From assembly GCF_004078655.1 (NCBI RefSeq), contig NZ_RZNC01000007.1, positions 1 to 64,000 of the forward strand: a stretch of DNA of 64,000 nt, given 5' to 3'. Positions within the stretch are counted from its first letter, which is position 1. Every line of letters starts with the position of its first letter. Positions 1 through 64,000 of this stretch are shown piece after piece. The notes under the pieces are model-generated. The model was not told the origin of the DNA and made no database searches. It saw only the letters and a list, made by a program, of their open reading frames with translations. The position numbers were made by a program, and so were the translations under genes. The stretch is from Labedella populi (GTDB lineage: Bacteria > Actinomycetota > Actinomycetes > Actinomycetales > Microbacteriaceae).

Positions 1-183
1 GGCGGCCGAACCCACGTCGACAACGGCGTCCTCCTCTGCTGGGCCCACCACCAAAACATCGACACCGGCCCCTGGCGCATCAACACGCCCAACGGCGTCC
101 CCCACGTGAGAGGACCGGCACACGTCGAATGGACGCACGTTACGAAAGCGCGAGCACGACCACCACTCCCCGCCACAGGCTGA
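1..183 (+). CDS. HNH endonuclease, C-terminal end (partial)
   Basis: The window opens inside this gene; only the last 60 residues are present. They carry the end of an HNH nuclease fold: Asn8, then a Leu-Leu-Cys at 11-13 and the His16-His17 pair, in the order seen in actinobacterial DUF222/HNH proteins. The tail after residue 40 is basic and not conserved. These proteins are multicopy in Microbacteriaceae and their cellular role is not settled. The upstream DUF222 part lies outside the window, so intactness cannot be judged. Confidence 0.8.
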   Translation, partial: GGRTHVDNGVLLCWAHHQNIDTGPWRINTPNGVPHVRGPAHVEWTHVTKARARPPLPATG

Positions 184-283
184 TGAGCGGAGGAGATGCG
201 CTCTTCTTCGTTCCGGTTGCGCTCTCGTCGTCGCGGGGTCAGGCTGGAGAGGTGGAGTCGACCCGACGAAGGAGGACGAGCGT

Positions 284-595
284 ATGAGCGACCGATCCGA
301 TCCCGACATCACGTCCGCCGGTCTCCCCCGACCAGGAGGCACTGTCGACCCGGACGCGCATCCCGCGCATCTCGAGGAGTGGCGCAGCGACGCCGTACCG
401 CCGTCCGACGTGGACGAGGAGGCGATCATCGATGAGGAGGCGCCGGCAACCGTGCAGACGGATCGGGGCGACACGATCGTCGTGCCGGACGAGGACCGCC
501 CCGTCGTGCTGAGCGACGAGGACGAGCTCGCCGATGACGACGAGCTCCTCACGGACGAAGACTCGATCGACGACGGCTTCGTCGACGAAGAGTGA
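284..595 (+). CDS. Hypothetical acidic protein, 103 aa
   Basis: The start is supported by an AGGAGG sequence 7 bases before the ATG. The protein is strongly acidic: the last 60 residues are mostly Asp/Glu, with no Cys and no membrane segment, so it is probably a soluble and largely disordered cytoplasmic protein. I do not recognise a characterised family. It is convergent with the antiporter gene, separated by 27 bases. The good Shine-Dalgarno and uninterrupted frame make it a real gene more likely than not. Confidence 0.65.
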   Translation: MSDRSDPDITSAGLPRPGGTVDPDAHPAHLEEWRSDAVPPSDVDEEAIIDEEAPATVQTDRGDTIVVPDEDRPVVLSDEDELADDDELLTDEDSIDDGFVDEE

Positions 596-622
596 TCTCG
601 CCGATCGTGCCCGGCCTGCCCG

Positions 623-2431
623 TCACACTTCGGGCGGTGCCCCCTGCAGTTCGATGCTGATCTGCGCGGCGTCGAGGGTCGCAAGAGCGGAATCGAGCGT
701 TTCCGCGTCGAACGTGCCGTCATCACGGGCATCGAGAAGAGCGTCACGCTGTGCGGTGACGACGGCGAGAGCGAGAGCTCGAACCCGGGCGTGCCGCGCG
801 ACGCGCTCGCGCCCCCGAGCCGACTCGTCGGGGCGGTCGATCACGCTGTCCACCACGCTGCTGTCCGCCACGCCGTCATCCACGGCATGATCATCCACGG
901 AACGATCATCCACGGCGCCGTATTCCGACACGGATCGCTCCCCCGCTCCGATGTCGGCTTCGGGACGACGGACGGCGGGGACGCCGTGCTCCTCTCGCAC
1001 CCGGTGCGCCACGTCGGCGAGCATCGCCAGCAGCTGAGCTCGCTCAGCACGCTGCGCGTCCGGGTCAGGGCCTGCCGGCCGCAGGCGCTTCACCACGAAC
1101 CCGAGCGTGCCGCCCTGCACGAGGAGCGACGACGCCGCGACGATGAAGGCCACCAGCACGAGGAGTGAGCGGTTCGGAGTGTCCGCCGGCAGGGTCTGGG
1201 CCGCCGCGAGAGTGATCGCGCCGCGCATGCCGGCCCACACGAGCACCCCGCCCTCACGCCAGCCGAGCGGCGCCGTGAGGTAGTAGTCGAAATCGGCGAG
1301 CAGTCGCCGCATCCGGATGCGCGTCCGATGCACGCGGTCTGGTCCCGCATCCTGACGGAAAGGCCAGTCGACCGGTTCGCCCGATTCGCCGAGCCTCTCG
1401 TTGAACGCTTCGATCCGCGGCTTGATGCGCTCCCTCCGCAGACGTCGACGTCGCAAGTATCCGAGCAGCGGCGCGATGACGGCCGCCCGGACGAGCATCG
1501 TGAGCAGGAGCGCCCCGAGCGCCACGATCACCGCATTGTGTACTCCCTCGTGGGCACGTTCGACGTCCTCCATGAGGGCCGAGAGCTCGAGCCCCATGAT
1601 GAGGAAGATCGCACCCTCGAGGACGAGCTCCACCGTGCGCCAGTTCTGCGCGTCGGAGGCGCGGTGCTGCGGCGGGAGTCGGCGGGCGCCGCCGTGACCC
1701 GTGATGAGCCCTGCGACGACCGCGGCCACGAGGCCGGAGGCGCCGAACTCCTCGGCGGGGATCGAGGCGAGGAACGGAACGGCGAAGGAGATCGCCGTGT
1801 TCACGGTGGGATCGGTGACGCGCTGCCGCACCCACAGGTTGGCGTGTCCCACCACGAAGCCGAGGACGACGGCGACGGCGACCGCGTAGGCGAACTGCCC
1901 GACGACCTCCCAGAACGACAATGCTGCCGCGGTCGCGGCGACCGCGGAGCGGAGCAGGACGAGAGCCGTCGCATCGTTCAGAAGGCTCTCGCCCTCGAGC
2001 ACGGACACGACGCGCCCGCCGACGCCGAGACGTTTGACGATCGAGGTCGCGACGGCGTCCGTCGGACTCACGATCGCCCCGAGCGCGATGCCCCACCACA
2101 ACCCGAGTCCGGGGATCGCCCAGGAGAAGAACAGACCGAGGACGACCGAGGAGATCACGACGAGGACGACGGACAACCCGCCGATGGCGTTCAATTCCCG
2201 CCGGAAGTTCATCGCGGGCATCGAAACGGCCGCCGAGTACAGCAGCGGCGGCAGGATTCCCGCGAGGATCCACTCGGGGTCGACTTCGAACTCGGGAAGG
2301 ATCGGCGTGAAGCTCACGACGATCCCCAGCACCACGAGGATGAGCGGGGACGCGATGCGCAGCTTCGGCCCGAGCGCCGTCGCAGCCGCGATCACGAGCA
2401 GCGCCGCGACTCCGACGATGAGGATGTCCAT
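623..2431 (-). CDS. Na+/H+ antiporter, CPA1 (NhaP/NHE) family
   Basis: Integral membrane exchanger of protons for sodium (or potassium), serving pH and salt homeostasis. The 602-residue product starts with a hydrophobic segment and has about a dozen membrane helices through residue ~410. The transport-site signatures are SPTDAVA at 122-128 and the Asn152-Asp153 pair in EGESLLND. A cytoplasmic tail of about 190 residues follows and contains an imperfect Val/Asp repeat region (around 540-570). The start at 2431 is chosen because GGAAGGA lies 7 bases upstream and the protein then begins directly with the first helix; an in-frame ATG at 2494 would add 21 non-hydrophobic residues. It stands alone as a transcription unit. 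Confidence 0.9.
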   Translation of the reverse strand: MDILIVGVAALLVIAAATALGPKLRIASPLILVVLGIVVSFTPILPEFEVDPEWILAGILPPLLYSAAVSMPAMNFRRELNAIGGLSVVLVVISSVVLGLFFSWAIPGLGLWWGIALGAIVSPTDAVATSIVKRLGVGGRVVSVLEGESLLNDATALVLLRSAVAATAAALSFWEVVGQFAYAVAVAVVLGFVVGHANLWVRQRVTDPTVNTAISFAVPFLASIPAEEFGASGLVAAVVAGLITGHGGARRLPPQHRASDAQNWRTVELVLEGAIFLIMGLELSALMEDVERAHEGVHNAVIVALGALLLTMLVRAAVIAPLLGYLRRRRLRRERIKPRIEAFNERLGESGEPVDWPFRQDAGPDRVHRTRIRMRRLLADFDYYLTAPLGWREGGVLVWAGMRGAITLAAAQTLPADTPNRSLLVLVAFIVAASSLLVQGGTLGFVVKRLRPAGPDPDAQRAERAQLLAMLADVAHRVREEHGVPAVRRPEADIGAGERSVSEYGAVDDRSVDDHAVDDGVADSSVVDSVIDRPDESARGRERVARHARVRALALAVVTAQRDALLDARDDGTFDAETLDSALATLDAAQISIELQGAPPEV

Positions 2432-2543
2432 GCGTCCTTCCCATGCCGCCGTCGTGAAAGCGAACGGACGACCGATCGGTGACCGGCCGTCCATTCGTTC
2501 GTTGCCGCGCCGCTCCGGGACGGACCCGTCGCGCAGCGCTCGA

Positions 2544-3947
2544 TCAGAAGTTGATCATATGACCGGTGAGCCCGTGGAAGCCCTCCTGGAGCGCCTCGCT
2601 GAGCGTCGGGTGCGTGTGCACGTTACGCGCGAGCTCGGTCGCCGTGAGGTCCCACTTCTGCGCGAGGGTCAGCTCGGGCAGGAGCTCGGACACGTCCGGG
2701 CCGATCATGTGAGCACCCAGGAGTTCGCCGTACTCGGCGTCGGCGACGAGCTTGACGAAGCCTGTGGGCTCGCCGAGGCCGTGCGCCTTGCCGTTCGCCA
2801 TGAACGGGAACGACGTGACCTTGACGTCGTGCCCCTCGTCGCGCGCCTGCTGCTCGGTGAGGCCGAAGCTCGCGACCTGCGGCTGGCAGAACGTCGCACG
2901 CGGCATCATCCGGTAGTCGCCGAGCTCCTGGGTCTCCGCGTCGGCAATGGTCTCCGCCGCGACGACGCCCTGCGCCTCCGCGACGTGCGCGAGCTGCAGC
3001 TTCGCCGTGACGTCGCCGATCGCGTAGATGTGCGGCACGTTCGTCCGCATCCGACCGTCGATGGCGATGGCGCCGCGCTCGGTGAGCTTCACGCCCGTCT
3101 TGTCGAGCCCGTAGCCCTCCACGCGGGGAGCGAAGCCGACCGACATGAGGACCTTGTCTGCGGTGAGCGTGCCCGTGGAGCCGTCCTTGGCCGTGTAGGT
3201 GACCGTGACCTGCGAGCCCTCGTCCGTGACCTTCTCGACCTTGGTCGAGGTCATGATCGGGATGCCGTAGCCCTTGTACTGCTTCGTGATCTCCTTGGAG
3301 ACGTCGACGTCCTCGTTCGGCAGGGCGCGGTCGAGGAACTCGACGATCGTGACCTCGACACCGTAGTTGCGCATGACGTAGGCAAACTCCATGCCGATCG
3401 CGCCGGCGCCGACGATGACGATCGAGGACGGCAGCTCACGCTCGAGGATCTGCGACTCGTAGGTCACGACGTTGTCGCTCAGCTCGACACCCGGCAGCAG
3501 TCGCACGACGGATCCCGTCGCGATGATGACGTTGTCGAACGAGATCGACGCCGTGTCGCCGTTCGAGAGGGCGACCGAGAGCGAGTGGTCGTCGGTGAAC
3601 GTTCCGCGCCCGTCGAACTCGGTGATCTTGTTCTTCCGCATGAGGAAGTGGACGCCCTTGACCCGACCGTCGGCGACGGTGCGGCTGCGGTCGAACGCGA
3701 CGCCGTAGTCGAACGAGACATCACCGCTCATGCCGAAGGTCTTGGCCTGGTGGGTGAAGATGTGGGCGAGCTCCGCGTTGCGCAGGAGAGCCTTCGACGG
3801 GATGCACCCGACGTTGAGGCAGACACCGCCCCAGTACTTCTCCTCGACGATCGCCACGGACTTCCCGAGCTGGGCCGCGCGAATCGCGGCGACGTAGCCG
3901 CCGGGTCCCGCTCCGAGGACGACGACGTCGAAATGCTGATCGGTCAT
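2544..3947 (-). CDS. lpdA: Dihydrolipoyl dehydrogenase (E3)
   Basis: FAD flavoenzyme that reoxidises dihydrolipoamide with NAD+ in pyruvate and 2-oxoglutarate dehydrogenase complexes and the glycine cleavage system. The 467 residues match the usual length. Visible motifs are the FAD-binding [10 protein letters not shown] (12-21), the redox-active disulfide CLNVGC (Cys43, Cys48), the NAD-binding [10 protein letters not shown] near 180, and the C-terminal active-site HPTLSE with His446 and Glu451. GGGAGG lies 7 bases before the ATG. A TAGAGT hexamer at 3982-3987 could be the -10 of its own promoter, giving a leader of about 30 bases. E1 and E2 subunits are not in this window. Confidence 0.95.
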
Positions 3948-4022
3948 AGTGAGTGCCTCCCGAGAAAACTGTCTGAAGCCAACTCTATTCGCGCCGCAGG
4001 CGCTTCCGGCCCACTCGGCGGC

Positions 4023-7000
4023 TCAGGACAACAGCTCACGGATGTCGTCGGCGTCGAGCGCCGAGGCGAACACGTCGCCGTCGTCGAGCACACTGTCGAC
4101 GAGCAGGGCCTTGCGCTCCTTGAGGGCCATGACCTTGTCCTCGATCGTGTCGGTCGCGATGAGGCGGTACACCATCACGTTCTTGTCCTGACCGATGCGG
4201 TGAGTGCGGTCGATCGCCTGTTCCTCACTCGCGGGATTCCACCACGGGTCGAGCAGGAAGACGTAGTCGGCCTCGGTGAGGGTCAGTCCGAAACCCCCGG
4301 CCTTGAGGCTGATCAGGAAGACGGGGGCATTTCCGGAGCGGAAGCCGTCGACGACCGCTTGACGGTCTCGCGTCGCACCCTCGAGGGTGGTCGTCGCCAT
4401 ACCCTCGGCCTCGAGGCGGGACCTCACCCGATCGAGGTAGCTCGTGAACTGGCTGAAGACGAGTGCCCGGTGTCCCTCGGCGACGACCTCCCGGAGGTGA
4501 TCGACGAGTCCGTCGAGCTTGCTCGACGGGACGTCCGCGTAGTCGGCGCTCACGAGGGAGGCGTCGAGCGCGAGCATGCGCAAGAGCGTGATCGAGCGGA
4601 ACACGATGAACCGGTTCCGGTCGAGGTGTTCGATGAGCCCGAAGAGCTTCTGTCGCTCCCGTTGGAGGTAGAGGTCGTAGAGCTCCCGATGCTCGGGTGC
4701 GAGATCGATCGAGATCGTCTGCTCGATCTTCTCGGGCAGCTCGGGCGCGACGATCTCCTTCGTCCGGCGCAGGAGGAACGGCGCGATCCGGCGGCGGAGC
4801 CGGTCGAGGCGCTCCGCGCGGAGCGCCTCGGTGACGGCGGGAGCGCTCCCCGCGCCGACACCCGAGGTGATGCCGCCCACGGGGTCCTCGATCACGCGCA
4901 CGTACTCCTGACCGAATCGACGAGCCGAGGGGAACAGGCCGGGAGAGGTGAGCGAGAGGATGGCGTGCAGTTCGGTGAGCGAGTTCTCGATCGGCGTGCC
5001 GGTCACGGCGAGGACGAACTCGGCCTCGAGGTCGCGCACGGCCTCGTGCACGAGCGACGCCTGGTTCTTGACGAACTGGGCCTCATCGAGAATGACGCCC
5101 GACCAGCCGCCGGAGACCGCCGTGCGGTAGGCCTCGGCGTCGAGGCGCAGGAGCGCGTAACTCGTCACGACGATGTGGGCTCCGCTGGCGAGGTCGGCGA
5201 TCGGTGTCCCGCCCGCGGCCTCCGTCGCCGTCGCGCGCCGCACGACGAGACCCGGCGCGAAGCGAGCGGCCTCGGCCAACCAGCCGGGTGCCACCGACGT
5301 CGGGGCCACGACGAGGAACGGCCGGAACGGCGCCTCGGCATCCGCCCCCGCCGGCGCATCGGATCCGTCCACGACGTGCTGCACGAGCGCGAGGCACTGC
5401 AGCGTCTTCCCGAGCCCCATGTCGTCGGCGAGGATTCCGCCGAGCCGATGCCGCCAGAGGAAGGCGAGCCACGAGAACCCCTCGTGCTGATACGCGCGGA
5501 GGTCGGCCGCGATCCCGCTCGACACGGGGACCGCCCGAGGACGATCGCCGCGCGCCTCGTCGACGAGCGCCCGCCACTCGGCGGCGGGGACCGACTCGTC
5601 CGCGAGGTCCTCGAAGTCCGCCCACAGGCTCACGTGATGGCGGCTGATGATGGGCGCGGTCTCCCACTCGGCGAGGTCCTTCGCCTCCTCGATGAGCTCT
5701 GCGAGACGGGCGAAAGCGGGGTGCGCGAGGGACAGGTACGTGCCGTCCACGAGGAGGAGGCGCTTCCGCCCCTTCGCGAGCGCCGTGAAGAGCGGGAGGA
5801 ACGGAATCGTCCGGCCGTCGACCGTCACGGTGACGCCGAGGTCGAACCAGTCGCGGCGATCGCTCGGCATCGTGGAGACGACGAGCTCCGGCTCGCCGGT
5901 GAGCCGCGTGTACGCGGGTTGGGTGCCCGTCGTCTCGACGCGCACCCGCGGTAGGAGGCGCAGACGCGGGAGCAGCTCGGTCGCGAACTCGGCGGACTCG
6001 ACCCCGTCGAGCACGACGTCGAGCGGGACGGGCGCGTCGACGGTCGCCTTGTCGCGACCGTCGTTGGGCGCATCGTTGGAGGACGCGTCCTCCCCCGGCA
6101 GCCACGCCGTCGGCACGGTACCCGTCGGGAGGACCTCGTCGAGCGGAGGGATCGACCCGCCGCCGCGAGAACGCCGCCATCGCCACGACAGCTCCGTCTC
6201 GTGCCGCGTCCCGAAACGGACGCTGAGAACGAGGGTCGCCGGAGACAGGGCGGGCAGCGGGACGGAGGCGTCGTGGCTCGAGACGTCGATCCGCTCGCGC
6301 AGTCCCGGCAGGTACGTCGTGAGGAGGTCGTCGACGTCGTCACCGGGCACCAGCACCTCGGCAGCGAGCGGACCGGCACCGCGCACGATCGCGAGCTCAT
6401 CGCCGGTGAGTGAGCGCTCGGTCGGCGCGATCAGGACCGCTCGCGGGTTCGCGGGATCGACGATCGACACGCCGTGGGTGCCGATCGGCCGCGCGTGTGC
6501 CAGGTCGACCTCGTCGCCGTCGATCGTGAGCAGCGGGGCGAGCCGCACACCGCCCTCAGTCCGTGCGGCATCGAGCACGAGTCGGGCGGACGCCCCGACG
6601 GTGACGCTCGACCGGGACCCCGTCCCGATGAGCGGGATACCGAGCTCGGTGGTCTGCGCGAGCATCGCCCACAGCACCGGGTTGGCGAACTCGTCGAGGA
6701 ACACCATGCTCGCGTCGGGGTCGAGCGTCAGCGCCCCGACCGCGCGGTGGAGGGCCCCGAGCTCCGCGAACCAGCGGTGCTGCTCCGGGTCGAGGTTCAG
6801 GCGGTTGAGGAGGTGCGGGAGATTCGTCCACGTCATCTGGCCGCGGGCCCACCCGCGCGAGGTCTCCGCCGTCGGGCGCACGGCGAGACGGAACTCCCCG
6901 GTACCGGGCGGGTCGCCGCGCTTGACGGGCGCGCCGGCGGACCGCGATGTCGGGCCGTTCCACCGGTGGGTGCCGCGCGGTATGAGCTCACGGAGCTCGA

Positions 7001-7196
7001 ACTGCAGTGCGAGCCGGGTGTACGGGCGGCGACCACCGGCGGTCGAACCGGAACGGGAGGAGGGCGGCTGTCCGTCCCCTGTCCCGCCGCCGTCCGAGGT
7101 GGGGTCCCCCTCCGCCGTCCGGAACGGCGCGAGCGTCGATCGCCACCCCGTCTCCGTCGCGCGGGCGTCGTCCATCGTCGCCGGCGCACTGGTCAT
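4023..7196 (-). CDS. SNF2-family DEAD/DEAH-box helicase
   Basis: A 1057-residue Swi2/Snf2-type ATPase, a DNA translocase probably acting in DNA remodelling or repair. The N-terminal ~560 residues are the poorly conserved region typical of actinobacterial members. The ATPase lobe follows with Walker A in DDMGLGKT (~588-600) and motif II DEAQ (~702). The helicase C-terminal lobe ends with the DRTHRIGQ motif near residue 998. No SWIM zinc finger is visible at the N-terminus. I chose the start at 7196 because CAGGAT lies exactly 6 bases upstream, a leaderless-type arrangement seen repeatedly in this window, and because the longer frame to 7256 would extend into the adjacent modC gene. Confidence 0.88.
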   Translation of the reverse strand: MTSAPATMDDARATETGWRSTLAPFRTAEGDPTSDGGGTGDGQPPSSRSGSTAGGRRPYTRLALQFELRELIPRGTHRWNGPTSRSAGAPVKRGDPPGTGEFRLAVRPTAETSRGWARGQMTWTNLPHLLNRLNLDPEQHRWFAELGALHRAVGALTLDPDASMVFLDEFANPVLWAMLAQTTELGIPLIGTGSRSSVTVGASARLVLDAARTEGGVRLAPLLTIDGDEVDLAHARPIGTHGVSIVDPANPRAVLIAPTERSLTGDELAIVRGAGPLAAEVLVPGDDVDDLLTTYLPGLRERIDVSSHDASVPLPALSPATLVLSVRFGTRHETELSWRWRRSRGGGSIPPLDEVLPTGTVPTAWLPGEDASSNDAPNDGRDKATVDAPVPLDVVLDGVESAEFATELLPRLRLLPRVRVETTGTQPAYTRLTGEPELVVSTMPSDRRDWFDLGVTVTVDGRTIPFLPLFTALAKGRKRLLLVDGTYLSLAHPAFARLAELIEEAKDLAEWETAPIISRHHVSLWADFEDLADESVPAAEWRALVDEARGDRPRAVPVSSGIAADLRAYQHEGFSWLAFLWRHRLGGILADDMGLGKTLQCLALVQHVVDGSDAPAGADAEAPFRPFLVVAPTSVAPGWLAEAARFAPGLVVRRATATEAAGGTPIADLASGAHIVVTSYALLRLDAEAYRTAVSGGWSGVILDEAQFVKNQASLVHEAVRDLEAEFVLAVTGTPIENSLTELHAILSLTSPGLFPSARRFGQEYVRVIEDPVGGITSGVGAGSAPAVTEALRAERLDRLRRRIAPFLLRRTKEIVAPELPEKIEQTISIDLAPEHRELYDLYLQRERQKLFGLIEHLDRNRFIVFRSITLLRMLALDASLVSADYADVPSSKLDGLVDHLREVVAEGHRALVFSQFTSYLDRVRSRLEAEGMATTTLEGATRDRQAVVDGFRSGNAPVFLISLKAGGFGLTLTEADYVFLLDPWWNPASEEQAIDRTHRIGQDKNVMVYRLIATDTIEDKVMALKERKALLVDSVLDDGDVFASALDADDIRELLS

Positions 7197-7242
7197 GTGT
7201 CGATCCTGCCACCCGGCGCCGACGCCGGGGCCTCGCGACGGC

Positions 7243-7977
7243 TCAGTCGATCGCACGGGCCAGGAGCCGGCGCGCGTAGGGGGTCGTCGGAGCGCCGAAG
7301 ATGGCGTCGACCGTCCCGGAGTGCGAGACGCGACCGCGTTCGAGGATCACGACGTCGGCGGCGAGGGCCCGGATGTCCGCGGCATCGTGCGTCACGACGA
7401 CCGTCGCTCCTCGGAAGTCGGCGAGGTGCCTCCCGAGCTCGACACGCACCTCGTCGCGCACCTCGACGTCGAGGGCCGCGAGCGGCTCGTCGAGCAGGAG
7501 GACGTCGGGATCCGTGACGAGGGCGCGGGCGAGCGCGACTCGTTGTCGCTGGCCTCCGGACAACTGGTCGGGGCGTCGCTCCGCGAGGCCCGCGAGGCAG
7601 AATCGGTCGAGCCACTCCCCGGCGCGCTCCCGCGCCTCCCGCCGCCCCGCGCCCGTCGACCGCGGGCCGAAGGCGACGTTGTCGAGGACCGTGAGGTGGG
7701 GGAAGAGCAGGTAGTCCTGGAAGACCATGCCGACGCGGCGCGCTTCGGTCGGCACCCGGATCGCGGCGACGGAGTCCTCCAGCACGCGGTCGCCGATCAC
7801 GACGCGTCCCGCGTCCGGGACGGTCACTCCCGCGACGCACTCGAGCAGCGTCGTCTTGCCGGCGCCGTTCGGCCCCGCGACGGCGAGCACGCGGCCGGCC
7901 GAGGCGGTCAGCGCCACGTCGAGGACGAGGTCGCCGCGGCCCAGCGTGAGCCGTACGTCGAGGTCTCCCCCGCTCAT
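7243..7977 (-). CDS. modC: Molybdate ABC transporter ATP-binding protein
   Basis: ATPase that powers the ModB permease. The 244 residues contain Walker A GPNGAGKTT (35-43), the Q-loop near 87, the signature LSGGQ (139-143) and Walker B LLLDEP (160-165). It ends soon after the ATPase core, so the C-terminal TOBE/Mop regulatory domain of classical ModC (about 350 residues) is missing; molybdate feedback through that domain is therefore unlikely. The start codon overlaps the modB stop in ATGA, implying translational coupling in a modABC operon. Assignment to molybdate rather than sulfate or tungstate rests on the neighbouring modA and cofactor genes. Confidence 0.88.
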   Translation of the reverse strand: MSGGDLDVRLTLGRGDLVLDVALTASAGRVLAVAGPNGAGKTTLLECVAGVTVPDAGRVVIGDRVLEDSVAAIRVPTEARRVGMVFQDYLLFPHLTVLDNVAFGPRSTGAGRREARERAGEWLDRFCLAGLAERRPDQLSGGQRQRVALARALVTDPDVLLLDEPLAALDVEVRDEVRVELGRHLADFRGATVVVTHDAADIRALAADVVILERGRVSHSGTVDAIFGAPTTPYARRLLARAID

Positions 7978-8804
7978 GCGCTCACTCCCGGCATCCACCG
8001 GTCGCGAAGGGCCACGAGGACCACGACGGACACGATCATGAGGACCAACGACAGTGCGATCGCCGCGTCCGGGTCGCGCTGCAGTTCGAGATACGTGGCG
8101 ATGGGGAGCGTCTGCGTGACGCCGGGGAAGCTGCCGGCGAAGGTGATCGTCGCGCCGAACTCGCCGAGGGCGCGCGTGAAGCACAGCACGGCCCCGGCGC
8201 TCACGCCGGGGGCGACGAGGGGCAGGGTGACACGAAGGAAGACCGTCGCGCGCGACCCACCGAGGGTCGCGGCGACCTGCTCGAAGCGCCGGTCCGACGC
8301 GCGCACAGCCCCTTCGACGGCGAGCACGAGGAACGGCATCGCGACGAAGACCTGCGCGATCACCACGGCCGTCGTGGTGAACGGGATGGTCAAGCCCCAC
8401 CACGCGTCGAGCGCACCACCGATGAGACCCCGACGCCCGAGCAGCAGGAGAAGCGCGACGCCACCGACGACCGGCGGCAACACGAGGGGCACCGTCACGA
8501 GGGCGCGGAGGACCCGTCGTGGAACCGCTGGCCAGGCGGCCGAACGCACGAGGACGAGGGCGAGAGGGATCCCGAGCACGAGGGCGATCAGGGTCGACAG
8601 GAGGGCCGTCCCGAGCGAGAGGGCGAGCGCACTCGCGATCTCGGAACGTGCGAGCAGCGCGGGCAGTCGCGCCCACGGTGCGCGTACCGCGAGCGCGACG
8701 AGTGGGAGGACGAGCAGGGCGAGCGCGATCCCGGCCGGGATCCACACGAGCGGGGCGAGACCACGGACCGACCGACCGCGGCGTCGCCCGTCGCTACGCG
8801 CCAC
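7974..8804 (-). CDS. modB: Molybdate ABC transporter permease
   Basis: Membrane subunit of the molybdate importer, 276 residues with about six hydrophobic segments between residues 15 and 265. The EAA-type coupling loop is visible as the region around FEQVAATLGGSRATVF (~175-190), followed by the family-typical ALGEFGAT segment near 216. The first residues are Arg-rich, consistent with a cytoplasmic N-terminus. It overlaps modA by 11 bases and modC by 4, so the three genes form one unit transcribed modA-modB-modC. Confidence 0.92.
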   Translation of the reverse strand: MARSDGRRRGRSVRGLAPLVWIPAGIALALLVLPLVALAVRAPWARLPALLARSEIASALALSLGTALLSTLIALVLGIPLALVLVRSAAWPAVPRRVLRALVTVPLVLPPVVGGVALLLLLGRRGLIGGALDAWWGLTIPFTTTAVVIAQVFVAMPFLVLAVEGAVRASDRRFEQVAATLGGSRATVFLRVTLPLVAPGVSAGAVLCFTRALGEFGATITFAGSFPGVTQTLPIATYLELQRDPDAAIALSLVLMIVSVVVLVALRDRWMPGVSA

Positions 8805-9603
8805 CGAAGCCGGCCCGGTCGAGAACAGCCCGCGCGTCGTCGGACAGGACGAAGTCGGCGAACGCTGCGGCGGCCGCGGGGTTGGGGGCTTCCGTGAGCA
8901 CCGCGACCGGGTACACGTTGATGGCTTCGCCCGCTCCCTCGAACGTGATGCCCTCGACCGAGTCGCCGGCGGCGATCACGTCGGTGCGGTACACGAGACC
9001 GGCATCGGCCTCTCCGAGACGCACTTTCGTCAGCACCGACTTCACGTCCTGCTCGAGGGTGTCGGGGGCCGACTCGACCCCCTCTGCCTCGAAAACAGCC
9101 GCCGTCGCGGCGCCGCACGGCACCGCCTCCTCGCACACCGCGATCGAGAGATCCGCGCGCGCGAAGTCGTCGAGTCCCGAGACGTCCCCGGGATTCCCGG
9201 CGGGCACGACGATCTGCAAGGTGTTCGAGGCGAAGGCGATCGGGCCCGAGGCGGCACCCTCGTCCTCGACCGCGGCCATGGTCGCGAGATCGGCGGAAGC
9301 GAAGACGTCGGCGGGCGCCCCCTGCAGGATCTGCTCGGAGAGCGAGGAGCTCCCCGAGAAGCTCAAGACGACGTCGACCTGCGGGTTGAGCTCCTCGAAG
9401 CGGGTCTCGAACTCGCCGAACACGTCGGTGAGGGACGCGGCGGCGAAGACCGTGACCTGTCCCGTGAGCTCGGTCGCCTCCGGTCCGGCCGGCACGGATG
9501 TCCCACCGGTGTCGGCGCCGGCGCAGCCCGCGAGTCCCAGGACGACGGCCACAGCGGTTGCTGCCCGGATGCGCGTCGCCCGAGTACTGCCGAGTGCCGT
9601 CAT
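8794..9603 (-). CDS. modA: Molybdate-binding lipoprotein
   Basis: Extracytoplasmic solute-binding protein of the molybdate importer, 269 residues. The N-terminus is a lipoprotein signal with lipobox LAGC, Cys27 being the predicted lipidated residue. Family-typical oxyanion-binding segments are visible: AASLTDVF and SGSSSLSEQI, plus NTLQIVVPAGNPGD. The start is supported by GGAAGGG in front of the ATG; a TAGGAT hexamer at 9638-9643 may be the -10, giving a leader near 28 bases. First gene of modABC and divergent from moeB, so both arms of the molybdenum cluster share this 129-base control region, in which I see no recognisable Moco riboswitch. Confidence 0.93.
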   Translation of the reverse strand: MTALGSTRATRIRAATAVAVVLGLAGCAGADTGGTSVPAGPEATELTGQVTVFAAASLTDVFGEFETRFEELNPQVDVVLSFSGSSSLSEQILQGAPADVFASADLATMAAVEDEGAASGPIAFASNTLQIVVPAGNPGDVSGLDDFARADLSIAVCEEAVPCGAATAAVFEAEGVESAPDTLEQDVKSVLTKVRLGEADAGLVYRTDVIAAGDSVEGITFEGAGEAINVYPVAVLTEAPNPAAAAAFADFVLSDDARAVLDRAGFGGA

Positions 9604-9720
9604 GGTGCCCTTCCGCGGAGCTACGTCCGTCGCGCCGATCCTACCGAGCGTTCGGCGCGGCGAAGTCGAGCGGATCGGAGAGGCTGGCGCGACCGGCTCA
9701 GGCTGCCGGCACCCGGGTGC

Positions 9721-9726
9721 GATAAT
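9721..9726 (+). promoter_or_regulatory. -10-like hexamer of moeB, leaderless arrangement
   Basis: GATAAT lies exactly 6 bases before the moeB ATG (9733) and no Shine-Dalgarno sequence is present, so transcription would begin at or next to the start codon. No good -35 is seen 16-18 bases upstream. Confidence 0.5.
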
Positions 9727-9732
9727 CGCCGC

Positions 9733-10818
9733 ATGCCCGATTCCGCCCGGTTCGCCCGCCAGATCGTGCTTCCGGGATTCGGCGAGGCCGCGCAAGACCG
9801 CCTGGGCGCGAGTCGAGTCCTCGTCGTCGGGGCCGGCGGACTCGGCAGCACCGTCATTCCGACCCTCGCGGGCGCTGGAGTGGGGACGATCGGGATCGTC
9901 GACGACGACGTCGTCGAGACGAGCAATCTCCACCGCCAGCTCGTGCACGGCGTGGCCGACGTCGGCCGGCGGAAGGTCGACTCGGCGGCGGATCGCGTCC
10001 ACGCACTCGCGCCCGACGCGACGGTCGTCCGACAGAGCGAGCGCCTCACGGCGGCGAACGCGCTATCCGTCCTCGCCGATTACGACCTCGTGGTCGACGG
10101 CAGCGACAACTTCCCCACCCGCTACCTCGTCAACGACGCGGCGACGATCCTCAACCTCCCGCTCGTGTGGGGAGCCGTCTCCCAGTACGGGGGCCAGGTC
10201 GGCGTGAGCTGGGCGTCTCGCGGGCCGCAGTACCGGGACCTGTTCCCGACGCCGCCCCCTCCGGGCTCGGTGCTCTCGTGCGCGGTCGGCGGCGTGCTTC
10301 CGACGACGGTCGGCGTCGTCGGCTCCCTCATGGCGACCGAGGTGATCAAGATCATCACGGGCGTCGGCACGCCGCTCATCGGACGGGTGACGGTCTTCGA
10401 CGGCCTGAGCGGCGGGTTCCGTGAGCTCTCCTACGCGGCCGACCCGGACGCCGCGCCGATCACGGGCCTGGTCGACTACGACGCCTTCTGCGGCCTCGCC
10501 CCGGTCGACGCCGCGACGAGCGTTTCGGCGGAGGACCTCGCGACGCGCCTCGACGCCGTGACGCTCGTCGATGTGCGCGAGCCGTGGGAGGCCAGCATCG
10601 CGCGGCTCCCGGGCGCCGTCCTGCTCCCACTCGGAGAGCTGCAGGGGCGTCTCGGTGAGATCGACACGTCGCGCCCCGTCGTCGTCTATTGCCACAAGGG
10701 AATCCGATCGGCGGCGGCGCGCGAACAGTTGGAGGGGAACGGGATCTCCGCGGTGCACCTCGACGGCGGAATCGACGCCTGGTCCCGGCTCGTCGACCCG
10801 TCGATCGTGAGGTACTGA
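9733..10818 (+). CDS. moeB: MoeB/ThiF-type adenylyltransferase with C-terminal rhodanese domain
   Basis: Activates the C-terminal glycine of MoaD by adenylation so that it can receive sulfur for molybdopterin synthesis; the fused rhodanese can supply the persulfide. Residues 1-240 form the E1-like domain with GAGGLGS (33-39), the Asp57-Asp59 run and Arg68-Gln69. Residues ~260-361 are a rhodanese with active-site Cys320 in YCHKGIRS. Odd point: the two CxxC pairs that bind structural zinc in E. coli MoeB are absent (the first reads YRDLF where family members have CxxCLF). First gene of the moeB-moeA-moaCB-moaE run; the stop is 6 bases before moeA. A role in thiamine or cysteine sulfur transfer is possible, but the context favours molybdopterin. 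Confidence 0.88.
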   Translation: MPDSARFARQIVLPGFGEAAQDRLGASRVLVVGAGGLGSTVIPTLAGAGVGTIGIVDDDVVETSNLHRQLVHGVADVGRRKVDSAADRVHALAPDATVVRQSERLTAANALSVLADYDLVVDGSDNFPTRYLVNDAATILNLPLVWGAVSQYGGQVGVSWASRGPQYRDLFPTPPPPGSVLSCAVGGVLPTTVGVVGSLMATEVIKIITGVGTPLIGRVTVFDGLSGGFRELSYAADPDAAPITGLVDYDAFCGLAPVDAATSVSAEDLATRLDAVTLVDVREPWEASIARLPGAVLLPLGELQGRLGEIDTSRPVVVYCHKGIRSAAAREQLEGNGISAVHLDGGIDAWSRLVDPSIVRY

Positions 10819-10824
10819 ACCGCC

Positions 10825-12021
10825 ATGGCGTCCTTCCACCGCCGCTCCGTCGAGGAGCACGTCGCCCGCATCGCGGAGCTGCTCGCCCCCGCACTCGAGC
10901 CCCGCGAGGAGCTCGTGAAGCTCGACGACGCCCTCGGTCGCGTCACGGCGAGTAGCGTCGCGTCCCCCGTGGACCTGCCGCTCTTCCGCAACTCCCAGAT
11001 GGACGGGTTCGCCGTCGTCGCGGCCGACGTAGCCGACGTCCCCGTGACACTGCCCGTCGTCGGCGAGGTCTCGGCCCGGGCCGCCGAGCCGGACGCGCTG
11101 CATCCCGGGACGGTCGTGCGGATCATGACGGGCGCCGTCGTGCCCGACGGTGCCGACGCCGTCGTGCCCGTCGAGGACGCCCGGGTCGTCGGCACCGACT
11201 CCATCTCGATCGACCGTGCCCGGGCCCGCGGGGACTACGTGCGTGAGCGCGGCAGCGACGTCCGTGTCGGCGATGAACTGCTGCCGGAGGGCGTCAGCCT
11301 GGCGTCCCGCCACCTCGCGGTCCTCGCCGCGGCCGGTATCGAGACGGTCTCCGTGCGCGCCGGCACCCGCGTCGCCGTCATCACGACGGGGGCGGAACTC
11401 GTCGCCCCCGGTGCCGACCCTCGCCCCGGGCAGGTGTTCGACTCCAACGGGACGGCGCTCGTGGCCGCGGTGCGCGCCGCGGGAGCCGAGGTCGTCGCGC
11501 GGCACCGTGTCGCCGACGATCACGACGAATTCCGCCGAGCCCTCGACGCCGCGACGGTCGCCGCCGATCTCGTCGTGACGTCCGGTGGCATCTCGATGGG
11601 CGATTACGAGGTCGTCCGCGAGACGCTCGAGCCCCTCGGCGCCGACGTCGGTTCCGTCGCGATGCAGCCCGGCGGTCCACAGGCTGTCGCGACGGTCGAC
11701 GGCACCCCGGTCGTCTGCTTCCCCGGGAACCCCGTGAGCACGCAAGTGTCGTTCGAGGTGTTCGTCGCCCCGCTGCTCCGTCGGGCGGCGGGACGACCGG
11801 AGCGGGTGGTCGCCCGGCGGCCGCTCGCGGCGGATCTGACCTCGGTCCCGGGCAAGCGGCAGTTCCTCAGGGGACGGATCGACGGCGACCACGTGTCGCT
11901 CGTCTCCGGCCCCGGCTCCCACCTCGTGGCGGCTCTCGCGGCCGCGGACGTCCTCGTCATCGTTCCGGAGGACGTCACGGCGCTCCGCGCGGGCGACCTC
12001 GTCGCGACCTGGGCGCTGTGA
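10825..12021 (+). CDS. moeA: Molybdopterin molybdenumtransferase
   Basis: Inserts molybdenum from molybdate into adenylyl-molybdopterin to give Mo-molybdopterin. The 398 residues cover the family in order: an N-terminal domain with the SQMDGFAV segment (~57-64), the IMTGAVVPDGADAVV region (~99-113), the MogA-like domain with TTGAEL and the SGGISMGDYE loop (~253-262), then FPGNPVS (~294-300), and a C-terminal beta domain. It follows moeB by 6 bases and precedes the moaCB fusion by 39 bases, within the plus-strand operon. Confidence 0.95.
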   Translation: MASFHRRSVEEHVARIAELLAPALEPREELVKLDDALGRVTASSVASPVDLPLFRNSQMDGFAVVAADVADVPVTLPVVGEVSARAAEPDALHPGTVVRIMTGAVVPDGADAVVPVEDARVVGTDSISIDRARARGDYVRERGSDVRVGDELLPEGVSLASRHLAVLAAAGIETVSVRAGTRVAVITTGAELVAPGADPRPGQVFDSNGTALVAAVRAAGAEVVARHRVADDHDEFRRALDAATVAADLVVTSGGISMGDYEVVRETLEPLGADVGSVAMQPGGPQAVATVDGTPVVCFPGNPVSTQVSFEVFVAPLLRRAAGRPERVVARRPLAADLTSVPGKRQFLRGRIDGDHVSLVSGPGSHLVAALAAADVLVIVPEDVTALRAGDLVATWAL

Positions 12022-12060
12022 GGCGGGCTGACGCACAATGACGATAAACGACGTGACAGC

Positions 12061-13035
12061 ATGAACGACATGACCGACGCCCCTCCCTCCGCGCTCACCC
12101 ACCTCGACTCCGACGGACGCGCCCGCATGGTCGACGTCGGCGGCAAGGACGTCACCGACCGGACGGCGACCGCCTCTGCGCGCTTCCTCACGCGCCCCGA
12201 CGTCGTCGCGCTCGTGCGGGCCGACGACCTGCCGAAGGCCGACGTGCTCGCGACGGCCCGCATCGCCGGCATCCAGGGCGCCAAACGGACGAGCGATCTC
12301 ATCCCCCTGTGCCACCCCCTCGATCTCTCCTCGGTGTCCGTGGACTTCGATTTCGACGAGTCGTCGATCGTCGTCTCGGCCACCGCGAAGACCCGGGGGC
12401 GGACGGGCGTCGAGATGGAGGCGCTCACGGCCGTCGCGATCGCGGGGCTCACGCTCCACGACATGGTCAAGGCCGTCGACCCCGAGGCGATCCTCGACGA
12501 CCTCAAGCTCGTCGAGAAGACCGGCGGCAAGCGCGGTCACTGGACACGGAACGCCGTCCGCGCCGGGACCGCTGCCGTCCTCGTCGCGTCGACCGCGGGA
12601 GCGGCGGGCGAGCGCGAGGACACGACGGGGCCCCTGATCGCGGCGTGGCTCTCCGACCAGGGCTACGCGGTGGACAGCGTCCGGATCGTTGCGGACGCCG
12701 ACGTCGCTTCGGCGCTGGACGACCTCGTGGCGAGCGCCCCCGCCGTGATCGTCACGACGGGGGGCACGGGCATGTCGCCCACCGACCGCACGCCCGAGGC
12801 GACCCGTCGACTCCTCGACCGTGAACTCCCGGGCGTCGCGGAGGCGATCCGCGCCGCGGGTGCGGCGAAGACCCCGACGGCCGCGCTCAGTCGCGGCCTC
12901 GCGGGGACGTCGGGCGGGACGGTCATCGTGAACCTGCCCGGTTCCCGCGGCGGCGTGGCCGACGGACTCGGCGTCCTCGACGGGCTGCTCGACCACCTCG
13001 TCGCCCAGATCGCCGGAGGGGGCGCGCATGAGTGA
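12061..13035 (+). CDS. moaCB: Bifunctional MoaC/MoaB-MogA molybdenum cofactor protein
   Basis: Fusion of two cofactor enzymes in 324 residues. Residues 1-~160 are MoaC, cyclic pyranopterin monophosphate synthase, with MVDVGGKDVT (~22-31), the LCHPL active-site segment (~81-85) and VEMEALTAVA. Residues ~175-324 are a MoaB/MogA-type domain that binds and adenylates molybdopterin, with TTGGTGMSPTDRTPEA (~238-253) and a Ser-Gly-Gly loop followed by NLPGSRGG. The fusion is known in actinobacteria and places MogA function in this cluster although no separate mogA exists. It overlaps moaE by 8 bases. An in-frame ATG 9 bases downstream (12070) is an alternative start. Confidence 0.95.
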   Translation: MNDMTDAPPSALTHLDSDGRARMVDVGGKDVTDRTATASARFLTRPDVVALVRADDLPKADVLATARIAGIQGAKRTSDLIPLCHPLDLSSVSVDFDFDESSIVVSATAKTRGRTGVEMEALTAVAIAGLTLHDMVKAVDPEAILDDLKLVEKTGGKRGHWTRNAVRAGTAAVLVASTAGAAGEREDTTGPLIAAWLSDQGYAVDSVRIVADADVASALDDLVASAPAVIVTTGGTGMSPTDRTPEATRRLLDRELPGVAEAIRAAGAAKTPTAALSRGLAGTSGGTVIVNLPGSRGGVADGLGVLDGLLDHLVAQIAGGGAHE

Positions 13036-13459
13036 CGCGCTTCAACTCATCCGCTCGCTCGACCTCATCAGCGACGTCGACATCGATGTCGCCGCCGTCG
13101 AGAACGCCGTGCTGACCGACCACGACGGCGCCCTCGTGACGTTCCGCGGCATCGTCCGGAATCACGACCACGGCGAGTCGGTGTCCGCGCTCGATTACCA
13201 GGCTCATCCTGAGGCCGCCCGCTTCCTCGCCGAGTGCTGCGAGACGATCACGCGCGAGACCGGCGTGCGCGTCGTCGCGGTGCACCGGGTCGGTTCCCTC
13301 GTCGTCGGCGATACGGCCCTCGTCGCGGCCGCCGCCGCCGCCCACCGCCACGAGGCGTTCGACGCGTGCGAGCGGCTCGTCGATCTCATCAAGAAGACCG
13401 TCCCGATCTGGAAGCGACAGCACCTCGCCGACGGCGCGACGGAGTGGGTCGGGCTCTAG
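13028..13459 (+). CDS. moaE: Molybdopterin synthase catalytic subunit
   Basis: Large subunit of molybdopterin synthase; with thiocarboxylated MoaD it converts cyclic pyranopterin monophosphate to molybdopterin. 143 residues, normal for the family. Visible signatures are GALVTFRGIVRNHD (~36-49), the central VVAVHRVGSLVVGD (~80-93), AAAHRHEAFDAC (~100-111) and the catalytic Lys region LIKKTVPIWKRQ (~119-130). Last gene of the plus-strand run and convergent with moaD, separated by 19 bases in which no terminator is evident. Confidence 0.95.
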   Translation: MSDALQLIRSLDLISDVDIDVAAVENAVLTDHDGALVTFRGIVRNHDHGESVSALDYQAHPEAARFLAECCETITRETGVRVVAVHRVGSLVVGDTALVAAAAAAHRHEAFDACERLVDLIKKTVPIWKRQHLADGATEWVGL

Positions 13460-13478
13460 CCTCGCCCGGTCGGAGTTC

Positions 13479-13727
13479 TCAGCCGCCGGCGAAGGGCGGA
13501 AGGACGTCGACGCGTGCGCCGAGTGAGCGGGCGTCATCGCGGCTCACGACTCCGTCGACGAGGAACGAGCCGGACGCGAGCACGCGGGCCATCGCATCGC
13601 CGTAGCGGTCGACGAGGAGCCTCCGGAGCTCGCCGACGGTCCCGGCCGCGACGATGCTCTCCTCCTCGCGCCCCGCGGCTTCGGCCGCCGCCGCGAAGTA
13701 ACGTACGAGCACCGCACCCTCAGCCAC
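13479..13727 (-). CDS. moaD: Molybdopterin synthase sulfur-carrier subunit
   Basis: Small ubiquitin-like protein of 82 residues ending in Gly81-Gly82, the C-terminus that is adenylated by MoeB and converted to a thiocarboxylate for molybdopterin synthesis. [10 protein letters not shown] and VLPPFAGG are typical. It overlaps the stop of moaA by 8 bases and is read from the same transcript, opposite in orientation to its partner moaE. Confidence 0.93.
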
Positions 13728-14787
13728 CGATCGCCCCCATGCTCCGGACGGGCCGGACGAAGTCGGCCGACGCCATCCCGTGTCCCGCTTGCTTGCCCCA
13801 CATGGCGGCGCGCCAGCGGTCCGCGATCTCGGCGTCGTCCGCTCCTCCGCGCAGCAGCCCGCGGAGGTCGGTCTCGTCGTCGCCGAAGAGGCACGAGCGG
13901 ACGGTGCCCTCCGCCGTCAACCGCGTGCGGTCGCACGTCTCGCAGAACGCACGCGTCACCGAGGCGATGATGCCGACGGTCGCGGGGCCCCCGTCGACGA
14001 GCCACTCCTCGGCGGGCGCCGATGGGTCCTCGCGGTGCGGGTCGGTGAGGGTGAACCGCGAGCCGAGCACCGCGAGCAGCTCGGCGGCGTCGACCATGTT
14101 GTCGCGCGCCCACGCCTCGTCGGCGTCGAGCGGCATCTGCTCGATGAAGCGCAGCCTCACTCGGTTCTCGAGCGCCCACGCGAGCAGATCGGTCGCGCCG
14201 GCGAGCGTGTCGCGCATGAGGACCGCATTGATCTTGAGCGGCGTGAGTCCCGCGCGCTTGGCCGCCTCGATGCCCGCGAACACGGCCGGGAGCCGGTCCC
14301 GGCGCGTGAGCCGGGCGAAGTGGTCGCGGTCGACGGTGTCGAGGGAGATGTTGACCCGCGTGAGACCCGCTGCCATCAACTCGCCGATGCGCTTGTCGAG
14401 ACCGATCCCGTTCGTCGTGAGGGAGATCGAGGCGCCGAGCGCGACGGCCGAACTCTTGGCGAGGATCTCGGCGAGGTCGGCGCGCATGAGCGGCTCACCC
14501 CCCGTGAACCTCACATCGTGTACGCCGAGGTCGCGCGCGGCGATCCCGACGAGGCGCGCGATCTCGTCGGGCGTGAGGAGGTCGTTCCGGGCGATCGGCG
14601 GAAGGCCCTCCTCGGGCATGCAATAGGTGCAGCGGAGCGAGCACTTCTCGGTGATCGAGACCCGGAGGTCGCGCGCGACACGACCGAAGCGGTCGACGAG
14701 ACCGTCGGTCTCGGGGCGTCCGGTGGTGTCGGGACGCACGTCGGGTGCACGCCGGATGCCGGGGAGTCCGAGCGCGATACTCGTCAT
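13720..14787 (-). CDS. moaA: GTP 3',8-cyclase (radical SAM)
   Basis: First step of molybdopterin synthesis, radical-SAM cyclisation of GTP. 355 residues. The N-terminal radical-SAM cluster ligands are Cys49, Cys53 and Cys56 (CSLRCTYC), the GGEP motif follows near 96, and the C-terminal second cluster CETC plus a third Cys sits at about 280-297. The protein ends with the conserved Gly-Gly. The ATG has no Shine-Dalgarno; TAGGGT lies 6 bases upstream, so the moaA-moaD mRNA is probably leaderless. It is divergent from the membrane-anchored molybdoenzyme gene across 60 bases. Confidence 0.96.
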
Positions 14788-14793
14788 GACTTC

Positions 14794-14799
14794 ACCCTA
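14794..14799 (-). promoter_or_regulatory. -10 hexamer TAGGGT of moaA-moaD, leaderless
   Basis: TAGGGT read on the minus strand is followed by 6 bases and then the moaA ATG. No ribosome binding site is present. A -35 match is not apparent. Confidence 0.55.
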
Positions 14800-14847
14800 G
14801 TTCCGATGCGGTCGGCCCGGGGCAGCGACCCAGCCTCGAGGACTACC

Positions 14848-16488
14848 ATGACCGCCATGTCGACTCGCAGTCCGGAGCGCCCCAGCCCACCCGCGGCGAC
14901 GCGCGCCTCGTCGAGGAACCCGACCCCCCGCCCGGTTGTCCTCGCCGGCGCCGTCGGGCTGCTGTCAGCCCTCGTGACCCTCGCAATCGCGGAGCTCGTC
15001 GCCCTCATGGTGGATCCGGCCTCGAGCCCCCTGCTCGTGGTGGGCTCGCTCGTGATCGATCTCGTGCCCTCATGGGTCAAAGACCTCGTGATCGCGCTCT
15101 TCGGAACCAATGACAAGATCGTCCTCCTCCTCGTTCTCGCCGTCCTCGTTGCGGCTCTCGCCGTCGTGGCCGGCCTCCTCGAGTGGCGCCGGTCCCCTTG
15201 GGGTACCGTCCTGCTCGCGGTCGTCGGGGCCGTGGCCGTCGTGGCCGCGACGACCCGGTCGGGGGCGACCGGGATGTGGGCGAGCCCGACGATCGTCGGC
15301 GTCGGCGCCGGCGTCCTCGTCCTCCGCGTCGGTTCGGAGCGACTGCGCGCGTGGATCGGCGACGGGGACGCCGATGTGCTCGGGGCGCACCCGGACCCGT
15401 CCCTCGCCGACACAGCGGTGAGCCGCCGCCGATTCCTCGTCTTCACCGGCGCGACCGCCGTGGGCGCGGTGCTCGTCGGCGTCGGGGCACGCGTCGCGAA
15501 CGCCGCCTCGGCGGCCGCCGGCGCCGCCCGCCGCACTTTGCGCCTCCCGTCGGCGGTCTCGCCTGCCGCGCCGATCCCCGCGGCAGCGGATCTCGGGATC
15601 CCCGGGCTCTCCCCTGTGGTGACTCCGAACACCGACTTCTACCGCATCGACACCGCGCTGCAGGTCCCGAGCATCGACCCGTCCGAATGGAGCCTCCGCG
15701 TCTTCGGCGAGGTCGAGGAGGAGTTCGAGCTCACCTTCGACGAACTCCTCGAACTGCCCATGCAGGAGAGCGTCGTCACGCTCGCGTGCGTCTCGAACGA
15801 GGTGGGCGGCGATCTGATCGGCAACGCCGTCTGGCTCGGCTACCCGCTCCGCGAGTTGCTCGCCCGTGCCCGCCCGCGGGAAGGCGCCGACATGGTGCTC
15901 TCCCGCAGCATCGACGGCTTCACGGCGGGCACTCCCCTCTCGGTGTTGCAGGAGGAGGACCGCGACAGCCTCATCGCCGTGGGGATGAACGGCGAGCCGC
16001 TGCCCCTCGAGCACGGCTTCCCCGCTCGGCTCGTCGTCCCCGGGCTCTACGGCTACGTGTCGGCGACGAAGTGGGTCACATCGCTCGAGATCACTCGCTT
16101 CTCCGACGCCAGCGCCTACTGGACCGACCGCGGCTGGTCGGCCCAGGGACCCGTGAAGACGCAGTCGCGCATCGATGTGCCGACGAACCGCGCCCGCGTC
16201 CCCGCCGGCCGGGTCGCCGTCGCCGGGGTCGCCTGGGCGCAGCACACGGGTATCGACCGCGTGGAGGTCCGCATCGACGACCAGGCGTGGGCTCCCGCTC
16301 GACTCGCGACGCCGATCTCCGCGGACACCTGGGTCCAGTGGGTCTTCGAGTGGGACGCGCCCGCCGGCGACCACCGCCTCCAGGTGCGGGCGACGGACTC
16401 GGACAGCACGACGCAAGGTGAGCGGTCCGTCCCGGTCGTCCCCGATGGCGCGGAGGGCTGGCACACGATCGAGGTCACGGTCGCCTGA
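14848..16488 (+). CDS. Membrane-anchored sulfite-oxidase-family molybdopterin oxidoreductase
   Basis: A 546-residue enzyme with an N-terminal membrane domain (hydrophobic segments near 29-52, 60-80, 88-112, 117-135 and 146-160), an internal twin-arginine-like stretch SRRRFLVF (~192-199) followed by another helix, and then the catalytic part. Residues ~245-420 are the oxidoreductase molybdopterin-binding domain with the molybdenum-ligand Cys314 in LACVSNEVGG; ~430-546 is an Ig-like Mo-co dimerisation domain. The catalytic part is predicted outside the membrane. Substrate cannot be read from sequence: sulfite, or a sulfoxide as in MsrP/YedY, are candidates. The start has GAGGA 7 bases upstream; a second ATG lies 9 bases downstream. 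It sits directly beside the cofactor genes that serve it. Confidence 0.88.
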   Translation: MTAMSTRSPERPSPPAATRASSRNPTPRPVVLAGAVGLLSALVTLAIAELVALMVDPASSPLLVVGSLVIDLVPSWVKDLVIALFGTNDKIVLLLVLAVLVAALAVVAGLLEWRRSPWGTVLLAVVGAVAVVAATTRSGATGMWASPTIVGVGAGVLVLRVGSERLRAWIGDGDADVLGAHPDPSLADTAVSRRRFLVFTGATAVGAVLVGVGARVANAASAAAGAARRTLRLPSAVSPAAPIPAAADLGIPGLSPVVTPNTDFYRIDTALQVPSIDPSEWSLRVFGEVEEEFELTFDELLELPMQESVVTLACVSNEVGGDLIGNAVWLGYPLRELLARARPREGADMVLSRSIDGFTAGTPLSVLQEEDRDSLIAVGMNGEPLPLEHGFPARLVVPGLYGYVSATKWVTSLEITRFSDASAYWTDRGWSAQGPVKTQSRIDVPTNRARVPAGRVAVAGVAWAQHTGIDRVEVRIDDQAWAPARLATPISADTWVQWVFEWDAPAGDHRLQVRATDSDSTTQGERSVPVVPDGAEGWHTIEVTVA

Positions 16489-16579
16489 CCCCCGAAGCCG
16501 CTCGCCCCGATGCTGGTCGCGGACGCCTCCCGCTCAGTACGATGAGCGCACGAGCGTCGCCGACGAGTGGAGGATCGAC

Positions 16580-17173
16580 ATGGCCGTGTTCAGTCGTGGA
16601 TTCGGAGGGCGGGCTCGCGAGAGCGCACCCGACCTGCCGCCCGGTCAGTTCCTGACCGAGGACTTCCCCGTCCTCTCGGCCGGTCCGACGCCGGAGATAT
16701 ACACCGCCGAGTGGTCGTTCTCGATCCGCACTGAGACGGGCGCGCAGCACACGTGGGACTGGGAGCAGTTCCGAGCGCTGCCGTCCGAGCTCGTCTCGAC
16801 CGACATCCACTGCGTGACGCGCTGGTCGAAGCTCGGCACGTCGTGGCGCGGCGTCTCCCTCGACACCCTCTTCGAGGAGGTCGAGTCGAGCTACGACTAC
16901 GTCATGGCCCACTCCTACGGCGGCTACACGACGAACCTCCCCCTCGAGGACCTGCTCGACGGGAAGGCGTGGATCGCGTACGAGTTCGACGGCGAAGACC
17001 TCGACCCGGAGCACGGCGGGCCCGCCCGTCTCCTCGTCCCGCACCTGTACTTCTGGAAGAGCGCGAAGTGGGTGCGCGGTCTCGTCATGATGAAGGACGA
17101 CGAACCGGGATTCTGGGAGCAGAACGGCTACCACACGTACGGCGACCCCTGGCAGGAGCAGCGGTACTGGTGA
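16580..17173 (+). CDS. Small sulfite-oxidase-like molybdopterin oxidoreductase
   Basis: 197 residues forming a single oxidoreductase molybdopterin-binding domain, with the molybdenum-ligand Cys78 in DIHCVTRWSKLG and the typical C-terminal LYFWKSAKWVRG (~164-175). There is no signal peptide, membrane segment or dimerisation domain, so it is predicted cytoplasmic. GGAGG lies 8 bases before the ATG. The stop overlaps a 26-codon mini-ORF, which itself overlaps the flavin reductase gene, suggesting that this enzyme, the reductase and the DUF6510 protein are made together. The reductase is the natural electron partner. Substrate unknown. Confidence 0.88.
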   Translation: MAVFSRGFGGRARESAPDLPPGQFLTEDFPVLSAGPTPEIYTAEWSFSIRTETGAQHTWDWEQFRALPSELVSTDIHCVTRWSKLGTSWRGVSLDTLFEEVESSYDYVMAHSYGGYTTNLPLEDLLDGKAWIAYEFDGEDLDPEHGGPARLLVPHLYFWKSAKWVRGLVMMKDDEPGFWEQNGYHTYGDPWQEQRYW

Positions 17174-17250
17174 GCACGCTTCACGACACCGAGCTCCGCG
17201 ACACCGGGCCCCACGACACCGCGCTTCACGACGCGGTGACCGAGCGGTGA
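17170..17250 (+). CDS. Possible 26-aa repeat peptide between two coupled genes
   Basis: A GTG-started frame of 26 codons that fits exactly between the small molybdoenzyme and the flavin reductase, with a four-base GTGA overlap at both ends. It encodes four tandem five-residue units (HDTEL, RDTGP, HDTAL, HDAVT), i.e. a 15-base repeat at 17182-17241. It has no similarity I recognise. It may be a genuine coupled peptide, or an expanded repeat that merely keeps ribosomes moving from one gene to the next. Confidence 0.3.
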   Translation: MSTLHDTELRDTGPHDTALHDAVTER

Positions 17251-17960
17251 CGGACTGGAAGGTCGGGACGGTCACGGACACGCGAACGGAGACTCCGACG
17301 GGACGCAGCATCACCATCTCCGTCGACGGCTGGCCCGGCAACCTCGCCGGCCAGCACCTCGACCTGCGCCTCACAGCCCCCGACGGCTACCAGGCGGTCC
17401 GCTCGTATTCCATCGCGAGTGTTGGAGACGGGAGCACCGTGGAGCTCGCCGTCGATCGGTTCCCCACGGGCGAGGTCTCTCCGTACCTCGTGGACGACGT
17501 GCTCCCCGGCGACCAGCTCGAGGTGAAGGGCCCGCTCGGCCGGTGGTTCGTGTGGACGCCGGAGGACACGCGGCCGATCCAGCTCGTGGCGGGCGGTTCG
17601 GGCATCGTCCCGCTCATCGCCATGGCCCGCGCCCACGCGATGTCCGGGAGCACCACGGCGTTCCGGCTGCTGTACTCGGTGCGCACGCCCGAGGATCGCT
17701 TCTTCGCCGACGAACTCGCGTCCCTCGAATCGGAGACCTTCCACGTCGATTACGTCTACACGCGATCGACCCCGGCCGACTGGCCGACTCCGCCCCGGCG
17801 CGTCACGCGCGACGTCATCGAGGCCCTGACGATCTCGGCCGCCGATGCACCCGGCGTGTTCGTGTGCGGCCCCACGGGGTTCGTCGAGGCCGTCGCCCGC
17901 GCCCTCGTCGAACTCGGCCACGATCCGCAGTCCGTCAAGACCGAACGGTTCGGAGGCTGA
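17247..17960 (+). CDS. FAD/NAD(P)-binding oxidoreductase, ferredoxin-reductase type
   Basis: 237-residue two-domain flavoprotein. The FAD-binding beta barrel carries RSYS (52-55) and the NAD(P) domain carries GGSG (116-119) and the C-terminal CGPTGFVE (~207-214). No iron-sulfur domain is attached, so it transfers electrons between NAD(P)H and a separate partner; the preceding molybdoenzyme is the obvious candidate. The start is GTG within a GTGA overlap; DUF6510 follows after 2 bases. The molybdoenzyme-reductase-DUF6510 order appears to be a recurrent actinobacterial arrangement. Confidence 0.88.
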   Translation: MTDWKVGTVTDTRTETPTGRSITISVDGWPGNLAGQHLDLRLTAPDGYQAVRSYSIASVGDGSTVELAVDRFPTGEVSPYLVDDVLPGDQLEVKGPLGRWFVWTPEDTRPIQLVAGGSGIVPLIAMARAHAMSGSTTAFRLLYSVRTPEDRFFADELASLESETFHVDYVYTRSTPADWPTPPRRVTRDVIEALTISAADAPGVFVCGPTGFVEAVARALVELGHDPQSVKTERFGG

Positions 17961-17962
17961 CC

Positions 17963-18244
17963 ATGACGAGTCACGTGGACGGCAACGCCCTCGCCGGATC
18001 GCTGTCGGAGATCTTCCGCACCGACATGACAACCGCCGTGTGCTGTTGCGGCGGCTGCGGCGACACGACGACCATCGCGACGGAGATGGTCTACGGGACG
18101 GACGCGCTCGCGCACGGCTCGATCGTGCGCTGCCGCTCGTGCGACGACGTCCTCATCACCCTCGTCGACACACCGGAACGCACGGTCGTGCGCTTCCCCG
18201 GCATCACGACACTCACCGTCGACCGCGAGACCCCGCCCGCCTGA
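17963..18244 (+). CDS. DUF6510 family zinc-ribbon protein
   Basis: 93 residues with two Cys pairs, Cys29/Cys32 and Cys57/Cys60, plus extra Cys27 and Cys28, which together look like a zinc ribbon or small metal site. The C-terminal half is beta-rich. No catalytic function is known. It follows the flavin reductase by 2 bases with GGAGG in front of the ATG, so it probably supports the molybdoenzyme/reductase pair, for example as a carrier or assembly factor; that is inference from position only. Confidence 0.8.
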   Translation: MTSHVDGNALAGSLSEIFRTDMTTAVCCCGGCGDTTTIATEMVYGTDALAHGSIVRCRSCDDVLITLVDTPERTVVRFPGITTLTVDRETPPA

Positions 18245-18313
18245 GCGCTCACTCCCCTCGCCTTTGGGCTGTCATATATCCGCGGTCGAACCGCCCTCGT
18301 GGCGCGTGCTCGC

Positions 18314-20728
18314 TCAGGCTCCGACGTAGGCGGCGAGATGCTCGCCCGTGAGGGTGGAGCGCGCGGCGACGAGGTCGGCGGGAGTGCCCTCGAAGACGAT
18401 CGACCCGCCGTCATGGCCGGCCCCCGGCCCCACGTCGATAATCCAGTCGGCATGCGCCATGACGGCCTGGTGGTGCTCGATGACGATGACGGAGGTGCCC
18501 GACTCAACGAGGCGATCGAGCAGGCCGAGGAGGTTCTCGACGTCGGCGAGGTGGAGGCCCGTCGTGGGCTCGTCGAGGATGTAGACGCGTCCCTTCTCGC
18601 CCATGTGCGTCGCGAGCTTGAGACGCTGACGCTCGCCGCCCGAGAGCGTCGTGAGGGGCTGCCCGAGGCTCACGTAGCCGAGCCCCACATCGGCAAGCCG
18701 ATCGAGGATCGCGTGCGCCGCCGGCGTGCGGGCCTCGCCGCTGCCGAAAAACGACTCCGCCTCGGCGACCGACATCGCGAGCACCTCGCTGATGTCCTTC
18801 CCGCCGAGCGTGTACTCGAGCACGGACGCCTGGAAGCGCTTGCCCTCGCACACCTCGCACGTCGACGCGACGCTCGCCAGGACGCCGAGGTCGGTGTAGA
18901 TGACGCCGTTGCCGTTGCAGTTGGGGCACGCACCCTCCGAGTTGGCGCTGAAGAGAGCAAGCTTGACGCCGTTGGCCTTCGCGAATGCCTTCCGGATGGG
19001 CTCGAGCAGACCCGTATACGTCGCGGGGTTGCTGCGCCGGGACCCCTTGATGGCGCCCTGGTCGATCGAGACAACGCCCTCGCGCCCCGCGATCGAGCCG
19101 TGCACGAGCGAACTCTTGCCGGAGCCCGCGACACCCGTCACGACCGTGAGGACGCCGAGAGGAACGTCGAGGTCGACGTTTCGCAGGTTGTTCGCCGACG
19201 CTCCCCGCACCTCGAGCACACCCGTCGGGGTCCGTACCGTCTCCTTGAGGGAGGCGCGGTCGTCGAGGTGCCGGCCCGTCAGCGTGTCGCTCGCGCGCAG
19301 CCCCTCGACGGTTCCCTCGAAGCAGATCTCGCCGCCGTGGACGCCCGCACCCGGGCCGAGATCGACGACGTGGTCGGCGATCGCGATCGCCTCGGGCTTG
19401 TGCTCCACGACGAGCACGGTGTTCCCCTTGTCACGCAGACGCAGGAGCAGTTCGTTCATGCGTTGGATGTCGTGCGGGTGCAGACCGATCGTGGGCTCGT
19501 CGAAGACGTACGTGACGTCCGTGAGCGAGGACCCGAGGTGACGGATCATCTTCGTGCGCTGCGCCTCGCCGCCGGAGAGCGTCCCGGCCGGCCGGTCGAG
19601 CGAGAGATAGCCGAGCCCGATCGAGACGAACGAGTCGAGCGTGTCGGACAGCGCCGCGAGGAGGGGGGCGACGGAGGGCCCGTCGAGCGCACGCACCCAG
19701 TCGGCGAGGTCGCTGATCTGCATCGCGCTCGCCTCGGCGATGTTGATGCCGCGGATGCGCGACGACCGTGCGCCCTCATTGAGCCGGGTCCCGCCGCACT
19801 CCGGGCACGTCGCGAACGTCACCGCACGGTCGACGAAGGCCCGGATGTGCGGCTGCATCGCCTCCCTGTCCTTCGAGAGCATCGACTTCTGCAGCTTCGG
19901 GACGAGGCCCTCGTAGGTCATATTGATGTCCGAGACGCGCACCTTCACGGGCTCCTTGTAGAGGAGGTCGTGGCGCTCCTTCTCGGTGAAGTCGCGGATG
20001 GGCTTGTCCGGGTCGAAGAAACCGGAACCCGTGTAGATCTTCACGCCCCAGCCGTCGGCGGTGTAGCCGGGAATCGTGATAGCGCCCTCGTTGAGCGACT
20101 TCGACTCGTCGTAGATCTGGGTGAGGTCGATGTCGTTGACCTTGCCCATGCCTTCGCAGCGCGGGCACATGCCGCCCGTGATGGAGAAGTCGCGGCGCTC
20201 CTTCGTCGTGACGCCGGCCTTCTCGAAGGTCACGGCGCCGGCGCCCGAGATCGAGGCGACGTTGAACGAGAACGCCTGCGGAGCGCCGATGTGCGGCTCC
20301 CCGAGCCGACTGAAGAGGATGCGGAGGAGGGCACCCGTGTCGGTCGCGGTGCCGACGGTCGAGCGGACGTTCGCTCCCATGCGCTCTTGGTCCACGAGGA
20401 TCGCCGTCGTCAGCCCTTCGAGCACGTCGACGTCGGGGCGCGACTGGCTCGGCATGAAGCCCTGCACGAACGAGCTGTACGTCTCGTTGATCATGCGCTG
20501 CGACTCGGCCGCGATCGTCGCGAACACGAGGGAGCTCTTCCCCGAGCCCGAGACGCCCGTGAACACCGTGAGCCGGCGCTTCGGCAGGTCGACGGAGACG
20601 TTCTTGAGGTTGTTCTCGCGCGCGCCGACGACCCGGATCAGGTCGTGACGATCGGCGGGGTGCCGGCCGTCGAAAGGGGCGGCAGGCTCGGCGTGCGTTG
20701 CGGAAGAGGTACCAGGCATCGTCGACAT
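18314..20728 (-). CDS. UvrA-like ABC ATPase without UvrB-binding domain
   Basis: 804-residue paralogue of excinuclease subunit UvrA (about 950 residues). Two ABC units are present with Walker A GVSGSGKSS (~56-64) and GVAGSGKSS (~530). The C-terminal zinc finger is intact (CPNC ... CEVC). In the first unit the sequence runs from the STVGT segment straight to FSFN and CPRCEGMG, so the UvrB-binding domain and first zinc module are missing. Such proteins (DrrC-like) are linked to drug resistance or DNA-intercalator release rather than UvrABC excision. Its start lies 6 bases after a TAGCAT hexamer with no Shine-Dalgarno. Confidence 0.88.
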   Translation of the reverse strand: MSTMPGTSSATHAEPAAPFDGRHPADRHDLIRVVGARENNLKNVSVDLPKRRLTVFTGVSGSGKSSLVFATIAAESQRMINETYSSFVQGFMPSQSRPDVDVLEGLTTAILVDQERMGANVRSTVGTATDTGALLRILFSRLGEPHIGAPQAFSFNVASISGAGAVTFEKAGVTTKERRDFSITGGMCPRCEGMGKVNDIDLTQIYDESKSLNEGAITIPGYTADGWGVKIYTGSGFFDPDKPIRDFTEKERHDLLYKEPVKVRVSDINMTYEGLVPKLQKSMLSKDREAMQPHIRAFVDRAVTFATCPECGGTRLNEGARSSRIRGINIAEASAMQISDLADWVRALDGPSVAPLLAALSDTLDSFVSIGLGYLSLDRPAGTLSGGEAQRTKMIRHLGSSLTDVTYVFDEPTIGLHPHDIQRMNELLLRLRDKGNTVLVVEHKPEAIAIADHVVDLGPGAGVHGGEICFEGTVEGLRASDTLTGRHLDDRASLKETVRTPTGVLEVRGASANNLRNVDLDVPLGVLTVVTGVAGSGKSSLVHGSIAGREGVVSIDQGAIKGSRRSNPATYTGLLEPIRKAFAKANGVKLALFSANSEGACPNCNGNGVIYTDLGVLASVASTCEVCEGKRFQASVLEYTLGGKDISEVLAMSVAEAESFFGSGEARTPAAHAILDRLADVGLGYVSLGQPLTTLSGGERQRLKLATHMGEKGRVYILDEPTTGLHLADVENLLGLLDRLVESGTSVIVIEHHQAVMAHADWIIDVGPGAGHDGGSIVFEGTPADLVAARSTLTGEHLAAYVGA

Positions 20729-20734
20729 GATCAG

Positions 20735-20740
20735 ATGCTA
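20735..20740 (-). promoter_or_regulatory. -10 hexamer TAGCAT of the UvrA-like gene, leaderless
   Basis: TAGCAT on the minus strand is separated from the ATG at 20728 by 6 bases; no ribosome binding site. Confidence 0.5.
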
Positions 20741-20827
20741 GCGACGAGCACCGTCATCGCGCGCTCGATTCTCCCCATTCACGTTCCGCCCTCTCGACGA
20801 ACGGTCGGCCGATCGGCGGGCACCGAG

Positions 20828-20833
20828 TACCCT
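20828..20833 (+). promoter_or_regulatory. -10 hexamer TACCCT of deaD, leaderless
   Basis: TACCCT is followed by 6 bases and the ATG at 20840. AAAGG abuts the start codon and is too close to act as a normal Shine-Dalgarno. Confidence 0.5.
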
Positions 20834-20839
20834 TAAAGG

Positions 20840-22738
20840 ATGACTTCCCTTCAGGACACGACGGAGCCGGGCGACGCGGCGTCGACGGACACCGCGAACG
20901 CCGCCGCCGAGCAGGCCCCCGAGACCCAGACGTTCGCCGACCTCGGACTCGCCGACACCGTCCTGAAGGCCGTCAAGGACCTCGGGTACGAGACCCCGTC
21001 GGCCATCCAGGCCGCCACCATCCCGACGCTGCTCGAGGGGCGCGACGTCGTCGGCCTCGCGCAGACCGGTACCGGCAAGACGGCCGCGTTCGCGCTCCCG
21101 ATCCTCTCGCGCCTCGACACGTCGCAGAAGAAGCCGCAGGCCCTCGTGCTCGCGCCGACCCGTGAACTCGCCCTGCAGGTGTGCGAGGCCTTCGAGAGCT
21201 ACGCGGCCCACCTCCGGGGCGTGCACGTCCTCCCCGTCTACGGCGGGCAGGCGTACGGCGTGCAACTCTCCGCGCTCCGTCGCGGGGTGCATGTCGTCGT
21301 CGGCACCCCCGGCCGCATCATGGACCACCTCGAGAAGGGCACCCTCGACCTCTCGGAGCTCAAGTACCTCGTGCTCGACGAGGCGGACGAGATGCTGCGA
21401 ATGGGCTTCGCGGAAGATGTCGAGACGATCCTCGCCGACACCCCGTCAAACAAGCAGGTCGCACTGTTCTCCGCGACGATGCCGGCGCAGATCCGCCGCA
21501 TCTCGCAGAAGTACCTCAACGACCCCGAAGAGATCACCGTCAAGAGCAAGACGACGACCTCCTCGAACACGACGCAGCGCTACCTCGTCGTCTCCTACCC
21601 GCAGAAGGTCGACGCACTCACGCGCATCCTCGAGGTCGAGAACTTCGAGGCGATGATCGTCTTCGTGCGGACGAAGAGCGAGACCGAGACGCTCGCCGAG
21701 AAGCTGCGCGCCCGCGGCTACACGGCCGCAGCCATCAGCGGAGACGTCGCGCAGGCCCAACGCGAGCGCACCGTCAACCAGTTGAAGTCGGGCAGGCTCG
21801 ACATCCTCGTGGCGACGGACGTGGCCGCTCGCGGACTCGACGTCGACCGCATCAGCCACGTCGTCAATTACGACCTCCCGATCGACACCGAGTCGTACGT
21901 GCACCGCATCGGCCGCACGGGCCGCGCGGGTCGCACGGGCGACGCGATCAGCTTCGTCACGCCGCGCGAGCGCCGCATGCTCACCTCGATCGAGAAGGCG
22001 ACGCGCCAGCCGCTCACGCAGATGCGCCTCCCCACGGCCGACGACGTCAACGCGACGCGCCTCTCGCGCTTCGACGACCAGATCACTGCGGCGCTCGGAC
22101 AGACGGAGGGCATCGACCGGTTCCGCGACATCATCGGCCATTACGTCTCGCACCACGACGTGCCCGAAGCCGACGTCGCCGCAGCCCTCGCGGTCGTCGC
22201 GCAAGGCGACGAGCCCCTCCTGCTCGACCCGAACCAGGACCGCTCCGAGAGCTTCACCGAACGTCGCGACCGTCCCGAGCGCGGCGACCGCGAGCACCGC
22301 TTCGGCGGCGGCAGCCGTTTCGGCGGGGATGACCGGCCGGAGCGGCGGCAGCGCCCGTCGAGCGGACCGATGGCGACGTACCGCATCGCGGTCGGGCGCC
22401 GTCAGCGCGTCGAGCCCCGCCAGATCGTGGGAGCCCTCGCGAACGAGGGCGGCCTCAGCCGGGAGGACTTCGGGATGATCGACATCCGGCCGGACTTCTC
22501 CCTCGTGGAGCTCCCGGCGAACCTCTCGGAGGACAAGCTCGCGAAGCTCGCCGAGACGCGCATCAGCGGCAAGCTCATCGAGTTGCGTCCCGACCGCGGT
22601 GCGCCGGGCAAGCGTCCGCGCACCGACGCCCCGCGCGGCGGCGACCGTGGCGGTTTCCGCGACCGGAACGACGACCGCGGCGGCGACCGGCGTGGTGGCT
22701 TCCGCGACGACCGCCCGGAGCGCAAGCCGCGCTACTGA
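20840..22738 (+). CDS. deaD: DEAD-box RNA helicase (DeaD/CsdA type)
   Basis: 632-residue ATP-dependent RNA helicase, typically acting in ribosome assembly and mRNA turnover at low temperature. Motifs in order: Q motif near 45-60, motif I AQTGTGKT (74-81), motif Ia PTREL, motif II DEAD (~179-182), motif III SAT (~211), then the second RecA lobe with ARGLDVDRI and HRIGRTGRAGR (~353-363). Residues ~510-585 resemble a DbpA-type RNA-binding domain, and the last 40 are a Gly/Arg/Asp-rich tail. Convergent with the MOSC gene. Confidence 0.93.
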   Translation: MTSLQDTTEPGDAASTDTANAAAEQAPETQTFADLGLADTVLKAVKDLGYETPSAIQAATIPTLLEGRDVVGLAQTGTGKTAAFALPILSRLDTSQKKPQALVLAPTRELALQVCEAFESYAAHLRGVHVLPVYGGQAYGVQLSALRRGVHVVVGTPGRIMDHLEKGTLDLSELKYLVLDEADEMLRMGFAEDVETILADTPSNKQVALFSATMPAQIRRISQKYLNDPEEITVKSKTTTSSNTTQRYLVVSYPQKVDALTRILEVENFEAMIVFVRTKSETETLAEKLRARGYTAAAISGDVAQAQRERTVNQLKSGRLDILVATDVAARGLDVDRISHVVNYDLPIDTESYVHRIGRTGRAGRTGDAISFVTPRERRMLTSIEKATRQPLTQMRLPTADDVNATRLSRFDDQITAALGQTEGIDRFRDIIGHYVSHHDVPEADVAAALAVVAQGDEPLLLDPNQDRSESFTERRDRPERGDREHRFGGGSRFGGDDRPERRQRPSSGPMATYRIAVGRRQRVEPRQIVGALANEGGLSREDFGMIDIRPDFSLVELPANLSEDKLAKLAETRISGKLIELRPDRGAPGKRPRTDAPRGGDRGGFRDRNDDRGGDRRGGFRDDRPERKPRY

Positions 22739-22754
22739 GCGCAGGCGACCGACT

Positions 22755-22808
22755 CGAGCCCCTCACGACCCGTCAGCATCTCCGGATCAGACGGTCGAGA
22801 GGGGCTCG
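22755..22808. terminator. Candidate bidirectional terminator hairpin
   Basis: Between convergent deaD and the MOSC gene, CGAGCCCCTC (22755-22764) pairs perfectly with GAGGGGCTCG (22799-22808). The inner flanks CGACC and GGTCG extend the stem with one mismatch. The right arm lies inside the last codons of the MOSC gene. There is no T-run, as is common in high-GC actinobacteria. Confidence 0.45.
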
Positions 22809-23338
22809 TGCGGTTCGGGCGGGAGGACGACGGTGATCCCGTCGCCCGGGCGGATGGTGCCGCCGGAGCGAACGACGGCCATGACGCCCGTGCGGCGCTC
22901 GACGGCGCCGCCGTCGTCGACGCGGATGCACGCCTTCATGAGTCCGTCCTGGAAGCGGTCGATCTGCACGCAGGGGTTCCGGAGCCCCGTGATCTCGACG
23001 CTCGCCTCGTCTCCGAGATGCAGGACCGTGCCGCGCGGGAGGTCGAGGAGTTCGACGCCGGTCGTCGTCACATTCTCGCCCAGCTGACCGGGCGCCACGG
23101 AGAAGCCCTCGTCGAACAGCTCGGCGAAGAGCTCGCTGTGGATGAGGTGCACCTGCCGGAGGTTCGGCTCGTCCTTGTGCCAGCGCTTCCGCGAGCGATG
23201 CTGGACGGTGGTCCCGGCATGGGCGTCGCCCTCGACACCGAGCCCTTCGAGGAGGACGATCTCGGCGGCCGTCGGCTTGCTGAAGTGGTGGCCGCGATCG
23301 AGACTCACGGAGACGACGGCCGGCGCTGCGGGACTCAT
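22787..23338 (-). CDS. MOSC domain protein
   Basis: 183 residues forming one MOSC domain, the C-terminal module of molybdenum-cofactor sulfurases. The conserved Cys is in GLRNPCVQIDRFQDGLM (~131-147); other signatures are GVEGDAHAG (~30-38) and QLGENVTTTGVEL (~87-99). YiiM/YuaD-like stand-alone MOSC proteins are associated with molybdoenzyme handling of N-hydroxylated compounds; the exact reaction here is unknown. The start is set at 23338, with CAGAAT 6 bases upstream; a longer frame reaches 23431. Proximity to the molybdenum island is suggestive. Confidence 0.85.
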   Translation of the reverse strand: MSPAAPAVVSVSLDRGHHFSKPTAAEIVLLEGLGVEGDAHAGTTVQHRSRKRWHKDEPNLRQVHLIHSELFAELFDEGFSVAPGQLGENVTTTGVELLDLPRGTVLHLGDEASVEITGLRNPCVQIDRFQDGLMKACIRVDDGGAVERRTGVMAVVRSGGTIRPGDGITVVLPPEPHEPLSTV

Positions 23339-23484
23339 GAATCGATTCTGCCCGCTGCGCTGCTTCGTCGCGCTCGGACACACCTCCCGAGCACCGAGCG
23401 ACCACATCCGAGTACCACCGGCATGCTCCACAGATACACCCCTGGTCGGATGCGGGTCACAGTTTCGCGTGCGATTCTCGAGAC

Positions 23485-24558
23485 ATGAACACGTCAGTGA
23501 AGCGCTGGGTTCCGTTCGCCGCCGTACCCGTCATCGCCGTCGCCGCGGCCATCGCCATCCCCCTGTCGACGAACGCTGCGCAGGACCTCCCCGAGAAGAC
23601 CCCGCAGGAGCTGCTGACCCTCGTCGCCGAGAGCGACGTCCGAGCCTTCTCCGGCGAGTTCACCCAGACCTCCGACCTCGGCCTTCCCGACCTCTCCGGC
23701 TTCGGCGGAACGAGCGCGAGCGGCGGCGAGTCGTCGATCGCCACAGCGATCATGGAGCTCGCCACCACCTCGCACGACGCCCGCGTCTACGTCGACGCCG
23801 AGCAAGGCGTACGCCTGCAGGTCCTCGACCGGCTCGACGAGCGCGACGTCATCGCGACGGCCGACGACGGCCTCTGGGTGTACGACTCCGGCGAGAAGAC
23901 CGCTGCGCACGTGACCGCCTCGGGTGACCTGCCCGACGCGCCGGAGGCTCCGGACACCGACGTCCCGACGCCCTCCTCCGTCGCCGAGGACCTGCTCGCC
24001 TCGCTCGACGAGTCGACGACCGTCGCCGTCGGCTCGACCGCCACCGTCGCGGGTCGCAGCGCGTACGAACTCCTTCTCACGCCGCGCGACGACTCCTCCC
24101 TCGTCGGGTCGGTCGTGGTGTCGATCGACGGCGAGACGGGCCTCCCACTCGGGATCGCCGTCACGGCCGACGGCGACTCCTCTCCGGCGTTGAGCGTCGC
24201 CTACACGAGCATCGACTTCTCCACTCCGGACGCCGACCTCTTCACCTTCACGCCGCCGAGCGGCGTCGAGGTGACCGAGAAGACCGTGCCGGTCGACGGT
24301 CACTCTGACTCGGTGTCGCCTGGCGACGCCGACGACTCGACGCTCCCGGGCGCGACGACCTCCGGCACCGGCTGGACCACGATCGTCGAACTGCCCGCGG
24401 GCGACGCGTCCGTCTTCGAGGGACTCGACGCCGTGACGACGCCCGTCGACGGCGGTCGCGTCCTGTCGTCGGCCCTCGTGAACGTGCTCTTCACCGACGA
24501 CGGCCGAGTGCTCGCGGGAGCCGTGTCGCTCGGCGCACTGGAGGCGGCCGCCCGATGA
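23485..24558 (+). CDS. LolA-like secreted lipoprotein-carrier family protein
   Basis: 357 residues with an N-terminal signal peptide (hydrophobic ~12-30) and a likely Ala-type cleavage near residue 33; there is no lipobox. The rest is rich in beta strands and matches the LolA/DUF2092-like proteins that actinobacteria encode next to an ABC exporter. Residues ~50-230 cover the core, followed by a Ser/Asp/Thr-rich spacer and a short C-terminal domain. The stop overlaps the ATPase gene in ATGA, so the three genes form a unit, probably for export or extraction of a lipidic or membrane substrate. GATTCT lies 6 bases before the ATG. Confidence 0.8.
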   Translation: MNTSVKRWVPFAAVPVIAVAAAIAIPLSTNAAQDLPEKTPQELLTLVAESDVRAFSGEFTQTSDLGLPDLSGFGGTSASGGESSIATAIMELATTSHDARVYVDAEQGVRLQVLDRLDERDVIATADDGLWVYDSGEKTAAHVTASGDLPDAPEAPDTDVPTPSSVAEDLLASLDESTTVAVGSTATVAGRSAYELLLTPRDDSSLVGSVVVSIDGETGLPLGIAVTADGDSSPALSVAYTSIDFSTPDADLFTFTPPSGVEVTEKTVPVDGHSDSVSPGDADDSTLPGATTSGTGWTTIVELPAGDASVFEGLDAVTTPVDGGRVLSSALVNVLFTDDGRVLAGAVSLGALEAAAR

Positions 24559-25523
24559 CCGGGGGTGGGCTCGCGATCGAGACGCGCGGCCTCACGAAGC
24601 GATTCGGACACCACGAGGCGGTCTCGGCGCTCGATCTCGACGTCCCGACGGGTTCGGTTTTCGGGTTCCTCGGACCGAACGGTTCCGGGAAGACGACGAC
24701 GATCCGCATGCTGCTGGCCCTCGCTGCGCCGAGCACCGGCACCATCTCGGTGCTCGGTTCCGAGATGCCGTCGCGATCGTCGGACGTACTCCCCCGTGTC
24801 GGCGCCCTCGTCGAGGGTCCCGGCTTCTATCCGTTCCTCTCTGGAGCCGCCAATCTGACACGATTCGATGCTGCCGAACCCGCGACGTCGACCCGCACGA
24901 GGTCCTCGCGGGTCGCCGACGCTCTCGCCCGCGTGGGACTGTCCGCCGCAGCACGCAAGAAAGTCGGGTCGTACTCCCTCGGGATGAAGCAACGGCTCGG
25001 CATCGCCGTCGCACTCCTCTCGCCGCGGGACCTCATCGTCCTCGACGAGCCGACGAACGGACTCGACCCGCAGGGTACGCGCGAGGTGCGTGCCCTCATC
25101 CGCGGGTTGAACGCCGACGGCACGACCGTGCTGGTGTCGAGCCATCTACTGGCGGAGATCGAGCAGCTCTGCACTCACGCCGCCGTCATGCGAACGGGAC
25201 GCCTCGTGGCCCAGGGCGGGCTCGACGAACTCCGCGGCACGACCGCGGCGTTCGAACTCCTGACGCCCGACGCGGGTGAGGCGATCGGCGTGCTCGCTCG
25301 CCACGGCCTCGAACCCCACGTCGCGCGCGACGCCCACTCCGGCGGCCCGTCCGCCGATGCCGCTCGTGTCGATGCCGATCTCCCGTCGAGCGTCCGGTCG
25401 GAGGACCTCGTCGCTGCGCTCGTCGCGGCCGACGTCCGCGTCCGTGGCGTCGCCGTGCGGCGCCCATCGCTCGAGGAGCGCTTCGTCGAGCTCACCGGGG
25501 AGGGCTTCGATGTCGAACGCTGA
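24555..25523 (+). CDS. ABC transporter ATP-binding protein
   Basis: 322-residue ATPase of the ABC-2 (CcmA/NatA-like) type. Walker A GPNGSGKTTT lies near 40-49, the signature SLGMKQRLGIA near 143-153, and Walker B LIVLDEPTNGLDPQG near 160-174. A C-terminal extension of about 90 residues is typical of this group. ATGA overlap with the upstream LolA-like gene and a 14-base overlap with the downstream permease show a single operon. Confidence 0.93.
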   Translation: MTGGGLAIETRGLTKRFGHHEAVSALDLDVPTGSVFGFLGPNGSGKTTTIRMLLALAAPSTGTISVLGSEMPSRSSDVLPRVGALVEGPGFYPFLSGAANLTRFDAAEPATSTRTRSSRVADALARVGLSAAARKKVGSYSLGMKQRLGIAVALLSPRDLIVLDEPTNGLDPQGTREVRALIRGLNADGTTVLVSSHLLAEIEQLCTHAAVMRTGRLVAQGGLDELRGTTAAFELLTPDAGEAIGVLARHGLEPHVARDAHSGGPSADAARVDADLPSSVRSEDLVAALVAADVRVRGVAVRRPSLEERFVELTGEGFDVER

Positions 25524-26388
25524 CGCGATCGCGGCGACCACCGATGGCCCCGGGGTCGGCACCCCACCGAGTCGTCGTGGCCGAGGCGCCGGCGCGTTCC
25601 TCCTCTCGGAACTCGCCTTGCTCTTCCGGCGACGCCGCACGTGGGCTCTCCTTGGCGCCCTCGCCGCGATCCCCGTCCTCCTCGCCATCGCCGTGAGACT
25701 CTCGGGAGAGGGCGGCGGCCCCTCCTTCGTCGGCGACATCGCGGGCAACGGCCTGTTCACCGGCTTCGCCGCCATCACCGTTGCGGTCCCGCTCTTCCTT
25801 CCGCTCACGATCGGTGTCGTGGCGGGTGATTCCGCCGCCGGCGAGGCCTCACTCGGCACGCTGCGATACCTCCTCATCACACCCGTCGGGCGCATCCGGC
25901 TGCTCCTCGTGAAGTTCGCCGCCGCAGCGGTCTTCTGCCTCACTGCGGCGCTCACGGTCATGATCGTCGGCATCCTCATCGGGCTCGCGCTGTTTCCCAT
26001 CGGGCCGGTGACCGTGCTGTCGGGCACGGAGGTCCCGGTGGTCGAGGCGATCGGTCGAGCACTGCTCATCGCCGTCTACGTCGCCGTCTCGCTCCTCGGG
26101 CTCTCCGCCATCGGACTGTTCATCTCGACGCTCACGGACGTGCCTGTCGGCGCAATGGCGGCGACCGTCGTCCTCTCGATCACATCGCAGATCCTCGGGT
26201 CGTTGTCGCAGCTCTCCGCGCTCCACCCGTACCTCTTCACAACCCACTGGTTCGGCTTCGGCGACCTGCTGCGCGACCCGATCTCGTTGACGAGCTTCGG
26301 CGAGAACGCACTCCTCCAACTGGTCTACGTCGTCGTCTTCGGTTCCCTCGCGATGGGACGCTTCGTCACACGCGACATCCTGTCCTGA
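25510..26388 (+). CDS. ABC-2 type transporter permease
   Basis: 292-residue membrane subunit paired with the preceding ATPase. About six hydrophobic segments run from residue 45 to 290, beginning after an Arg-rich FRRRRTW stretch. The start ATG lies inside the end of the ATPase gene (14-base overlap). An export direction is expected for the ABC-2 class. The substrate is unknown; the coupled LolA-like protein suggests a lipid-modified or hydrophobic cargo. Confidence 0.9.
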   Translation: MSNADAIAATTDGPGVGTPPSRRGRGAGAFLLSELALLFRRRRTWALLGALAAIPVLLAIAVRLSGEGGGPSFVGDIAGNGLFTGFAAITVAVPLFLPLTIGVVAGDSAAGEASLGTLRYLLITPVGRIRLLLVKFAAAAVFCLTAALTVMIVGILIGLALFPIGPVTVLSGTEVPVVEAIGRALLIAVYVAVSLLGLSAIGLFISTLTDVPVGAMAATVVLSITSQILGSLSQLSALHPYLFTTHWFGFGDLLRDPISLTSFGENALLQLVYVVVFGSLAMGRFVTRDILS

Positions 26389-26465
26389 CGCTCGCGCGGC
26401 TCGGCTCGGCTCGGCCCGCCCTCGGCATCGGCGACGGCCTCGAGTGCCACGATCCCCACACGAAA

Positions 26466-26523
26466 TAGCGCGTTTGTGCGCAGATCTACCGATGTACCGG
26501 GCGATCTGCGCACAAACGCGCTA
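26466..26523. terminator. Perfect 21-bp inverted repeat (bidirectional terminator or REP-like element)
   Basis: Arms at 26466-26486 and 26503-26523 are exact reverse complements over 21 bases, each running from TAGCGCG to the GATC core, with a 16-base loop. It sits between the convergent ABC permease and aldo/keto reductase genes, where a terminator is expected, but the stem is unusually long and no T-run follows. Confidence 0.6.
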
Positions 26524-26555
26524 CGTGGTGGGTCAGGGAAGGTGACGGCGCGGGG

Positions 26556-27485
26556 TCACGGGAGGATGTGGCCCGCCGCGGTGAAGAGGCGGTACCACTC
26601 CTCACGCGTGAGAGTCACGTCAGAGCCGGCCGCGGCCTCCTGGACACGGCCGGGCTTCGTCGTGCCGAGAACGACCTGCATCTTCGCCGGGTGACGCGTG
26701 ATCCATGCGGTCGCAATGCCCATGGGAGTGACACCGTACTGCCCCGCGAGCTCGTCGAGCACGTCGTTCAGCTCGGCGAAGTTCTCGCGGTCGCCGAGGA
26801 ACACGCCGTCGAAGAATCCCTTCTGGAACGGTGACCACGCCTGGAGCGTGATGTCGTGGAGGCGCGCGTAGTCGAGCATGCCGTTGTCGCGATCCACCGA
26901 CTGGTCGAGGCCGACCATGTTCGCGGCGACGCCCGACGCGATGATCGGCGCGTGCGTGATGCTCAACTGCACCTGGTTCACGACGAGCGGCTTCGTCACG
27001 AATCGACGCAACAGATCGAGCTGACCGGGGGTGTGGTTCGAGACGCCGAAGTTGCGCACCTTGCCGGCATCAGCGAGTTCGTCGAACGCCGCAGCGACCT
27101 CTTCGGGCTCGACGAGCGTGTCGGGACGGTGCAGGAGCAGGATGTCGAGGTAGTCGAGCCGCAGCGCGGCGAGCGACTCGTCGACGGTCCGCAGGATGTG
27201 CTCCTTCGAGAAGTCGAAGGAGCCGTCGCGGATACCCACCTTGCTCTGGACGATCACCGACTCGCGTTCGGACGGGCTGAAGGTGACGGCGTCGCCGAAG
27301 CGCTTCTCGGCGCCGTGACGCTCGTCGCCGTAGATGTCGGCGTGGTCGAACATGGTGACGCCCGCCTCGCGGGCGGTCGCGACGAGGGTGCGGATCTCCT
27401 CGTCGCTGAGGGGGCTGATCCTCATCAGCCCGAGGATCACATCGGAAGCGGTCAGATCGGTTTGCGGCAGTGCAATGTTCTTCAC
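26556..27485 (-). CDS. Aldo/keto reductase
   Basis: 309-residue NADPH-dependent oxidoreductase of the YdhF-like branch. The catalytic tetrad region is visible: Asp and Tyr in FDHADIYGDE (~44-53), Lys in VIVQSKVGI (~80) and His in LLHRPD (~118). The C-terminal cofactor segment VVLGTTKPGR (~278-287) is typical. I place the start at the GTG 27485 because family members begin with a sequence like KNIALPQTDL and because GAGAAT lies 6 bases upstream; an ATG at 27521 would add 12 residues. Divergent from tetR, so its promoter may also feel the TetR operator. Physiological substrate unknown. Confidence 0.87.
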   Translation of the reverse strand: MKNIALPQTDLTASDVILGLMRISPLSDEEIRTLVATAREAGVTMFDHADIYGDERHGAEKRFGDAVTFSPSERESVIVQSKVGIRDGSFDFSKEHILRTVDESLAALRLDYLDILLLHRPDTLVEPEEVAAAFDELADAGKVRNFGVSNHTPGQLDLLRRFVTKPLVVNQVQLSITHAPIIASGVAANMVGLDQSVDRDNGMLDYARLHDITLQAWSPFQKGFFDGVFLGDRENFAELNDVLDELAGQYGVTPMGIATAWITRHPAKMQVVLGTTKPGRVQEAAAGSDVTLTREEWYRLFTAAGHILP

Positions 27486-27522
27486 TCCCCCATTCTCGTC
27501 GTGGACACCGCAGTACCGCATC

Positions 27523-27551
27523 TTGACCGCTCAATCTGACAGTCGTAAGAT
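27523..27551 (+). promoter_or_regulatory. Promoter of the tetR-pip operon
   Basis: -35 TTGACC (27523-27528) and -10 TAAGAT (27546-27551) with 17 bases between them, close to the housekeeping consensus. The predicted start of transcription near 27558 lies inside the palindromic operator. Confidence 0.7.
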
Positions 27552-27570
27552 TTCTTACATCCGTAAGAAA
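27545..27570. promoter_or_regulatory. Operator with three alternating half-sites (TetR autoregulation)
   Basis: GTAAG (27545-27549), CTTAC (27554-27558) and GTAAG (27563-27567), each 4 bases apart. The last two form an 8-base perfect inverted repeat, TTTCTTAC and GTAAGAAA, around ATCC. It overlaps the -10 and predicted start site of the adjacent tetR gene, so it is the expected repressor site. Confidence 0.65.
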
Positions 27571-27578
27571 GAAGCGCC

Positions 27579-28214
27579 ATGACCCTCCCCGACCCGCGCC
27601 TCGCTCGCACGCGGCACGCGCTGATCGCCGCCGCGACGGCCGCGCTCGACGACCGCGGCACCGAGTTCATCAACATCACCGACCTCGTCGCGACCGCGGG
27701 AGTGAGCCGGCCGTCGTTCTACCAGCACTTCGGCGATCTCCCGACGCTCGTGCACGCCGCCGCCCTCGCGCGTGTCCGCGAGGCCTTCGAGAGCATCGCG
27801 ACACCCGACAACATCGGCGAGTCCTGGACATCCTTCACACAGCGCACGGTGCGCGAACTCATCGCGCACTTCGCGGAGCACTCGGACTTCTACCTCCGCG
27901 CCGTCCAGGGCCCGGCCGGCCAGATCTTCGCAGCAAGCGTCATCCGCTTCCTCTCGGAGCGCCTCGAGACCGTTTCGCCTCTCGCTCCCGTCATCTCGGA
28001 CTCCCTCCTCCCCCACGAGCTCGCCGACTTCCTCGCGGCCGGCGTCTTCTGGACCATCACGTCCTGGCTCGGGACCGACCCGTCAGACCGGGCGAGCGTC
28101 GACGAGATGACCCGTCGCGTCGGCGTGCTGCTCCTGTCGTCGACGGGCTCGTCGCCCGAGGACGTCGACGCCGCCCTCCGCACCTCCACGATGCCAGGGG
28201 CGACGAGCCGATGA
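27579..28214 (+). CDS. TetR/AcrR family transcriptional regulator
   Basis: 211 residues. The N-terminal helix-turn-helix is at ~22-55, with ITDLVATAGVSRPSFYQHFGD the recognition region; the C-terminal ~150 residues are a ligand-binding domain. The gene overlaps the YhgE/Pip gene in ATGA, so it most likely represses that transporter-like gene and itself through the palindromic operator over the promoter. A ligand cannot be predicted. Confidence 0.93.
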   Translation: MTLPDPRLARTRHALIAAATAALDDRGTEFINITDLVATAGVSRPSFYQHFGDLPTLVHAAALARVREAFESIATPDNIGESWTSFTQRTVRELIAHFAEHSDFYLRAVQGPAGQIFAASVIRFLSERLETVSPLAPVISDSLLPHELADFLAAGVFWTITSWLGTDPSDRASVDEMTRRVGVLLLSSTGSSPEDVDAALRTSTMPGATSR

Positions 28215-30415
28215 CCGCACCCACCACCTCCCCCACTCTCCGCGAGCGTCTCCTCCCCTCACGACGTACACTCGTCGTTCTCTTCGGCGTCGCGATCATC
28301 CCGCTCATCTACGCGGGATCGCTCATCTGGTCGAACGAGGACCCGACCCACCACCTCGACGCGGTGCCGGCGGCGATCGTCGACCTCGACCGCGGGGCGA
28401 CACCGAACACCGATGCCGCCGAGCCCGTCGATCTCGGGCGCGAACTCACCGACGAGTTGCTCGCGAGTCGGGAATCGACGAACTTCGACTGGATCGAGGA
28501 GGCCCCTGACGCAGCCGCCTCCGACCTCGCCTCCGGGGAGGTCCTCGTCGTACTCACGGTCCCCGAGGACTTCTCCGCCGCGGCGGTCTCCCCTGCGGAC
28601 GACGATGCGGACGCGGCTCGAGCCGCGACCCTCTCGATCGAGACGAACGACGGCGCGAACGTCATCGTCGGCTCGGTCGCGAAGAGCGTCGGCACGGCCG
28701 TGACGGAGAGCCTGTCGGCGCAGGTTTCCGCCGAGTACCTCGAGAACGTCTACCTCGGCTTCTCCGACATTCACGACGAGGTCGCTGAGGCCGCGGAGGG
28801 GGCGACGGACCTCGCGTCCGGCGCCCACGAAACCGAGAACGGCGCCGACGACCTCGTCGTCGGCCTCGCCGATGTCGCGAGCGGCGCCCTCGACCTGTCG
28901 AGCGGCGCCTCGACCCTCGCCGCCGGAGCCCGCAGCGCCGACGAGGGCGCCGAGCGGTTGAGCGCCGGGCTGCAGGAACTGGACGGTGCGACGGCGGAGC
29001 TACCCGAGAGTGCTGCCGCACTCGACACCGGCTCGGACGCCGTGTCGAGCGGCGCGCACCGTGTGGCCGACGGTGCCGCGGACCTCGACGCCACGGCCGC
29101 GGTCGCGGCATCGAGTGCTCAGTCGATCGCCGACGGCGCGGCGCAGCTCTCGAACGGCATGACCCGGCTCGCGGGAGGTACGGCGTCGCTGTCGTCCGGG
29201 CTCACGGCCCTCGTGGCGGACTACGCGACGATGACGGATGCGCAGCGCCTCGCCGCCCTCGAGGGATTGGCCGCACGGGCCTCGGAGGCCGACACGGTCG
29301 CGGAGGGCCTCGCCGCGTCGTCTGGCGGACTCGCCGCCGGTTCGGCAGCGCTCGTCGGCACGGACGACCACCCGGGACTCGCGGCACTCGCCGAGGGCGC
29401 GTCGACTCTCGCCGCCGGCGCAGCCGAGGTCGACGACGGCGCGACGGACCTCTCCTCGGGGATCGACACACTCGTCGGCACGCTCGACTCGCTCACGACG
29501 GCGATCGCCGAAGCGGCCACCGGGGCCGACGCTCTCGCGGACGGCACCGCCGGGGTCGCTGCGGGCGCCGATGGTCTCGCCGGTGGCGGGTCGGCCCTCG
29601 CCGACGGAGCCTCGAGGGCGTCGCGCGGCGCGCAGCGCCTCGACGACGGCCTCTCGTCGCTCAGCTCCGGATCGGCCGAATTGTCCCGGGGTCTCACGGA
29701 CGGCGTGGACGACATCCCCGATTACTCGACCGAAGACGCCGCACGCCTGAGCGACGTCGCCTCGGCCCCCGTCGAGCTCGACGCCGACCGGGCGAACGAG
29801 GTGCCGGCCTACGGCTGGGGCCTTGCACCGTACTTCATGTCGCTCGCACTCTGGGTGGGGGCGCTCGCCTTCTACCTCATGATGAAGCCGCTCTCCGAAG
29901 CCCTCGTCGTGTCGCAGCGTCCCGCGTGGCTCGTCGCGTTCGGGAGCTTCCTCCCCGGAGCGGCCATGGGGGTCGTCCAGAGCGCACTCATGGTGACGAT
30001 CGTGCACCTCGTCCTCGGGGTCGAGGCGGCCTCCCTCGGCGGCCTCTACGCCGTGGCCGCGCTCGCGAGCGTGACCTTCGTGGCCATGAATCAGGCGCTC
30101 GTCTCGCTCCTCGGAGCCCCCGGACGATTCATCGGACTCATGCTCGTCGTGCTCCAGCTCTCGTCAGCGGGAGGCACGTATCCCGTCCAGACCGCGGCGA
30201 CCTTCTTCCAGGCCCTGCACGGCTGGTTCCCGTTGACCTACGCCGTCGAGTCCTTCCGGTCGCTCATCGCGGGCGGCGACATCGGCATCACGCCGGGACT
30301 CGGTGTCCTGTCGCTGTGGCTCGTCGGGTCGCTCCTCGTCACGGGGGTCGCGGCGGCTCGTGCACGCCGGACGACCCTGGGCGCTCCGAGGGCGTCGACC
30401 GCCGCGCTCGCCTGA
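28211..30415 (+). CDS. YhgE/Pip family membrane protein
   Basis: 734 residues. One membrane helix near 17-38 is followed by a large outside domain (~40-530) whose second half consists of repeated GA-x-x-L-x-x-G units, a right-handed coil-like region, and then about five C-terminal helices (~535-715) resembling ABC-2 permeases. The lactococcal Pip homologue is a phage receptor; others belong to ABC-2-like or type VII-linked export, and TetR-linked copies are often stress or drug induced. No ATPase gene accompanies it. Translationally coupled to tetR and ending 5 bases before the convergent AraC gene. Confidence 0.9.
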   Translation: MTAPTTSPTLRERLLPSRRTLVVLFGVAIIPLIYAGSLIWSNEDPTHHLDAVPAAIVDLDRGATPNTDAAEPVDLGRELTDELLASRESTNFDWIEEAPDAAASDLASGEVLVVLTVPEDFSAAAVSPADDDADAARAATLSIETNDGANVIVGSVAKSVGTAVTESLSAQVSAEYLENVYLGFSDIHDEVAEAAEGATDLASGAHETENGADDLVVGLADVASGALDLSSGASTLAAGARSADEGAERLSAGLQELDGATAELPESAAALDTGSDAVSSGAHRVADGAADLDATAAVAASSAQSIADGAAQLSNGMTRLAGGTASLSSGLTALVADYATMTDAQRLAALEGLAARASEADTVAEGLAASSGGLAAGSAALVGTDDHPGLAALAEGASTLAAGAAEVDDGATDLSSGIDTLVGTLDSLTTAIAEAATGADALADGTAGVAAGADGLAGGGSALADGASRASRGAQRLDDGLSSLSSGSAELSRGLTDGVDDIPDYSTEDAARLSDVASAPVELDADRANEVPAYGWGLAPYFMSLALWVGALAFYLMMKPLSEALVVSQRPAWLVAFGSFLPGAAMGVVQSALMVTIVHLVLGVEAASLGGLYAVAALASVTFVAMNQALVSLLGAPGRFIGLMLVVLQLSSAGGTYPVQTAATFFQALHGWFPLTYAVESFRSLIAGGDIGITPGLGVLSLWLVGSLLVTGVAAARARRTTLGAPRASTAALA

Positions 30416-30420
30416 CGCCG

Positions 30421-31371
30421 TCAGCTTCGGATCGTCACGCGGGGGTACTCACCGAAACGTGCCTGGTACGCCTGGGAGAAGCGCGACAGATGCGCGAACC
30501 CCCACCGCCTCGCGATGTCCGCGACGGTCGACTCGGCCGGGTCGGATGCGATGAGCTCGAGCCGGACGGCGTCGAGACGGCGATCCCGGAGATACCCGAG
30601 CGGCGTCGTCCCGACGTGTCGCCGGAAGACGTGTTGAACCGAACGCACCGAGAGCCGCGCCGCCTCGGCGACGTCGGGGAGGGTCACGTGCTCGGCGACG
30701 TGCTCGTCGAGGTAGGCGACGGCTCGCCGCACCCCTGCTCCGGCCGGCACGGCCCGCTCGTCCGCCCAGGCTGCGCCCGGCGCGATCTCGAAACTCGAGA
30801 GCATGACCCGCACCATGGTGTCGAACAATCGATCCCGCACGAGCGGCGAGTCGAACGCGGCCTCATCGGCGGCGGCCGCAAGTACCCGATCCGACACGAT
30901 GCGCCAGCTCCGCGCCGCCGCGGGTGTCAGGGGCGCCGTGCGCCCCGGTCGCGGGAGGAGGGACGGCAGCTTCTCGCGCTCGACGTAACGGCGGGCGGCA
31001 GCGAAGAACGCCTCGAGATCCAGCGCGACGAGTTGCACGTGGGCGTCCTGGAACAGGATCCTCGATTCGCCCGGGGGCCGCAGGTACGGCTGCGCCGTGT
31101 CGACGGTCTCGCGGTCGTAGGAGACGTCGAATCGGCCGGACCGCACTCCCCCGACCGCGATGCCCTCCGGCATGGTCCCCGTCCCGCTCGCCGTCCCCTC
31201 GATCGTGAGCGAGTAGGCGGTCAGTCGGGCGTCACCCGTGACGGCGTGCCGGAAGAGGAAAGGCCTGTCGTCCGCGGCTGTGAACGAGATGCCCGGGAAA
31301 GCCGCGCGCATCACCTCGCTCGCGAGCTCACGATCGCTCGTGGCGACATCTCTCCGTTGAACCGCCGACAT
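30421..31371 (-). CDS. AraC family transcriptional regulator
   Basis: 316 residues. The N-terminal ~200 residues are an AraC-type sensing domain like that of AraC-binding-like regulators (containing SRILFQDAHVQLVALD near 105-120); residues ~215-316 hold the double helix-turn-helix, including LPDVAEAARLSVRSVQHVFRR and the second helix pair with FAHLSRFSQAYQARFGEYP. TAAAGT lies 6 bases before the ATG, so the mRNA may be leaderless. Its target is unclear: neighbours are the YhgE/Pip gene and a divergent DUF7882 gene. Confidence 0.92.
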   Translation of the reverse strand: MSAVQRRDVATSDRELASEVMRAAFPGISFTAADDRPFLFRHAVTGDARLTAYSLTIEGTASGTGTMPEGIAVGGVRSGRFDVSYDRETVDTAQPYLRPPGESRILFQDAHVQLVALDLEAFFAAARRYVEREKLPSLLPRPGRTAPLTPAAARSWRIVSDRVLAAAADEAAFDSPLVRDRLFDTMVRVMLSSFEIAPGAAWADERAVPAGAGVRRAVAYLDEHVAEHVTLPDVAEAARLSVRSVQHVFRRHVGTTPLGYLRDRRLDAVRLELIASDPAESTVADIARRWGFAHLSRFSQAYQARFGEYPRVTIRS

Positions 31372-31377
31372 GCTCTT

Positions 31378-31383
31378 ACTTTA
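31378..31383 (-). promoter_or_regulatory. -10 hexamer TAAAGT of the araC-type gene, leaderless
   Basis: TAAAGT on the minus strand, then 6 bases, then the ATG at 31371; no ribosome binding site. Confidence 0.5.
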
Positions 31384-31506
31384 GGCGCTCGCGACCCCGG
31401 CCCGCCCCGTTGGACGCGCCGAAGTCATCCCCAGTCTTCGCGGCGATCTCCCACCCGCTCTTGCGCATTATGGATATGCTCGGCCGGAGACCGCGGAAGG
31501 GAAGAC

Positions 31507-31836
31507 ATGGGTTCGGTCATCTACAACGACTCGGTGCTGCGCCTCGACGACGCGACCCTCGCACACCTGCAGTATGCGATCATTCAGCGGTACCGGCGTG
31601 GCGAGTCGTTCCTCCTCACCTGGACGATCGACGGCTCGATCGATGGGCGCGAACGCTCGCTCTGGCTCAGTCCGAACGCCCCGCTCAGTTTCGAATTCGA
31701 CGAGCCGGGAGACGTGCCCTTGGAACTGGCCTGGGTCGAGGCCCTCAACGACACCGCCGACGCGACCGGCGGGCTCCGGATCATCGACCGGTACGGGCGT
31801 CCCATCCCCGTCGACCTCGTCGAACGCGCTGCCTGA
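31507..31836 (+). CDS. DUF7882-type small protein (often misnamed ATP-dependent DNA ligase)
   Basis: 109 residues. It begins with a short strand, then LAHLQYAIIQRYRRGESFLLTW (~20-41) and SLWLSPNAPLSFEF (~53-66), the pattern of a small family frequent in Microbacteriaceae that databases sometimes label as a DNA ligase. It has none of the ligase motifs and is far too short, so that label should not be used. GGAAGGGA stands in front of the ATG. Function unknown; probably soluble. Confidence 0.75.
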   Translation: MGSVIYNDSVLRLDDATLAHLQYAIIQRYRRGESFLLTWTIDGSIDGRERSLWLSPNAPLSFEFDEPGDVPLELAWVEALNDTADATGGLRIIDRYGRPIPVDLVERAA

Positions 31837-31896
31837 TCGTCGCCGAGCGACACCAGGGGCCTCGCCGCCGTCGGTGCTACGGCGCATGATGGGAGC

Positions 31897-32760
31897 ATGC
31901 CCGAGCTTCCCGAAGTCCACGCGCTCGCCCAGGGTCTCGACGCGCGGTTGCGCGGACGGACAATCGATCGGTTCGACGTGTTCGCGATCGCAGCACTCAA
32001 GACCGTCGACCCGCCGGTCACTGCTCTGAGCGGTGCGACCGTGCTCGGTGTCTCTCGGCACGGGAAGTTCCTCGACCTCTCCGTCGGAGACGTGCACCTC
32101 GTGATCCACCTCGCCCGGGGCGGCTGGATGCGCTGGCGCGACGAGACGCCGCAGCGCTCCACGACCCGGCCGGGGAAGGGTCCACTCGCCGCTCGACTCG
32201 TGCTCGCGGGGGGCGGCGCCGTCGACATCACCGAGGCCGGCACGACGAAGCGCCTCGCACTGTCGGTCGTCCGTGACCCGCTCGATGTCCCCGGCATCGC
32301 CCGTCTCGGCCCCGACCCGCTCGACGACGCCTTCACCGAGGAGGTCTTCGCGGACATCCTGGCCCACTCCGGCAGATCCCAGATCAAGGGCCTGCTGCGC
32401 GACCAGGCGGTCATCGCAGGGATCGGCAACGCCTACTCCGACGAGATCCTGCACGTGGCGAAGATGTCTCCGTTCGCCCCGGCGTCGATGAAGCCGGACG
32501 ACGTCTCGCGACTCTACGGCGCCTTGCGCGACACGCTGCGCGACGCCGTCGAGCGCTCCGACGGACTCGACGCCACGGAACTCAAGCGGGAGAAGCGGTC
32601 GGGACTGCGCGTGCACGGACGGACGGGAGAAGCCTGCCCCGTATGCGGCGACACCGTCCGTCAGGTGATCTTCTCCGACTCGACACTCCAGTACTGTCCG
32701 ACGTGCCAGACCCACGGCAAGCCGCTCGCCGACCGCGTCCTCTCCCGGCTCCTCAAGTAG
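31897..32760 (+). CDS. Fpg/Nei family DNA glycosylase
   Basis: 287-residue base-excision repair enzyme for oxidised bases. The catalytic N-terminus is PELPEV immediately after Met1. The H2TH region contains VIAGIGNAYSDEILHVAK (~171-188), and the C-terminal zinc finger has Cys247, Cys250, Cys267 and Cys270. The sequence does not decide between Fpg (8-oxoguanine) and Nei (oxidised pyrimidine) activity. GGGAG precedes the ATG. It lies beside a uracil-DNA glycosylase family gene on the other strand. Confidence 0.92.
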   Translation: MPELPEVHALAQGLDARLRGRTIDRFDVFAIAALKTVDPPVTALSGATVLGVSRHGKFLDLSVGDVHLVIHLARGGWMRWRDETPQRSTTRPGKGPLAARLVLAGGGAVDITEAGTTKRLALSVVRDPLDVPGIARLGPDPLDDAFTEEVFADILAHSGRSQIKGLLRDQAVIAGIGNAYSDEILHVAKMSPFAPASMKPDDVSRLYGALRDTLRDAVERSDGLDATELKREKRSGLRVHGRTGEACPVCGDTVRQVIFSDSTLQYCPTCQTHGKPLADRVLSRLLK

Positions 32761-32764
32761 CGGC

Positions 32765-33397
32765 TCACCCGTCGCCGCTCTCGGGCGCCGTCACGCTCGC
32801 CGCCGTCGCTCCGCCCCCGCCGATCGCCTCTGCCACGAGGGCACGGAGCATCGGGATCGTCTCGGCGTCGAACCAGTCGTTGCGCATCTGCCAGCCGAGC
32901 GTGAGCGGCGATGGATGCACGACCGGGAAGAGCGGCAGATACTCGGGAGCACGCCGAACGGTCTCGGTGAGCGTCCGGGCCCGACGTCGACCGAGGTAGT
33001 GCCGCTGGGCGTACGATCCGACGAGGACCGTGAGACGCACGCCGGTCAGGACATCGAGGATCCGCGGGTGCCAGAGCGGCGCGACGTCACGGCGGGGCGG
33101 CAGATCTCCGCTCGCTGGGGCCTTGCCCGGGTAGTAGAAGTCCATGGGGACGATCGCGAAGCGCTCCGTGTCGTAGAACTCCGCATCGGTGACCCCGAGC
33201 CACGACCGCAGGCGCACGCCGCTCGGGTCGTCCCACGGGATGCCACTCGCCTGCGCGCGTCGACCCGGCGCCTGACCGATGAGGAGCACACGCGACCGTG
33301 CCGAACCCACGACGAGAGGTTGCCAGCCCTGCCGAGTGGCCCACGCGTTCGACGGGTGCGCGGCGATCTCCGCGCGGAGGTCGAGGAGCGTTGTCAC
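32765..33397 (-). CDS. Uracil-DNA glycosylase family protein
   Basis: 210 residues of the UDG superfamily. Motif 1 is LLIGQAPGRRAQASGIPWDD (~32-51); the C-terminal His motif is HPSPL (~172-176). The FYYPGK segment (~86-91) is typical of this branch, which is more like family 4/UdgX-type proteins than Ung. I set the start at GTG 33397, where homologues begin (TLLDLRAEI), and GACACT lies 6 bases upstream; ATG 33421 is an alternative. Convergent with the Fpg/Nei gene, 4 bases apart. Confidence 0.85.
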   Translation of the reverse strand: MTTLLDLRAEIAAHPSNAWATRQGWQPLVVGSARSRVLLIGQAPGRRAQASGIPWDDPSGVRLRSWLGVTDAEFYDTERFAIVPMDFYYPGKAPASGDLPPRRDVAPLWHPRILDVLTGVRLTVLVGSYAQRHYLGRRRARTLTETVRRAPEYLPLFPVVHPSPLTLGWQMRNDWFDAETIPMLRALVAEAIGGGGATAASVTAPESGDG

Positions 33398-33472
33398 CCG
33401 TCCAGTGTCACACCCCGCCATCACGGCGCGCCGCCGCGGAGACGGCGGACGCATGAGTGCGCAGTACGGGGC

Positions 33473-33775
33473 TATCTGACCGCGGCCGCATCGATGCTCG
33501 AACGCGCCGCGGAGCAGATGGGGGCGCGATGGACCGCCCCGTTGGAAAAGCTCGCCCATCATCTCGTCGCGATCCTGGACGGCATCACGACGACCTGGCT
33601 CGCCGACGGTGCTTCGGAAGCCGCGCGGGCGACCGCCCGCTTCGCCGCCGGAGCCTTCGCAGCGCACGCGGTCGAGGCGGACGACGCGTCAGATGCAACC
33701 GATGCGACAGATGTGGTGCGGCTAGCCGCCCGTTCGAGACAAGGCACCACGACGAGCGCCGTGGTGTCACCGTAA
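33473..33775 (+). pseudogene. TetR-family regulator remnant (C-terminal part only)
   Basis: An open frame of about 100 codons whose translation (EKLAHHLVAILDGITTTWL and ARATARFAAGAFAAHA) looks like the last helices of a TetR ligand-binding domain. No helix-turn-helix precedes it: the upstream DNA is the beginning of the uracil-DNA glycosylase gene on the other strand, and there is no start codon with a ribosome binding site. The tail after residue 65 is a low-complexity Asp/Ala/Thr stretch. I read it as a 5'-deleted gene. Confidence 0.5.
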
Positions 33776-33802
33776 CCCCGTCAAAGGCTCTCGGTGGGCG
33801 AC

Positions 33803-34609
33803 TCAGGACGCGGGCTTCGACCGCCGCGAGCGCACGTGGCGCACGACGAGCTGGAGGACCACCGCGACCATGAGCACCGAGAAGGCGATGTTCGACCAGA
33901 ACGGGGAGATGGCCGTCGCGGCGACGATGCCGACCGGTGAGGCGATGCACGCGGCGCCTCCCACGAGTGCGGCGATGCGCCAATCCACGTTCTTCCGCCG
34001 TGCGTTGCCAGCGGTCGCCGAGATCGAGCCCGGGACCATCATGAGGAGCGAGGTGCCCTTCGCGACGAGGTCCCCCGCCCCGAAGAACGCGATGAGGACC
34101 GGCACGACGATGATGCCGCCGCCGACCCCCATGAGACCCGAGAGCACTCCGGTGATCCCACCGGTCAGCACGAGAGCGATCCCCGTCCAGACGGTCAGAT
34201 CGATCGCATCGGAACGCTCCGGGACGGTGAACCACAGACTCACGACGACGACGAGGAGGAACGCCACGAAGCCCCAGAACAGCGCCGTCTTCGAGATCCG
34301 CGCGAGCAGGAAGGTGCCGAGTTGCGCTCCTGCGATGATTCCGACGGCGAGGAGCGCTCCGGAGAACCAGTCGACCTGGCCCGAGATCGCGTAGCCGACG
34401 GCTCCGACGACCGCGGTCGGCAGGATCGCGGCGACGGAGCTCCCGGCGGCGAGTCGCTGATCGACCCCGAGGAGCAGGAGGGCCGGGACGACGACGATTC
34501 CGCCGCCCACCCCGAACAGCCCCGAGAGGAAACCCGCGGCGACCCCGAGGGCGATGAGCGCCCCCGCGCCCGCTCGCGCACGCTCCACTGTCCGACCGTC
34601 TGATGCCAT
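33803..34609 (-). CDS. TauE/SafE family sulfite/organosulfur exporter
   Basis: 268 residues with eight predicted membrane helices and two internally repeated signatures, FGVGGGIVVVPALLLLG (~28-44) and MGVGGGIIVVPVLIAF (~165-180), which define the family. Members export sulfite, sulfoacetate or other anions. Physical separation from the molybdoenzymes argues against a fixed partnership, although both could handle sulfite. The start at 34609 has GGGGGAG 8 bases upstream; a promoter with TTGACG and CACAGT spaced by 17 lies further up. Confidence 0.9.
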   Translation of the reverse strand: MASDGRTVERARAGAGALIALGVAAGFLSGLFGVGGGIVVVPALLLLGVDQRLAAGSSVAAILPTAVVGAVGYAISGQVDWFSGALLAVGIIAGAQLGTFLLARISKTALFWGFVAFLLVVVVSLWFTVPERSDAIDLTVWTGIALVLTGGITGVLSGLMGVGGGIIVVPVLIAFFGAGDLVAKGTSLLMMVPGSISATAGNARRKNVDWRIAALVGGAACIASPVGIVAATAISPFWSNIAFSVLMVAVVLQLVVRHVRSRRSKPAS

Positions 34610-34637
34610 CGCTTCGCTCCCCCTGAGGTCCCGTGCA

Positions 34638-34666
34638 ACTGTGGCATTCAGACGCGACCTCGTCAA
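34638..34666 (-). promoter_or_regulatory. Promoter of the TauE/SafE gene
   Basis: On the minus strand, -35 TTGACG (34666-34661) and -10 CACAGT (34643-34638) with a 17-base spacer; the leader is about 20 bases with a good Shine-Dalgarno. Confidence 0.5.
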
Positions 34667-34768
34667 AAGGGGGACGCTCGGAGTGGGCGTCAGGTGCGAC
34701 GGCGGACGGGCCGCACGGCGCGGCGGTCGGGCAGCACTGACGTCCGTTCCGCTCAGCGCCGGGTTCGC

Positions 34769-34774
34769 TAGGGT
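34769..34774 (+). promoter_or_regulatory. -10 hexamer TAGGGT of the DUF1653 gene, leaderless
   Basis: TAGGGT is followed by 7 bases and the GTG start at 34782. The same hexamer drives moaA. Confidence 0.45.
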
Positions 34775-34781
34775 GGCCGAT

Positions 34782-35048
34782 GTGACTGCGAACGATCTCG
34801 ACGACGAGCCCATCACCGGGGCCGTGAGCGCGGGGCCCGTCAGCGTCTCCCCCGGTATCTATGAGCACTTCAGGGGCCAGCGATACGAGGTGTACGGTGT
34901 CGGCACGCACACGGAGACCGGCGAGGCGCTCGTGTTCTACCGCACCCTCTACGACGACTACTCGTTCTGGGTGCGCCCGGTCGCGATGTTCGTCGAGCAC
35001 GTCGACCGCAGCGGCTACAGCGGGCCGCGCTTCCGCCGCGTCGCCTGA
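34782..35048 (+). CDS. DUF1653 domain protein
   Basis: 88 residues. The DUF1653 core starts at GIYEHFRGQRYEVYGVGTHTETGEALVFYR (about residues 27-56) and ends with the typical FVEHV. It is a small beta-rich domain of unknown function, widespread in bacteria, sometimes as a stand-alone protein. The GTG start is preferred because TAGGGT lies 7 bases upstream; the longer open frame to 34554 runs through the divergent TauE promoter and is not credible. Confidence 0.8.
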   Translation: MTANDLDDEPITGAVSAGPVSVSPGIYEHFRGQRYEVYGVGTHTETGEALVFYRTLYDDYSFWVRPVAMFVEHVDRSGYSGPRFRRVA

Positions 35049-35082
35049 TCCCTCGTGACGGGTGCGAGCGCGGCAGTTTGGA

Positions 35083-35116
35083 CACGAGGGCGCAAGGTGC
35101 ACGTGTAGCCCTCGTG
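35083..35116. terminator. Hairpin downstream of the DUF1653 gene
   Basis: CACGAGGGC (35083-35091) and GCCCTCGTG (35108-35116) form a perfect 9-bp stem with a 16-base loop. A third copy CCCTCGTG at 35050-35057 could pair alternatively. It lies between the convergent DUF1653 gene and the ten-gene operon. Confidence 0.5.
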
Positions 35117-35131
35117 CGGGTGTAGCTCTCT

Positions 35132-35173
35132 GGGGGGCGGGGGCGGGGAGGGATCAGGGTGGGGGGTCAGGGG
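35132..35173 (+). other. G-rich tract with quadruplex-forming pattern
   Basis: Seven runs of 3-6 G separated by 1-5 bases, beginning with three runs split by single C residues. It immediately follows the hairpin and reaches into the last codons of the M20 gene (on the opposite strand). Confidence 0.5.
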
Positions 35174-36378
35174 TGAGTGAGGCGGTGCCATGCGAGGGTG
35201 GCCAGGGTCTCGGCCTGCATGGCCAGGACTCCGTCGTCGAAGACCGCGGTCGGAGAGTGCATGCCGGGCGCATGATCGGGGTCGACGTCGGTCGGGCGGG
35301 CACCGAGGAACACCAGGGTGCCGGGCACCTCCTCGAGCACGTAGGCGAAGTCCTCGGAGGCCATCGACGGACTGGGCATGCGGCTCACGTGGTCGGCTCC
35401 GTCCAGGCCGTCGAGGACGCCGAGGACCACCGACGTCTCGGCCGGGTCGTTGACGGTCACGGGATAGGAATCGACGTACTCGGTCGTGACCGCGCAACCG
35501 TGGGCCTCCCCGATCCCCACGACGAGCGGTGCGAGGCGCTCGCGGAGGAGGGTGAAGGTCTCCCGCGAGAGCGTGCGGATGTTCGCCTCGATCACGACAC
35601 CCGTCGCGAGTACGTTGGCCGCCGCCGATTCGCTCGTGATCCGCGTCACCGAGAGGACCGCGGGATCCGTCGCGGGGACCCGGCGCGCCACGAAACTCTG
35701 GAGGGCCAGAACGATCTCCGCCGCGACGGGGACCGGATCGATCGCGTGCTCGGGGAAGGCGGCGTGGCCGCCCGTCCCACCGACCCGGACCCGGAGACCA
35801 CTCGCGCTCGCCATGATGGGTCCGCTTCGCGTCACGAACGACCCACCGTCCGTGACGCAATCGACGTGCACGGTATAGGCGGCGACGGGCCGCTCGCCCG
35901 CCGCGTCGAGCACGCCCTCCTCGATCATGAGGCGCCCACCCGCGAAGCCCTCCTCGCCGGGCTGGAACATCGCGACGACGGTCCCGGGAAGCTCCGCACG
36001 GCGCTCGTGCAGAAGCCGGATCGCGCCGAGCAGGCCCGCCATGTGGAGGTCGTGGCCGCACGCATGCATCGCCCCCGTCGTGGAGGCGAACGGGAGCACC
36101 GTCGCCTCCACGATCGGGAGCGCATCCATGTCGGCGCGCAGCAGTACGACGGGTCCCGGCCGACCGCCCCGGAGAACCGCCGTGACGGACGAGAGTCCCC
36201 GCCCCAGCGACACCTCGAGGTCGAGACCCGCGAGTTCCTCGAGGATCACGGCTTGCGTGTCGGGGAGATCGAGGCCGACCTCCGCGCACGCGTGCAGTCG
36301 GCGGCGGACGTCGATCAGGTCGTCGAGTAGAGCGGATCCGTCGAACGGCCGTCCTCCCGCGCCCCCGGCCCCGCTCAC
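35167..36378 (-). CDS. M20D family amidohydrolase (hippurate/N-acyl-amino-acid hydrolase type)
   Basis: 403-residue dinuclear metal peptidase-fold enzyme that removes acyl or related groups from amino acids. Metal ligands are seen in the ACGHDLH motif (~103-109), the catalytic Glu in PGEEG (~135-139) and the late His in the dimerisation/closing part. The GTGGHAAFPE loop (~190-199) marks the M20D branch. It ends the ten-gene operon: its GTG start overlaps the PaiB stop in GTGA. In context it may deacylate the ring-opened product of the pathway. Confidence 0.88.
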   Translation of the reverse strand: MSGAGGAGGRPFDGSALLDDLIDVRRRLHACAEVGLDLPDTQAVILEELAGLDLEVSLGRGLSSVTAVLRGGRPGPVVLLRADMDALPIVEATVLPFASTTGAMHACGHDLHMAGLLGAIRLLHERRAELPGTVVAMFQPGEEGFAGGRLMIEEGVLDAAGERPVAAYTVHVDCVTDGGSFVTRSGPIMASASGLRVRVGGTGGHAAFPEHAIDPVPVAAEIVLALQSFVARRVPATDPAVLSVTRITSESAAANVLATGVVIEANIRTLSRETFTLLRERLAPLVVGIGEAHGCAVTTEYVDSYPVTVNDPAETSVVLGVLDGLDGADHVSRMPSPSMASEDFAYVLEEVPGTLVFLGARPTDVDPDHAPGMHSPTAVFDDGVLAMQAETLATLAWHRLTHP

Positions 36379-37016
36379 GATCCCGACCCCGGCAGCAGCG
36401 CGCGCCGCATCCGGCGCGCCAGGGCGTCGTTCCGGTACGGACCCGGCTCCTCGAGCGCCGACACGACCCGTTCGACCACCTCCGGGGGCTTGTCCTGGCT
36501 CATCTTGTCCTTCGCCACGAAGCGCGCGACCCGCAGCCGGAAGCCGACCGTGCCGTGCACGATCCGTTCGGCGTACGCCGCGTTCTCGAGCGTCCGCCGC
36601 ATCCGGTAGGGATTCGGCAGCGGATCCTCGAAGTGGTCGACGAGCCGTTCGAGGACGGCGAGGTTCTCCTCGTCGCTCAGGATCTCCGGGACGCCGTACG
36701 CGTGCACCGTCGCGAAGTTCCACGTCGGCACGGCGGCCGGGACGTCGTACCAGCCCGGCGAGACGTAACCGGAGGGGCCGGAGAAGATCACGAGCAGCTC
36801 GTGGGAGCCGAGCTCGTGGAGGCGCTCGTCCGGACGCCCGACGTGCGAGACGACCGTGATCTCGCCGCTCTCCTGCCCTTCCTCGAGGAGGAACGGATAG
36901 TGCGACGCGACGGGTCCGTCCGTCGTGGCGCTCACCATCGTCGCCCACGGCGCGGAGCGGATGAGCGCCCGCACCTCGTCGGGATCGGTCATCGCGTAGT
37001 CGGCGTTCTCACGCAT
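36375..37016 (-). CDS. PaiB-like FMN-binding protein
   Basis: 213 residues of the FMN-binding split-barrel PaiB family, called negative transcriptional regulators from the Bacillus subtilis protein. Visible signatures: SAPWATMVSA (~21-30), ASHYPFLL (~37-44), SHVGRPDERLHEL (~58-70), a central WYDVPAAVPTWNFATVHAYG (~87-106), and the C-terminal AKDKMSQDKP (~169-178). There is no helix-turn-helix, so a flavin-dependent or nucleic-acid-indirect role is as likely as repression. GGGAGGA precedes the start; it overlaps the hydrolase gene by 8 bases and M20D by 4. Confidence 0.88.
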   Translation of the reverse strand: MRENADYAMTDPDEVRALIRSAPWATMVSATTDGPVASHYPFLLEEGQESGEITVVSHVGRPDERLHELGSHELLVIFSGPSGYVSPGWYDVPAAVPTWNFATVHAYGVPEILSDEENLAVLERLVDHFEDPLPNPYRMRRTLENAAYAERIVHGTVGFRLRVARFVAKDKMSQDKPPEVVERVVSALEEPGPYRNDALARRMRRALLPGSGS

Positions 37017-37872
37017 CGGTTCCTCCCGTCGCTCGGCGCGCTGTGCGCACAATGATGTCGACGTAGTCCGGCCACAACGTCCGTTCGAGTCGATGTCCCA
37101 TGCCCTCGAAGATCCGGAGCTCGGCGCCGGGGACGGCCTCGGCCGTGAGCTCGGCAGCGAGCGGCAGCAGGAGGGTGTCCTCGCTGCCGTGGACCACGGC
37201 CACAGGGATGGACAGGGAGCGGAGCCGCTCGAGGCGATCCGTCGCGCGGACCAGGGCGGCGCCGTGACGCAGGAACCCGTTCGGCTCGTAACCGCGATCG
37301 ATCTGGCGGGCGGCGTGGCGTCGCTCGTCCTCCTCGTCGAACTCGAACGCCGGAGCGTGCATCGAGCGCTGGTAGCCGACGAACTGCTCGATGGCGTCCT
37401 CGCGCGCGAGTGCCTCGGCCGCGACCGGGGTGCTCTCGGCCGTCGCGGCCTCCGCCGCCGAGAGGTAGACGGGATCGAGTCCCGGGATCGAGGACAGCAG
37501 CACGATGCTCCGCACACGGTGGGCGTGATCGAGCGCGAGGTACTGCGCCATGATCGCGCCCATCGAGTGCCCCGCGAGGTGCGCGGAGGGCAGCCCGATG
37601 GTGTCGAGGATGCGCAGGACGTCCTCGGCCGCCTCCGCGACCGAGTAGCCGCCGTCGACGTCGCCGACCCCTCCGAAACGCTGTGAGAGGCCGGTGTCGC
37701 GGTGGTCGAAGCGGATCACCTGGAAGCCCTCGGCGACGAGGAGATCGACGAACTCGTCGCGCCAGTCGATGAGTTGCGTCGCACCCCCGCCGATGAGCAC
37801 GAGGGGTTCGCCGCGCTCGTCGCCGGTCACCTCGAAGTGGATGCGGACGTCGTCGACCATCGTGACGGGCAT
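37009..37872 (-). CDS. Alpha/beta-fold hydrolase
   Basis: 287 residues with the nucleophile elbow GHSMG (Ser103) and an oxyanion region around LIGGGATQ (~26-33); the catalytic His is in GMGHRLE near 262. It belongs to the lipase/esterase-like branch that also includes aclacinomycin methylesterase-type proteins. Its start codon overlaps the amidohydrolase stop in ATGA, and its stop overlaps the PaiB start by 8 bases. Probably an ester or amide hydrolase in the same pathway; the substrate is unknown. Confidence 0.88.
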   Translation of the reverse strand: MPVTMVDDVRIHFEVTGDERGEPLVLIGGGATQLIDWRDEFVDLLVAEGFQVIRFDHRDTGLSQRFGGVGDVDGGYSVAEAAEDVLRILDTIGLPSAHLAGHSMGAIMAQYLALDHAHRVRSIVLLSSIPGLDPVYLSAAEAATAESTPVAAEALAREDAIEQFVGYQRSMHAPAFEFDEEDERRHAARQIDRGYEPNGFLRHGAALVRATDRLERLRSLSIPVAVVHGSEDTLLLPLAAELTAEAVPGAELRIFEGMGHRLERTLWPDYVDIIVRTARRATGGTDA

Positions 37873-39362
37873 CAGAGGCCGCCCTCGAGGTCGTTCCACG
37901 TCCATCGTCCGCCCAGCATGGTCGCGGCGACGGGCATCTCGCGGAGTTCCGTGGCCGTGGCCGTCAGCGGGTCGGCGTCGAGGACGACGAGGTCCGCGAC
38001 CTCCCCCTCGGCGATCGTGTAGCGGCCACGTGCGCTCGCGGAGACGGCCAGGTCGACGGGCAGCGTCTGCTCGGGGTGCCACGGGTCGCGGCCGTCACGC
38101 GATCGCGAGACGGCCGCGGAGATCGCGAGCCACGGGTCGAGCGGCGCCACGGGCGCGTCGGAACCGAGGTGCACGGTCGCGCCGGCCTCGTGGAGGGAGC
38201 GGAACGCGAATGCCCGATCGGTGCGGCCGTGCCAGTGCCGGTCGGCGACGTCGCGGTCGTCCATCGCATGCTCCGGCTGGACGCTCGCGACGAGGCCGAG
38301 GCGCCCGAAACGCTCGAAGTCCTCGGCTGCGACGAGTTGCGCATGCTCGACGATCCCGGGAATGCCGAGGCCCTCGAATGCGTCGATCACCGCGGTGTTC
38401 GCCTGATCGCCGATCGCGTGCACGGCGGGGGCGATGCCGTTCTGGTGCGCCCGTCGGAGCAGCCCGACGAGTTGCTCCGGGCTCACGGCCTGGACGCCGT
38501 ACGAGTGCGGGTCGGCCGGGTCGAGGCCCGGATACGGTGCCCAGCAGAACGCCGTCCGCGTGTTGAGGGAGCCGTCGACGACGATCTTCAACCGGCCGAA
38601 CGAGATGAGACCGGCGTCGTCGAGACGGTCCCCGGTGCGCAGTCCCCGCCCGATCGCCTCCTCGAGCCGCTCGGGCCACACCGACCCCTCGACGCGAAGC
38701 GAATCGACCCCCGCGGCGACGCGCTCCGGCCAGATGGTCGCGTTGTCCTGGTTCTCGAACTCGACGATCCCGACGACGCCGCGTCGCGCCGCGTCGGCGG
38801 CGGCCGCACGATAGGACGCGAGGCCCGGCTGCGCACCACGGTCGTGCACGCCGAGGGCTCCGATCCACTCCGTCTCGCGGAGCATGCCGTCCTCCGGGAG
38901 GGTCAGCCCGTAGAGGCGCGCGGCGGCGGAGTTGAGCCAGCCGCAGTGCAGGTCTCCGCTGATGAGCATGAGCGGCCGGTCCGGCGCGATCTCGTCGAGC
39001 GCCGCGAGGCTCGGGGCGTCCGGCCAGAGGGCGTCGCGGAAGCCGTAGCCGACGAGAATGCGCGCGTCGGACGTCGGCAACGCTGCCCGCATGATCGCGA
39101 CGGCTGCCGTGGCGCTGTCCGCGGGGGCCAGGTCGACACGCTCCCGCTTGACGACCCACTGCGTGAAGTGCACGTGTCCGTCCCAGAGCCCGGGGGCGAG
39201 CGTGCGCCCGTCGAGGGCGAGTTCCGGCACGCCGGGCACGACGAGCATGCGGCGGGCACTGATGCGGGCGATCCGTCCGCCGGCGACGAGCACGTCGCGG
39301 GGTTCGTCGACCCCGAGCAGTCGCGCGTCGCGCAGCAGGATCGGTCGGTCGGCGTCGGTCAT
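37872..39362 (-). CDS. YtcJ-like amidohydrolase
   Basis: 496-residue metal-dependent hydrolase of the amidohydrolase superfamily (amidohydrolase 3/YtcJ group, with formamidase- and N-substituted-formamide-like members). Metal-binding HVH is at 63-65, further His ligands in AVHAIGDQANT (~311-321) and VEHAQLV, and the catalytic Asp in HLGSDAPVAPLDP (~400-412). It is the first purely catabolic gene after the transporter genes, coupled to the ATPase upstream by ATGA and to the alpha/beta hydrolase downstream by ATGA. Confidence 0.9.
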   Translation of the reverse strand: MTDADRPILLRDARLLGVDEPRDVLVAGGRIARISARRMLVVPGVPELALDGRTLAPGLWDGHVHFTQWVVKRERVDLAPADSATAAVAIMRAALPTSDARILVGYGFRDALWPDAPSLAALDEIAPDRPLMLISGDLHCGWLNSAAARLYGLTLPEDGMLRETEWIGALGVHDRGAQPGLASYRAAAADAARRGVVGIVEFENQDNATIWPERVAAGVDSLRVEGSVWPERLEEAIGRGLRTGDRLDDAGLISFGRLKIVVDGSLNTRTAFCWAPYPGLDPADPHSYGVQAVSPEQLVGLLRRAHQNGIAPAVHAIGDQANTAVIDAFEGLGIPGIVEHAQLVAAEDFERFGRLGLVASVQPEHAMDDRDVADRHWHGRTDRAFAFRSLHEAGATVHLGSDAPVAPLDPWLAISAAVSRSRDGRDPWHPEQTLPVDLAVSASARGRYTIAEGEVADLVVLDADPLTATATELREMPVAATMLGGRWTWNDLEGGL

Positions 39363-40147
39363 GCGTCCTCCAGTTCGAGCGGTTCGCCCATGACGGGTAC
39401 CGAGCGCAGCAACTCGCGCGTGTACGGATCGGCCGGGTGGGCGAGGACCGCCGACGTCTCGCCGTGTTCGACGATGCGGCCGGCGCGCATGACGCTCACC
39501 TCATCGCTCACGTAGCGGACGACGGCGAGATTGTGGGAGATGAAGAGCATCGTGAGGTCGAGTTCCTGCTGCAACTCGCGCAGGAGGTTCAGCACGACCC
39601 CCTGCACGGACACGTCGAGGGCCGACGTGATCTCGTCCGCGATGAGCACGGCGGGCTCAGCGGCGAGGGCGCGCGCGATGGTGATGCGCTGCCGCTGCCC
39701 TCCCGAGAACGCCGACGGCGATTCCCCCGCCCGCGCCGGGTCGATGTGCACCCGATCGAGGAGCGCGTGCACGCGGCTCTCGCGATCGATGCGGTTGTAG
39801 TACCTCCCGGTCGCGAGGAGACCTTCGGCGATCGAGGCGCCGATCGGCATGCGTGGGTCGAGAGCGCTGAAGGGATCCTGGAACACCATCTGCACACGGC
39901 GGCGCGCGAGCCGTGCTTCTCTCGCGCGATTCGTGATGTCGACGCCGTCGAGCAGGATCGATCCGCCCGAGACGGGCGTGAGCCCGACGGCGATCCGTGC
40001 CATCGTCGATTTGCCGCTGCCCGACTCCCCGACGAGCCCGTGGGTCGTGCCGGGACGTACGACGAGGTCGGCGGATTCGACGGCGACGTGGGCTGTGCGA
40101 CCGTGGCCGTATGTGACGCTGACCCTCCGGAATTCGAGCTCGCTCAT
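39359..40147 (-). CDS. Peptide-type ABC importer ATP-binding protein (DppF/OppF-like)
   Basis: 262 residues with Walker A GESGSGKST (40-48), Q-loop QDPFSALDPR, signature SGGQRQRITIARAL (~146-159) and Walker B VLIADEITSALD (~167-178). It is the second of two ATPase units; the first is fused to a permease in the gene immediately upstream, with which it shares an ATGA overlap. It couples directly to the amidohydrolase gene, so uptake and breakdown are produced from one mRNA. Confidence 0.92.
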   Translation of the reverse strand: MSELEFRRVSVTYGHGRTAHVAVESADLVVRPGTTHGLVGESGSGKSTMARIAVGLTPVSGGSILLDGVDITNRAREARLARRRVQMVFQDPFSALDPRMPIGASIAEGLLATGRYYNRIDRESRVHALLDRVHIDPARAGESPSAFSGGQRQRITIARALAAEPAVLIADEITSALDVSVQGVVLNLLRELQQELDLTMLFISHNLAVVRYVSDEVSVMRAGRIVEHGETSAVLAHPADPYTRELLRSVPVMGEPLELEDA

Positions 40148-41925
40148 GCGACGACCTCCGTGTGCTCGGCCGTGGGATCGGTGGAAGCGCTCGTACCCGG
40201 TTCTCGTCCCGAGGGAGGTTCCGCATCGATGACGGGCAGCGGCTTGTCGCGGTCCGTCCCCATGTCGGGGACGCACGCGATGAGGCCGCGCGTGTAGGGG
40301 TGGCGGGCGTCGTCGAGCCGATCGGCGGCGAGCTCCTCGACGATCCGTCCTCCCCGCATCACGACGACCCGGTCGCAGAAGCCGCTGACGAGGGCGATGT
40401 CGTGGGAGATGAGCAGGATCGCGGCTCCCGTCGAGCGCTGCGCGTCCCGGAGGGCGCGGAGTACCTGGCGCTGCACCGTGACATCGAGGGCCGTCGTGGG
40501 TTCGTCGGCGATGATGAGCCGAGGGGTCCCCATGAGTCCCATGGCGATCATGGCGCGCTGGCGCATACCGCCCGAGAACTCGTGAGGGAGCTGTCGCAGT
40601 CTCCGGGCGGCATCGGGGATCCGGACGAGGGTGAGGGCCTCGATGGCCCGCGCCGCGGCGGCCGATCGACTCATCCGGCCGTGGATCTCGCTGACCTCGC
40701 GCAACTGGCGACCGACGGTGAGCGACGGGTTGAGCGAACTCAGCGGATCCTGGAAGATCATCGCCTGCTCGAGGGCGAGCCGGCGCTTCTCGACCGAGGT
40801 GGGCTCGCGGGTCATGTCGATGCCACGGAACACGAGGGAGTCGCTCTCCACGAGCGAATCGGGACCGAGGAGGCCGGCGGCCGCCATGGCCGTGACGGAC
40901 TTGCCGGAGCCCGACTCCCCCACGATGCCGACGATCTCCCCCGGTGCCACGCTGAGCGTCACGCCGTGGACGCGTTCGACGAGACCGCCGTCCTCCGAAC
41001 GGAAGGAGACGCGGAGGTCGACGGCCTCGACCACGGGAGCGGCCTCGGGGACCGTCGGGATCGCGCGGGTCTCGGCGCGTGATCGACGCGGCAGCGCGCG
41101 CAAGGTGCGATTCGAGCGCTTCTCGCTGAACAGCGCGCCGAGGAGGGAGAAGACCACACCGGTGAGGACGATCGCGATACCCGGGCCCATCGCGGCCATC
41201 GGGTCGACGTAGATGCGCCGGGCGCCCTCATTGAGCAACCGGCCCCAGTCGTACTCGGGCGCCTGGACGCCGAGGCCGAGGAAGGACAGGGCCGCGAACG
41301 ACAGGAGGGTGACGGACGCGTGCGACGCCGTGTTGACGAGCAGCGGCGGGAGGATGTTGGGCACGACGTGACGCACCGACGTCCGGAGCGGACTGCTCCC
41401 GAGGATGCGCGCGGCGTGCACGAAGTCGCTCCCCGCGACCGAGGAGGCGAGCGTCGACACGAGACGGCCGAACACGGGGATACCCGCGAAGCCGACGGCG
41501 AGCATGGCTCCCGTCGCCGTGGTGCCCCAGATGACGGAGAAGAACAGGGCGAGGAGCAGCCACGGGAACGACAGCAGGATGTCGATGAGCGCGTTGACGA
41601 GCCGGCGCGCGACCGGGGGCAGCACGGCGGCGATGATGCCGACGAGCACGCCGCCGATCACGGAGATGCCGGTCGCGCCGAGCGTGAGCAGGACGGAGAC
41701 CCGCGTCGCGACGATCACGCGGGCGAGGAGGTCTCGGCCGAGCTCATCCGTTCCGAAGGGGTGCTCGAGGCTCACCCCTTGCTGCCGACCGGCGATGTCG
41801 CGCGCCGTCGCCGCCTCGCCGAAGAGGACGGGGCCGAAGACCGTCGCGAGGAGTACGACGACGCCGCCGATCATGACGGTGATCCCCGCGGGAGTCCGAA
41901 GCGTCCGGGTGAATCGAGTGGACAT
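40144..41925 (-). CDS. Permease-ATPase fusion of a peptide-type ABC importer (DppC-DppD)
   Basis: 593 residues. Residues 1-~275 are a DppC-like permease with HPFGTDELGRDLLARV (~55-70), six helices and the EAA loop around AARILGSSPLRTSVRHVVPN (~170-190). After a linker of ~25 residues, ~300-593 is an ATPase with Walker A GESGSGKSV (~337-345), signature SGGMRQRAMIA and the OppD-type C-terminal CxP motif in ACVPDMG. Such fusions occur in actinobacterial dipeptide/nickel-type systems. It forms a transporter with the separate permease, ATPase and binding protein of this operon. Confidence 0.92.
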   Translation of the reverse strand: MSTRFTRTLRTPAGITVMIGGVVVLLATVFGPVLFGEAATARDIAGRQQGVSLEHPFGTDELGRDLLARVIVATRVSVLLTLGATGISVIGGVLVGIIAAVLPPVARRLVNALIDILLSFPWLLLALFFSVIWGTTATGAMLAVGFAGIPVFGRLVSTLASSVAGSDFVHAARILGSSPLRTSVRHVVPNILPPLLVNTASHASVTLLSFAALSFLGLGVQAPEYDWGRLLNEGARRIYVDPMAAMGPGIAIVLTGVVFSLLGALFSEKRSNRTLRALPRRSRAETRAIPTVPEAAPVVEAVDLRVSFRSEDGGLVERVHGVTLSVAPGEIVGIVGESGSGKSVTAMAAAGLLGPDSLVESDSLVFRGIDMTREPTSVEKRRLALEQAMIFQDPLSSLNPSLTVGRQLREVSEIHGRMSRSAAAARAIEALTLVRIPDAARRLRQLPHEFSGGMRQRAMIAMGLMGTPRLIIADEPTTALDVTVQRQVLRALRDAQRSTGAAILLISHDIALVSGFCDRVVVMRGGRIVEELAADRLDDARHPYTRGLIACVPDMGTDRDKPLPVIDAEPPSGREPGTSASTDPTAEHTEVVA

Positions 41926-41928
41926 GGG

Positions 41929-42978
41929 TCAGGCCTCCGCGATCGCCGAGCGCGGGTCGAGCGCGGCCAAGGCGAGATCGATGAGCAGGTTGGCGGCGAG
42001 GACGAGGATCGCGTAGACGAGCACGACGCCCTGAATGAGCGGGTAGTCCTTCGCCGTGATGGAGGAGACGATCGTCGACCCGATGCCCGGGATGACGAAG
42101 ACCGTCTCGATGAGCACGGTGCCGGCGACGAGCCCGACGAGCACGACCCCTCCGGCCGTGAGCGTCGCGGCCACGATGTTCGGCAGGGCGTGACGGACGT
42201 AGAGGATCTGGTTCGGCAGCCGCTTGCTGCGCGCCGTGGTGAGGTAGGGCTCGTCGAGGACGCGCAGCATCTCGACGTGCACGATGCGCGAGAGGTACGC
42301 GAGTGGGCCGACCGCGAGGGCGATGACCGGGAGCACGACCTGCGACGGCTGCCCCCAGCCGGCTGGCGGGAACGCCTGGAGGCCGACGCTGAAGACCGAG
42401 ATGAGGAGGACCGCGAGCAGGAAGTTCGGCACCGCGATGAGGACACCGAGCAGTCCCGAGGCGCCGAGGTCCGCGGCGCGGTGGCGGCCGCTCCGCGACG
42501 ACACGGCCGTCGCGACGCCGATCGGGAACGCTCCGAGCGCCGCGACGACGAAGGAGATCACGGACAGGAGCAGCGTCGTCGGGAGTCGCTCGGCGAGCGT
42601 CGCCCCGACCGGCCGCTGCGACGTGACCGAGACGCCGAGGTCGCCCGTGACGAGTCCCCGCAGGTAGTCGAGGAACTGCTGGCCGAGCGGGAGGTCGAGA
42701 CCGAGCTCCCGTCGGAGGGCCTCGACAGCCTCGGGAGACACGGTGGGACCGAGCGCGGCCCGCACCGGGTCGCCCGGGACGAGGTGGACGAGGAAGAACG
42801 AGGCGATCAGCACGATCACGAGCGAGACGACGGCGCGGAGAAGACGCCGCAGGACGAACGCGAGTCGCGGTGAGCCGACGAGCTGACGGAGCCGATCCCC
42901 CCGGTCACCGGACGCCGGCGTCACCGGGGTCGGAGAGGCGAGGACCGAGGCCGGGCTCGGCGCCGGGGGGATGGTCAT
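41929..42978 (-). CDS. Peptide-type ABC importer permease (DppB-like)
   Basis: 349 residues, starting with about 40 Pro/Ser/Ala-rich residues before the first helix at ~60-80. HLVPGDPVRAALGP (~85-98) is characteristic of DppB/OppB. The coupling loop around TARSKRLPNQILYVRHALPN (~240-260) is present, and roughly six helices are predicted. It follows the binding-protein gene by 4 bases and precedes the fusion gene by 3. Confidence 0.92.
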   Translation of the reverse strand: MTIPPAPSPASVLASPTPVTPASGDRGDRLRQLVGSPRLAFVLRRLLRAVVSLVIVLIASFFLVHLVPGDPVRAALGPTVSPEAVEALRRELGLDLPLGQQFLDYLRGLVTGDLGVSVTSQRPVGATLAERLPTTLLLSVISFVVAALGAFPIGVATAVSSRSGRHRAADLGASGLLGVLIAVPNFLLAVLLISVFSVGLQAFPPAGWGQPSQVVLPVIALAVGPLAYLSRIVHVEMLRVLDEPYLTTARSKRLPNQILYVRHALPNIVAATLTAGGVVLVGLVAGTVLIETVFVIPGIGSTIVSSITAKDYPLIQGVVLVYAILVLAANLLIDLALAALDPRSAIAEA

Positions 42979-42982
42979 GAGG

Positions 42983-44566
42983 TCAGCCCAGCATTCTGAT
43001 GGTGGTCGGGGCGATGCTGCCCGGCATCTCCAGCGTGGCACCGTTCAGCCACGTCGGCGACTCCGTGTCGGCGAGCGGGAACGTGTCGACGCGGTCGATG
43101 AGCTCCTTCTCTGCCTGCAGCCAGAGGTCGCACGCGGTCTCGGCGTCGGGAGCCGTGAAGGCCTGCTCCGCGAGCGTGTTGTACTCGGGGTTCGTGACCG
43201 ACATGAAGTTGTAGCCGCCGTTCTCACTCGTCGCGCCGAGGAAGAACAGGCTCAACACGACCGGGCTCGACGGGGCGAGCTGGATGAAGCCGGTGTCCCA
43301 GTCGTACGTCTGGTAGAGGTCGGTCGACCAGCCCGTCGGGTCCTCGGCGACGAGGTCCGTTGTGATCCCGAGCTCCGACCACTCAGCCTGGACCTCCTCC
43401 GCGGCCGCACCGTGGGTCGGGGTGGCGCCGTCGTAGAGGAAGCGGATCGTCAGTCCGCGATCGCCGTCCGCGTCCGCGGTGTACCCGGCTTCGTCGAGCA
43501 GTTCGGCGGCCGCGTCGACGTCGGGGTCGGGGAGCTCCCACAGGGGTCCGTCCGAGACGCACGTGAGCGGGATCTTGTTCACGAGCGAGACCGACTCCTG
43601 GTAGTTGCCGTCCGTGACGAGTTCGCCGATCGCCTCACGGTCGAGGGCGAGCGTGAGCGCCTGGCGCACGCGGACGTCGGACGTCGGCCGGTCCTCGCGC
43701 TCGTTGAAGAGCATCTGCCCGATGGGGTTCAGGATGCCGACGGAGTCGAGGCCGGCGGCCTCGACGCGCTCACGGTCGGGACCGATGATGGGGGCGGCGT
43801 TGAGCTCGCCCGAGAGCAAGAGGTTGGCGGAAGTGGCCTCGTCCGTCACGACGCGCGCGACGATCTCGTCGGGCAGTCCCTCGGTCTCGCTCGTGACGTC
43901 CTCTGGACCCCACGTGTAGCCGTCGCGCTTCGTGTACGTGTATTCGGAGCCGGCGGCGACGTCGGTGAGCTCGAAGAGCGCCGTACCGTTCGTCGTGTCG
44001 GCGAGGGACGCCGGGTCGTCGAGGCCGGCCTGGCAGACCATCTCGACGGCGCCCGTGCTCTGGAGGAGGAACGGATTGTTGGTCGCGCTCTCGATCGTGA
44101 GGACATTGCCGTCGGCGGACGCCGTCATGTCCTCCGTCACATTCGAGCCGTACCAGAACGTGCCATTGTCGGGGTCCGCCTGGTACGCGAAGTTCGCAGC
44201 CGCCGTCTCGGCGGTGAACTCCGTGCCGTCGGCGCACGTGAGGCCCTCCTTGAGGGTGTACGTGATCGAGGTGCCGGACTCCTCCCAGCTCTCCGCCATC
44301 CACGGCACCGTCTCGCCCTCCGGCGTGATGTAAACGAGCGACTCGTAACCGAACGGCACGAGGGCGCGCTGCGCGAGGTTGACGCCCGTGAGCGGCGACA
44401 AGTCGCCCGGATCCTCGTTGAGGCTCATCGCGAAGGTGCCGCCTGAGACGAAGTCCTCCGGGTCGGCGCTCTCGCCTCCGCCGGTGCTCGCGCCGCACGC
44501 GGTGAGCACGAGTGCTGTGCTGATGGCGGTCGTCGTGATGACGGCCCGCCGGACGTTCCTGATCAT
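42983..44566 (-). CDS. ABC transporter substrate-binding lipoprotein (family 5)
   Basis: 527 residues with a lipoprotein signal ending in LTAC (Cys near 24). The SBP_bac_5 fold is indicated by PWMAESWEESGTSITYTLKEGLTCADGTEFTAE-like segments (~88-120) and DVRVRQALTLALDREAIGELV (~318-338). Family members bind peptides, opines, glutathione, nickel or sugars, so the fold does not name the ligand; the operon suggests a cyclic amide, N-acyl amino acid or short peptide. Its ATG overlaps the hyuA-like stop in ATGA. Confidence 0.9.
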   Translation of the reverse strand: MIRNVRRAVITTTAISTALVLTACGASTGGGESADPEDFVSGGTFAMSLNEDPGDLSPLTGVNLAQRALVPFGYESLVYITPEGETVPWMAESWEESGTSITYTLKEGLTCADGTEFTAETAAANFAYQADPDNGTFWYGSNVTEDMTASADGNVLTIESATNNPFLLQSTGAVEMVCQAGLDDPASLADTTNGTALFELTDVAAGSEYTYTKRDGYTWGPEDVTSETEGLPDEIVARVVTDEATSANLLLSGELNAAPIIGPDRERVEAAGLDSVGILNPIGQMLFNEREDRPTSDVRVRQALTLALDREAIGELVTDGNYQESVSLVNKIPLTCVSDGPLWELPDPDVDAAAELLDEAGYTADADGDRGLTIRFLYDGATPTHGAAAEEVQAEWSELGITTDLVAEDPTGWSTDLYQTYDWDTGFIQLAPSSPVVLSLFFLGATSENGGYNFMSVTNPEYNTLAEQAFTAPDAETACDLWLQAEKELIDRVDTFPLADTESPTWLNGATLEMPGSIAPTTIRMLG

Positions 44567-46176
44567 GAGTTGCCCTTCGTCGAGTACGAAACGGGTGGTG
44601 CAGGGGTGTCGGTGCGTTCGATCCGGGCGAGGGGTCCCGCTGCCTTCACGGACACTTTGAGGGTCGGGCGCGTCGCGTACGAGACGGGCGTCTCGAGTAC
44701 GTCGACGACCTCGACGGTGCGGGGGTCGGCCCCCGCTTGGATGGCGCGTTCGATCGCCTGCCGGCTCGCGGCCTCGATCGCGTCGAGCCGGTCGGCGTAG
44801 TCGCCCATGTGGTCGGCTCGACCGCCCGCGAGGGCGATCGCCGCCCCGACCGCGTTCGCGACGTTGCCGCGCTCCGGTCGGAGCACGTCGCTCGCCCCGG
44901 AGATGCGGTCGGGGACGAGGAAGCCGCCGCCGCCCACCACGACGAGCGGGAGGTTCGTGCGTCCGAGCGACATACGCTCGACGGCCGATTCGATCCGGTC
45001 GCGGGCGATCGCGAGGGCCTCGATGAGGGCACCGCGCGTCGCCTTGTCCAGGGAGGGCAGCGAGCGACCGGCGATGACGCCGGGCTCCGCGGCCGCCGCG
45101 GCGTCCGTCAACGTCGCGGTCCCGCCGCCGAAGACGAGCGCCTCCTCGGAGATGCGGTGTCCCACCGAGTCGGAGAGGGGCACGCCGTTCGCGAGGTCCA
45201 CGATCGTGCCACCGCCGACACCGAGGCTGAGGATGTCGGGCATCCGGAAATTCGTGCGCACTCCGCCGATCTCCCGCGGGAGGGTGGACTCCCGTGGGAA
45301 GCGGTCGACCAGCACCCCGAGGTCGCTCGTCGTGCCGCCGACGTCGACGACGATCGCGTTCTCGGCACCGGAGAGGCGGGCGGCCCCACGGATCGAGTTC
45401 GCCGGCCCCGAGCCGATCGTGAGCACGGGGTAGCGCGCCGCGTACTCGACGGCCATGAGGGTTCCGTCGTTCTGGGCGAAGAAGGTGTCGGCGTCGAGCC
45501 GCTCGTCGGCGACGGCCACGAGCAACGCCTCCGTCACCTCCCGTGCGACGCGGTAGAGCGCGGCGTTCAGGACGGTCGCGTTCTCCCGCTCGAGCAGGCC
45601 GAGCGCTCCGACCTCGTGGCTGAGCGAGACAGGGATGTCGGGTCCGAGATGCTCCCGGACGAGCGATGCGACCTCGAGCTCCTGGTCCGGGAACGACGGG
45701 CTGAAGATGCCGCACACGGCCACGGCGTCCGCCGTTCCCGTGTGCTCGTCGAGGAAACGACGGATGCCGTCGACGTCGAGGCTCGAGATGGGGTAGCCGT
45801 CGACGAGATGCCCGCCTCCCGCGAGCAACGAGCCGGCGAGGATCGTGTCGCGCAACTCGACGGGCCACCCGGCGAGGGGCGGGAAGTCGGTCGAGGCGGG
45901 GGCGCCGAGCCGGATCACGGCGACGCGGCCGAGGTCACGGCGCCGGACGATCGCGTTCGTCGCGTGTGTAGTGCCGAGCATGACGCGTGAGACATCGTGA
46001 CGACGAGTTCCGATGTCGGCGAGCACGGCCGCGAGAGCCGCTCGGATCCCACCCGTCACGTCGACGGTCGTGGCCTGCTTCGTCCACGCGATGACACGGC
46101 CGTCGTCATCGAGCACGACGGCGTCGGTGTTGGTGCCACCGACGTCGATGCCGACCGAGAGGTCCCGGGCGCTCAT
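44563..46176 (-). CDS. Hydantoinase/oxoprolinase A-like protein (HyuA)
   Basis: 537 residues. The ASKHA-type nucleotide-binding fold shows GIDVGGTNTDAVVL (~9-22), TTHATNAIVRR (~69-79) and VDVGGTTSDLG (~271-281), as in N-methylhydantoinase A and the N-terminal half of 5-oxoprolinase, which hydrolyse ATP to open a lactam or hydantoin ring. The HyuB partner normally needed for that reaction is not in the operon; instead a DUF917 gene precedes it with an ATGA overlap, a known pairing. It may act with DUF917 alone, or with a HyuB encoded elsewhere. Confidence 0.88.
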   Translation of the reverse strand: MSARDLSVGIDVGGTNTDAVVLDDDGRVIAWTKQATTVDVTGGIRAALAAVLADIGTRRHDVSRVMLGTTHATNAIVRRRDLGRVAVIRLGAPASTDFPPLAGWPVELRDTILAGSLLAGGGHLVDGYPISSLDVDGIRRFLDEHTGTADAVAVCGIFSPSFPDQELEVASLVREHLGPDIPVSLSHEVGALGLLERENATVLNAALYRVAREVTEALLVAVADERLDADTFFAQNDGTLMAVEYAARYPVLTIGSGPANSIRGAARLSGAENAIVVDVGGTTSDLGVLVDRFPRESTLPREIGGVRTNFRMPDILSLGVGGGTIVDLANGVPLSDSVGHRISEEALVFGGGTATLTDAAAAAEPGVIAGRSLPSLDKATRGALIEALAIARDRIESAVERMSLGRTNLPLVVVGGGGFLVPDRISGASDVLRPERGNVANAVGAAIALAGGRADHMGDYADRLDAIEAASRQAIERAIQAGADPRTVEVVDVLETPVSYATRPTLKVSVKAAGPLARIERTDTPAPPVSYSTKGNS

Positions 46177-47270
46177 CGCACGGCCTCCGTCCGCGGAGTG
46201 AACGGCACGTACTCGAGGTCGTACCCGAAGGCGTCCGGACCGGCGAGCTCGAGGCCGCGCTCCGTCCGCCACAAGGGATCGCAGGCCCACGCGAGCACGC
46301 TCACGCGCTGACCGAAGCGGAGGAGCTCCGTGGAGATCGCCTCGCCCGTCTCGGTGTCGACGATGGTGATGAGGTCGGGCACGCTCACGATGATCTCGCC
46401 GTCCTCGATGACGACGAGGTTCTCGTTCTGGATCTCGACGCGCAGGAGGCGTCCCCGGTCGGTGCCGATGCCTTGGATCGTGACCGAGCCGCGCGTGAAG
46501 CCGCCCTCGGTGAGCCGTTCGATGTCGATGACCTTGCCGCCGACGAGAACGTCGGCGGCAAGCTCGTCGGCCATGTCGGCGACGGGGTCCGTGGATGCGA
46601 GGAGACGCCTGCCCACCTCGATCGCACGGGTGACGGTGCCCTCGATGACCGCTCCCGGCGCCGTCTCCGCGGTCAGCAGGTAGTGCGCTCCGATCGCGAT
46701 GCCGCCCGCCGCGACGGTGAAGGCGCGGGCGTGGCGCTCGAGCCAGGCCATGTCGAGGGTGCGGAGAACGCTCACGTTGCCGACGACGTCGCCCATGACG
46801 GCGAACTCGCTCGCGAGTCCCGCGACGTTCATCGAGATCATGGTCGACTTCGGGAACGCCCGTCCCATCCCGTCGGCGTCGAGCACGGCGACGCCGAGCG
46901 AGGCGGCCCACCCCACGGGTGAGACACCGTTGCTGCCGCCGATCTCTGCGGCCATGACCGCCGTGACGGGGCGCTCGATGATGCGTTCGACCTCGGCGAT
47001 GAGCGTGTGCACCTGGGCGCTCGCGCCGAGCATCTCGATGCCGACGGAAGGAGCACCGATCCCCGACAGCAGGATGACCGCATCGTCGGGGCCGAGTTCG
47101 GAGACCTGCATCAGGCGGACCGGCCCGAAGCGCTCGATCGACGTCTCGACGGAGAGCTGCACCGTGTGCACGGCACCCCCGCCTCCGGTCCCGAAGACGG
47201 CCGCGCCCGCCGCGAGGGGCGCGACGTCGTCGCGTGTGATGAGCCGCAAGGGCTCGCTCGTGGTGCTCAT
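46173..47270 (-). CDS. DUF917 family protein (S-methyl-thiohydantoin desulfurase-like)
   Basis: 365 residues. The N-terminal domain has GTGGGGAVHT (~28-37) and the middle MAAEIGGSNGVSP (~106-118); the C-terminal domain is beta-rich. The family name comes from the S-Me-THD domains seen in a thiohydantoin-related enzyme, which points to hydantoin-type substrates. First gene of the ten-gene operon, transcribed from a promoter with TTGTCG and TACGCT spaced by 17; the -10 lies 6 bases before the ATG, so the operon mRNA is probably leaderless. Divergent from the PucR regulator. Confidence 0.85.
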   Translation of the reverse strand: MSTTSEPLRLITRDDVAPLAAGAAVFGTGGGGAVHTVQLSVETSIERFGPVRLMQVSELGPDDAVILLSGIGAPSVGIEMLGASAQVHTLIAEVERIIERPVTAVMAAEIGGSNGVSPVGWAASLGVAVLDADGMGRAFPKSTMISMNVAGLASEFAVMGDVVGNVSVLRTLDMAWLERHARAFTVAAGGIAIGAHYLLTAETAPGAVIEGTVTRAIEVGRRLLASTDPVADMADELAADVLVGGKVIDIERLTEGGFTRGSVTIQGIGTDRGRLLRVEIQNENLVVIEDGEIIVSVPDLITIVDTETGEAISTELLRFGQRVSVLAWACDPLWRTERGLELAGPDAFGYDLEYVPFTPRTEAVR

Positions 47271-47276
47271 GATTCG

Positions 47277-47305
47277 AGCGTAGGAATACTTCTCCCTCGC
47301 GACAA
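47277..47305 (-). promoter_or_regulatory. Promoter of the ten-gene DUF917-hyuA-transporter operon
   Basis: On the minus strand, -35 TTGTCG (47305-47300), a 17-base spacer and -10 TACGCT (47282-47277), followed by 6 bases and the ATG at 47270. It lies in the 67-base gap shared with the divergent PucR gene, so PucR can act here directly. Confidence 0.65.
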
Positions 47306-47337
47306 TGTGGCGACGGAACCGGGAATCAGGAGAGACT

Positions 47338-48843
47338 GTGCTCATGGAACAAACGACGTCGGACCGCGTCGAGCTCGGGGAGATCATCGAGCAAGCGGAG
47401 CGCTTCCGCACGCGGGTGCTCACGGGCGACCCCGACGGCGTCGAAGTGCTCGGCGTCGAGATGCTCGCTCTCGACGATCTCGCGCGCGCGACGCGCGGCA
47501 GCCTCGTGATCGCCACTCTTCCCACGGCCGAAGCGCCTCGGGCGTACCAGATCGACATCGCCGTGCGGCGGACGATCTCCTCGGGAGCGGCCGTGCTCGT
47601 CCTCACCGGCGACGTGACCCTCTCGGAGACCTCCCGGACCCTCGCCCGCCGAGGCGCGCTCGTGATCCTCGGAGCGGACGCGGCACCGAGCGAGCTCGCG
47701 GTCTTCGTCGACCGCCTCGTCCGGCGAGGCGCGGCCGGTGCGCTCTCCCGCGCCGAGCATGCGATCGAGGCGGTGAGCCGAGCCGCCGACGCCGGGACCG
47801 ACGACATCCGGACCGTGGTTCTCGAAGTGGCGAGCGCCGCCTTGAGCGTCGACGTGCACATCGACGAGGTGCCGGGCGTGCGCTGGTCCGACGCCGACGC
47901 GGTGTGCATCGGTGAGGTCCCGATCGGTCGCCTCGTCGCGGCGCGCGACGACCCCGCCGTGTCGATCGCCCGCCCGGTGATCGCCTCGGTGCTCTCGCGC
48001 GCCCTCTCCCGCGAGACGCAGGACCGGTTCGGACCGGTTCGGTCCCGCGCCGACCTGATCGTCGAGCTGCTCTTCGCCGAGTCGTCCCGCATCGACGGTC
48101 TCGCCGTCGATGCGGCGCGCGCCGGCCTGCCCGTGCAGCTCTCCCACTCCGTCGCGTGGCTCATCCCTCGCGTTCCCGACGACCGCGAGCGCCGCGTCCC
48201 GCCGTCGCTCGTCGCCGCCCTCGAGGTGCGGGCGCTCCAGCTCGTCGACGACCGTGACGAGACGTGGCACGTCGCGGCGTTCCACGACGATCTGCTCATC
48301 GTCGCATCGGAGGAGCTCGGTGCCGCCGACCATCAACGACGCCTCCGCGACGTCGTCGAGCGCTTCGTCGAGCAGGCAGCCGTGCTCGTCGGTACGGAGT
48401 GGACCTTCACGATGGGCCTCGGGACCCCCCAGAGCGGGGCAGGCGGACTCCGTCAGTCGGCTACGGAAGCGCGCATCGCCGCGGAATCGGCCGTCGCAGG
48501 TGGGCGTCTCGGAGCGGTCGAGGTCACGGACGTCACCGGGCTGCGTCGCGTCCTGCTCGACTTCTACGCGTCTCCCCTCAGTCGCACACTGCTCGATGAC
48601 GTGCTCGCCCCGCTCGACGCCCTCGGGCCCGAACGCGCCGAGACGTCCGTGCGGACCCTGCTCGCGTATTTGAGCACGCGCAACTCTCTCGCGCGGGCCG
48701 CCGAGATCCTCACGCTGCATCCGAACGCCGTGAACTACCGGATCCGCCGCATCGAGCAGACGCTCGAGCTCGAGCTCGACGACCCGGACGTCCGCTTCGC
48801 CCTCGAACTCGCGTGCCGCCTCCGCCTCGTCTCGAGTCGCTGA
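47338..48843 (+). CDS. PucR family transcriptional regulator
   Basis: About 501 residues with the PucR-type N-terminal sensory domain (~1-130), a middle GGDEF-like/CdaR segment (~270-400) and the C-terminal PucR helix-turn-helix (RNSLARAAEILTLHPNAVNYRIRRIE, ~455-480). PucR in Bacillus controls purine and allantoin (a hydantoin) catabolism. Divergent from the DUF917 operon with 67 bases between starts, so it is its likely activator. AGGAG lies 5 bases before the GTG 47338; ATG 47344 is the alternative start, with a spacing of 11. Confidence 0.9.
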   Translation: MLMEQTTSDRVELGEIIEQAERFRTRVLTGDPDGVEVLGVEMLALDDLARATRGSLVIATLPTAEAPRAYQIDIAVRRTISSGAAVLVLTGDVTLSETSRTLARRGALVILGADAAPSELAVFVDRLVRRGAAGALSRAEHAIEAVSRAADAGTDDIRTVVLEVASAALSVDVHIDEVPGVRWSDADAVCIGEVPIGRLVAARDDPAVSIARPVIASVLSRALSRETQDRFGPVRSRADLIVELLFAESSRIDGLAVDAARAGLPVQLSHSVAWLIPRVPDDRERRVPPSLVAALEVRALQLVDDRDETWHVAAFHDDLLIVASEELGAADHQRRLRDVVERFVEQAAVLVGTEWTFTMGLGTPQSGAGGLRQSATEARIAAESAVAGGRLGAVEVTDVTGLRRVLLDFYASPLSRTLLDDVLAPLDALGPERAETSVRTLLAYLSTRNSLARAAEILTLHPNAVNYRIRRIEQTLELELDDPDVRFALELACRLRLVSSR

Positions 48844-48933
48844 TCGCGCTCTCCCACCGATGTGCGGGCGGTTGCGAGCGATCGCGTGTTGCCGAGACAG
48901 CAACGCAGCTGGGCCACCGACGCAGTGCGGCCG

Positions 48934-48939
48934 TAGCGT
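48934..48939 (+). promoter_or_regulatory. -10 hexamer TAGCGT of the methyltransferase gene, leaderless
   Basis: TAGCGT, then 6 bases, then the ATG at 48946; no Shine-Dalgarno. Confidence 0.5.
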
Positions 48940-48945
48940 CGGCGT

Positions 48946-49617
48946 ATGAGCCACGACCACGCCCCTTGGGACGCAGCAGCCCACCGGCCGGCGAGCGACA
49001 TGTTCGAGCCCGCGGCCTGGGAGGACCGGTACTCCGGCGACGAGAGCGTCTGGAGCGGGCACCCGAACGCTCAAATCGTGGCCGAGGCCTCCCGGCTCCC
49101 GCCGGGCACGGCGCTCGACGTCGGGTGTGGTGAGGGCGGTGACGTCGTCTGGCTCGCGCGGCAGGGCTGGACTGTGACGGGCGCCGACTTCAGCGCCAAC
49201 GGCCTCGCGCGCGCCGCTCGTCACGCCGTGAGCGCCGGCGTCGCGGCGCGGACCGACTGGTGGCAGGTCGATGCGCACAGCTTCGGTTCCGGAGGCCGCG
49301 AGTACGACCTCGTGACCACGCACTTCCTGCATCCGCCGGACGGTGGAATGGTGGATGTCACGCGTCGGCTCGCCGCGGCCGTCGCGCCCGGCGGCCACCT
49401 CCTCGTGGTCGGGCATGCGCCGTCGGCCGTCATCACGCAGCTCTCGGAGAGCCACCGACGCGCGATGTTCCACGCCGAGGAGCTCCTGCCCGCGCTGCCG
49501 GCGGGATTCGAGGTGATCGCCGCCGAGGAACGGCCCCGTACCATGACCCGTGACGGCGTCACGATGGACGTCCACGACGCGACGCTCGTCGCCCGACGGC
49601 GACCGACGGAGAACTGA
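48946..49617 (+). CDS. Class I SAM-dependent methyltransferase
   Basis: 223 residues. Motif I is ALDVGCGEGGD (~56-66), then VTGADFS (~75-81) and YDLVTTHFLHPP (~118-129), followed by a Gly-rich strand GGHLLVVGH. The N-terminus is His/Asp-rich and carries WEDRYSGDESVWSGHPN (~25-41), typical of the actinobacterial small-molecule or thiopurine-like methyltransferase group. The substrate is not evident. It is monocistronic and convergent with the siderophore-interacting protein gene. Confidence 0.88.
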   Translation: MSHDHAPWDAAAHRPASDMFEPAAWEDRYSGDESVWSGHPNAQIVAEASRLPPGTALDVGCGEGGDVVWLARQGWTVTGADFSANGLARAARHAVSAGVAARTDWWQVDAHSFGSGGREYDLVTTHFLHPPDGGMVDVTRRLAAAVAPGGHLLVVGHAPSAVITQLSESHRRAMFHAEELLPALPAGFEVIAAEERPRTMTRDGVTMDVHDATLVARRRPTEN

Positions 49618-49641
49618 GCCCCGTACCGGTCCGTGACCCCA

Positions 49642-49718
49642 CGGTCGCTGAGCTGGTCGAAGCGCCCCACACGTGCACACGGACGACGGTCACCACCCGT
49701 CGACAAGCTCAGGGACCG
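49642..49718. repeat. REP-like inverted doublet between convergent genes
   Basis: Left unit CGGTCGCTGAGCTGGTCGA (49642-49660) and, inverted, right unit at 49700-49718 whose complement reads CGGTCCCTGAGCTTGTCGA. They match at 17 of 19 positions and flank 39 bases. Sequences of the CTGAGCTTGTCGA type are, to my knowledge, a repeated intergenic element in high-GC actinobacteria. The position suits a terminator for both flanking genes. Confidence 0.6.
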
Positions 49719-49731
49719 AAACGCTTCCCCG

Positions 49732-50592
49732 TCAGTCGGAGACGGGCTCGATGACGCCGATCGGTTCGCGTTTCTCGGCCTGGAACCGGTCCTCGGTTCG
49801 GCCCTGCGCCCAGTACCCGGACAACGAGAGTTCAGAGCGCTGCACGCCACGCTCGCGGAAGAGGTTCCGGAGGCCCTTCATCGCCTCACGCTCGCCGTGC
49901 GCGAAGATCTGCGGCCGCCCGTCGAGCCAGGGCACCGCGGTGACGGCGTCGACGAGGAGCGCCGGCTCGACCCCGTGCACCCAACGGACGACGACACCGC
50001 TCGGGGCGGGCAGCTCGATCTCCTCGGACACGTCCGGCACCTGCACGAACACGAGTCCGCGCGCCTCCCGCGGGAGCTCGTCGAGCGCGGCCGCCGCAGC
50101 GGGAAGGGCAGACTGATCGACGGCGAAGAGGTGCCAGTCGGACTCCGGATCCGGCCGATAACCGCCTCCGGGTCCCGCGAAGGTGAGACGGTCGCCCGGG
50201 CGCGCGCCGTCCGCCCAGGGGCCGGCGAGACCGTCCGATCCGTGCACGACGAAATCGATCGTGAGGATGCGGGCGATCGTGTCGATGGCTCGGACGGTGT
50301 ACGTGCGCGTGACGGGCAGATCCTCCGGGGCGAGGGTCTCGCGCAGTGCGGCGACGTCGTACGGCGGCTCGAGATCGAGCTCGGGCTTTGCGAAGAAGAT
50401 CTTCACGTACGCGTCGGTGCTGTCGTTCGGCGCGAAGGCCTCGAACTGGTCGCCACCGAGGACGATGCGCACGAGGTGCGGGGTCAGCTGCTCGCGACGC
50501 ACGACCTCGAGGGTGATCTGCGGACGGGCCGGCCGCTGAGGTCGGGCGGAACGCTCGGGATGGTCGGGGATCGTCGCATCGATGGAGGACAT
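49732..50592 (-). CDS. Siderophore-interacting protein (flavin ferric reductase)
   Basis: 286 residues of the ViuB/SIP family, which releases iron from siderophores by reduction. The FAD-binding part includes RTYTVR (~124-129) and the GPGGGYRPDPESDWHLFAVDQSAL region (~165-188); the C-terminal SIP domain ends with LSLSGYWAQGRTE (~255-267). AAGGAG lies 7 bases before the ATG. A candidate iron box overlaps the leader, so iron repression is likely. No siderophore synthesis or uptake genes are nearby. Confidence 0.92.
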   Translation of the reverse strand: MSSIDATIPDHPERSARPQRPARPQITLEVVRREQLTPHLVRIVLGGDQFEAFAPNDSTDAYVKIFFAKPELDLEPPYDVAALRETLAPEDLPVTRTYTVRAIDTIARILTIDFVVHGSDGLAGPWADGARPGDRLTFAGPGGGYRPDPESDWHLFAVDQSALPAAAAALDELPREARGLVFVQVPDVSEEIELPAPSGVVVRWVHGVEPALLVDAVTAVPWLDGRPQIFAHGEREAMKGLRNLFRERGVQRSELSLSGYWAQGRTEDRFQAEKREPIGVIEPVSD

Positions 50593-50603
50593 GGGCGGGC
50601 TCC

Positions 50604-50622
50604 TTAGGTGACCCTTACATTC
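50604..50622. promoter_or_regulatory. Candidate IdeR/DmdR (iron repressor) box
   Basis: TTAGGTGACCCTTACATTC lies just upstream of the siderophore-interacting protein start and matches the first hexamer and several later positions of the actinobacterial iron box TTAGGTTAGSCTAACCTAA. It also overlaps the Shine-Dalgarno of that gene. Confidence 0.45.
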
Positions 50623-50666
50623 CATCACGGTCCGAGGTCCCGCGGTGCACCCTCCCCCTCCTGGGG

Positions 50667-51605
50667 TCAGGCGTGCGTGTCGAGGGCAGCGAGGAGCCGC
50701 GTGACCGAGCCGCCGAGGTTCCACTCGTCGCGCAGCCGCTCGAGCTCGGCGCGCGACTCCCCGGTCACGGGCCGCAGCGTCGCACCGACCTCGTCGAGCG
50801 GCGGCAGGTCGAGATCAGGGACCACGCGGACGACGGCCGGCGCGACCGCCAGGTAGTCGGCCGCGGCCTCGAGCTTCGCCCGCACCGACGCCGACAGTCC
50901 GGCATCGTCCGATTCGACCGCATCGAGGAGCGCGTCGAGCGTCCCGTACTCGCCGAGCAGCGACGCCGCCGTCTTCTCACCGATCCCCGCGACCTCGGGC
51001 AGGCCGTCGGATGCGTCACCGCGCAGGGTCGCATAGTCGGCGTACTGCTCGGGCAGCACGCGGTACTTCTCGACGACCTGCTTCGCCGTGAGGACCTCGA
51101 GGTTCTTCATCCCCTTGGCGGTGTACACGACGCGGACGTCGCGGTCGTCGTCGATCACCTGGAAGAGATCGCGATCACCCGTGACGACGTCGACGGGCGA
51201 GGGCGCATGGCGCGCGTAGGTCCCGATGACGTCGTCGGCCTCGTGATCCGGGGCACCGACGACCGCGATCCCCGCGAGCTGCAGCACCACCCGGATCAAC
51301 CGGATCTGGACCGTCAGTCCCTCTGGGACCGTCTCGACGTCGAGCCCGTCGGACGTCGTGCGCGCCAGTCTCTGCGCCTTGTAGCTGGGAACGAGCGCCA
51401 CCCGCCACGTCGGACGCCAGGTATCGTCCCAGCAGGCCACGAGGTCCGACGGGCCGAACTCCGCCGTGAGTCGAGCGATCATGTCGAGTAGCCCGCGAAC
51501 AGCGTTCACCGGAGTGCCGTCCGCGCGGCGGATGGAGTCGGGTACGCCGTGGAAGGCGCGGAAATACAACGACGCGGTGTCGAGGAGCATCAGGCGATCG
51601 GTCAT
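50667..51605 (-). CDS. 5'-3' exonuclease (Pol I N-terminal domain type)
   Basis: 312-residue stand-alone flap/5'-3' exonuclease. The metal-binding acidic residues are in LMLLDTASL (Asp9), the EADDVIG segment (~118-124), TGDRDLFQV (~138-146) and GDASDGLPEVAGIGEKTA (~187-204), the last including the helix-hairpin-helix. It lacks the polymerase part of PolA. It acts in RNA-primer removal or repair. Separated from the Usp remnant by 119 bases. Confidence 0.92.
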   Translation of the reverse strand: MTDRLMLLDTASLYFRAFHGVPDSIRRADGTPVNAVRGLLDMIARLTAEFGPSDLVACWDDTWRPTWRVALVPSYKAQRLARTTSDGLDVETVPEGLTVQIRLIRVVLQLAGIAVVGAPDHEADDVIGTYARHAPSPVDVVTGDRDLFQVIDDDRDVRVVYTAKGMKNLEVLTAKQVVEKYRVLPEQYADYATLRGDASDGLPEVAGIGEKTAASLLGEYGTLDALLDAVESDDAGLSASVRAKLEAAADYLAVAPAVVRVVPDLDLPPLDEVGATLRPVTGESRAELERLRDEWNLGGSVTRLLAALDTHA

Positions 51606-51724
51606 ACGCGATCGTGACACGTCGACCCTCGCGGCCGCGCGCGCCCGGAGCCTGATCGGGGCGGACGCGGGGAGGCTCGGCGCCGACGGAACAGGAGTCC
51701 GGCCGATTCCCGCGAGTCGCGGCG

Positions 51725-52066
51725 CTACCGCGGCGTCCGGAGCGGGCGGCACACGAGAACGGGACGCCGGGCGGAGTGCTGGATGCGCTGAGCGGTGCTG
51801 CCGACGAGGATCGTCTCGCTCAGTCCCTTCCCACCGCTCGCCACGACCACGAGATCCGCTGACAGGTTCTCGGCCGCCCGGACGATCTCCGTCGCGGGCG
51901 ATCCGCTGCGGATCTTCGTGACGATTCTCGGCCCCCACCCCTCGAAGTCGGAGGCCACGATGTCCAGGGCGGCCGTCGCCTCGGCGCGGAAGCTCAACTC
52001 CACGGGGGCGGAACCCGCCTTCCGGCGCGGACCCAGCTCGTTCGCGACGGAAGAGCGAATCCCCCC
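51725..52066 (-). pseudogene. Universal stress protein remnant (C-terminal half)
   Basis: The translation carries the C-terminal half of a Usp domain: SPATEIVRAAENLSADLVVVAS, then GGKGLSETILVGSTAQRIQHSARRPVLVCRP, including the G-2X-G-9X-G(S/T) ATP-binding pattern. The first half, with the usual Val-Asp-Gly-Ser start, is missing, and upstream DNA in any frame does not supply it. The only ATG (52138) would overlap the divergent phosphatase start codon and is not preceded by a ribosome binding site. I consider it 5'-truncated. Confidence 0.55.
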
Positions 52067-52136
52067 ACCCCGATCGGTCGCGGTTGTCGTGCTCCGCCCG
52101 GACGAGAGGCCCGTTGGCGCGCTTAGGCTGAGGAGC

Positions 52137-52838
52137 ATGGCCACAGTGATCCTCGTCCGGCACGGCCGAACGACGGCGAACGCGAGTGGCGTCCTCGCGG
52201 GCCGGATGGACGGCGTACTCCTCGACGACGTCGGTCGTGCGCAAGCTGCTCGCACCGCCGAGCGCCTCGCAGCGGTCCCACTCGTCGGCGTCGTCTCGAG
52301 CCCGCTCGAACGGTGCCGTCAGACGGCCGGGTTCATCCTCGACCGGCAGGAGGGCTCTCCCACGGCACCGCTCGAGGAGGGCATCACGGAGTGCGACTAC
52401 GGCGAGTGGCAGGGCCGGACCCTCACAGATCTCGGTGGCGAGCCGCTCTGGTCGACGGTGCAGAAGCAGCCATCGGCCGTGACGTTCCCCGCCGGGGAGT
52501 CGATGCTCACGATGCAATCCCGCTCCGTCTCCGCGGTTCGGCGCCTCGATGCGGAGTTCGAGGCCGAACACGGAGGGGGTGCCGTCTGGGTCGCGGTGAG
52601 CCACGGCGACATCATCAAGTCGGTTCTGGCGGACGCGTACGGCATGCACCTCGACCTCTTCCAGCGCATCTCGGTCGGCCCGGCGTCCGTCTCGATCGTG
52701 CGGTACGGACCGGACCGGCCGGACGTGATCGCGACGAACACCGATTCCGGCGACCTCTCCTGGCTCCGCGCACAACCCGAGGCGGGAGATGTCCCCATCG
52801 GCGGCGGAGCGGGACCCGAGAGTCCCACGCGCTCCTAA
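52137..52838 (+). CDS. Histidine phosphatase (MSMEG_4193-type phosphomutase family)
   Basis: 233 residues of the histidine phosphatase superfamily: RHG motif Arg8-His9-Gly10, the second Arg in SSPLERCRQTA (~59-69), Glu in ECDYGEWQG (~88-96) and the second His in VSHGD (~152-156). It heads a trio with DUF3090 and SCO1664 genes that in other actinobacteria lies next to mshC of mycothiol synthesis; mshC is not seen here. TAGGCT sits 7 bases before the start, together with GAGGAG, so either leaderless or ordinary initiation is possible. Confidence 0.9.
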   Translation: MATVILVRHGRTTANASGVLAGRMDGVLLDDVGRAQAARTAERLAAVPLVGVVSSPLERCRQTAGFILDRQEGSPTAPLEEGITECDYGEWQGRTLTDLGGEPLWSTVQKQPSAVTFPAGESMLTMQSRSVSAVRRLDAEFEAEHGGGAVWVAVSHGDIIKSVLADAYGMHLDLFQRISVGPASVSIVRYGPDRPDVIATNTDSGDLSWLRAQPEAGDVPIGGGAGPESPTRS

Positions 52839-52841
52839 CAT
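52836..52841 (+). promoter_or_regulatory. -10-like hexamer TAACAT of the DUF3090 gene
   Basis: The hexamer begins with the TAA stop codon of the phosphatase gene and ends 6 bases before the DUF3090 ATG (52848). It would allow DUF3090 and the next gene to be expressed separately. Confidence 0.35.
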
Positions 52842-52847
52842 AGAGAT

Positions 52848-53396
52848 ATGCCTTCGATCGTCCACGAACACGACTGGCCGGACCGCGTCATCGTCGGCAC
52901 GGTCGGCCGCCCCGGCGAGCGCACGTTCTACTTGCAGGCGCGTTCGGGTCGTCGCCTCGTGAGCGTCGCTCTCGAGAAGGAGCAGTCGGCCGTGCTCGCG
53001 GAGAAGATCGACGAGATCCTCGACAGCCTCATGGCCGCGCAGGGTGACTCCCTCACCATCCCCGCCGACACTCCCGTCGAGCTCGTCGACAACGAGCCCC
53101 TCGAGCAGCCCGTCGACGAGCAGTTCCGCGCCGGGACCATGGCCCTCGGCTGGGACCCCGCGACGTCGCAGATCACCCTGCAGGCCTACTCGCTCGTCGA
53201 CGAGGACGAGGACCCGGACGACCCCCTCGCGTCAGAGCCGGAAGAGGTCCTCCTGCTCAAGATGCCCGTCGGCACGGCCCGCGCGTTCGCGAAGCGCACC
53301 CGCGAGATCGTCGGCTCCGGGCGCCCCATCTGCCCCTTCTGCGCCCAGCCCATGGACCCGAAGGGTCACACCTGCGAGCTGCCCGGCCTCCTCTGA
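52848..53396 (+). CDS. DUF3090 family protein
   Basis: 182 residues. A conserved N-terminal beta domain (FYLQARSGRRLVSVALEKEQ, ~25-44) is followed by an acidic central loop (EDEDPDDP) and a C-terminal zinc-knuckle-like motif with Cys162, Cys165, His174 and Cys176. It is found in actinobacteria in a fixed trio with a histidine phosphatase and SCO1664; function unknown. TGATG overlap with the next gene indicates coupling. Confidence 0.92.
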   Translation: MPSIVHEHDWPDRVIVGTVGRPGERTFYLQARSGRRLVSVALEKEQSAVLAEKIDEILDSLMAAQGDSLTIPADTPVELVDNEPLEQPVDEQFRAGTMALGWDPATSQITLQAYSLVDEDEDPDDPLASEPEEVLLLKMPVGTARAFAKRTREIVGSGRPICPFCAQPMDPKGHTCELPGLL

Positions 53397-54202
53397 TGGC
53401 TCCCGTCGAGGAAGGGCGCGAGGAAGGGCGCGAGGAAGGGCGCGAGCACGATCTCGACGGCGGGCTCGAGCTCACGGGCCGTATCACCACGGCGTCCAAC
53501 GCGACGTTCCTCGGCACGATCGGAGACACCTCCGTCGTCTACAAGCCCATCGCCGGCGAACGTCCCCTCTGGGACTTCCCCGACGAGTCGCTCGCGATGC
53601 GCGAGGTCGCCGCGTACCTCGTCTCCGAGTCGTTCGGGTGGAACGTCGTCCCCCGCACCTGGCTTCGTGGCGGTCCGCTCGGGATGGGCATGGTCCAGTT
53701 GTGGAAGGACGCCGACCCCGAGCAGGACGCCGTCGATCTGGTTCCGGCCGACGAGGTGCCCGACGAGGGCTGGCGCTTCGTCTTCGACGGGGTCGACGAG
53801 GACGACCGTGTCGTCGCGCTCGTGCACGAGGACACGGCGGCGCTCCGCCGCATGGCCGTCTTCGACATCGTCGTCAACAACGCCGACCGCAAGGGCGCCC
53901 ACATCCTCGCGATGCCCGACGGTCACCGCCACGGCGTCGATCACGGTCTGACCTTCCACGAGGAGTACAAGCTGCGCACGGTGCTCTGGGGCTGGCTCGG
54001 GGAGCCTCTCTCCCCCGAGGAGCTCGCCGGGCTCGACCGCGTCCTCGAGGACCTCTACGGCACGCTCGGCGACGAGTTGTCCGGTCTGCTCACGATCGCC
54101 GAGACCGACGCCCTCGCGGCGCGCCTCGAGGGGCTCCGCTCCGGGGCGGTGTTCCCCTCCCCCTCCGCACACATGCCGGCGGTCCCGTACCCGCTGTTCT
54201 GA
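53396..54202 (+). CDS. SCO1664 family protein (PI-kinase-like fold)
   Basis: 268 residues distantly related to phosphatidylinositol 3/4-kinase-type proteins. Signatures: VVYKPIAGERPLWDFPDESLAMREVAAYLV (~45-74), with the Lys in YKP, then FDIVVNNADRKGAHIL (~156-171) and VDHGLTFHEEYKLRT (~181-195), which resemble the catalytic and metal-binding loops. The N-terminus has three exact copies of a 12-base unit (53408-53443), coding for EEGR repeats, not expected in homologues. Coupled to DUF3090 by TGATG. Confidence 0.9.
   Translation: MAPVEEGREEGREEGREHDLDGGLELTGRITTASNATFLGTIGDTSVVYKPIAGERPLWDFPDESLAMREVAAYLVSESFGWNVVPRTWLRGGPLGMGMVQLWKDADPEQDAVDLVPADEVPDEGWRFVFDGVDEDDRVVALVHEDTAALRRMAVFDIVVNNADRKGAHILAMPDGHRHGVDHGLTFHEEYKLRTVLWGWLGEPLSPEELAGLDRVLEDLYGTLGDELSGLLTIAETDALAARLEGLRSGAVFPSPSAHMPAVPYPLF
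53408..53443 (+). repeat. 12-base tandem repeat, three copies
   Basis: GAGGAAGGGCGC repeated exactly three times, followed by a partial fourth copy, inside the start of the SCO1664-family gene. Unit length keeps the reading frame. Confidence 0.9.
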
Positions 54203-54221
54203 GCACGGCGACCGCCGGCGC

Positions 54222-56234
54222 TCAGCCCCAGCGGGAGAAGAGACCGCCGTCGCCGCGGCGCGAGCCGAGGTAGGAGTCGACCACGGCGGCACCCAAGTCG
54301 TCGGCCTCGGGGGCGACGACGCTTCCACCGACGCGGTGAGCCATCGCATCGATGAAACGCGCGAGCCCCGGGTCGTCGCCGAGGCGGAAGAACGTCGTGT
54401 GGGCGCCCAAGCGCTGCGAGTTCTCCAACTCCCGCACGGCGTAGGCGACCGTCACGGGGTCCGGCGGGTAGTTGAAGTACACCTCACCGTCCGATTCCAG
54501 ATGCGAGGTCGGTTCGCCGTCCGTCACGATGAGGAGGACGGGCTGCGCGTTGGGGTGCTTCCGGAAGTGCCGGTTCGCGAGCAGGAGCCCGTGGTGCAGG
54601 TTCGTGCCCTTGTCCCACATGGCGTCGAGGCCGACGAGGGTCTCGATGTCCATGACCGCGGCCGCGCGACTGAATGCGATGAGCTGCAGCTCGTCACCGC
54701 GGAACCGACTCGAGATGAGCGTGTGCAGAGCGAGCGCGGTCCGCTTCATCGGAACCCAGCGTCCGTCCATCGCCATGGAGAACGAGGTGTCGACGAGCAG
54801 TGCGACGCACGCCTGCGTGCGCTCCTCGGTCTCCTGGACCTCGACGTCGCCGATCTCGATCCGGACGCCGCCGGCCGTGGATCCGCTGTCGCCCGCGGTT
54901 CGCGTGACGGCGTTCGTGATCGTGCGGGTGACATCCCACGGCTCGGTGTCACCGAAGGCCCACTCGCGCGTCGCTCCGGAGAGTTCCCCCGCCGCTCCCG
55001 CTCCGCGGAGGTCGCGCGCGCCGCGGCGCCCCGACATCCGGTCGGCGATGTCACGGAGGAGCTGCTTCCCGAGATGCCGCATCGCCTTCGGCGTGAGCTT
55101 CAGGTGACCGTCGGAGCCGCGCCTCACGGTGCCGGAATTCTGGAGCGCCTTCTCCAACTGTTGGAGTGCGCGCGCGTCGACGACGGAGTCGGGCCCGAGC
55201 TGACGGGACAGCTTGTCGAGATCGAGGTCGTCGAGCTGCGACCCGTTGTAGGACTGTGACAGCTGGTCCCACAGTTCGTCGAGGTCGGCGATGTCCTGGA
55301 AGACGCCGGTGCCGTCACCGAGTCCGAGTCCCTGCTCGCCCTCCATCCGCTCTCCGCCGCTCCAGTCCTCGCCGGGCCGCAAGGAGCGCAGCGAGTCGTC
55401 GAGGCGGCCGAGTTCCGAGAGGAGGTCTGGCGAGCCGAACGCCTGCTGCGCGAGCGCATCGAGTTCGTCCCGCTGCTCCTGCGTCATCGAGTTGCGCATC
55501 CGCTGGGCCGCGGCGGAGCGGGCCGCGAGGGCGTCGATGAGTTCCTCGATCGTCTGGGGATTCTCGGGGAAGTGCTCGCCGTGCTTCTCCATGAACGCGT
55601 CGAAGTCCGCTTGGTCGGCGGCGTCCCGCGTGTGGGCGTCGAGCAGGTCGTTGAGGTCCCCGAGCATCTCCGCGATCGCCTCACGATCGGCGTCCGTGGC
55701 GTTCTCGAGGGCGCTCTTCATACCGGCGAAACGCTGATCGAGCATCTCCCGCCCGAGGAGGTCCTTGATCCTCTCGAAGTCCCCACGGGCCTCGGCGCTG
55801 TGCCACGTGTAGTCGCCGAGCTCGCTCACGGCAGCGGCGGCGGAGGACGGCAGGTTGTCGAGCTGCATCTCCGCGAGGGCGCGCTCGCCCTCGTCCATGA
55901 GCGCATCTCGCGCGAGCTGCTTGCGCTCCGCGAGGACGGCCTTGTCGAGCAGGTCACGCACCTCCTGAAGTGTGCCGTCGAGGTTGTGCTCGCGCGTCAA
56001 CTGCTGTCGGCGTTCCGCGACCTGTCGCGCGAGGTCGTCGAGCCCGAAGCCGTCGCGCGGCCCGCGTCGGAGGAACTCGCGGAGCGCCTGCTCGGGCGAG
56101 GATCCCCCCATCACGTCCGCGCCGATCGCGTCGAGCGCTTCGGAGAGGTCGACGGGCGGCGCGAGCGGGTCGGGGCCGTCGACGTACTTGCCGTACCGGG
56201 CGGCCCGTGTCAGGCGACGGTTCGCCCTAGCCAT
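54222..56234 (-). CDS. VWA domain protein (CoxE/magnesium-chelatase D-like)
   Basis: 670 residues. The first ~460 are helical and rich in Glu/Gln/Arg (long coiled-coil-like stretches), and the C-terminal ~200 form a von Willebrand A domain with the metal-ion site DTSFS (~479-483), TDGEP (~562) and downstream Thr. It partners the AAA+ ATPase of the gene before it (8-base overlap), equivalent to the Rv0959/Rv0958 pair of mycobacteria. Such MoxR-VWA pairs act as chaperone-like remodelling machines; the client is unknown. Confidence 0.9.
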   Translation of the reverse strand: MARANRRLTRAARYGKYVDGPDPLAPPVDLSEALDAIGADVMGGSSPEQALREFLRRGPRDGFGLDDLARQVAERRQQLTREHNLDGTLQEVRDLLDKAVLAERKQLARDALMDEGERALAEMQLDNLPSSAAAAVSELGDYTWHSAEARGDFERIKDLLGREMLDQRFAGMKSALENATDADREAIAEMLGDLNDLLDAHTRDAADQADFDAFMEKHGEHFPENPQTIEELIDALAARSAAAQRMRNSMTQEQRDELDALAQQAFGSPDLLSELGRLDDSLRSLRPGEDWSGGERMEGEQGLGLGDGTGVFQDIADLDELWDQLSQSYNGSQLDDLDLDKLSRQLGPDSVVDARALQQLEKALQNSGTVRRGSDGHLKLTPKAMRHLGKQLLRDIADRMSGRRGARDLRGAGAAGELSGATREWAFGDTEPWDVTRTITNAVTRTAGDSGSTAGGVRIEIGDVEVQETEERTQACVALLVDTSFSMAMDGRWVPMKRTALALHTLISSRFRGDELQLIAFSRAAAVMDIETLVGLDAMWDKGTNLHHGLLLANRHFRKHPNAQPVLLIVTDGEPTSHLESDGEVYFNYPPDPVTVAYAVRELENSQRLGAHTTFFRLGDDPGLARFIDAMAHRVGGSVVAPEADDLGAAVVDSYLGSRRGDGGLFSRWG

Positions 56235-57612
56235 AGATGGTCTCGCCCCCGCCGGACTCCTTGCCGACCCGACGAGCGAGGTACAGCCCCTCGAGAGCGA
56301 GCTCGATCGCGCCGGCACGCTGGCCGTCGCTCGTGGCACCGAGGCGATCGCAGATCTCGTCGTAGAGCTCCGACTCGCCGAGCGCCGGCAGTCCCGTGAG
56401 CACGTCGCGGGCGGCGACCTGCTCACCGGTCGTGATGAGCGCACCGTTCTCGATCGCGTCGACGAGCACCGCGAAGTCGACGCCGCGCAGATGCGCACGG
56501 ACCGTCTCGGCTGTCGCGGTGCGCAGGAGGTGATCGAGGATCTCCTCCTCGCGCCCCTCCTCCCCCGACTCGAACTCGATCTTGCCGCCGAGCACGTCGA
56601 CGGCCGTCTCGAGGTCGACGGGGCGAGCGACCGCTTCGGCCTCGCCCTGCCGCGCGGCGCGGTGCAGCGCGGCAGCGGCGATCGTCTCGGCGCCCGCGAT
56701 CGCGAAGCGCGCGCTCACGCCGCTGCGCTGATCGACGGCGCTCGATTCCCGCAGGTTCCGCGTGAAGCGGGCGAGGATCTCGACGAGGTGGTCGGGGACG
56801 TCGGCGCCGAGATCGGCTTCCTGACGGATGACCGCGACCTCATCGACGAGCTCCGTCGGGTAGTGCGTGCGGATCTCGGCCCCGAAGCGGTCCTTGAGCG
56901 GAGTGATGATGCGTCCGCGGTTCGTGTAGTCCTCGGGGTTGGCACTCGCGACGACGAGCACGTCGAGCGGTAGGCGCAGCACGTAGCCGCGGATCTGGAT
57001 GTCGCGCTCCTCCATGACGTTGAGCATCGCGACCTGGATGCGCTCGGCGAGGTCCGGCAGTTCGTTGATTGCGACGATGCCCCGGTGGCTGCGTGGGATG
57101 AGGCCGAAGTGGATCGTCTCGGGATCGCCGAGACTGCGACCCTCGGCGACCTTCATCGGGTCCACGTCGCCGATGAGGTCGGCGACCGACGTGTCCGGGG
57201 TCGCGAGCTTCTCGACGTACCGCTCCTCGCGGCTCCGCCAGACCACCGGCAGGTCGTCGCCGAGCTCGGCGGCTCGGCGGAGACTCTCCGTCGTGATCGG
57301 ATCGAACGGGTGCTCACCGAGTTCCGAGCCCTCGATGACCGGTGACCACTCGTCGAGCAGTCCGGAGAGGGTACGGAGGAGGCGGGTCTTGCCCTGGCCG
57401 CGCTCGCCGAGCAGCACGACGTCATGGCCCGCGATGAGCGCGCGCTCGAGCTGCGGGATGACGGTGGTCTCGAACCCATGGAGCCCCGGCCACGGATCCC
57501 GGCCCTCACGCAAGGCGGAGAGCAGGTTGTCGCGGATCTCGGCTCGGACGGTCTTGAGCTCGTGCCCGGAGGCACGGAGACCGCCGACGGTGGTCGGTTC
57601 AGGTCGCTTCAC
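56227..57612 (-). CDS. AAA+ ATPase, magnesium chelatase/MoxR-like
   Basis: 461 residues with Walker A GERGQGKTR (69-77), Walker B region GIVAINELPDL (~178-188) and sensor ASANPEDYTNRGR (~217-229). It resembles ChlI/BchI and the mycobacterial Rv0958. It is read with the VWA gene as a two-gene unit. The start is GTG at 57612; TAACAT lies 7 bases upstream and no ribosome binding site is visible, so the mRNA may be leaderless. Confidence 0.92.
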   Translation of the reverse strand: MKRPEPTTVGGLRASGHELKTVRAEIRDNLLSALREGRDPWPGLHGFETTVIPQLERALIAGHDVVLLGERGQGKTRLLRTLSGLLDEWSPVIEGSELGEHPFDPITTESLRRAAELGDDLPVVWRSREERYVEKLATPDTSVADLIGDVDPMKVAEGRSLGDPETIHFGLIPRSHRGIVAINELPDLAERIQVAMLNVMEERDIQIRGYVLRLPLDVLVVASANPEDYTNRGRIITPLKDRFGAEIRTHYPTELVDEVAVIRQEADLGADVPDHLVEILARFTRNLRESSAVDQRSGVSARFAIAGAETIAAAALHRAARQGEAEAVARPVDLETAVDVLGGKIEFESGEEGREEEILDHLLRTATAETVRAHLRGVDFAVLVDAIENGALITTGEQVAARDVLTGLPALGESELYDEICDRLGATSDGQRAGAIELALEGLYLARRVGKESGGGETIYG

Positions 57613-57619
57613 ACCGGCG

Positions 57620-57625
57620 ATGTTA
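57620..57625 (-). promoter_or_regulatory. -10 hexamer TAACAT of the MoxR-like ATPase gene, leaderless
   Basis: TAACAT on the minus strand followed by 7 bases and the GTG start at 57612. Confidence 0.45.
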
Positions 57626-57663
57626 CGCCCGGAAACCGGGGCCGGGTACGGGTTCCCCCAGGG

Positions 57664-57996
57664 TCAGGGCTTGAGCGGATCGTGGCCGATCGACATGAGC
57701 CGGCGCCGCCACTCGTCGTCACCGGCCTCCGTGTCGAGTGCCTCGCCCCGCTCGGCCCTGATCTCCGCGACGACGGACTGCATGACCTCCACGTCATCCG
57801 TCGTCAGATCCGTACGGCGCTTGCCGAGGATCTCCAAGACCGTGCGCGATCGTTCATCGCCCGCCTGATCGGGCAGGGCCTCCGTCTCCGTCCCGGCCGC
57901 GTCCGTCTCCAGCCAGTCGCGGAGCTCCCGCGAGGTCATATTGACGACGGCGTGGAAGTCCTCCCACAACGCGTCGTCGATCTCCGAATGGGCCAT
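57664..57996 (-). CDS. DUF3140 family protein
   Basis: 110 residues. The conserved core includes WEDFHAVVNMTSRELRDWLET (~11-31), then SRTVLEILGKRRTDLTTDD (~50-68) and DDEWRRRLMSIGHDP. Predicted all-helical and soluble. Members often carry this arrangement in stress-related loci; no function is established. GAGGAGGA precedes the start, which fixes it at 57996 rather than the longer frame to 58089. Confidence 0.85.
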   Translation of the reverse strand: MAHSEIDDALWEDFHAVVNMTSRELRDWLETDAAGTETEALPDQAGDERSRTVLEILGKRRTDLTTDDVEVMQSVVAEIRAERGEALDTEAGDDEWRRRLMSIGHDPLKP

Positions 57997-58164
57997 GGCG
58001 TCCTCCTCGGTTGTCGTTCTCGGCCGACGCGGGAGCGCCCGGCCGTGGGCTACGCAACCACGTCGATCGGCCCGGATCAAGCCCTTCACCGTCGATCCCT
58101 CGGGCTCCTACCGTGGAAGGCGCGAACGCACGTGGACGGAGCTTCGCTACAGCGAGGGGGCGGC

Positions 58165-58842
58165 ATGGTCGAGGATCGGCGGGTTCGCCGCTATGTGGAC
58201 CGAAGGCATGCCGGACGTCTCCTCGCGGAGTCGCTCGGCGGATTCGCCGACGATGAGCCGCTCGTTCTCGGCCTGCCGCGAGGCGGGGTGCCGGTCGCCG
58301 ACGAGGTTGCCCGGGCGCTCGGGGGCACGCTCGACGTCCTCGTCGTCCGAAAGCTCGGCTTCCCCGGCCAACCCGAGGTGGCGATCGGGGCCATCGCCGC
58401 CGTCGCGGGGAGGATCGAGGTCGTCGAGAACCGGGAGATCACCGCTCGGCCCTACGAGCTCGGTCCCGCGGAGCGCATGATCAGTGACGCCGCTTCGGTG
58501 GCGGAACGCGAACTGCGCCGTCGTCAGGGCCGTTACCGGGGAGCGCGCACTCCCTCCGACGTCGCCGGCCGAACCGTCGTACTCGTCGACGACGGGATGG
58601 CGACGGGCGCGAGCATGCGCGCCGCGATCGCCGCGATCGGGTCGGAGCGGCCGGCGCGCGTCATCGTCGCCGTGCCCGTGGGACTCTCCGGCTCGTGCGC
58701 ACGGGTGCGGCCCCTCGTCGACGCCGTCGTGTGCCCGTGGGAGCCGACCGAGCTGTGGAGCGTCGGCGAGGCGTACGAGGACTTCTCTCCGACGAGCGAT
58801 GACGAGGTGCGTCGTATCCTCGCCGCCTCGGGCCGAGCCTGA
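58165..58842 (+). CDS. Phosphoribosyltransferase family protein
   Basis: 225 residues. The PRPP-binding motif VVLVDDGMATGAS is at ~137-149 and the N-terminal LGLPRGGVPVADEVA (~35-49) is typical of the PRTase family found beside dienelactone-hydrolase-like or stress genes, not of a specific purine or pyrimidine enzyme. GAGGGGG lies before the ATG. The substrate is unknown. A hexanucleotide repeat begins 6 bases after its stop codon. Confidence 0.88.
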   Translation: MVEDRRVRRYVDRRHAGRLLAESLGGFADDEPLVLGLPRGGVPVADEVARALGGTLDVLVVRKLGFPGQPEVAIGAIAAVAGRIEVVENREITARPYELGPAERMISDAASVAERELRRRQGRYRGARTPSDVAGRTVVLVDDGMATGASMRAAIAAIGSERPARVIVAVPVGLSGSCARVRPLVDAVVCPWEPTELWSVGEAYEDFSPTSDDEVRRILAASGRA

Positions 58843-58847
58843 GAACA

Positions 58848-58937
58848 GAGTCCGAGTCCGAGTCCGAGTCCGGGTCCGGGTCCGGGTCCGAGCCCAAGCC
58901 CGAGCCCGAGTCCGAGTCCGAGCCCGAGTCCGAGCCG
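58848..58937 (+). repeat. Degenerate hexanucleotide tandem repeat, 15 units
   Basis: Fifteen consecutive units of GAGTCC or one- to two-base variants (GGGTCC, GAGCCC, AAGCCC) fill the gap between the convergent phosphoribosyltransferase and ABC-F genes. The unit is a multiple of three, so if read it would code for Val-Arg, Glu-Ser or Ser-Pro type dipeptides; no gene uses it. Confidence 0.95.
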
Positions 58938-58948
58938 GCGCGAGTCCG

Positions 58949-60541
58949 CTACGCCGCGGAGACGTCCAGTTCGGCTCCTTCGGCACCATTCGCCGCGAAC
59001 GTGATGCGGCGATTCGCGACCTTCTCGGCGAAGAACCGGTCGTGGCTCACGACGACGACGGCGCCCGGGAAATGCACGAGCGCTCGCTCCATCACTTGAG
59101 TGCTCGGCAGGTCGAGGTGGTTCGTCGGCTCGTCGAGGAGGAGCACCGAGGCGCCCGACAGCAAGCACTGCGCCATCGCGACGCGGGCACGCTGACCGCC
59201 CGACAATTCGCGGATGCGCTTCTTGAGATCGGCTTCCGAGAACTGGAACATCGCGAGGAACCGGCCGACGGCCTTCCGCGTCGCCGTGAGCGCGAGGCTG
59301 TCGGGCATCGCGTTGACGGCGTGGGTGACGGTGTCGTCGAGGTCGAGTTCCGCGAGGACCGTGTTGTAGGAGACGACCTTCGCCCCCGACGCCCAGGTCA
59401 CGCTGCCCTCGTCCGCCTTCTCCTCACCGGTGAGGACCTTCAGCAGGGTGCTCTTGCCGCTTCCGTTCGCGCCGACGACGACGATGCGCTCCCCGCGGCG
59501 CACCTCGAGGTCGAGTCCGGTGAAGAGTGTGCGCTCGCCGAACGACTTGCCGAGACCCACGACCCGGCAGAGCACGTCCTTGATGTGCAGGCCTCCATAT
59601 ATCTCAGTGATGATCTCGTCGACGGGCCGCGGCGCGCGCGACTTCTTGATGCCCGCGAGCTGCTTGCCGAGGTTCTTGCCGCCGTTCTTCGCCGCCTCGC
59701 GACGGTCCGCGATGCCCTCGGCCTCGAAGGCGAGGAGCTCGTTCTCGTGAACGAACTGCGATTGCAGCGTCTTCAGGCGGAACTGCTTCTGCACGACGTA
59801 CTCGTCGAAGTTCCCCGGGTACTCGTGCAGGTGGAAGTTCTCGACCTCCACGATGCGCGTCGCAACGGCGTCGAGGAACTTGCGATCGTGGGAGACGATG
59901 ATCGCGGCGCCGTGGAAGTCGCGGAACCAGGCTTCGAGCCACTCCACGCCGGGCACGTCGAGGAAGTTGGTCGGTTCATCCAGCAGCAGCACGTCGGGGT
60001 CCTCGAGCAGGATCTTTGCGAGCGCCGCACGGTTGCGCCAGCCGCCCGAGAGGCGGTCGATCGGCGCGTTTCGGTGCTCCTCCGTGAAGCCGAGCGTCGT
60101 GAGGGCCTGGTCGATCTTCCGCGGGTAGTCCCAGCCGCCGAGACGCTCCATCTCCCCGAAGAGTTCGGCCTGCCGCTCGATGAGGCGGTCGAGCGCGCCG
60201 GCGGAGAGGCCCGCGGCGATCGCCGCATCGATCGCCGCGAGCTCGGCCTCGACCGCGTGCACCTCGCCGAAGAGGCCGTCGAGGACCTCGGCGATGCTCG
60301 CGTCGCCGTCGAGCTCGGAGAACTGGGAGAAGTACCCGATGCGGGTCCCGTTCTCGATCGCGACCGTGCCCGTATCGGGCTGGACCTGCTCGAGCACGAG
60401 CTTCAAGAGCGTCGTCTTTCCGGAGCCGTTCCGGCCGATGAGGCCCACCCGGTCCTTCTCCTCGAGGCGGAAGAACGCCTCCCGGAGGACGGGAGTGTGC
60501 TCGAAGCGGACGGTGACGTCGTTCAGTCTGACCAGGCTCAT
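58949..60541 (-). CDS. ABC-F family ATPase (ribosome-associated)
   Basis: 530 residues, two ABC units without membrane domain. Walker A GRNGSGKTT (36-44) and GANGSGKST (~344), signatures LSGGWRNRAALAKIL and LSGGQRARVAMAQCL, and the inter-domain linker with KNLGKQLAGIKKSRAPRP (~265-282). ABC-F proteins act on the ribosome as translation factors or antibiotic-resistance proteins; motif content does not separate the two. The ATG overlaps the stop of the upstream membrane-protein frame in ATGA. The start at 60541 has GAAGAGG upstream; the longer frame to 60568 is less likely. Confidence 0.92.
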   Translation of the reverse strand: MSLVRLNDVTVRFEHTPVLREAFFRLEEKDRVGLIGRNGSGKTTLLKLVLEQVQPDTGTVAIENGTRIGYFSQFSELDGDASIAEVLDGLFGEVHAVEAELAAIDAAIAAGLSAGALDRLIERQAELFGEMERLGGWDYPRKIDQALTTLGFTEEHRNAPIDRLSGGWRNRAALAKILLEDPDVLLLDEPTNFLDVPGVEWLEAWFRDFHGAAIIVSHDRKFLDAVATRIVEVENFHLHEYPGNFDEYVVQKQFRLKTLQSQFVHENELLAFEAEGIADRREAAKNGGKNLGKQLAGIKKSRAPRPVDEIITEIYGGLHIKDVLCRVVGLGKSFGERTLFTGLDLEVRRGERIVVVGANGSGKSTLLKVLTGEEKADEGSVTWASGAKVVSYNTVLAELDLDDTVTHAVNAMPDSLALTATRKAVGRFLAMFQFSEADLKKRIRELSGGQRARVAMAQCLLSGASVLLLDEPTNHLDLPSTQVMERALVHFPGAVVVVSHDRFFAEKVANRRITFAANGAEGAELDVSAA

Positions 60542-61092
60542 CGGGATGCCTCTTCTGTTGGCGCACACGGAAAAACGCCCGATCGAAAGGGCGTTTCCCC
60601 GACAGTAGCAGGTCTCCTCCGCGTCTCCTCGTCAGCCCCCTCTCGCCGATCCACGACCAGACATCGACGCGCCCATCGGCATGACGGCAGCCACGACAGA
60701 GCGCCGGAGAGAACGATGACGAGGGCGAGCTGGAGGACACCCGTGGCGAAGTAGACGATCTGCAGCCACGACAGGCCGCGGATGATGCCCGTCTCGACGA
60801 AGATCCAGATGACCATCCCGAAGCCCGCGACGGCCGACGCCGCCAGGGCCTCCGCTCTCCGGGCGACGACGAGCACGACGGCCGTGACCTGCGTTCCGCC
60901 GACGACAGCGATCAGGATGACGGCCGGCCAGAGGAACGACGTGAACGGGCTGCCCGACAGCATCGAGATCGGCATGCCGAGACCGTCGGTGGCGAGGATC
61001 GCGATGCCGCCCGCGATGGCCGATAGTGCGTTGAACGACCCGAGGAGTGCGAGCGACACCGCCAGGGTGTCGGTCAATCGTGTGCGCTTCAT
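60538..61092 (-). CDS. Small membrane protein with atypical C-terminal extension
   Basis: 184 residues. Four hydrophobic segments (about 10-35, 45-70, 80-100 and 112-135) are followed by ~45 hydrophilic residues running through a terminator-like hairpin and ending in an ATGA overlap with the ABC-F gene. Its start lies 2 bases after the truncated AarF gene, with GGAAGAGG upstream. The extension may reflect a lost stop codon, a frameshift or a genuine tail. I do not recognise a characterised family. Confidence 0.65.
   Translation of the reverse strand: MKRTRLTDTLAVSLALLGSFNALSAIAGGIAILATDGLGMPISMLSGSPFTSFLWPAVILIAVVGGTQVTAVVLVVARRAEALAASAVAGFGMVIWIFVETGIIRGLSWLQIVYFATGVLQLALVIVLSGALSWLPSCRWARRCLVVDRREGADEETRRRPATVGETPFRSGVFPCAPTEEASR
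60573..60596 (-). terminator. Terminator-like hairpin inside the membrane-protein frame
   Basis: AAACGCCC (60573-60580) pairs with GGGCGTTT (60589-60596) around an 8-base loop, with flanking A/T runs, as expected for a factor-independent terminator. It sits 32 bases before the ABC-F start codon. Confidence 0.55.
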
Positions 61093-61094
61093 CG

Positions 61095-62510
61095 TCAACG
61101 CCGCCTCTTCCCGTCGCTTCCGCGGCGGCGAGCTGTCCAGAGCAGATAGCCGGTGAGCACGCTCGTGATCGTCACTCCGGTCCCCATGAGGGCGTCCTGC
61201 CAACTGCGCCACCGCCTCCCCTCCGTCGTGAGTCGCCCCACGCCTCCGATGAGCGCCGCGGTGATCATCCCCGCGACCAAGCGGTTGCCGATGCGCTCCG
61301 CACGTTCGACGAGCGGCTCCAGCTCCGCCGCGCGGATGCGGAATTGCAGGCCGTCGCGATCGACCTCCGCCAGGAGCCGCCGGAGCGCCCCGGGAAGCTC
61401 GAGTGCGAGTTCACCCGCGTCCGCCGTCGCGCCGACCGCTCGACGCAGGAGCGAGCCGAGAGCGAAGCGTTCCATCGCGAGACGACGTGCGTACGGCTCG
61501 ATGACGGAGAAGAGGTCGAAGTCGGCATCGAGCCGAAGACCGATCCCCTCGACCATGACGAGGACTCTGAAGACCAGTGCGGTCTCGCGCGGCAGGCGGA
61601 GTCGATGACGCCGGAGGATGCCGAACAGGATGGCTGCGAGGTGGGAGAAGTGGATCTCACCGAGCGAGCGTCCCGCATACTCCTCCACGAAGCCGGCCAT
61701 CGCCGCTCGCACCTCTGCCCGGTCGACGGGAGCGGCCGCCACGGAGAGATCGATCACCGCATCGGCGAGCGCTCCCGCCTCACCCGAGGCGAATGCGACG
61801 AGGAAGCCGGCGAGGTCGTCGCGGAGATCCTCGGAGATCTCACCCACCATCCCGAAGTCGATGAGGGCGACCGAGCCGTCCGGCTGGATGAAGAGGTTCC
61901 CCGGTTGCAGGTCGCCGTGGAGGAATCGATCATCGAAGATCATCTGCAGGACGATGCCGGCGCCCCGGCGCGCGAGGGCTCGGCGATCGATGCCCTCCGC
62001 CTCGAGCGCGGCGATGTCGTCCACCTTGATGCCGCCTAAGCGTTCGAGCGTCAGGACACGCGACGTCGTCGTCGCCGACGAAACGCTCGGGACGAGCACG
62101 TCGGAGCGTGCTCGGAAGTTGTGCGCGAGACGCTCCGCGTTCCGCGCCTCCCGGAGGTAATCGAGTTCGGCGAGGAGGGTGTCGGAGAACTCTCGTACGA
62201 GGCCGCGGACGTCGAACCCTGCGGCGAGGTCCGAGACACGAGAAGCGCCTTCGGCGAGCACGCGCAGGATCTCGAGGTCTTCGTGAACCCGTTGAACGGC
62301 CTCGGGCCGCCGGACCTTGACGACGACAGCGGAACCGTCGTGGAGCACCGCCGTGTGAACCTGGCCGATGGATGCCGACGCGAGTGGTTCCGGATCGAAG
62401 GCGTCGAACACGTCGTCCGGCTCGTCTCCCAACTCTTCAACGACGATCGAGCGGACCGACTCCCACGGCACCGCGGGAGCGGCGTCCTGAAGTGTCGAAA
62501 ACTCGTCCCG
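61095..62510 (-). pseudogene. AarF/UbiB (ABC1) kinase-like gene lacking its N-terminus
   Basis: The frame encodes most of an ABC1 atypical kinase: LQDAAPAVPWESV, then the Ala-rich ASASIGQVH loop, VVKVRRP with the Lys, the catalytic HGDLQPGN and metal-binding IDFG, then two C-terminal helices. Family members are ~550 residues; the first ~90-100, including the KxGQ motif, are missing. Recognisable homology begins at 62510, with a stop codon in frame at 62553-62555 and no ATG between. The only start is a GTG at 62471 without a ribosome binding site. A 5' deletion ending close to the DUF1232 gene is the simplest reading; a truncated active protein cannot be excluded. Confidence 0.6.
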
Positions 62511-62552
62511 CGTCGCCGCGGTGCTCGCGCGCCGGCGCCGCGACCGCGTGGC

Positions 62553-62759
62553 TCAGGGCTGTGTGTTCCCCCGCCGGATGCTGCGCCGCCGCATGATGCG
62601 CCAGATGGCGACGCCGGCACCGATCAGGACGATGGCGTCGTCGCCGAATCCCAGCGGACCCGCGATGATCTCGGGGATGACGTCGACCGGCGACGCGCCG
62701 TAGAGCAACGCCCCGAGGCCGATGAGCACGGCCTTGAGCGTCGATCGGTCCTTCTTCAT
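62553..62759 (-). CDS. DUF1232 (YkvA-type) small membrane protein
   Basis: 68 residues with two hydrophobic segments and the family hallmark SPVDVIPEIIAGPLGFGDDAIVL (~23-45). Function unknown; YkvA-like proteins are thought to be membrane-associated. TATCGT sits 6 bases before the ATG, the start used here, while the frame extends to 62945 without a plausible start. Its stop codon is next to the point where AarF homology is lost. Confidence 0.8.
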   Translation of the reverse strand: MKKDRSTLKAVLIGLGALLYGASPVDVIPEIIAGPLGFGDDAIVLIGAGVAIWRIMRRRSIRRGNTQP

Positions 62760-62765
62760 GCTCCA

Positions 62766-62771
62766 ACGATA
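62766..62771 (-). promoter_or_regulatory. -10 hexamer TATCGT of the DUF1232 gene, leaderless
   Basis: TATCGT on the minus strand, then 6 bases, then the ATG at 62759. Confidence 0.5.
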
Positions 62772-62840
62772 GAACGCATCTCGGCTCGCTGAGAACGAGC
62801 GGACAATCTCCGTAACGGCTCTTGCGCGGCGGTCTTCATC

Positions 62841-62852
62841 GCAATATATTGC
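62841..62852. promoter_or_regulatory. Palindrome GCAATATATTGC, candidate operator
   Basis: A perfect 12-base palindrome in an otherwise GC-rich region, about 73 bases before the alpha/beta hydrolase ATG. ATATTGCATAT overlaps it and is nearly palindromic as well. It could be an operator for a regulator encoded outside the window, or an AT-rich -10 region. Confidence 0.4.
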
Positions 62853-62925
62853 ATATGGCTCGACGAGCGTTCGAGCAGACGATTCGCCCGGGACGATCCG
62901 GGTCACGACGGAAAGGGACAGCATC

Positions 62926-63672
62926 ATGAGCACCATCGACACCACGGCGGAGATCTCCCCCTCGGCGACGCCCGATGAGCCGATCAGGAACGTCGTGCTC
63001 GTGCACGGCGCGTTCGCCGACGGCTCGGGCTGGCGGCCCGTGTACGAGAACCTGACCGCGCGCGGCTACACCGTCTCGATCGTGCAGATCCCGCTCACCT
63101 CGTTCGAGGACGACGTGGCCGCGACCACGCGCATCCTCGACCGCCAGTCGGGTCCCTCCATCCTCGTCGGCCACTCGTGGGGCGGCACGGTCATCACCGA
63201 GGCCGGTGTCCACCCCAACGTCGCGGGCCTCGTCTACGTCTCCGCGCTCGCACCCGACGCCGGCGAGACCACGGCTCAGCAGTACGAGGGATTCGCCCCC
63301 ACTCCGGACTTCGTGATCGATGTGGGCGACGACGGGTTCGGAATCCTCAACCACGACGCGTTCAAGGCCGGATTCGCGCACGACACGACCGACGCCGACG
63401 CCGCCTTCCTGCGCGACTCGCAGGTACCCATCAACATGTCGGCCTTCGGCGCGGCCGTTCAGAACGCGGCATGGCGCACGAAGCCGAGTTGGGCCGTCAT
63501 CGCCCGGGAGGACAAGGCGTTCGACCAGGCGATGCTGCAGCACATGGCGTCGCGGATCGGCGCCGAGATCACCACGGTCTCGGCGAGCCACGCACTCTTC
63601 CTGACCCAGCCGGCGGTCGTGTCCGACACGATCGACGCCGCGGCACGCGGAGCCCTGGTCAGGGCCCGCTGA
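62926..63672 (+). CDS. Alpha/beta hydrolase (RsbQ/haloperoxidase-like or salicylate esterase-like)
   Basis: 248 residues with nucleophile Ser84 in GHSWGG, an oxyanion HGAF motif (27-30), and late catalytic His in SASHALFLTQP (~224-234). The sequence pattern GSGWRPVYENLTARGYTV is that of the plant salicylic acid-binding/methylesterase-like bacterial group. The Shine-Dalgarno GAAAGG is 8-9 bases upstream. Monocistronic, convergent with the broken kinase gene. Substrate unknown. Confidence 0.88.
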   Translation: MSTIDTTAEISPSATPDEPIRNVVLVHGAFADGSGWRPVYENLTARGYTVSIVQIPLTSFEDDVAATTRILDRQSGPSILVGHSWGGTVITEAGVHPNVAGLVYVSALAPDAGETTAQQYEGFAPTPDFVIDVGDDGFGILNHDAFKAGFAHDTTDADAAFLRDSQVPINMSAFGAAVQNAAWRTKPSWAVIAREDKAFDQAMLQHMASRIGAEITTVSASHALFLTQPAVVSDTIDAAARGALVRAR

Positions 63673-64000
63673 TCCGCTCCGGGGGAGAGGTGACCGGCGA
63701 AGCGGCGGGGTCAGCGGCGGTATCGGCGATGACGAACCAGACGCTGGCCCCGCCGAGCGACGAGTCCTCGATGCCGCTGCGGCTACCGTGCGCCTCGACG
63801 ATGCGCCGGCAGGTGGAGAGATCGATCCCCGTCCCCACGACCTCTTCGGCGCCGCCGCGCTCCATCAGACCGAACACCCGTTATGCAGGTCCTCCACCAC
63901 CGTGGCGACGAGGCCGTCGAGGTCGATCTCGACTCGCCGGGGATGTGCGCCGCCGATGCGGGCGAAGCGCAGCAGGTCGGTGATCATCGCGGCCACGCGG
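63659..64000 (-). pseudogene. Sensor histidine kinase remnant (internal deletion, runs off the window)
   Basis: From the right edge the minus strand encodes MITDLLRFARIGG and VEIDLDGLVATVVEDL, the end of a phosphoacceptor domain with the start of the ATPase linker. Near 63873 the frame stops; from 63877 another frame continues with GTGIDLSTCRRIVEAHG and GGASVWFVI, the last ATP-binding boxes. The N, G1 and F boxes in between are missing, so the kinase cannot be functional. The phosphoacceptor His lies outside the window. Confidence 0.6.

Follow-up and report, generated by a model that had tools for sequence, protein, structure and literature searches.

Overlaps between the stop codon of one gene and the start codon of the next have mostly been studied as fixed features of two genes. 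That a short open reading frame (ORF) can bring ribosomes to a poorly starting gene is known from bicistronic designs and from the short ORF of the integron attI site, which are engineered or lie in leader position and have one overlap, unlike the double overlap that we describe here in Labedella. For gene pairs coupled by termination-reinitiation (TeRe), one study of six gene pairs reports that coupling is almost lost once the gap reaches about 20 nt, with one pair retaining 60% of its coupling at 14 nt; in two pairs, no more than the final 15 nt of the upstream gene were required for coupling (Huber et al., 2023; PMC10666635). According to a review, some studies find coupling over wider gaps (PMC12548453). 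PPE2 synthesis in Mycobacterium tuberculosis was shown to require a short ORF that overlaps the gene at AUGA and acts mainly through termination-reinitiation (PMC11260477).

The window, that is, the whole stretch of 64,000 nucleotides analysed here (positions 1 to 64,000 of the forward strand of Labedella populi contig NZ_RZNC01000007.1), contains a mini-ORF between the genes of a molybdopterin oxidoreductase (hereafter the molybdoenzyme) and a reductase (Table 1). As a preliminary description of this DNA had claimed, the mini-ORF has exact 4-base overlaps with its neighbours at both ends, is read in the third frame relative to both of them and consists of 26 codons and a stop. At the first overlap, the molybdoenzyme ends with TGA at 17171-17173 and the GTG of the mini-ORF begins at 17170; at the second, the mini-ORF ends with TGA at 17248-17250 and the reductase begins with GTG at 17247, the sole ATG, GTG or TTG in the open reductase frame up to a conserved Trp codon. 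The 76 bases given earlier for the distance between the two genes hold if the stop codon is counted, the spacer proper being 73 bases long (17174-17246), and the reported four 15-base repeats are present as four imperfect copies, measured as 3.7. Since the unit of 15 bases is a multiple of three, changes in copy number leave the frame intact. The score of this repeat ties for third highest among the 85 tandem-repeat rows of the window (TRF), the strongest being a hexamer array, GAGTCC, at 58848-58934 (14.5 copies, 90% matches, score 118). Just upstream of the pair lies another, larger molybdopterin oxidoreductase gene (13780-16488, 902 aa, PF00174 and a Big_7 domain), and stretches homologous to this region adjoin the pair in three other Labedella genomes.

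Table 1. Features of the molybdoenzyme-reductase junction in the window.
Feature	Position	Strand	Basis
Shine-Dalgarno-like GGAGG of the molybdoenzyme gene	16569..16573	+	anti-SD duplex -9.3 kcal/mol
Molybdopterin oxidoreductase, sulfite-oxidase-like, 197 aa, first gene of the pair	16580..17173	+	Pfam PF00174, E 7e-35
Shine-Dalgarno-like AGGAG in the last molybdoenzyme codons, 11 nt before the mini-ORF GTG	17154..17158	+	-6.6 kcal/mol
Proposed relay mini-ORF, GTG...TGA, 26 codons + stop	17170..17250	+	reading-frame inspection
GTGA overlap 1, molybdoenzyme stop / mini-ORF start	17170..17173	+	
Tandem repeat, 3.7 copies of a 15-base unit	17178..17232	+	TRF score 68, 80% matches
GTGA overlap 2, mini-ORF stop / reductase start	17247..17250	+	
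FAD/NAD-binding reductase, 237 aa, second gene of the pair	17247..17960	+	Pfam PF00175, PF00970

Each step of this junction has the same 4-nt stop/start overlap as the TeRe pairs with a -4 nt NTGA overlap that are described in PMC10666635 and PMC12548453, and an overlap of the 4- or 1-nt kind that characterizes such pairs is found at both ends of the mini-ORF. A further likeness is that the downstream start, here that of the Labedella reductase, has no Shine-Dalgarno sequence (-3.0 kcal/mol at GTG 17247). Differently from these pairs, a mini-ORF without a conserved peptide lies here between two enzymes, and two overlaps stand in series (four at a related locus, L049). The MIRU elements of mycobacteria, as presented in PMC12548453, likewise combine a short ORF at a gene start, -4 nt coupling and repeats; the -4 overlap with the downstream start is shared by the Labedella mini-ORF, whereas MIRU are dispersed repeats and the Labedella spacer is lineage-variable, with no presence at many loci among the matches listed in four genomes. 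The uPPE2-PPE2 junction of M. tuberculosis also has a short out-of-frame ORF, an AUGA overlap and a downstream gene without a Shine-Dalgarno motif, and TeRe was demonstrated there by reporters and tags. The uPPE2 frame opens an operon behind a riboswitch, whereas the Labedella mini-ORF is intergenic and starts on the stop codon of the previous gene (PMC11260477). Among open-access titles and the openings of abstracts, we found no mini-ORF relay of this kind between two genes. The probable relay would be a new arrangement of a known coupling mechanism, not a new mechanism.

The gene pair is present in all four Labedella genomes examined, where the molybdoenzyme is 94-100% identical (96% in genome G003). 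A frame linked by GTGA at both ends spans the gap in each of them, with 26 codons in the window, 23 in G003, 15 in G001 and 10 in G002; the corresponding spacers measure 73, 64, 40 and 25 nt, all of them 1 mod 3. When the four junctions are aligned, the flanks are near-identical and the spacer is hardly alignable, and the four mini-ORF peptides are alike in their first two codons only. At the three other junctions no tandem repeat with a score of at least 30 is found. What is kept within the genus is thus the frame with both overlaps, conservation across species being a further mark of TeRe pairs; peptide, length and repeat are not kept. The comparison proposed in the preliminary description, of the same gap in related species, therefore came out differently for its two parts: the open frame is conserved in all four Labedella, and the repeat, confined to the window, shows no conservation of copy number within the genus. 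The arrangement that the same description regarded as speaking against it, the same gene order with no open frame in the gap, is absent from the four Labedella genomes; beyond the genus, 118 of 176 junctions have no spacer frame of their own, the first start there leading straight into the reductase. Two other candidates were set aside. For a dispersed repeat element, no other full copy of the repeat-bearing spacer occurs among the matches listed in the four Labedella genomes, the next-best of these being 38 nt at 84% elsewhere in G001. For an RNA structure, the folding z-scores of the four spacers are near zero or positive (-0.01 to +1.36), indicating no unusual stability, and no Rfam family matches at the gathering threshold in 16400-18400.

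The wider survey is based on a search of 299 genomes of the family, which yielded 190 loci (30 + 80 + 80) among the matches listed, weaker ones being left out. Both genes, located by tblastn, were in order at 189 of these (the exception is L088), and removal of 13 rows with identical junctions left 176 distinct junctions. The reductase was anchored on its conserved Trp codon in 167 of the 176 rows, including all 18 relay rows. An overlap was counted when ATG, GTG or TTG stood at -4, -1 or -7 to the molybdoenzyme stop; overlaps of -8 are outside the junction counts, although they were allowed in the shuffle null, and a variant that admits them links some further loci directly. A start codon overlapping the molybdoenzyme stop was found at 138 junctions and none at 38. 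From this start the reading runs directly into the reductase in 118 cases. The remaining 20 include 18 that are bridged by linked mini-ORFs, 17 of them by a single one of 4 to 26 residues (4-7 residues in 10 of the 17) and L049 by three, together with L091, which is unbridged, and L182, which failed the strict rule and has, by eye, a reductase-frame ATG at -8 of the mini-ORF stop. Note also that L049 comes from a metagenome-assembled genome labelled Mycobacterium, and that both its proteins cluster with loci of Microbacteriaceae.

In 8 of the 18 relay loci, the open reductase frame before the Trp codon offers no ATG, GTG or TTG other than the linked start. In six others the further possible starts lie within the molybdoenzyme gene, ahead of the first stop, and L029, L030, L049 and L161 have an alternative start near or after the linked one. 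Additional support for the linked start comes from five Frigoribacterium-like loci (L029, L031, L034, L060 and L132), because conservation of the reductase N-terminus reaches nearly to it. On a quick tree of the 176 rows built from both proteins, the relay label changes 12 times, at least 10 of these changes being forced by well-supported branches; they may be gains or losses, and 60 of the 173 inner branches are open. On this tree, the relay arrangement thus seems to have had about a dozen separate origins at this gene junction in related bacteria.

Reductase starts that are read directly have a mean anti-SD energy of -5.8 kcal/mol (n = 118), partly dictated by the molybdoenzyme codons in which their Shine-Dalgarno sequences lie. 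Those reached through a relay have a mean of -3.1 (n = 18; p = 1e-4 against the direct starts), similar to that of randomly chosen sites within the first gene (-3.15, n = 880). With a threshold of -4 or below, the displaced reductase start is without a Shine-Dalgarno sequence in 17 of the 18 relays, L153 (-6.9) being the exception. The first relay starts, with a mean of -4.3 (n = 18), do not differ significantly from the relay reductase starts (p 0.42). Because of these weak energies, most displaced reductase starts look poor at recruiting ribosomes themselves.

How easily the linked layout arises by chance was estimated by shuffling. A linked chain appeared in 7% (mononucleotide) or 12% (dinucleotide) of shuffles of the window gap, and in 24% or 37%, respectively, of those that left the reductase a start, so that one junction linked at both ends says little when taken alone. 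It is the comparison with relatives that places the linkage above chance. Across loci, the chance of a bridge in shuffles with a reductase start was 0.13-0.54, and the probability that at least 12 of 14 origins are bridged was 7e-7 (mononucleotide) or 5e-5 (dinucleotide), where the 14 origins are 12 relay rows, one per lineage, and the failures L091 and L182, for each of which the chance was set by assumption at 0.25 (mononucleotide) or 0.35 (dinucleotide).

A genomic background was obtained from 464 kb of the window's genome (400 kb of contig C2 and the window), in which a home-made caller predicted 403 genes and 289 co-directional pairs. Among 139 non-direct co-directional pairs separated by 12-250 nt, 13 have the linked layout, the studied junction included, where 8.5 (dinucleotide, p 0.009) or 5.9 (mononucleotide, p 5e-5) would be expected; -4 overlaps alone occur in 12 of 141 pairs against 6.6 (dinucleotide) or 5.1 (mononucleotide) expected. 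This excess over shuffles is modest, and the layout by itself is therefore cheap. For the comparison with the sister genome G003, 255 pairs were available, 188 of them with adjacent orthologues. Eleven relay pairs have G003 orthologues, of which five keep the relay, five do not and one is direct, and relays present in G003 only were found in four pairs. Among relay pairs, 3 of 9 length changes are multiples of three, compared with 21 of 73 among other pairs and 6 of 7 among direct ones. A relay rule for the whole genome in Labedella was accordingly rejected, as the excess is modest and the frame is generally not kept in G003. Given this background and the poor conservation in the controls, one linked mini-ORF proves little; by the sequence comparisons above, the studied junction is exceptional in its conservation and recurrence.

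We consider it probable that the mini-ORF acts as a ribosome relay, in which stepwise termination and reinitiation would keep the reductase coupled to the molybdoenzyme. Ribosomes that end the molybdoenzyme at TGA 17171-17173 would restart on the overlapping GTG at 17170, presumably aided by the AGGAG within the final molybdoenzyme codons, read the 26 codons, stop at 17248-17250 and restart on GTG 17247 to enter the reductase. In most relatives the first restart would open the reductase itself. An insertion, a deletion or a short tandem duplication may then have displaced the reductase from the frame of the first restart, and the lineages that survived would nearly always be those in which a linked mini-ORF bridged the displacement, in one case a chain of three. 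The peptide would be a by-product, the frame and the overlaps being what is preserved. The overlaps, the kept frame, the recurrence and the missing Shine-Dalgarno sequence are read directly from the DNA; from them we infer the restart of ribosomes at both overlaps, the dependence of the reductase on it and the evolutionary order. A reductase whose 73-nt spacer is split into two -4 steps fits the published loss of coupling over gaps. The coupling device that the preliminary description had put forward is thus well supported at the level of sequence, by the frame and overlaps kept in 4/4 Labedella and their recurrence in other genera.

The most serious competitor is chance: GTGA is common in a GC-rich genome, and the spacer might be unselected with the reductase starting on its own GTG. 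The shuffle probability at the single locus, the genomic background and the want of general frame conservation elsewhere all agree with such an origin, yet it would leave unexplained why mini-ORFs bridge 18 of the 20 junctions that are not direct, with the label changing 12 times on the tree, why the frame survives different lengths in all four Labedella and why 17 of 18 displaced starts have no Shine-Dalgarno sequence, and we regard it as unlikely. Far less probable still is a functional small protein, the second option of the preliminary description. An open frame with a start codon does exist in 4/4 Labedella genomes, but its product varies from 10 to 26 residues in the genus with no common sequence past the first two codons, shrinks to 4-7 residues at most single-mini-ORF loci elsewhere and has no Pfam match up to E 0.1, and the spacer hardly aligns between conserved flanks; this drift in length and sequence led us to reject a functional peptide.

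We give scarcely any credence to regulation of the reductase by a leader peptide or an RNA switch, which a short ORF directly 5′ of a gene and repeats able to fold would suit, but against which stand the unremarkable folding of the Labedella spacers, the negative Rfam result and the lack of conserved codons past the start. Equally improbable in our estimation is frameshifting through the spacer to give a molybdoenzyme-reductase or mini-ORF-reductase fusion. It has a parallel in the M. tuberculosis ppe2 leader, where a minor stop-suppression product was described beside AUGA reinitiation (PMC11260477); however, by eye no common slippery site was noticed in the Labedella spacers, and identical overlaps recur in unrelated spacer sequences.

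Some of the linked mini-ORFs still carry traces of their origin. In L037 the first junction is repeated after 17 nt, as a tandem duplication. L049 has three successive linked mini-ORFs after a molybdoenzyme stop located near 3600; here the stop/start pair is part of 32-nt tandem repeats, and the duplication is clear in two of the three steps. As both lengths are 2 mod 3, the duplications create a linked mini-ORF and leave the reductase open. Nine of the 20 mini-ORFs end in Trp, as do most molybdoenzymes of these loci, which suggests further junction duplications, although the duplication score is not significant for mini-ORFs beyond L037 and L049, Labedella included. The origin of the Labedella mini-ORF is no longer visible in its sequence, and the 15-base repeat of the window probably expanded later, in frame.

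For one gene pair, this junction forms a natural series, from direct reading through one mini-ORF of 4 to 26 codons to a chain of three. It opens two debated questions to direct testing, whether post-termination ribosomes can cross an untranslated spacer and whether serial reinitiations are efficient enough for selection, and it hints that some tiny intergenic frames serve ribosome delivery rather than peptide production. One may speculate further, with considerable doubt, that this is a recurrent repair: chains of linked mini-ORFs might restore coupling at stretched or out-of-frame junctions, some through duplications of 2 mod 3, so that unannotated frames of 4-30 codons between actinobacterial operon genes could be translated stepping stones and L049 a four-step relay.

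Other chains and linked frames were seen along the way. Genus searches covered five downstream genes of relays in the window's genome (G000), and the junctions were inspected for a pilT-like, a moaC-like and a sugar-permease-like gene; of the two remaining genes, one has only weak matches in other species and the relay of the other is absent from G003. Two chained mini-ORFs precede the moaC-like gene in the window (12018-12064), a chain that is absent, by eye, from the three other Labedella junctions. At a junction that we take to be pilB-pilT-like (G000:C2 about 42303; G003:C12), a GTGA-linked mini-ORF has 17 codons, against 28 in G003, and the relay is kept despite a 33-nt difference in length between the two genomes. 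At C2:115750 (L210), two chained mini-ORFs stand before a gene of about 550 aa and are kept in G003 with 3 extra bases.
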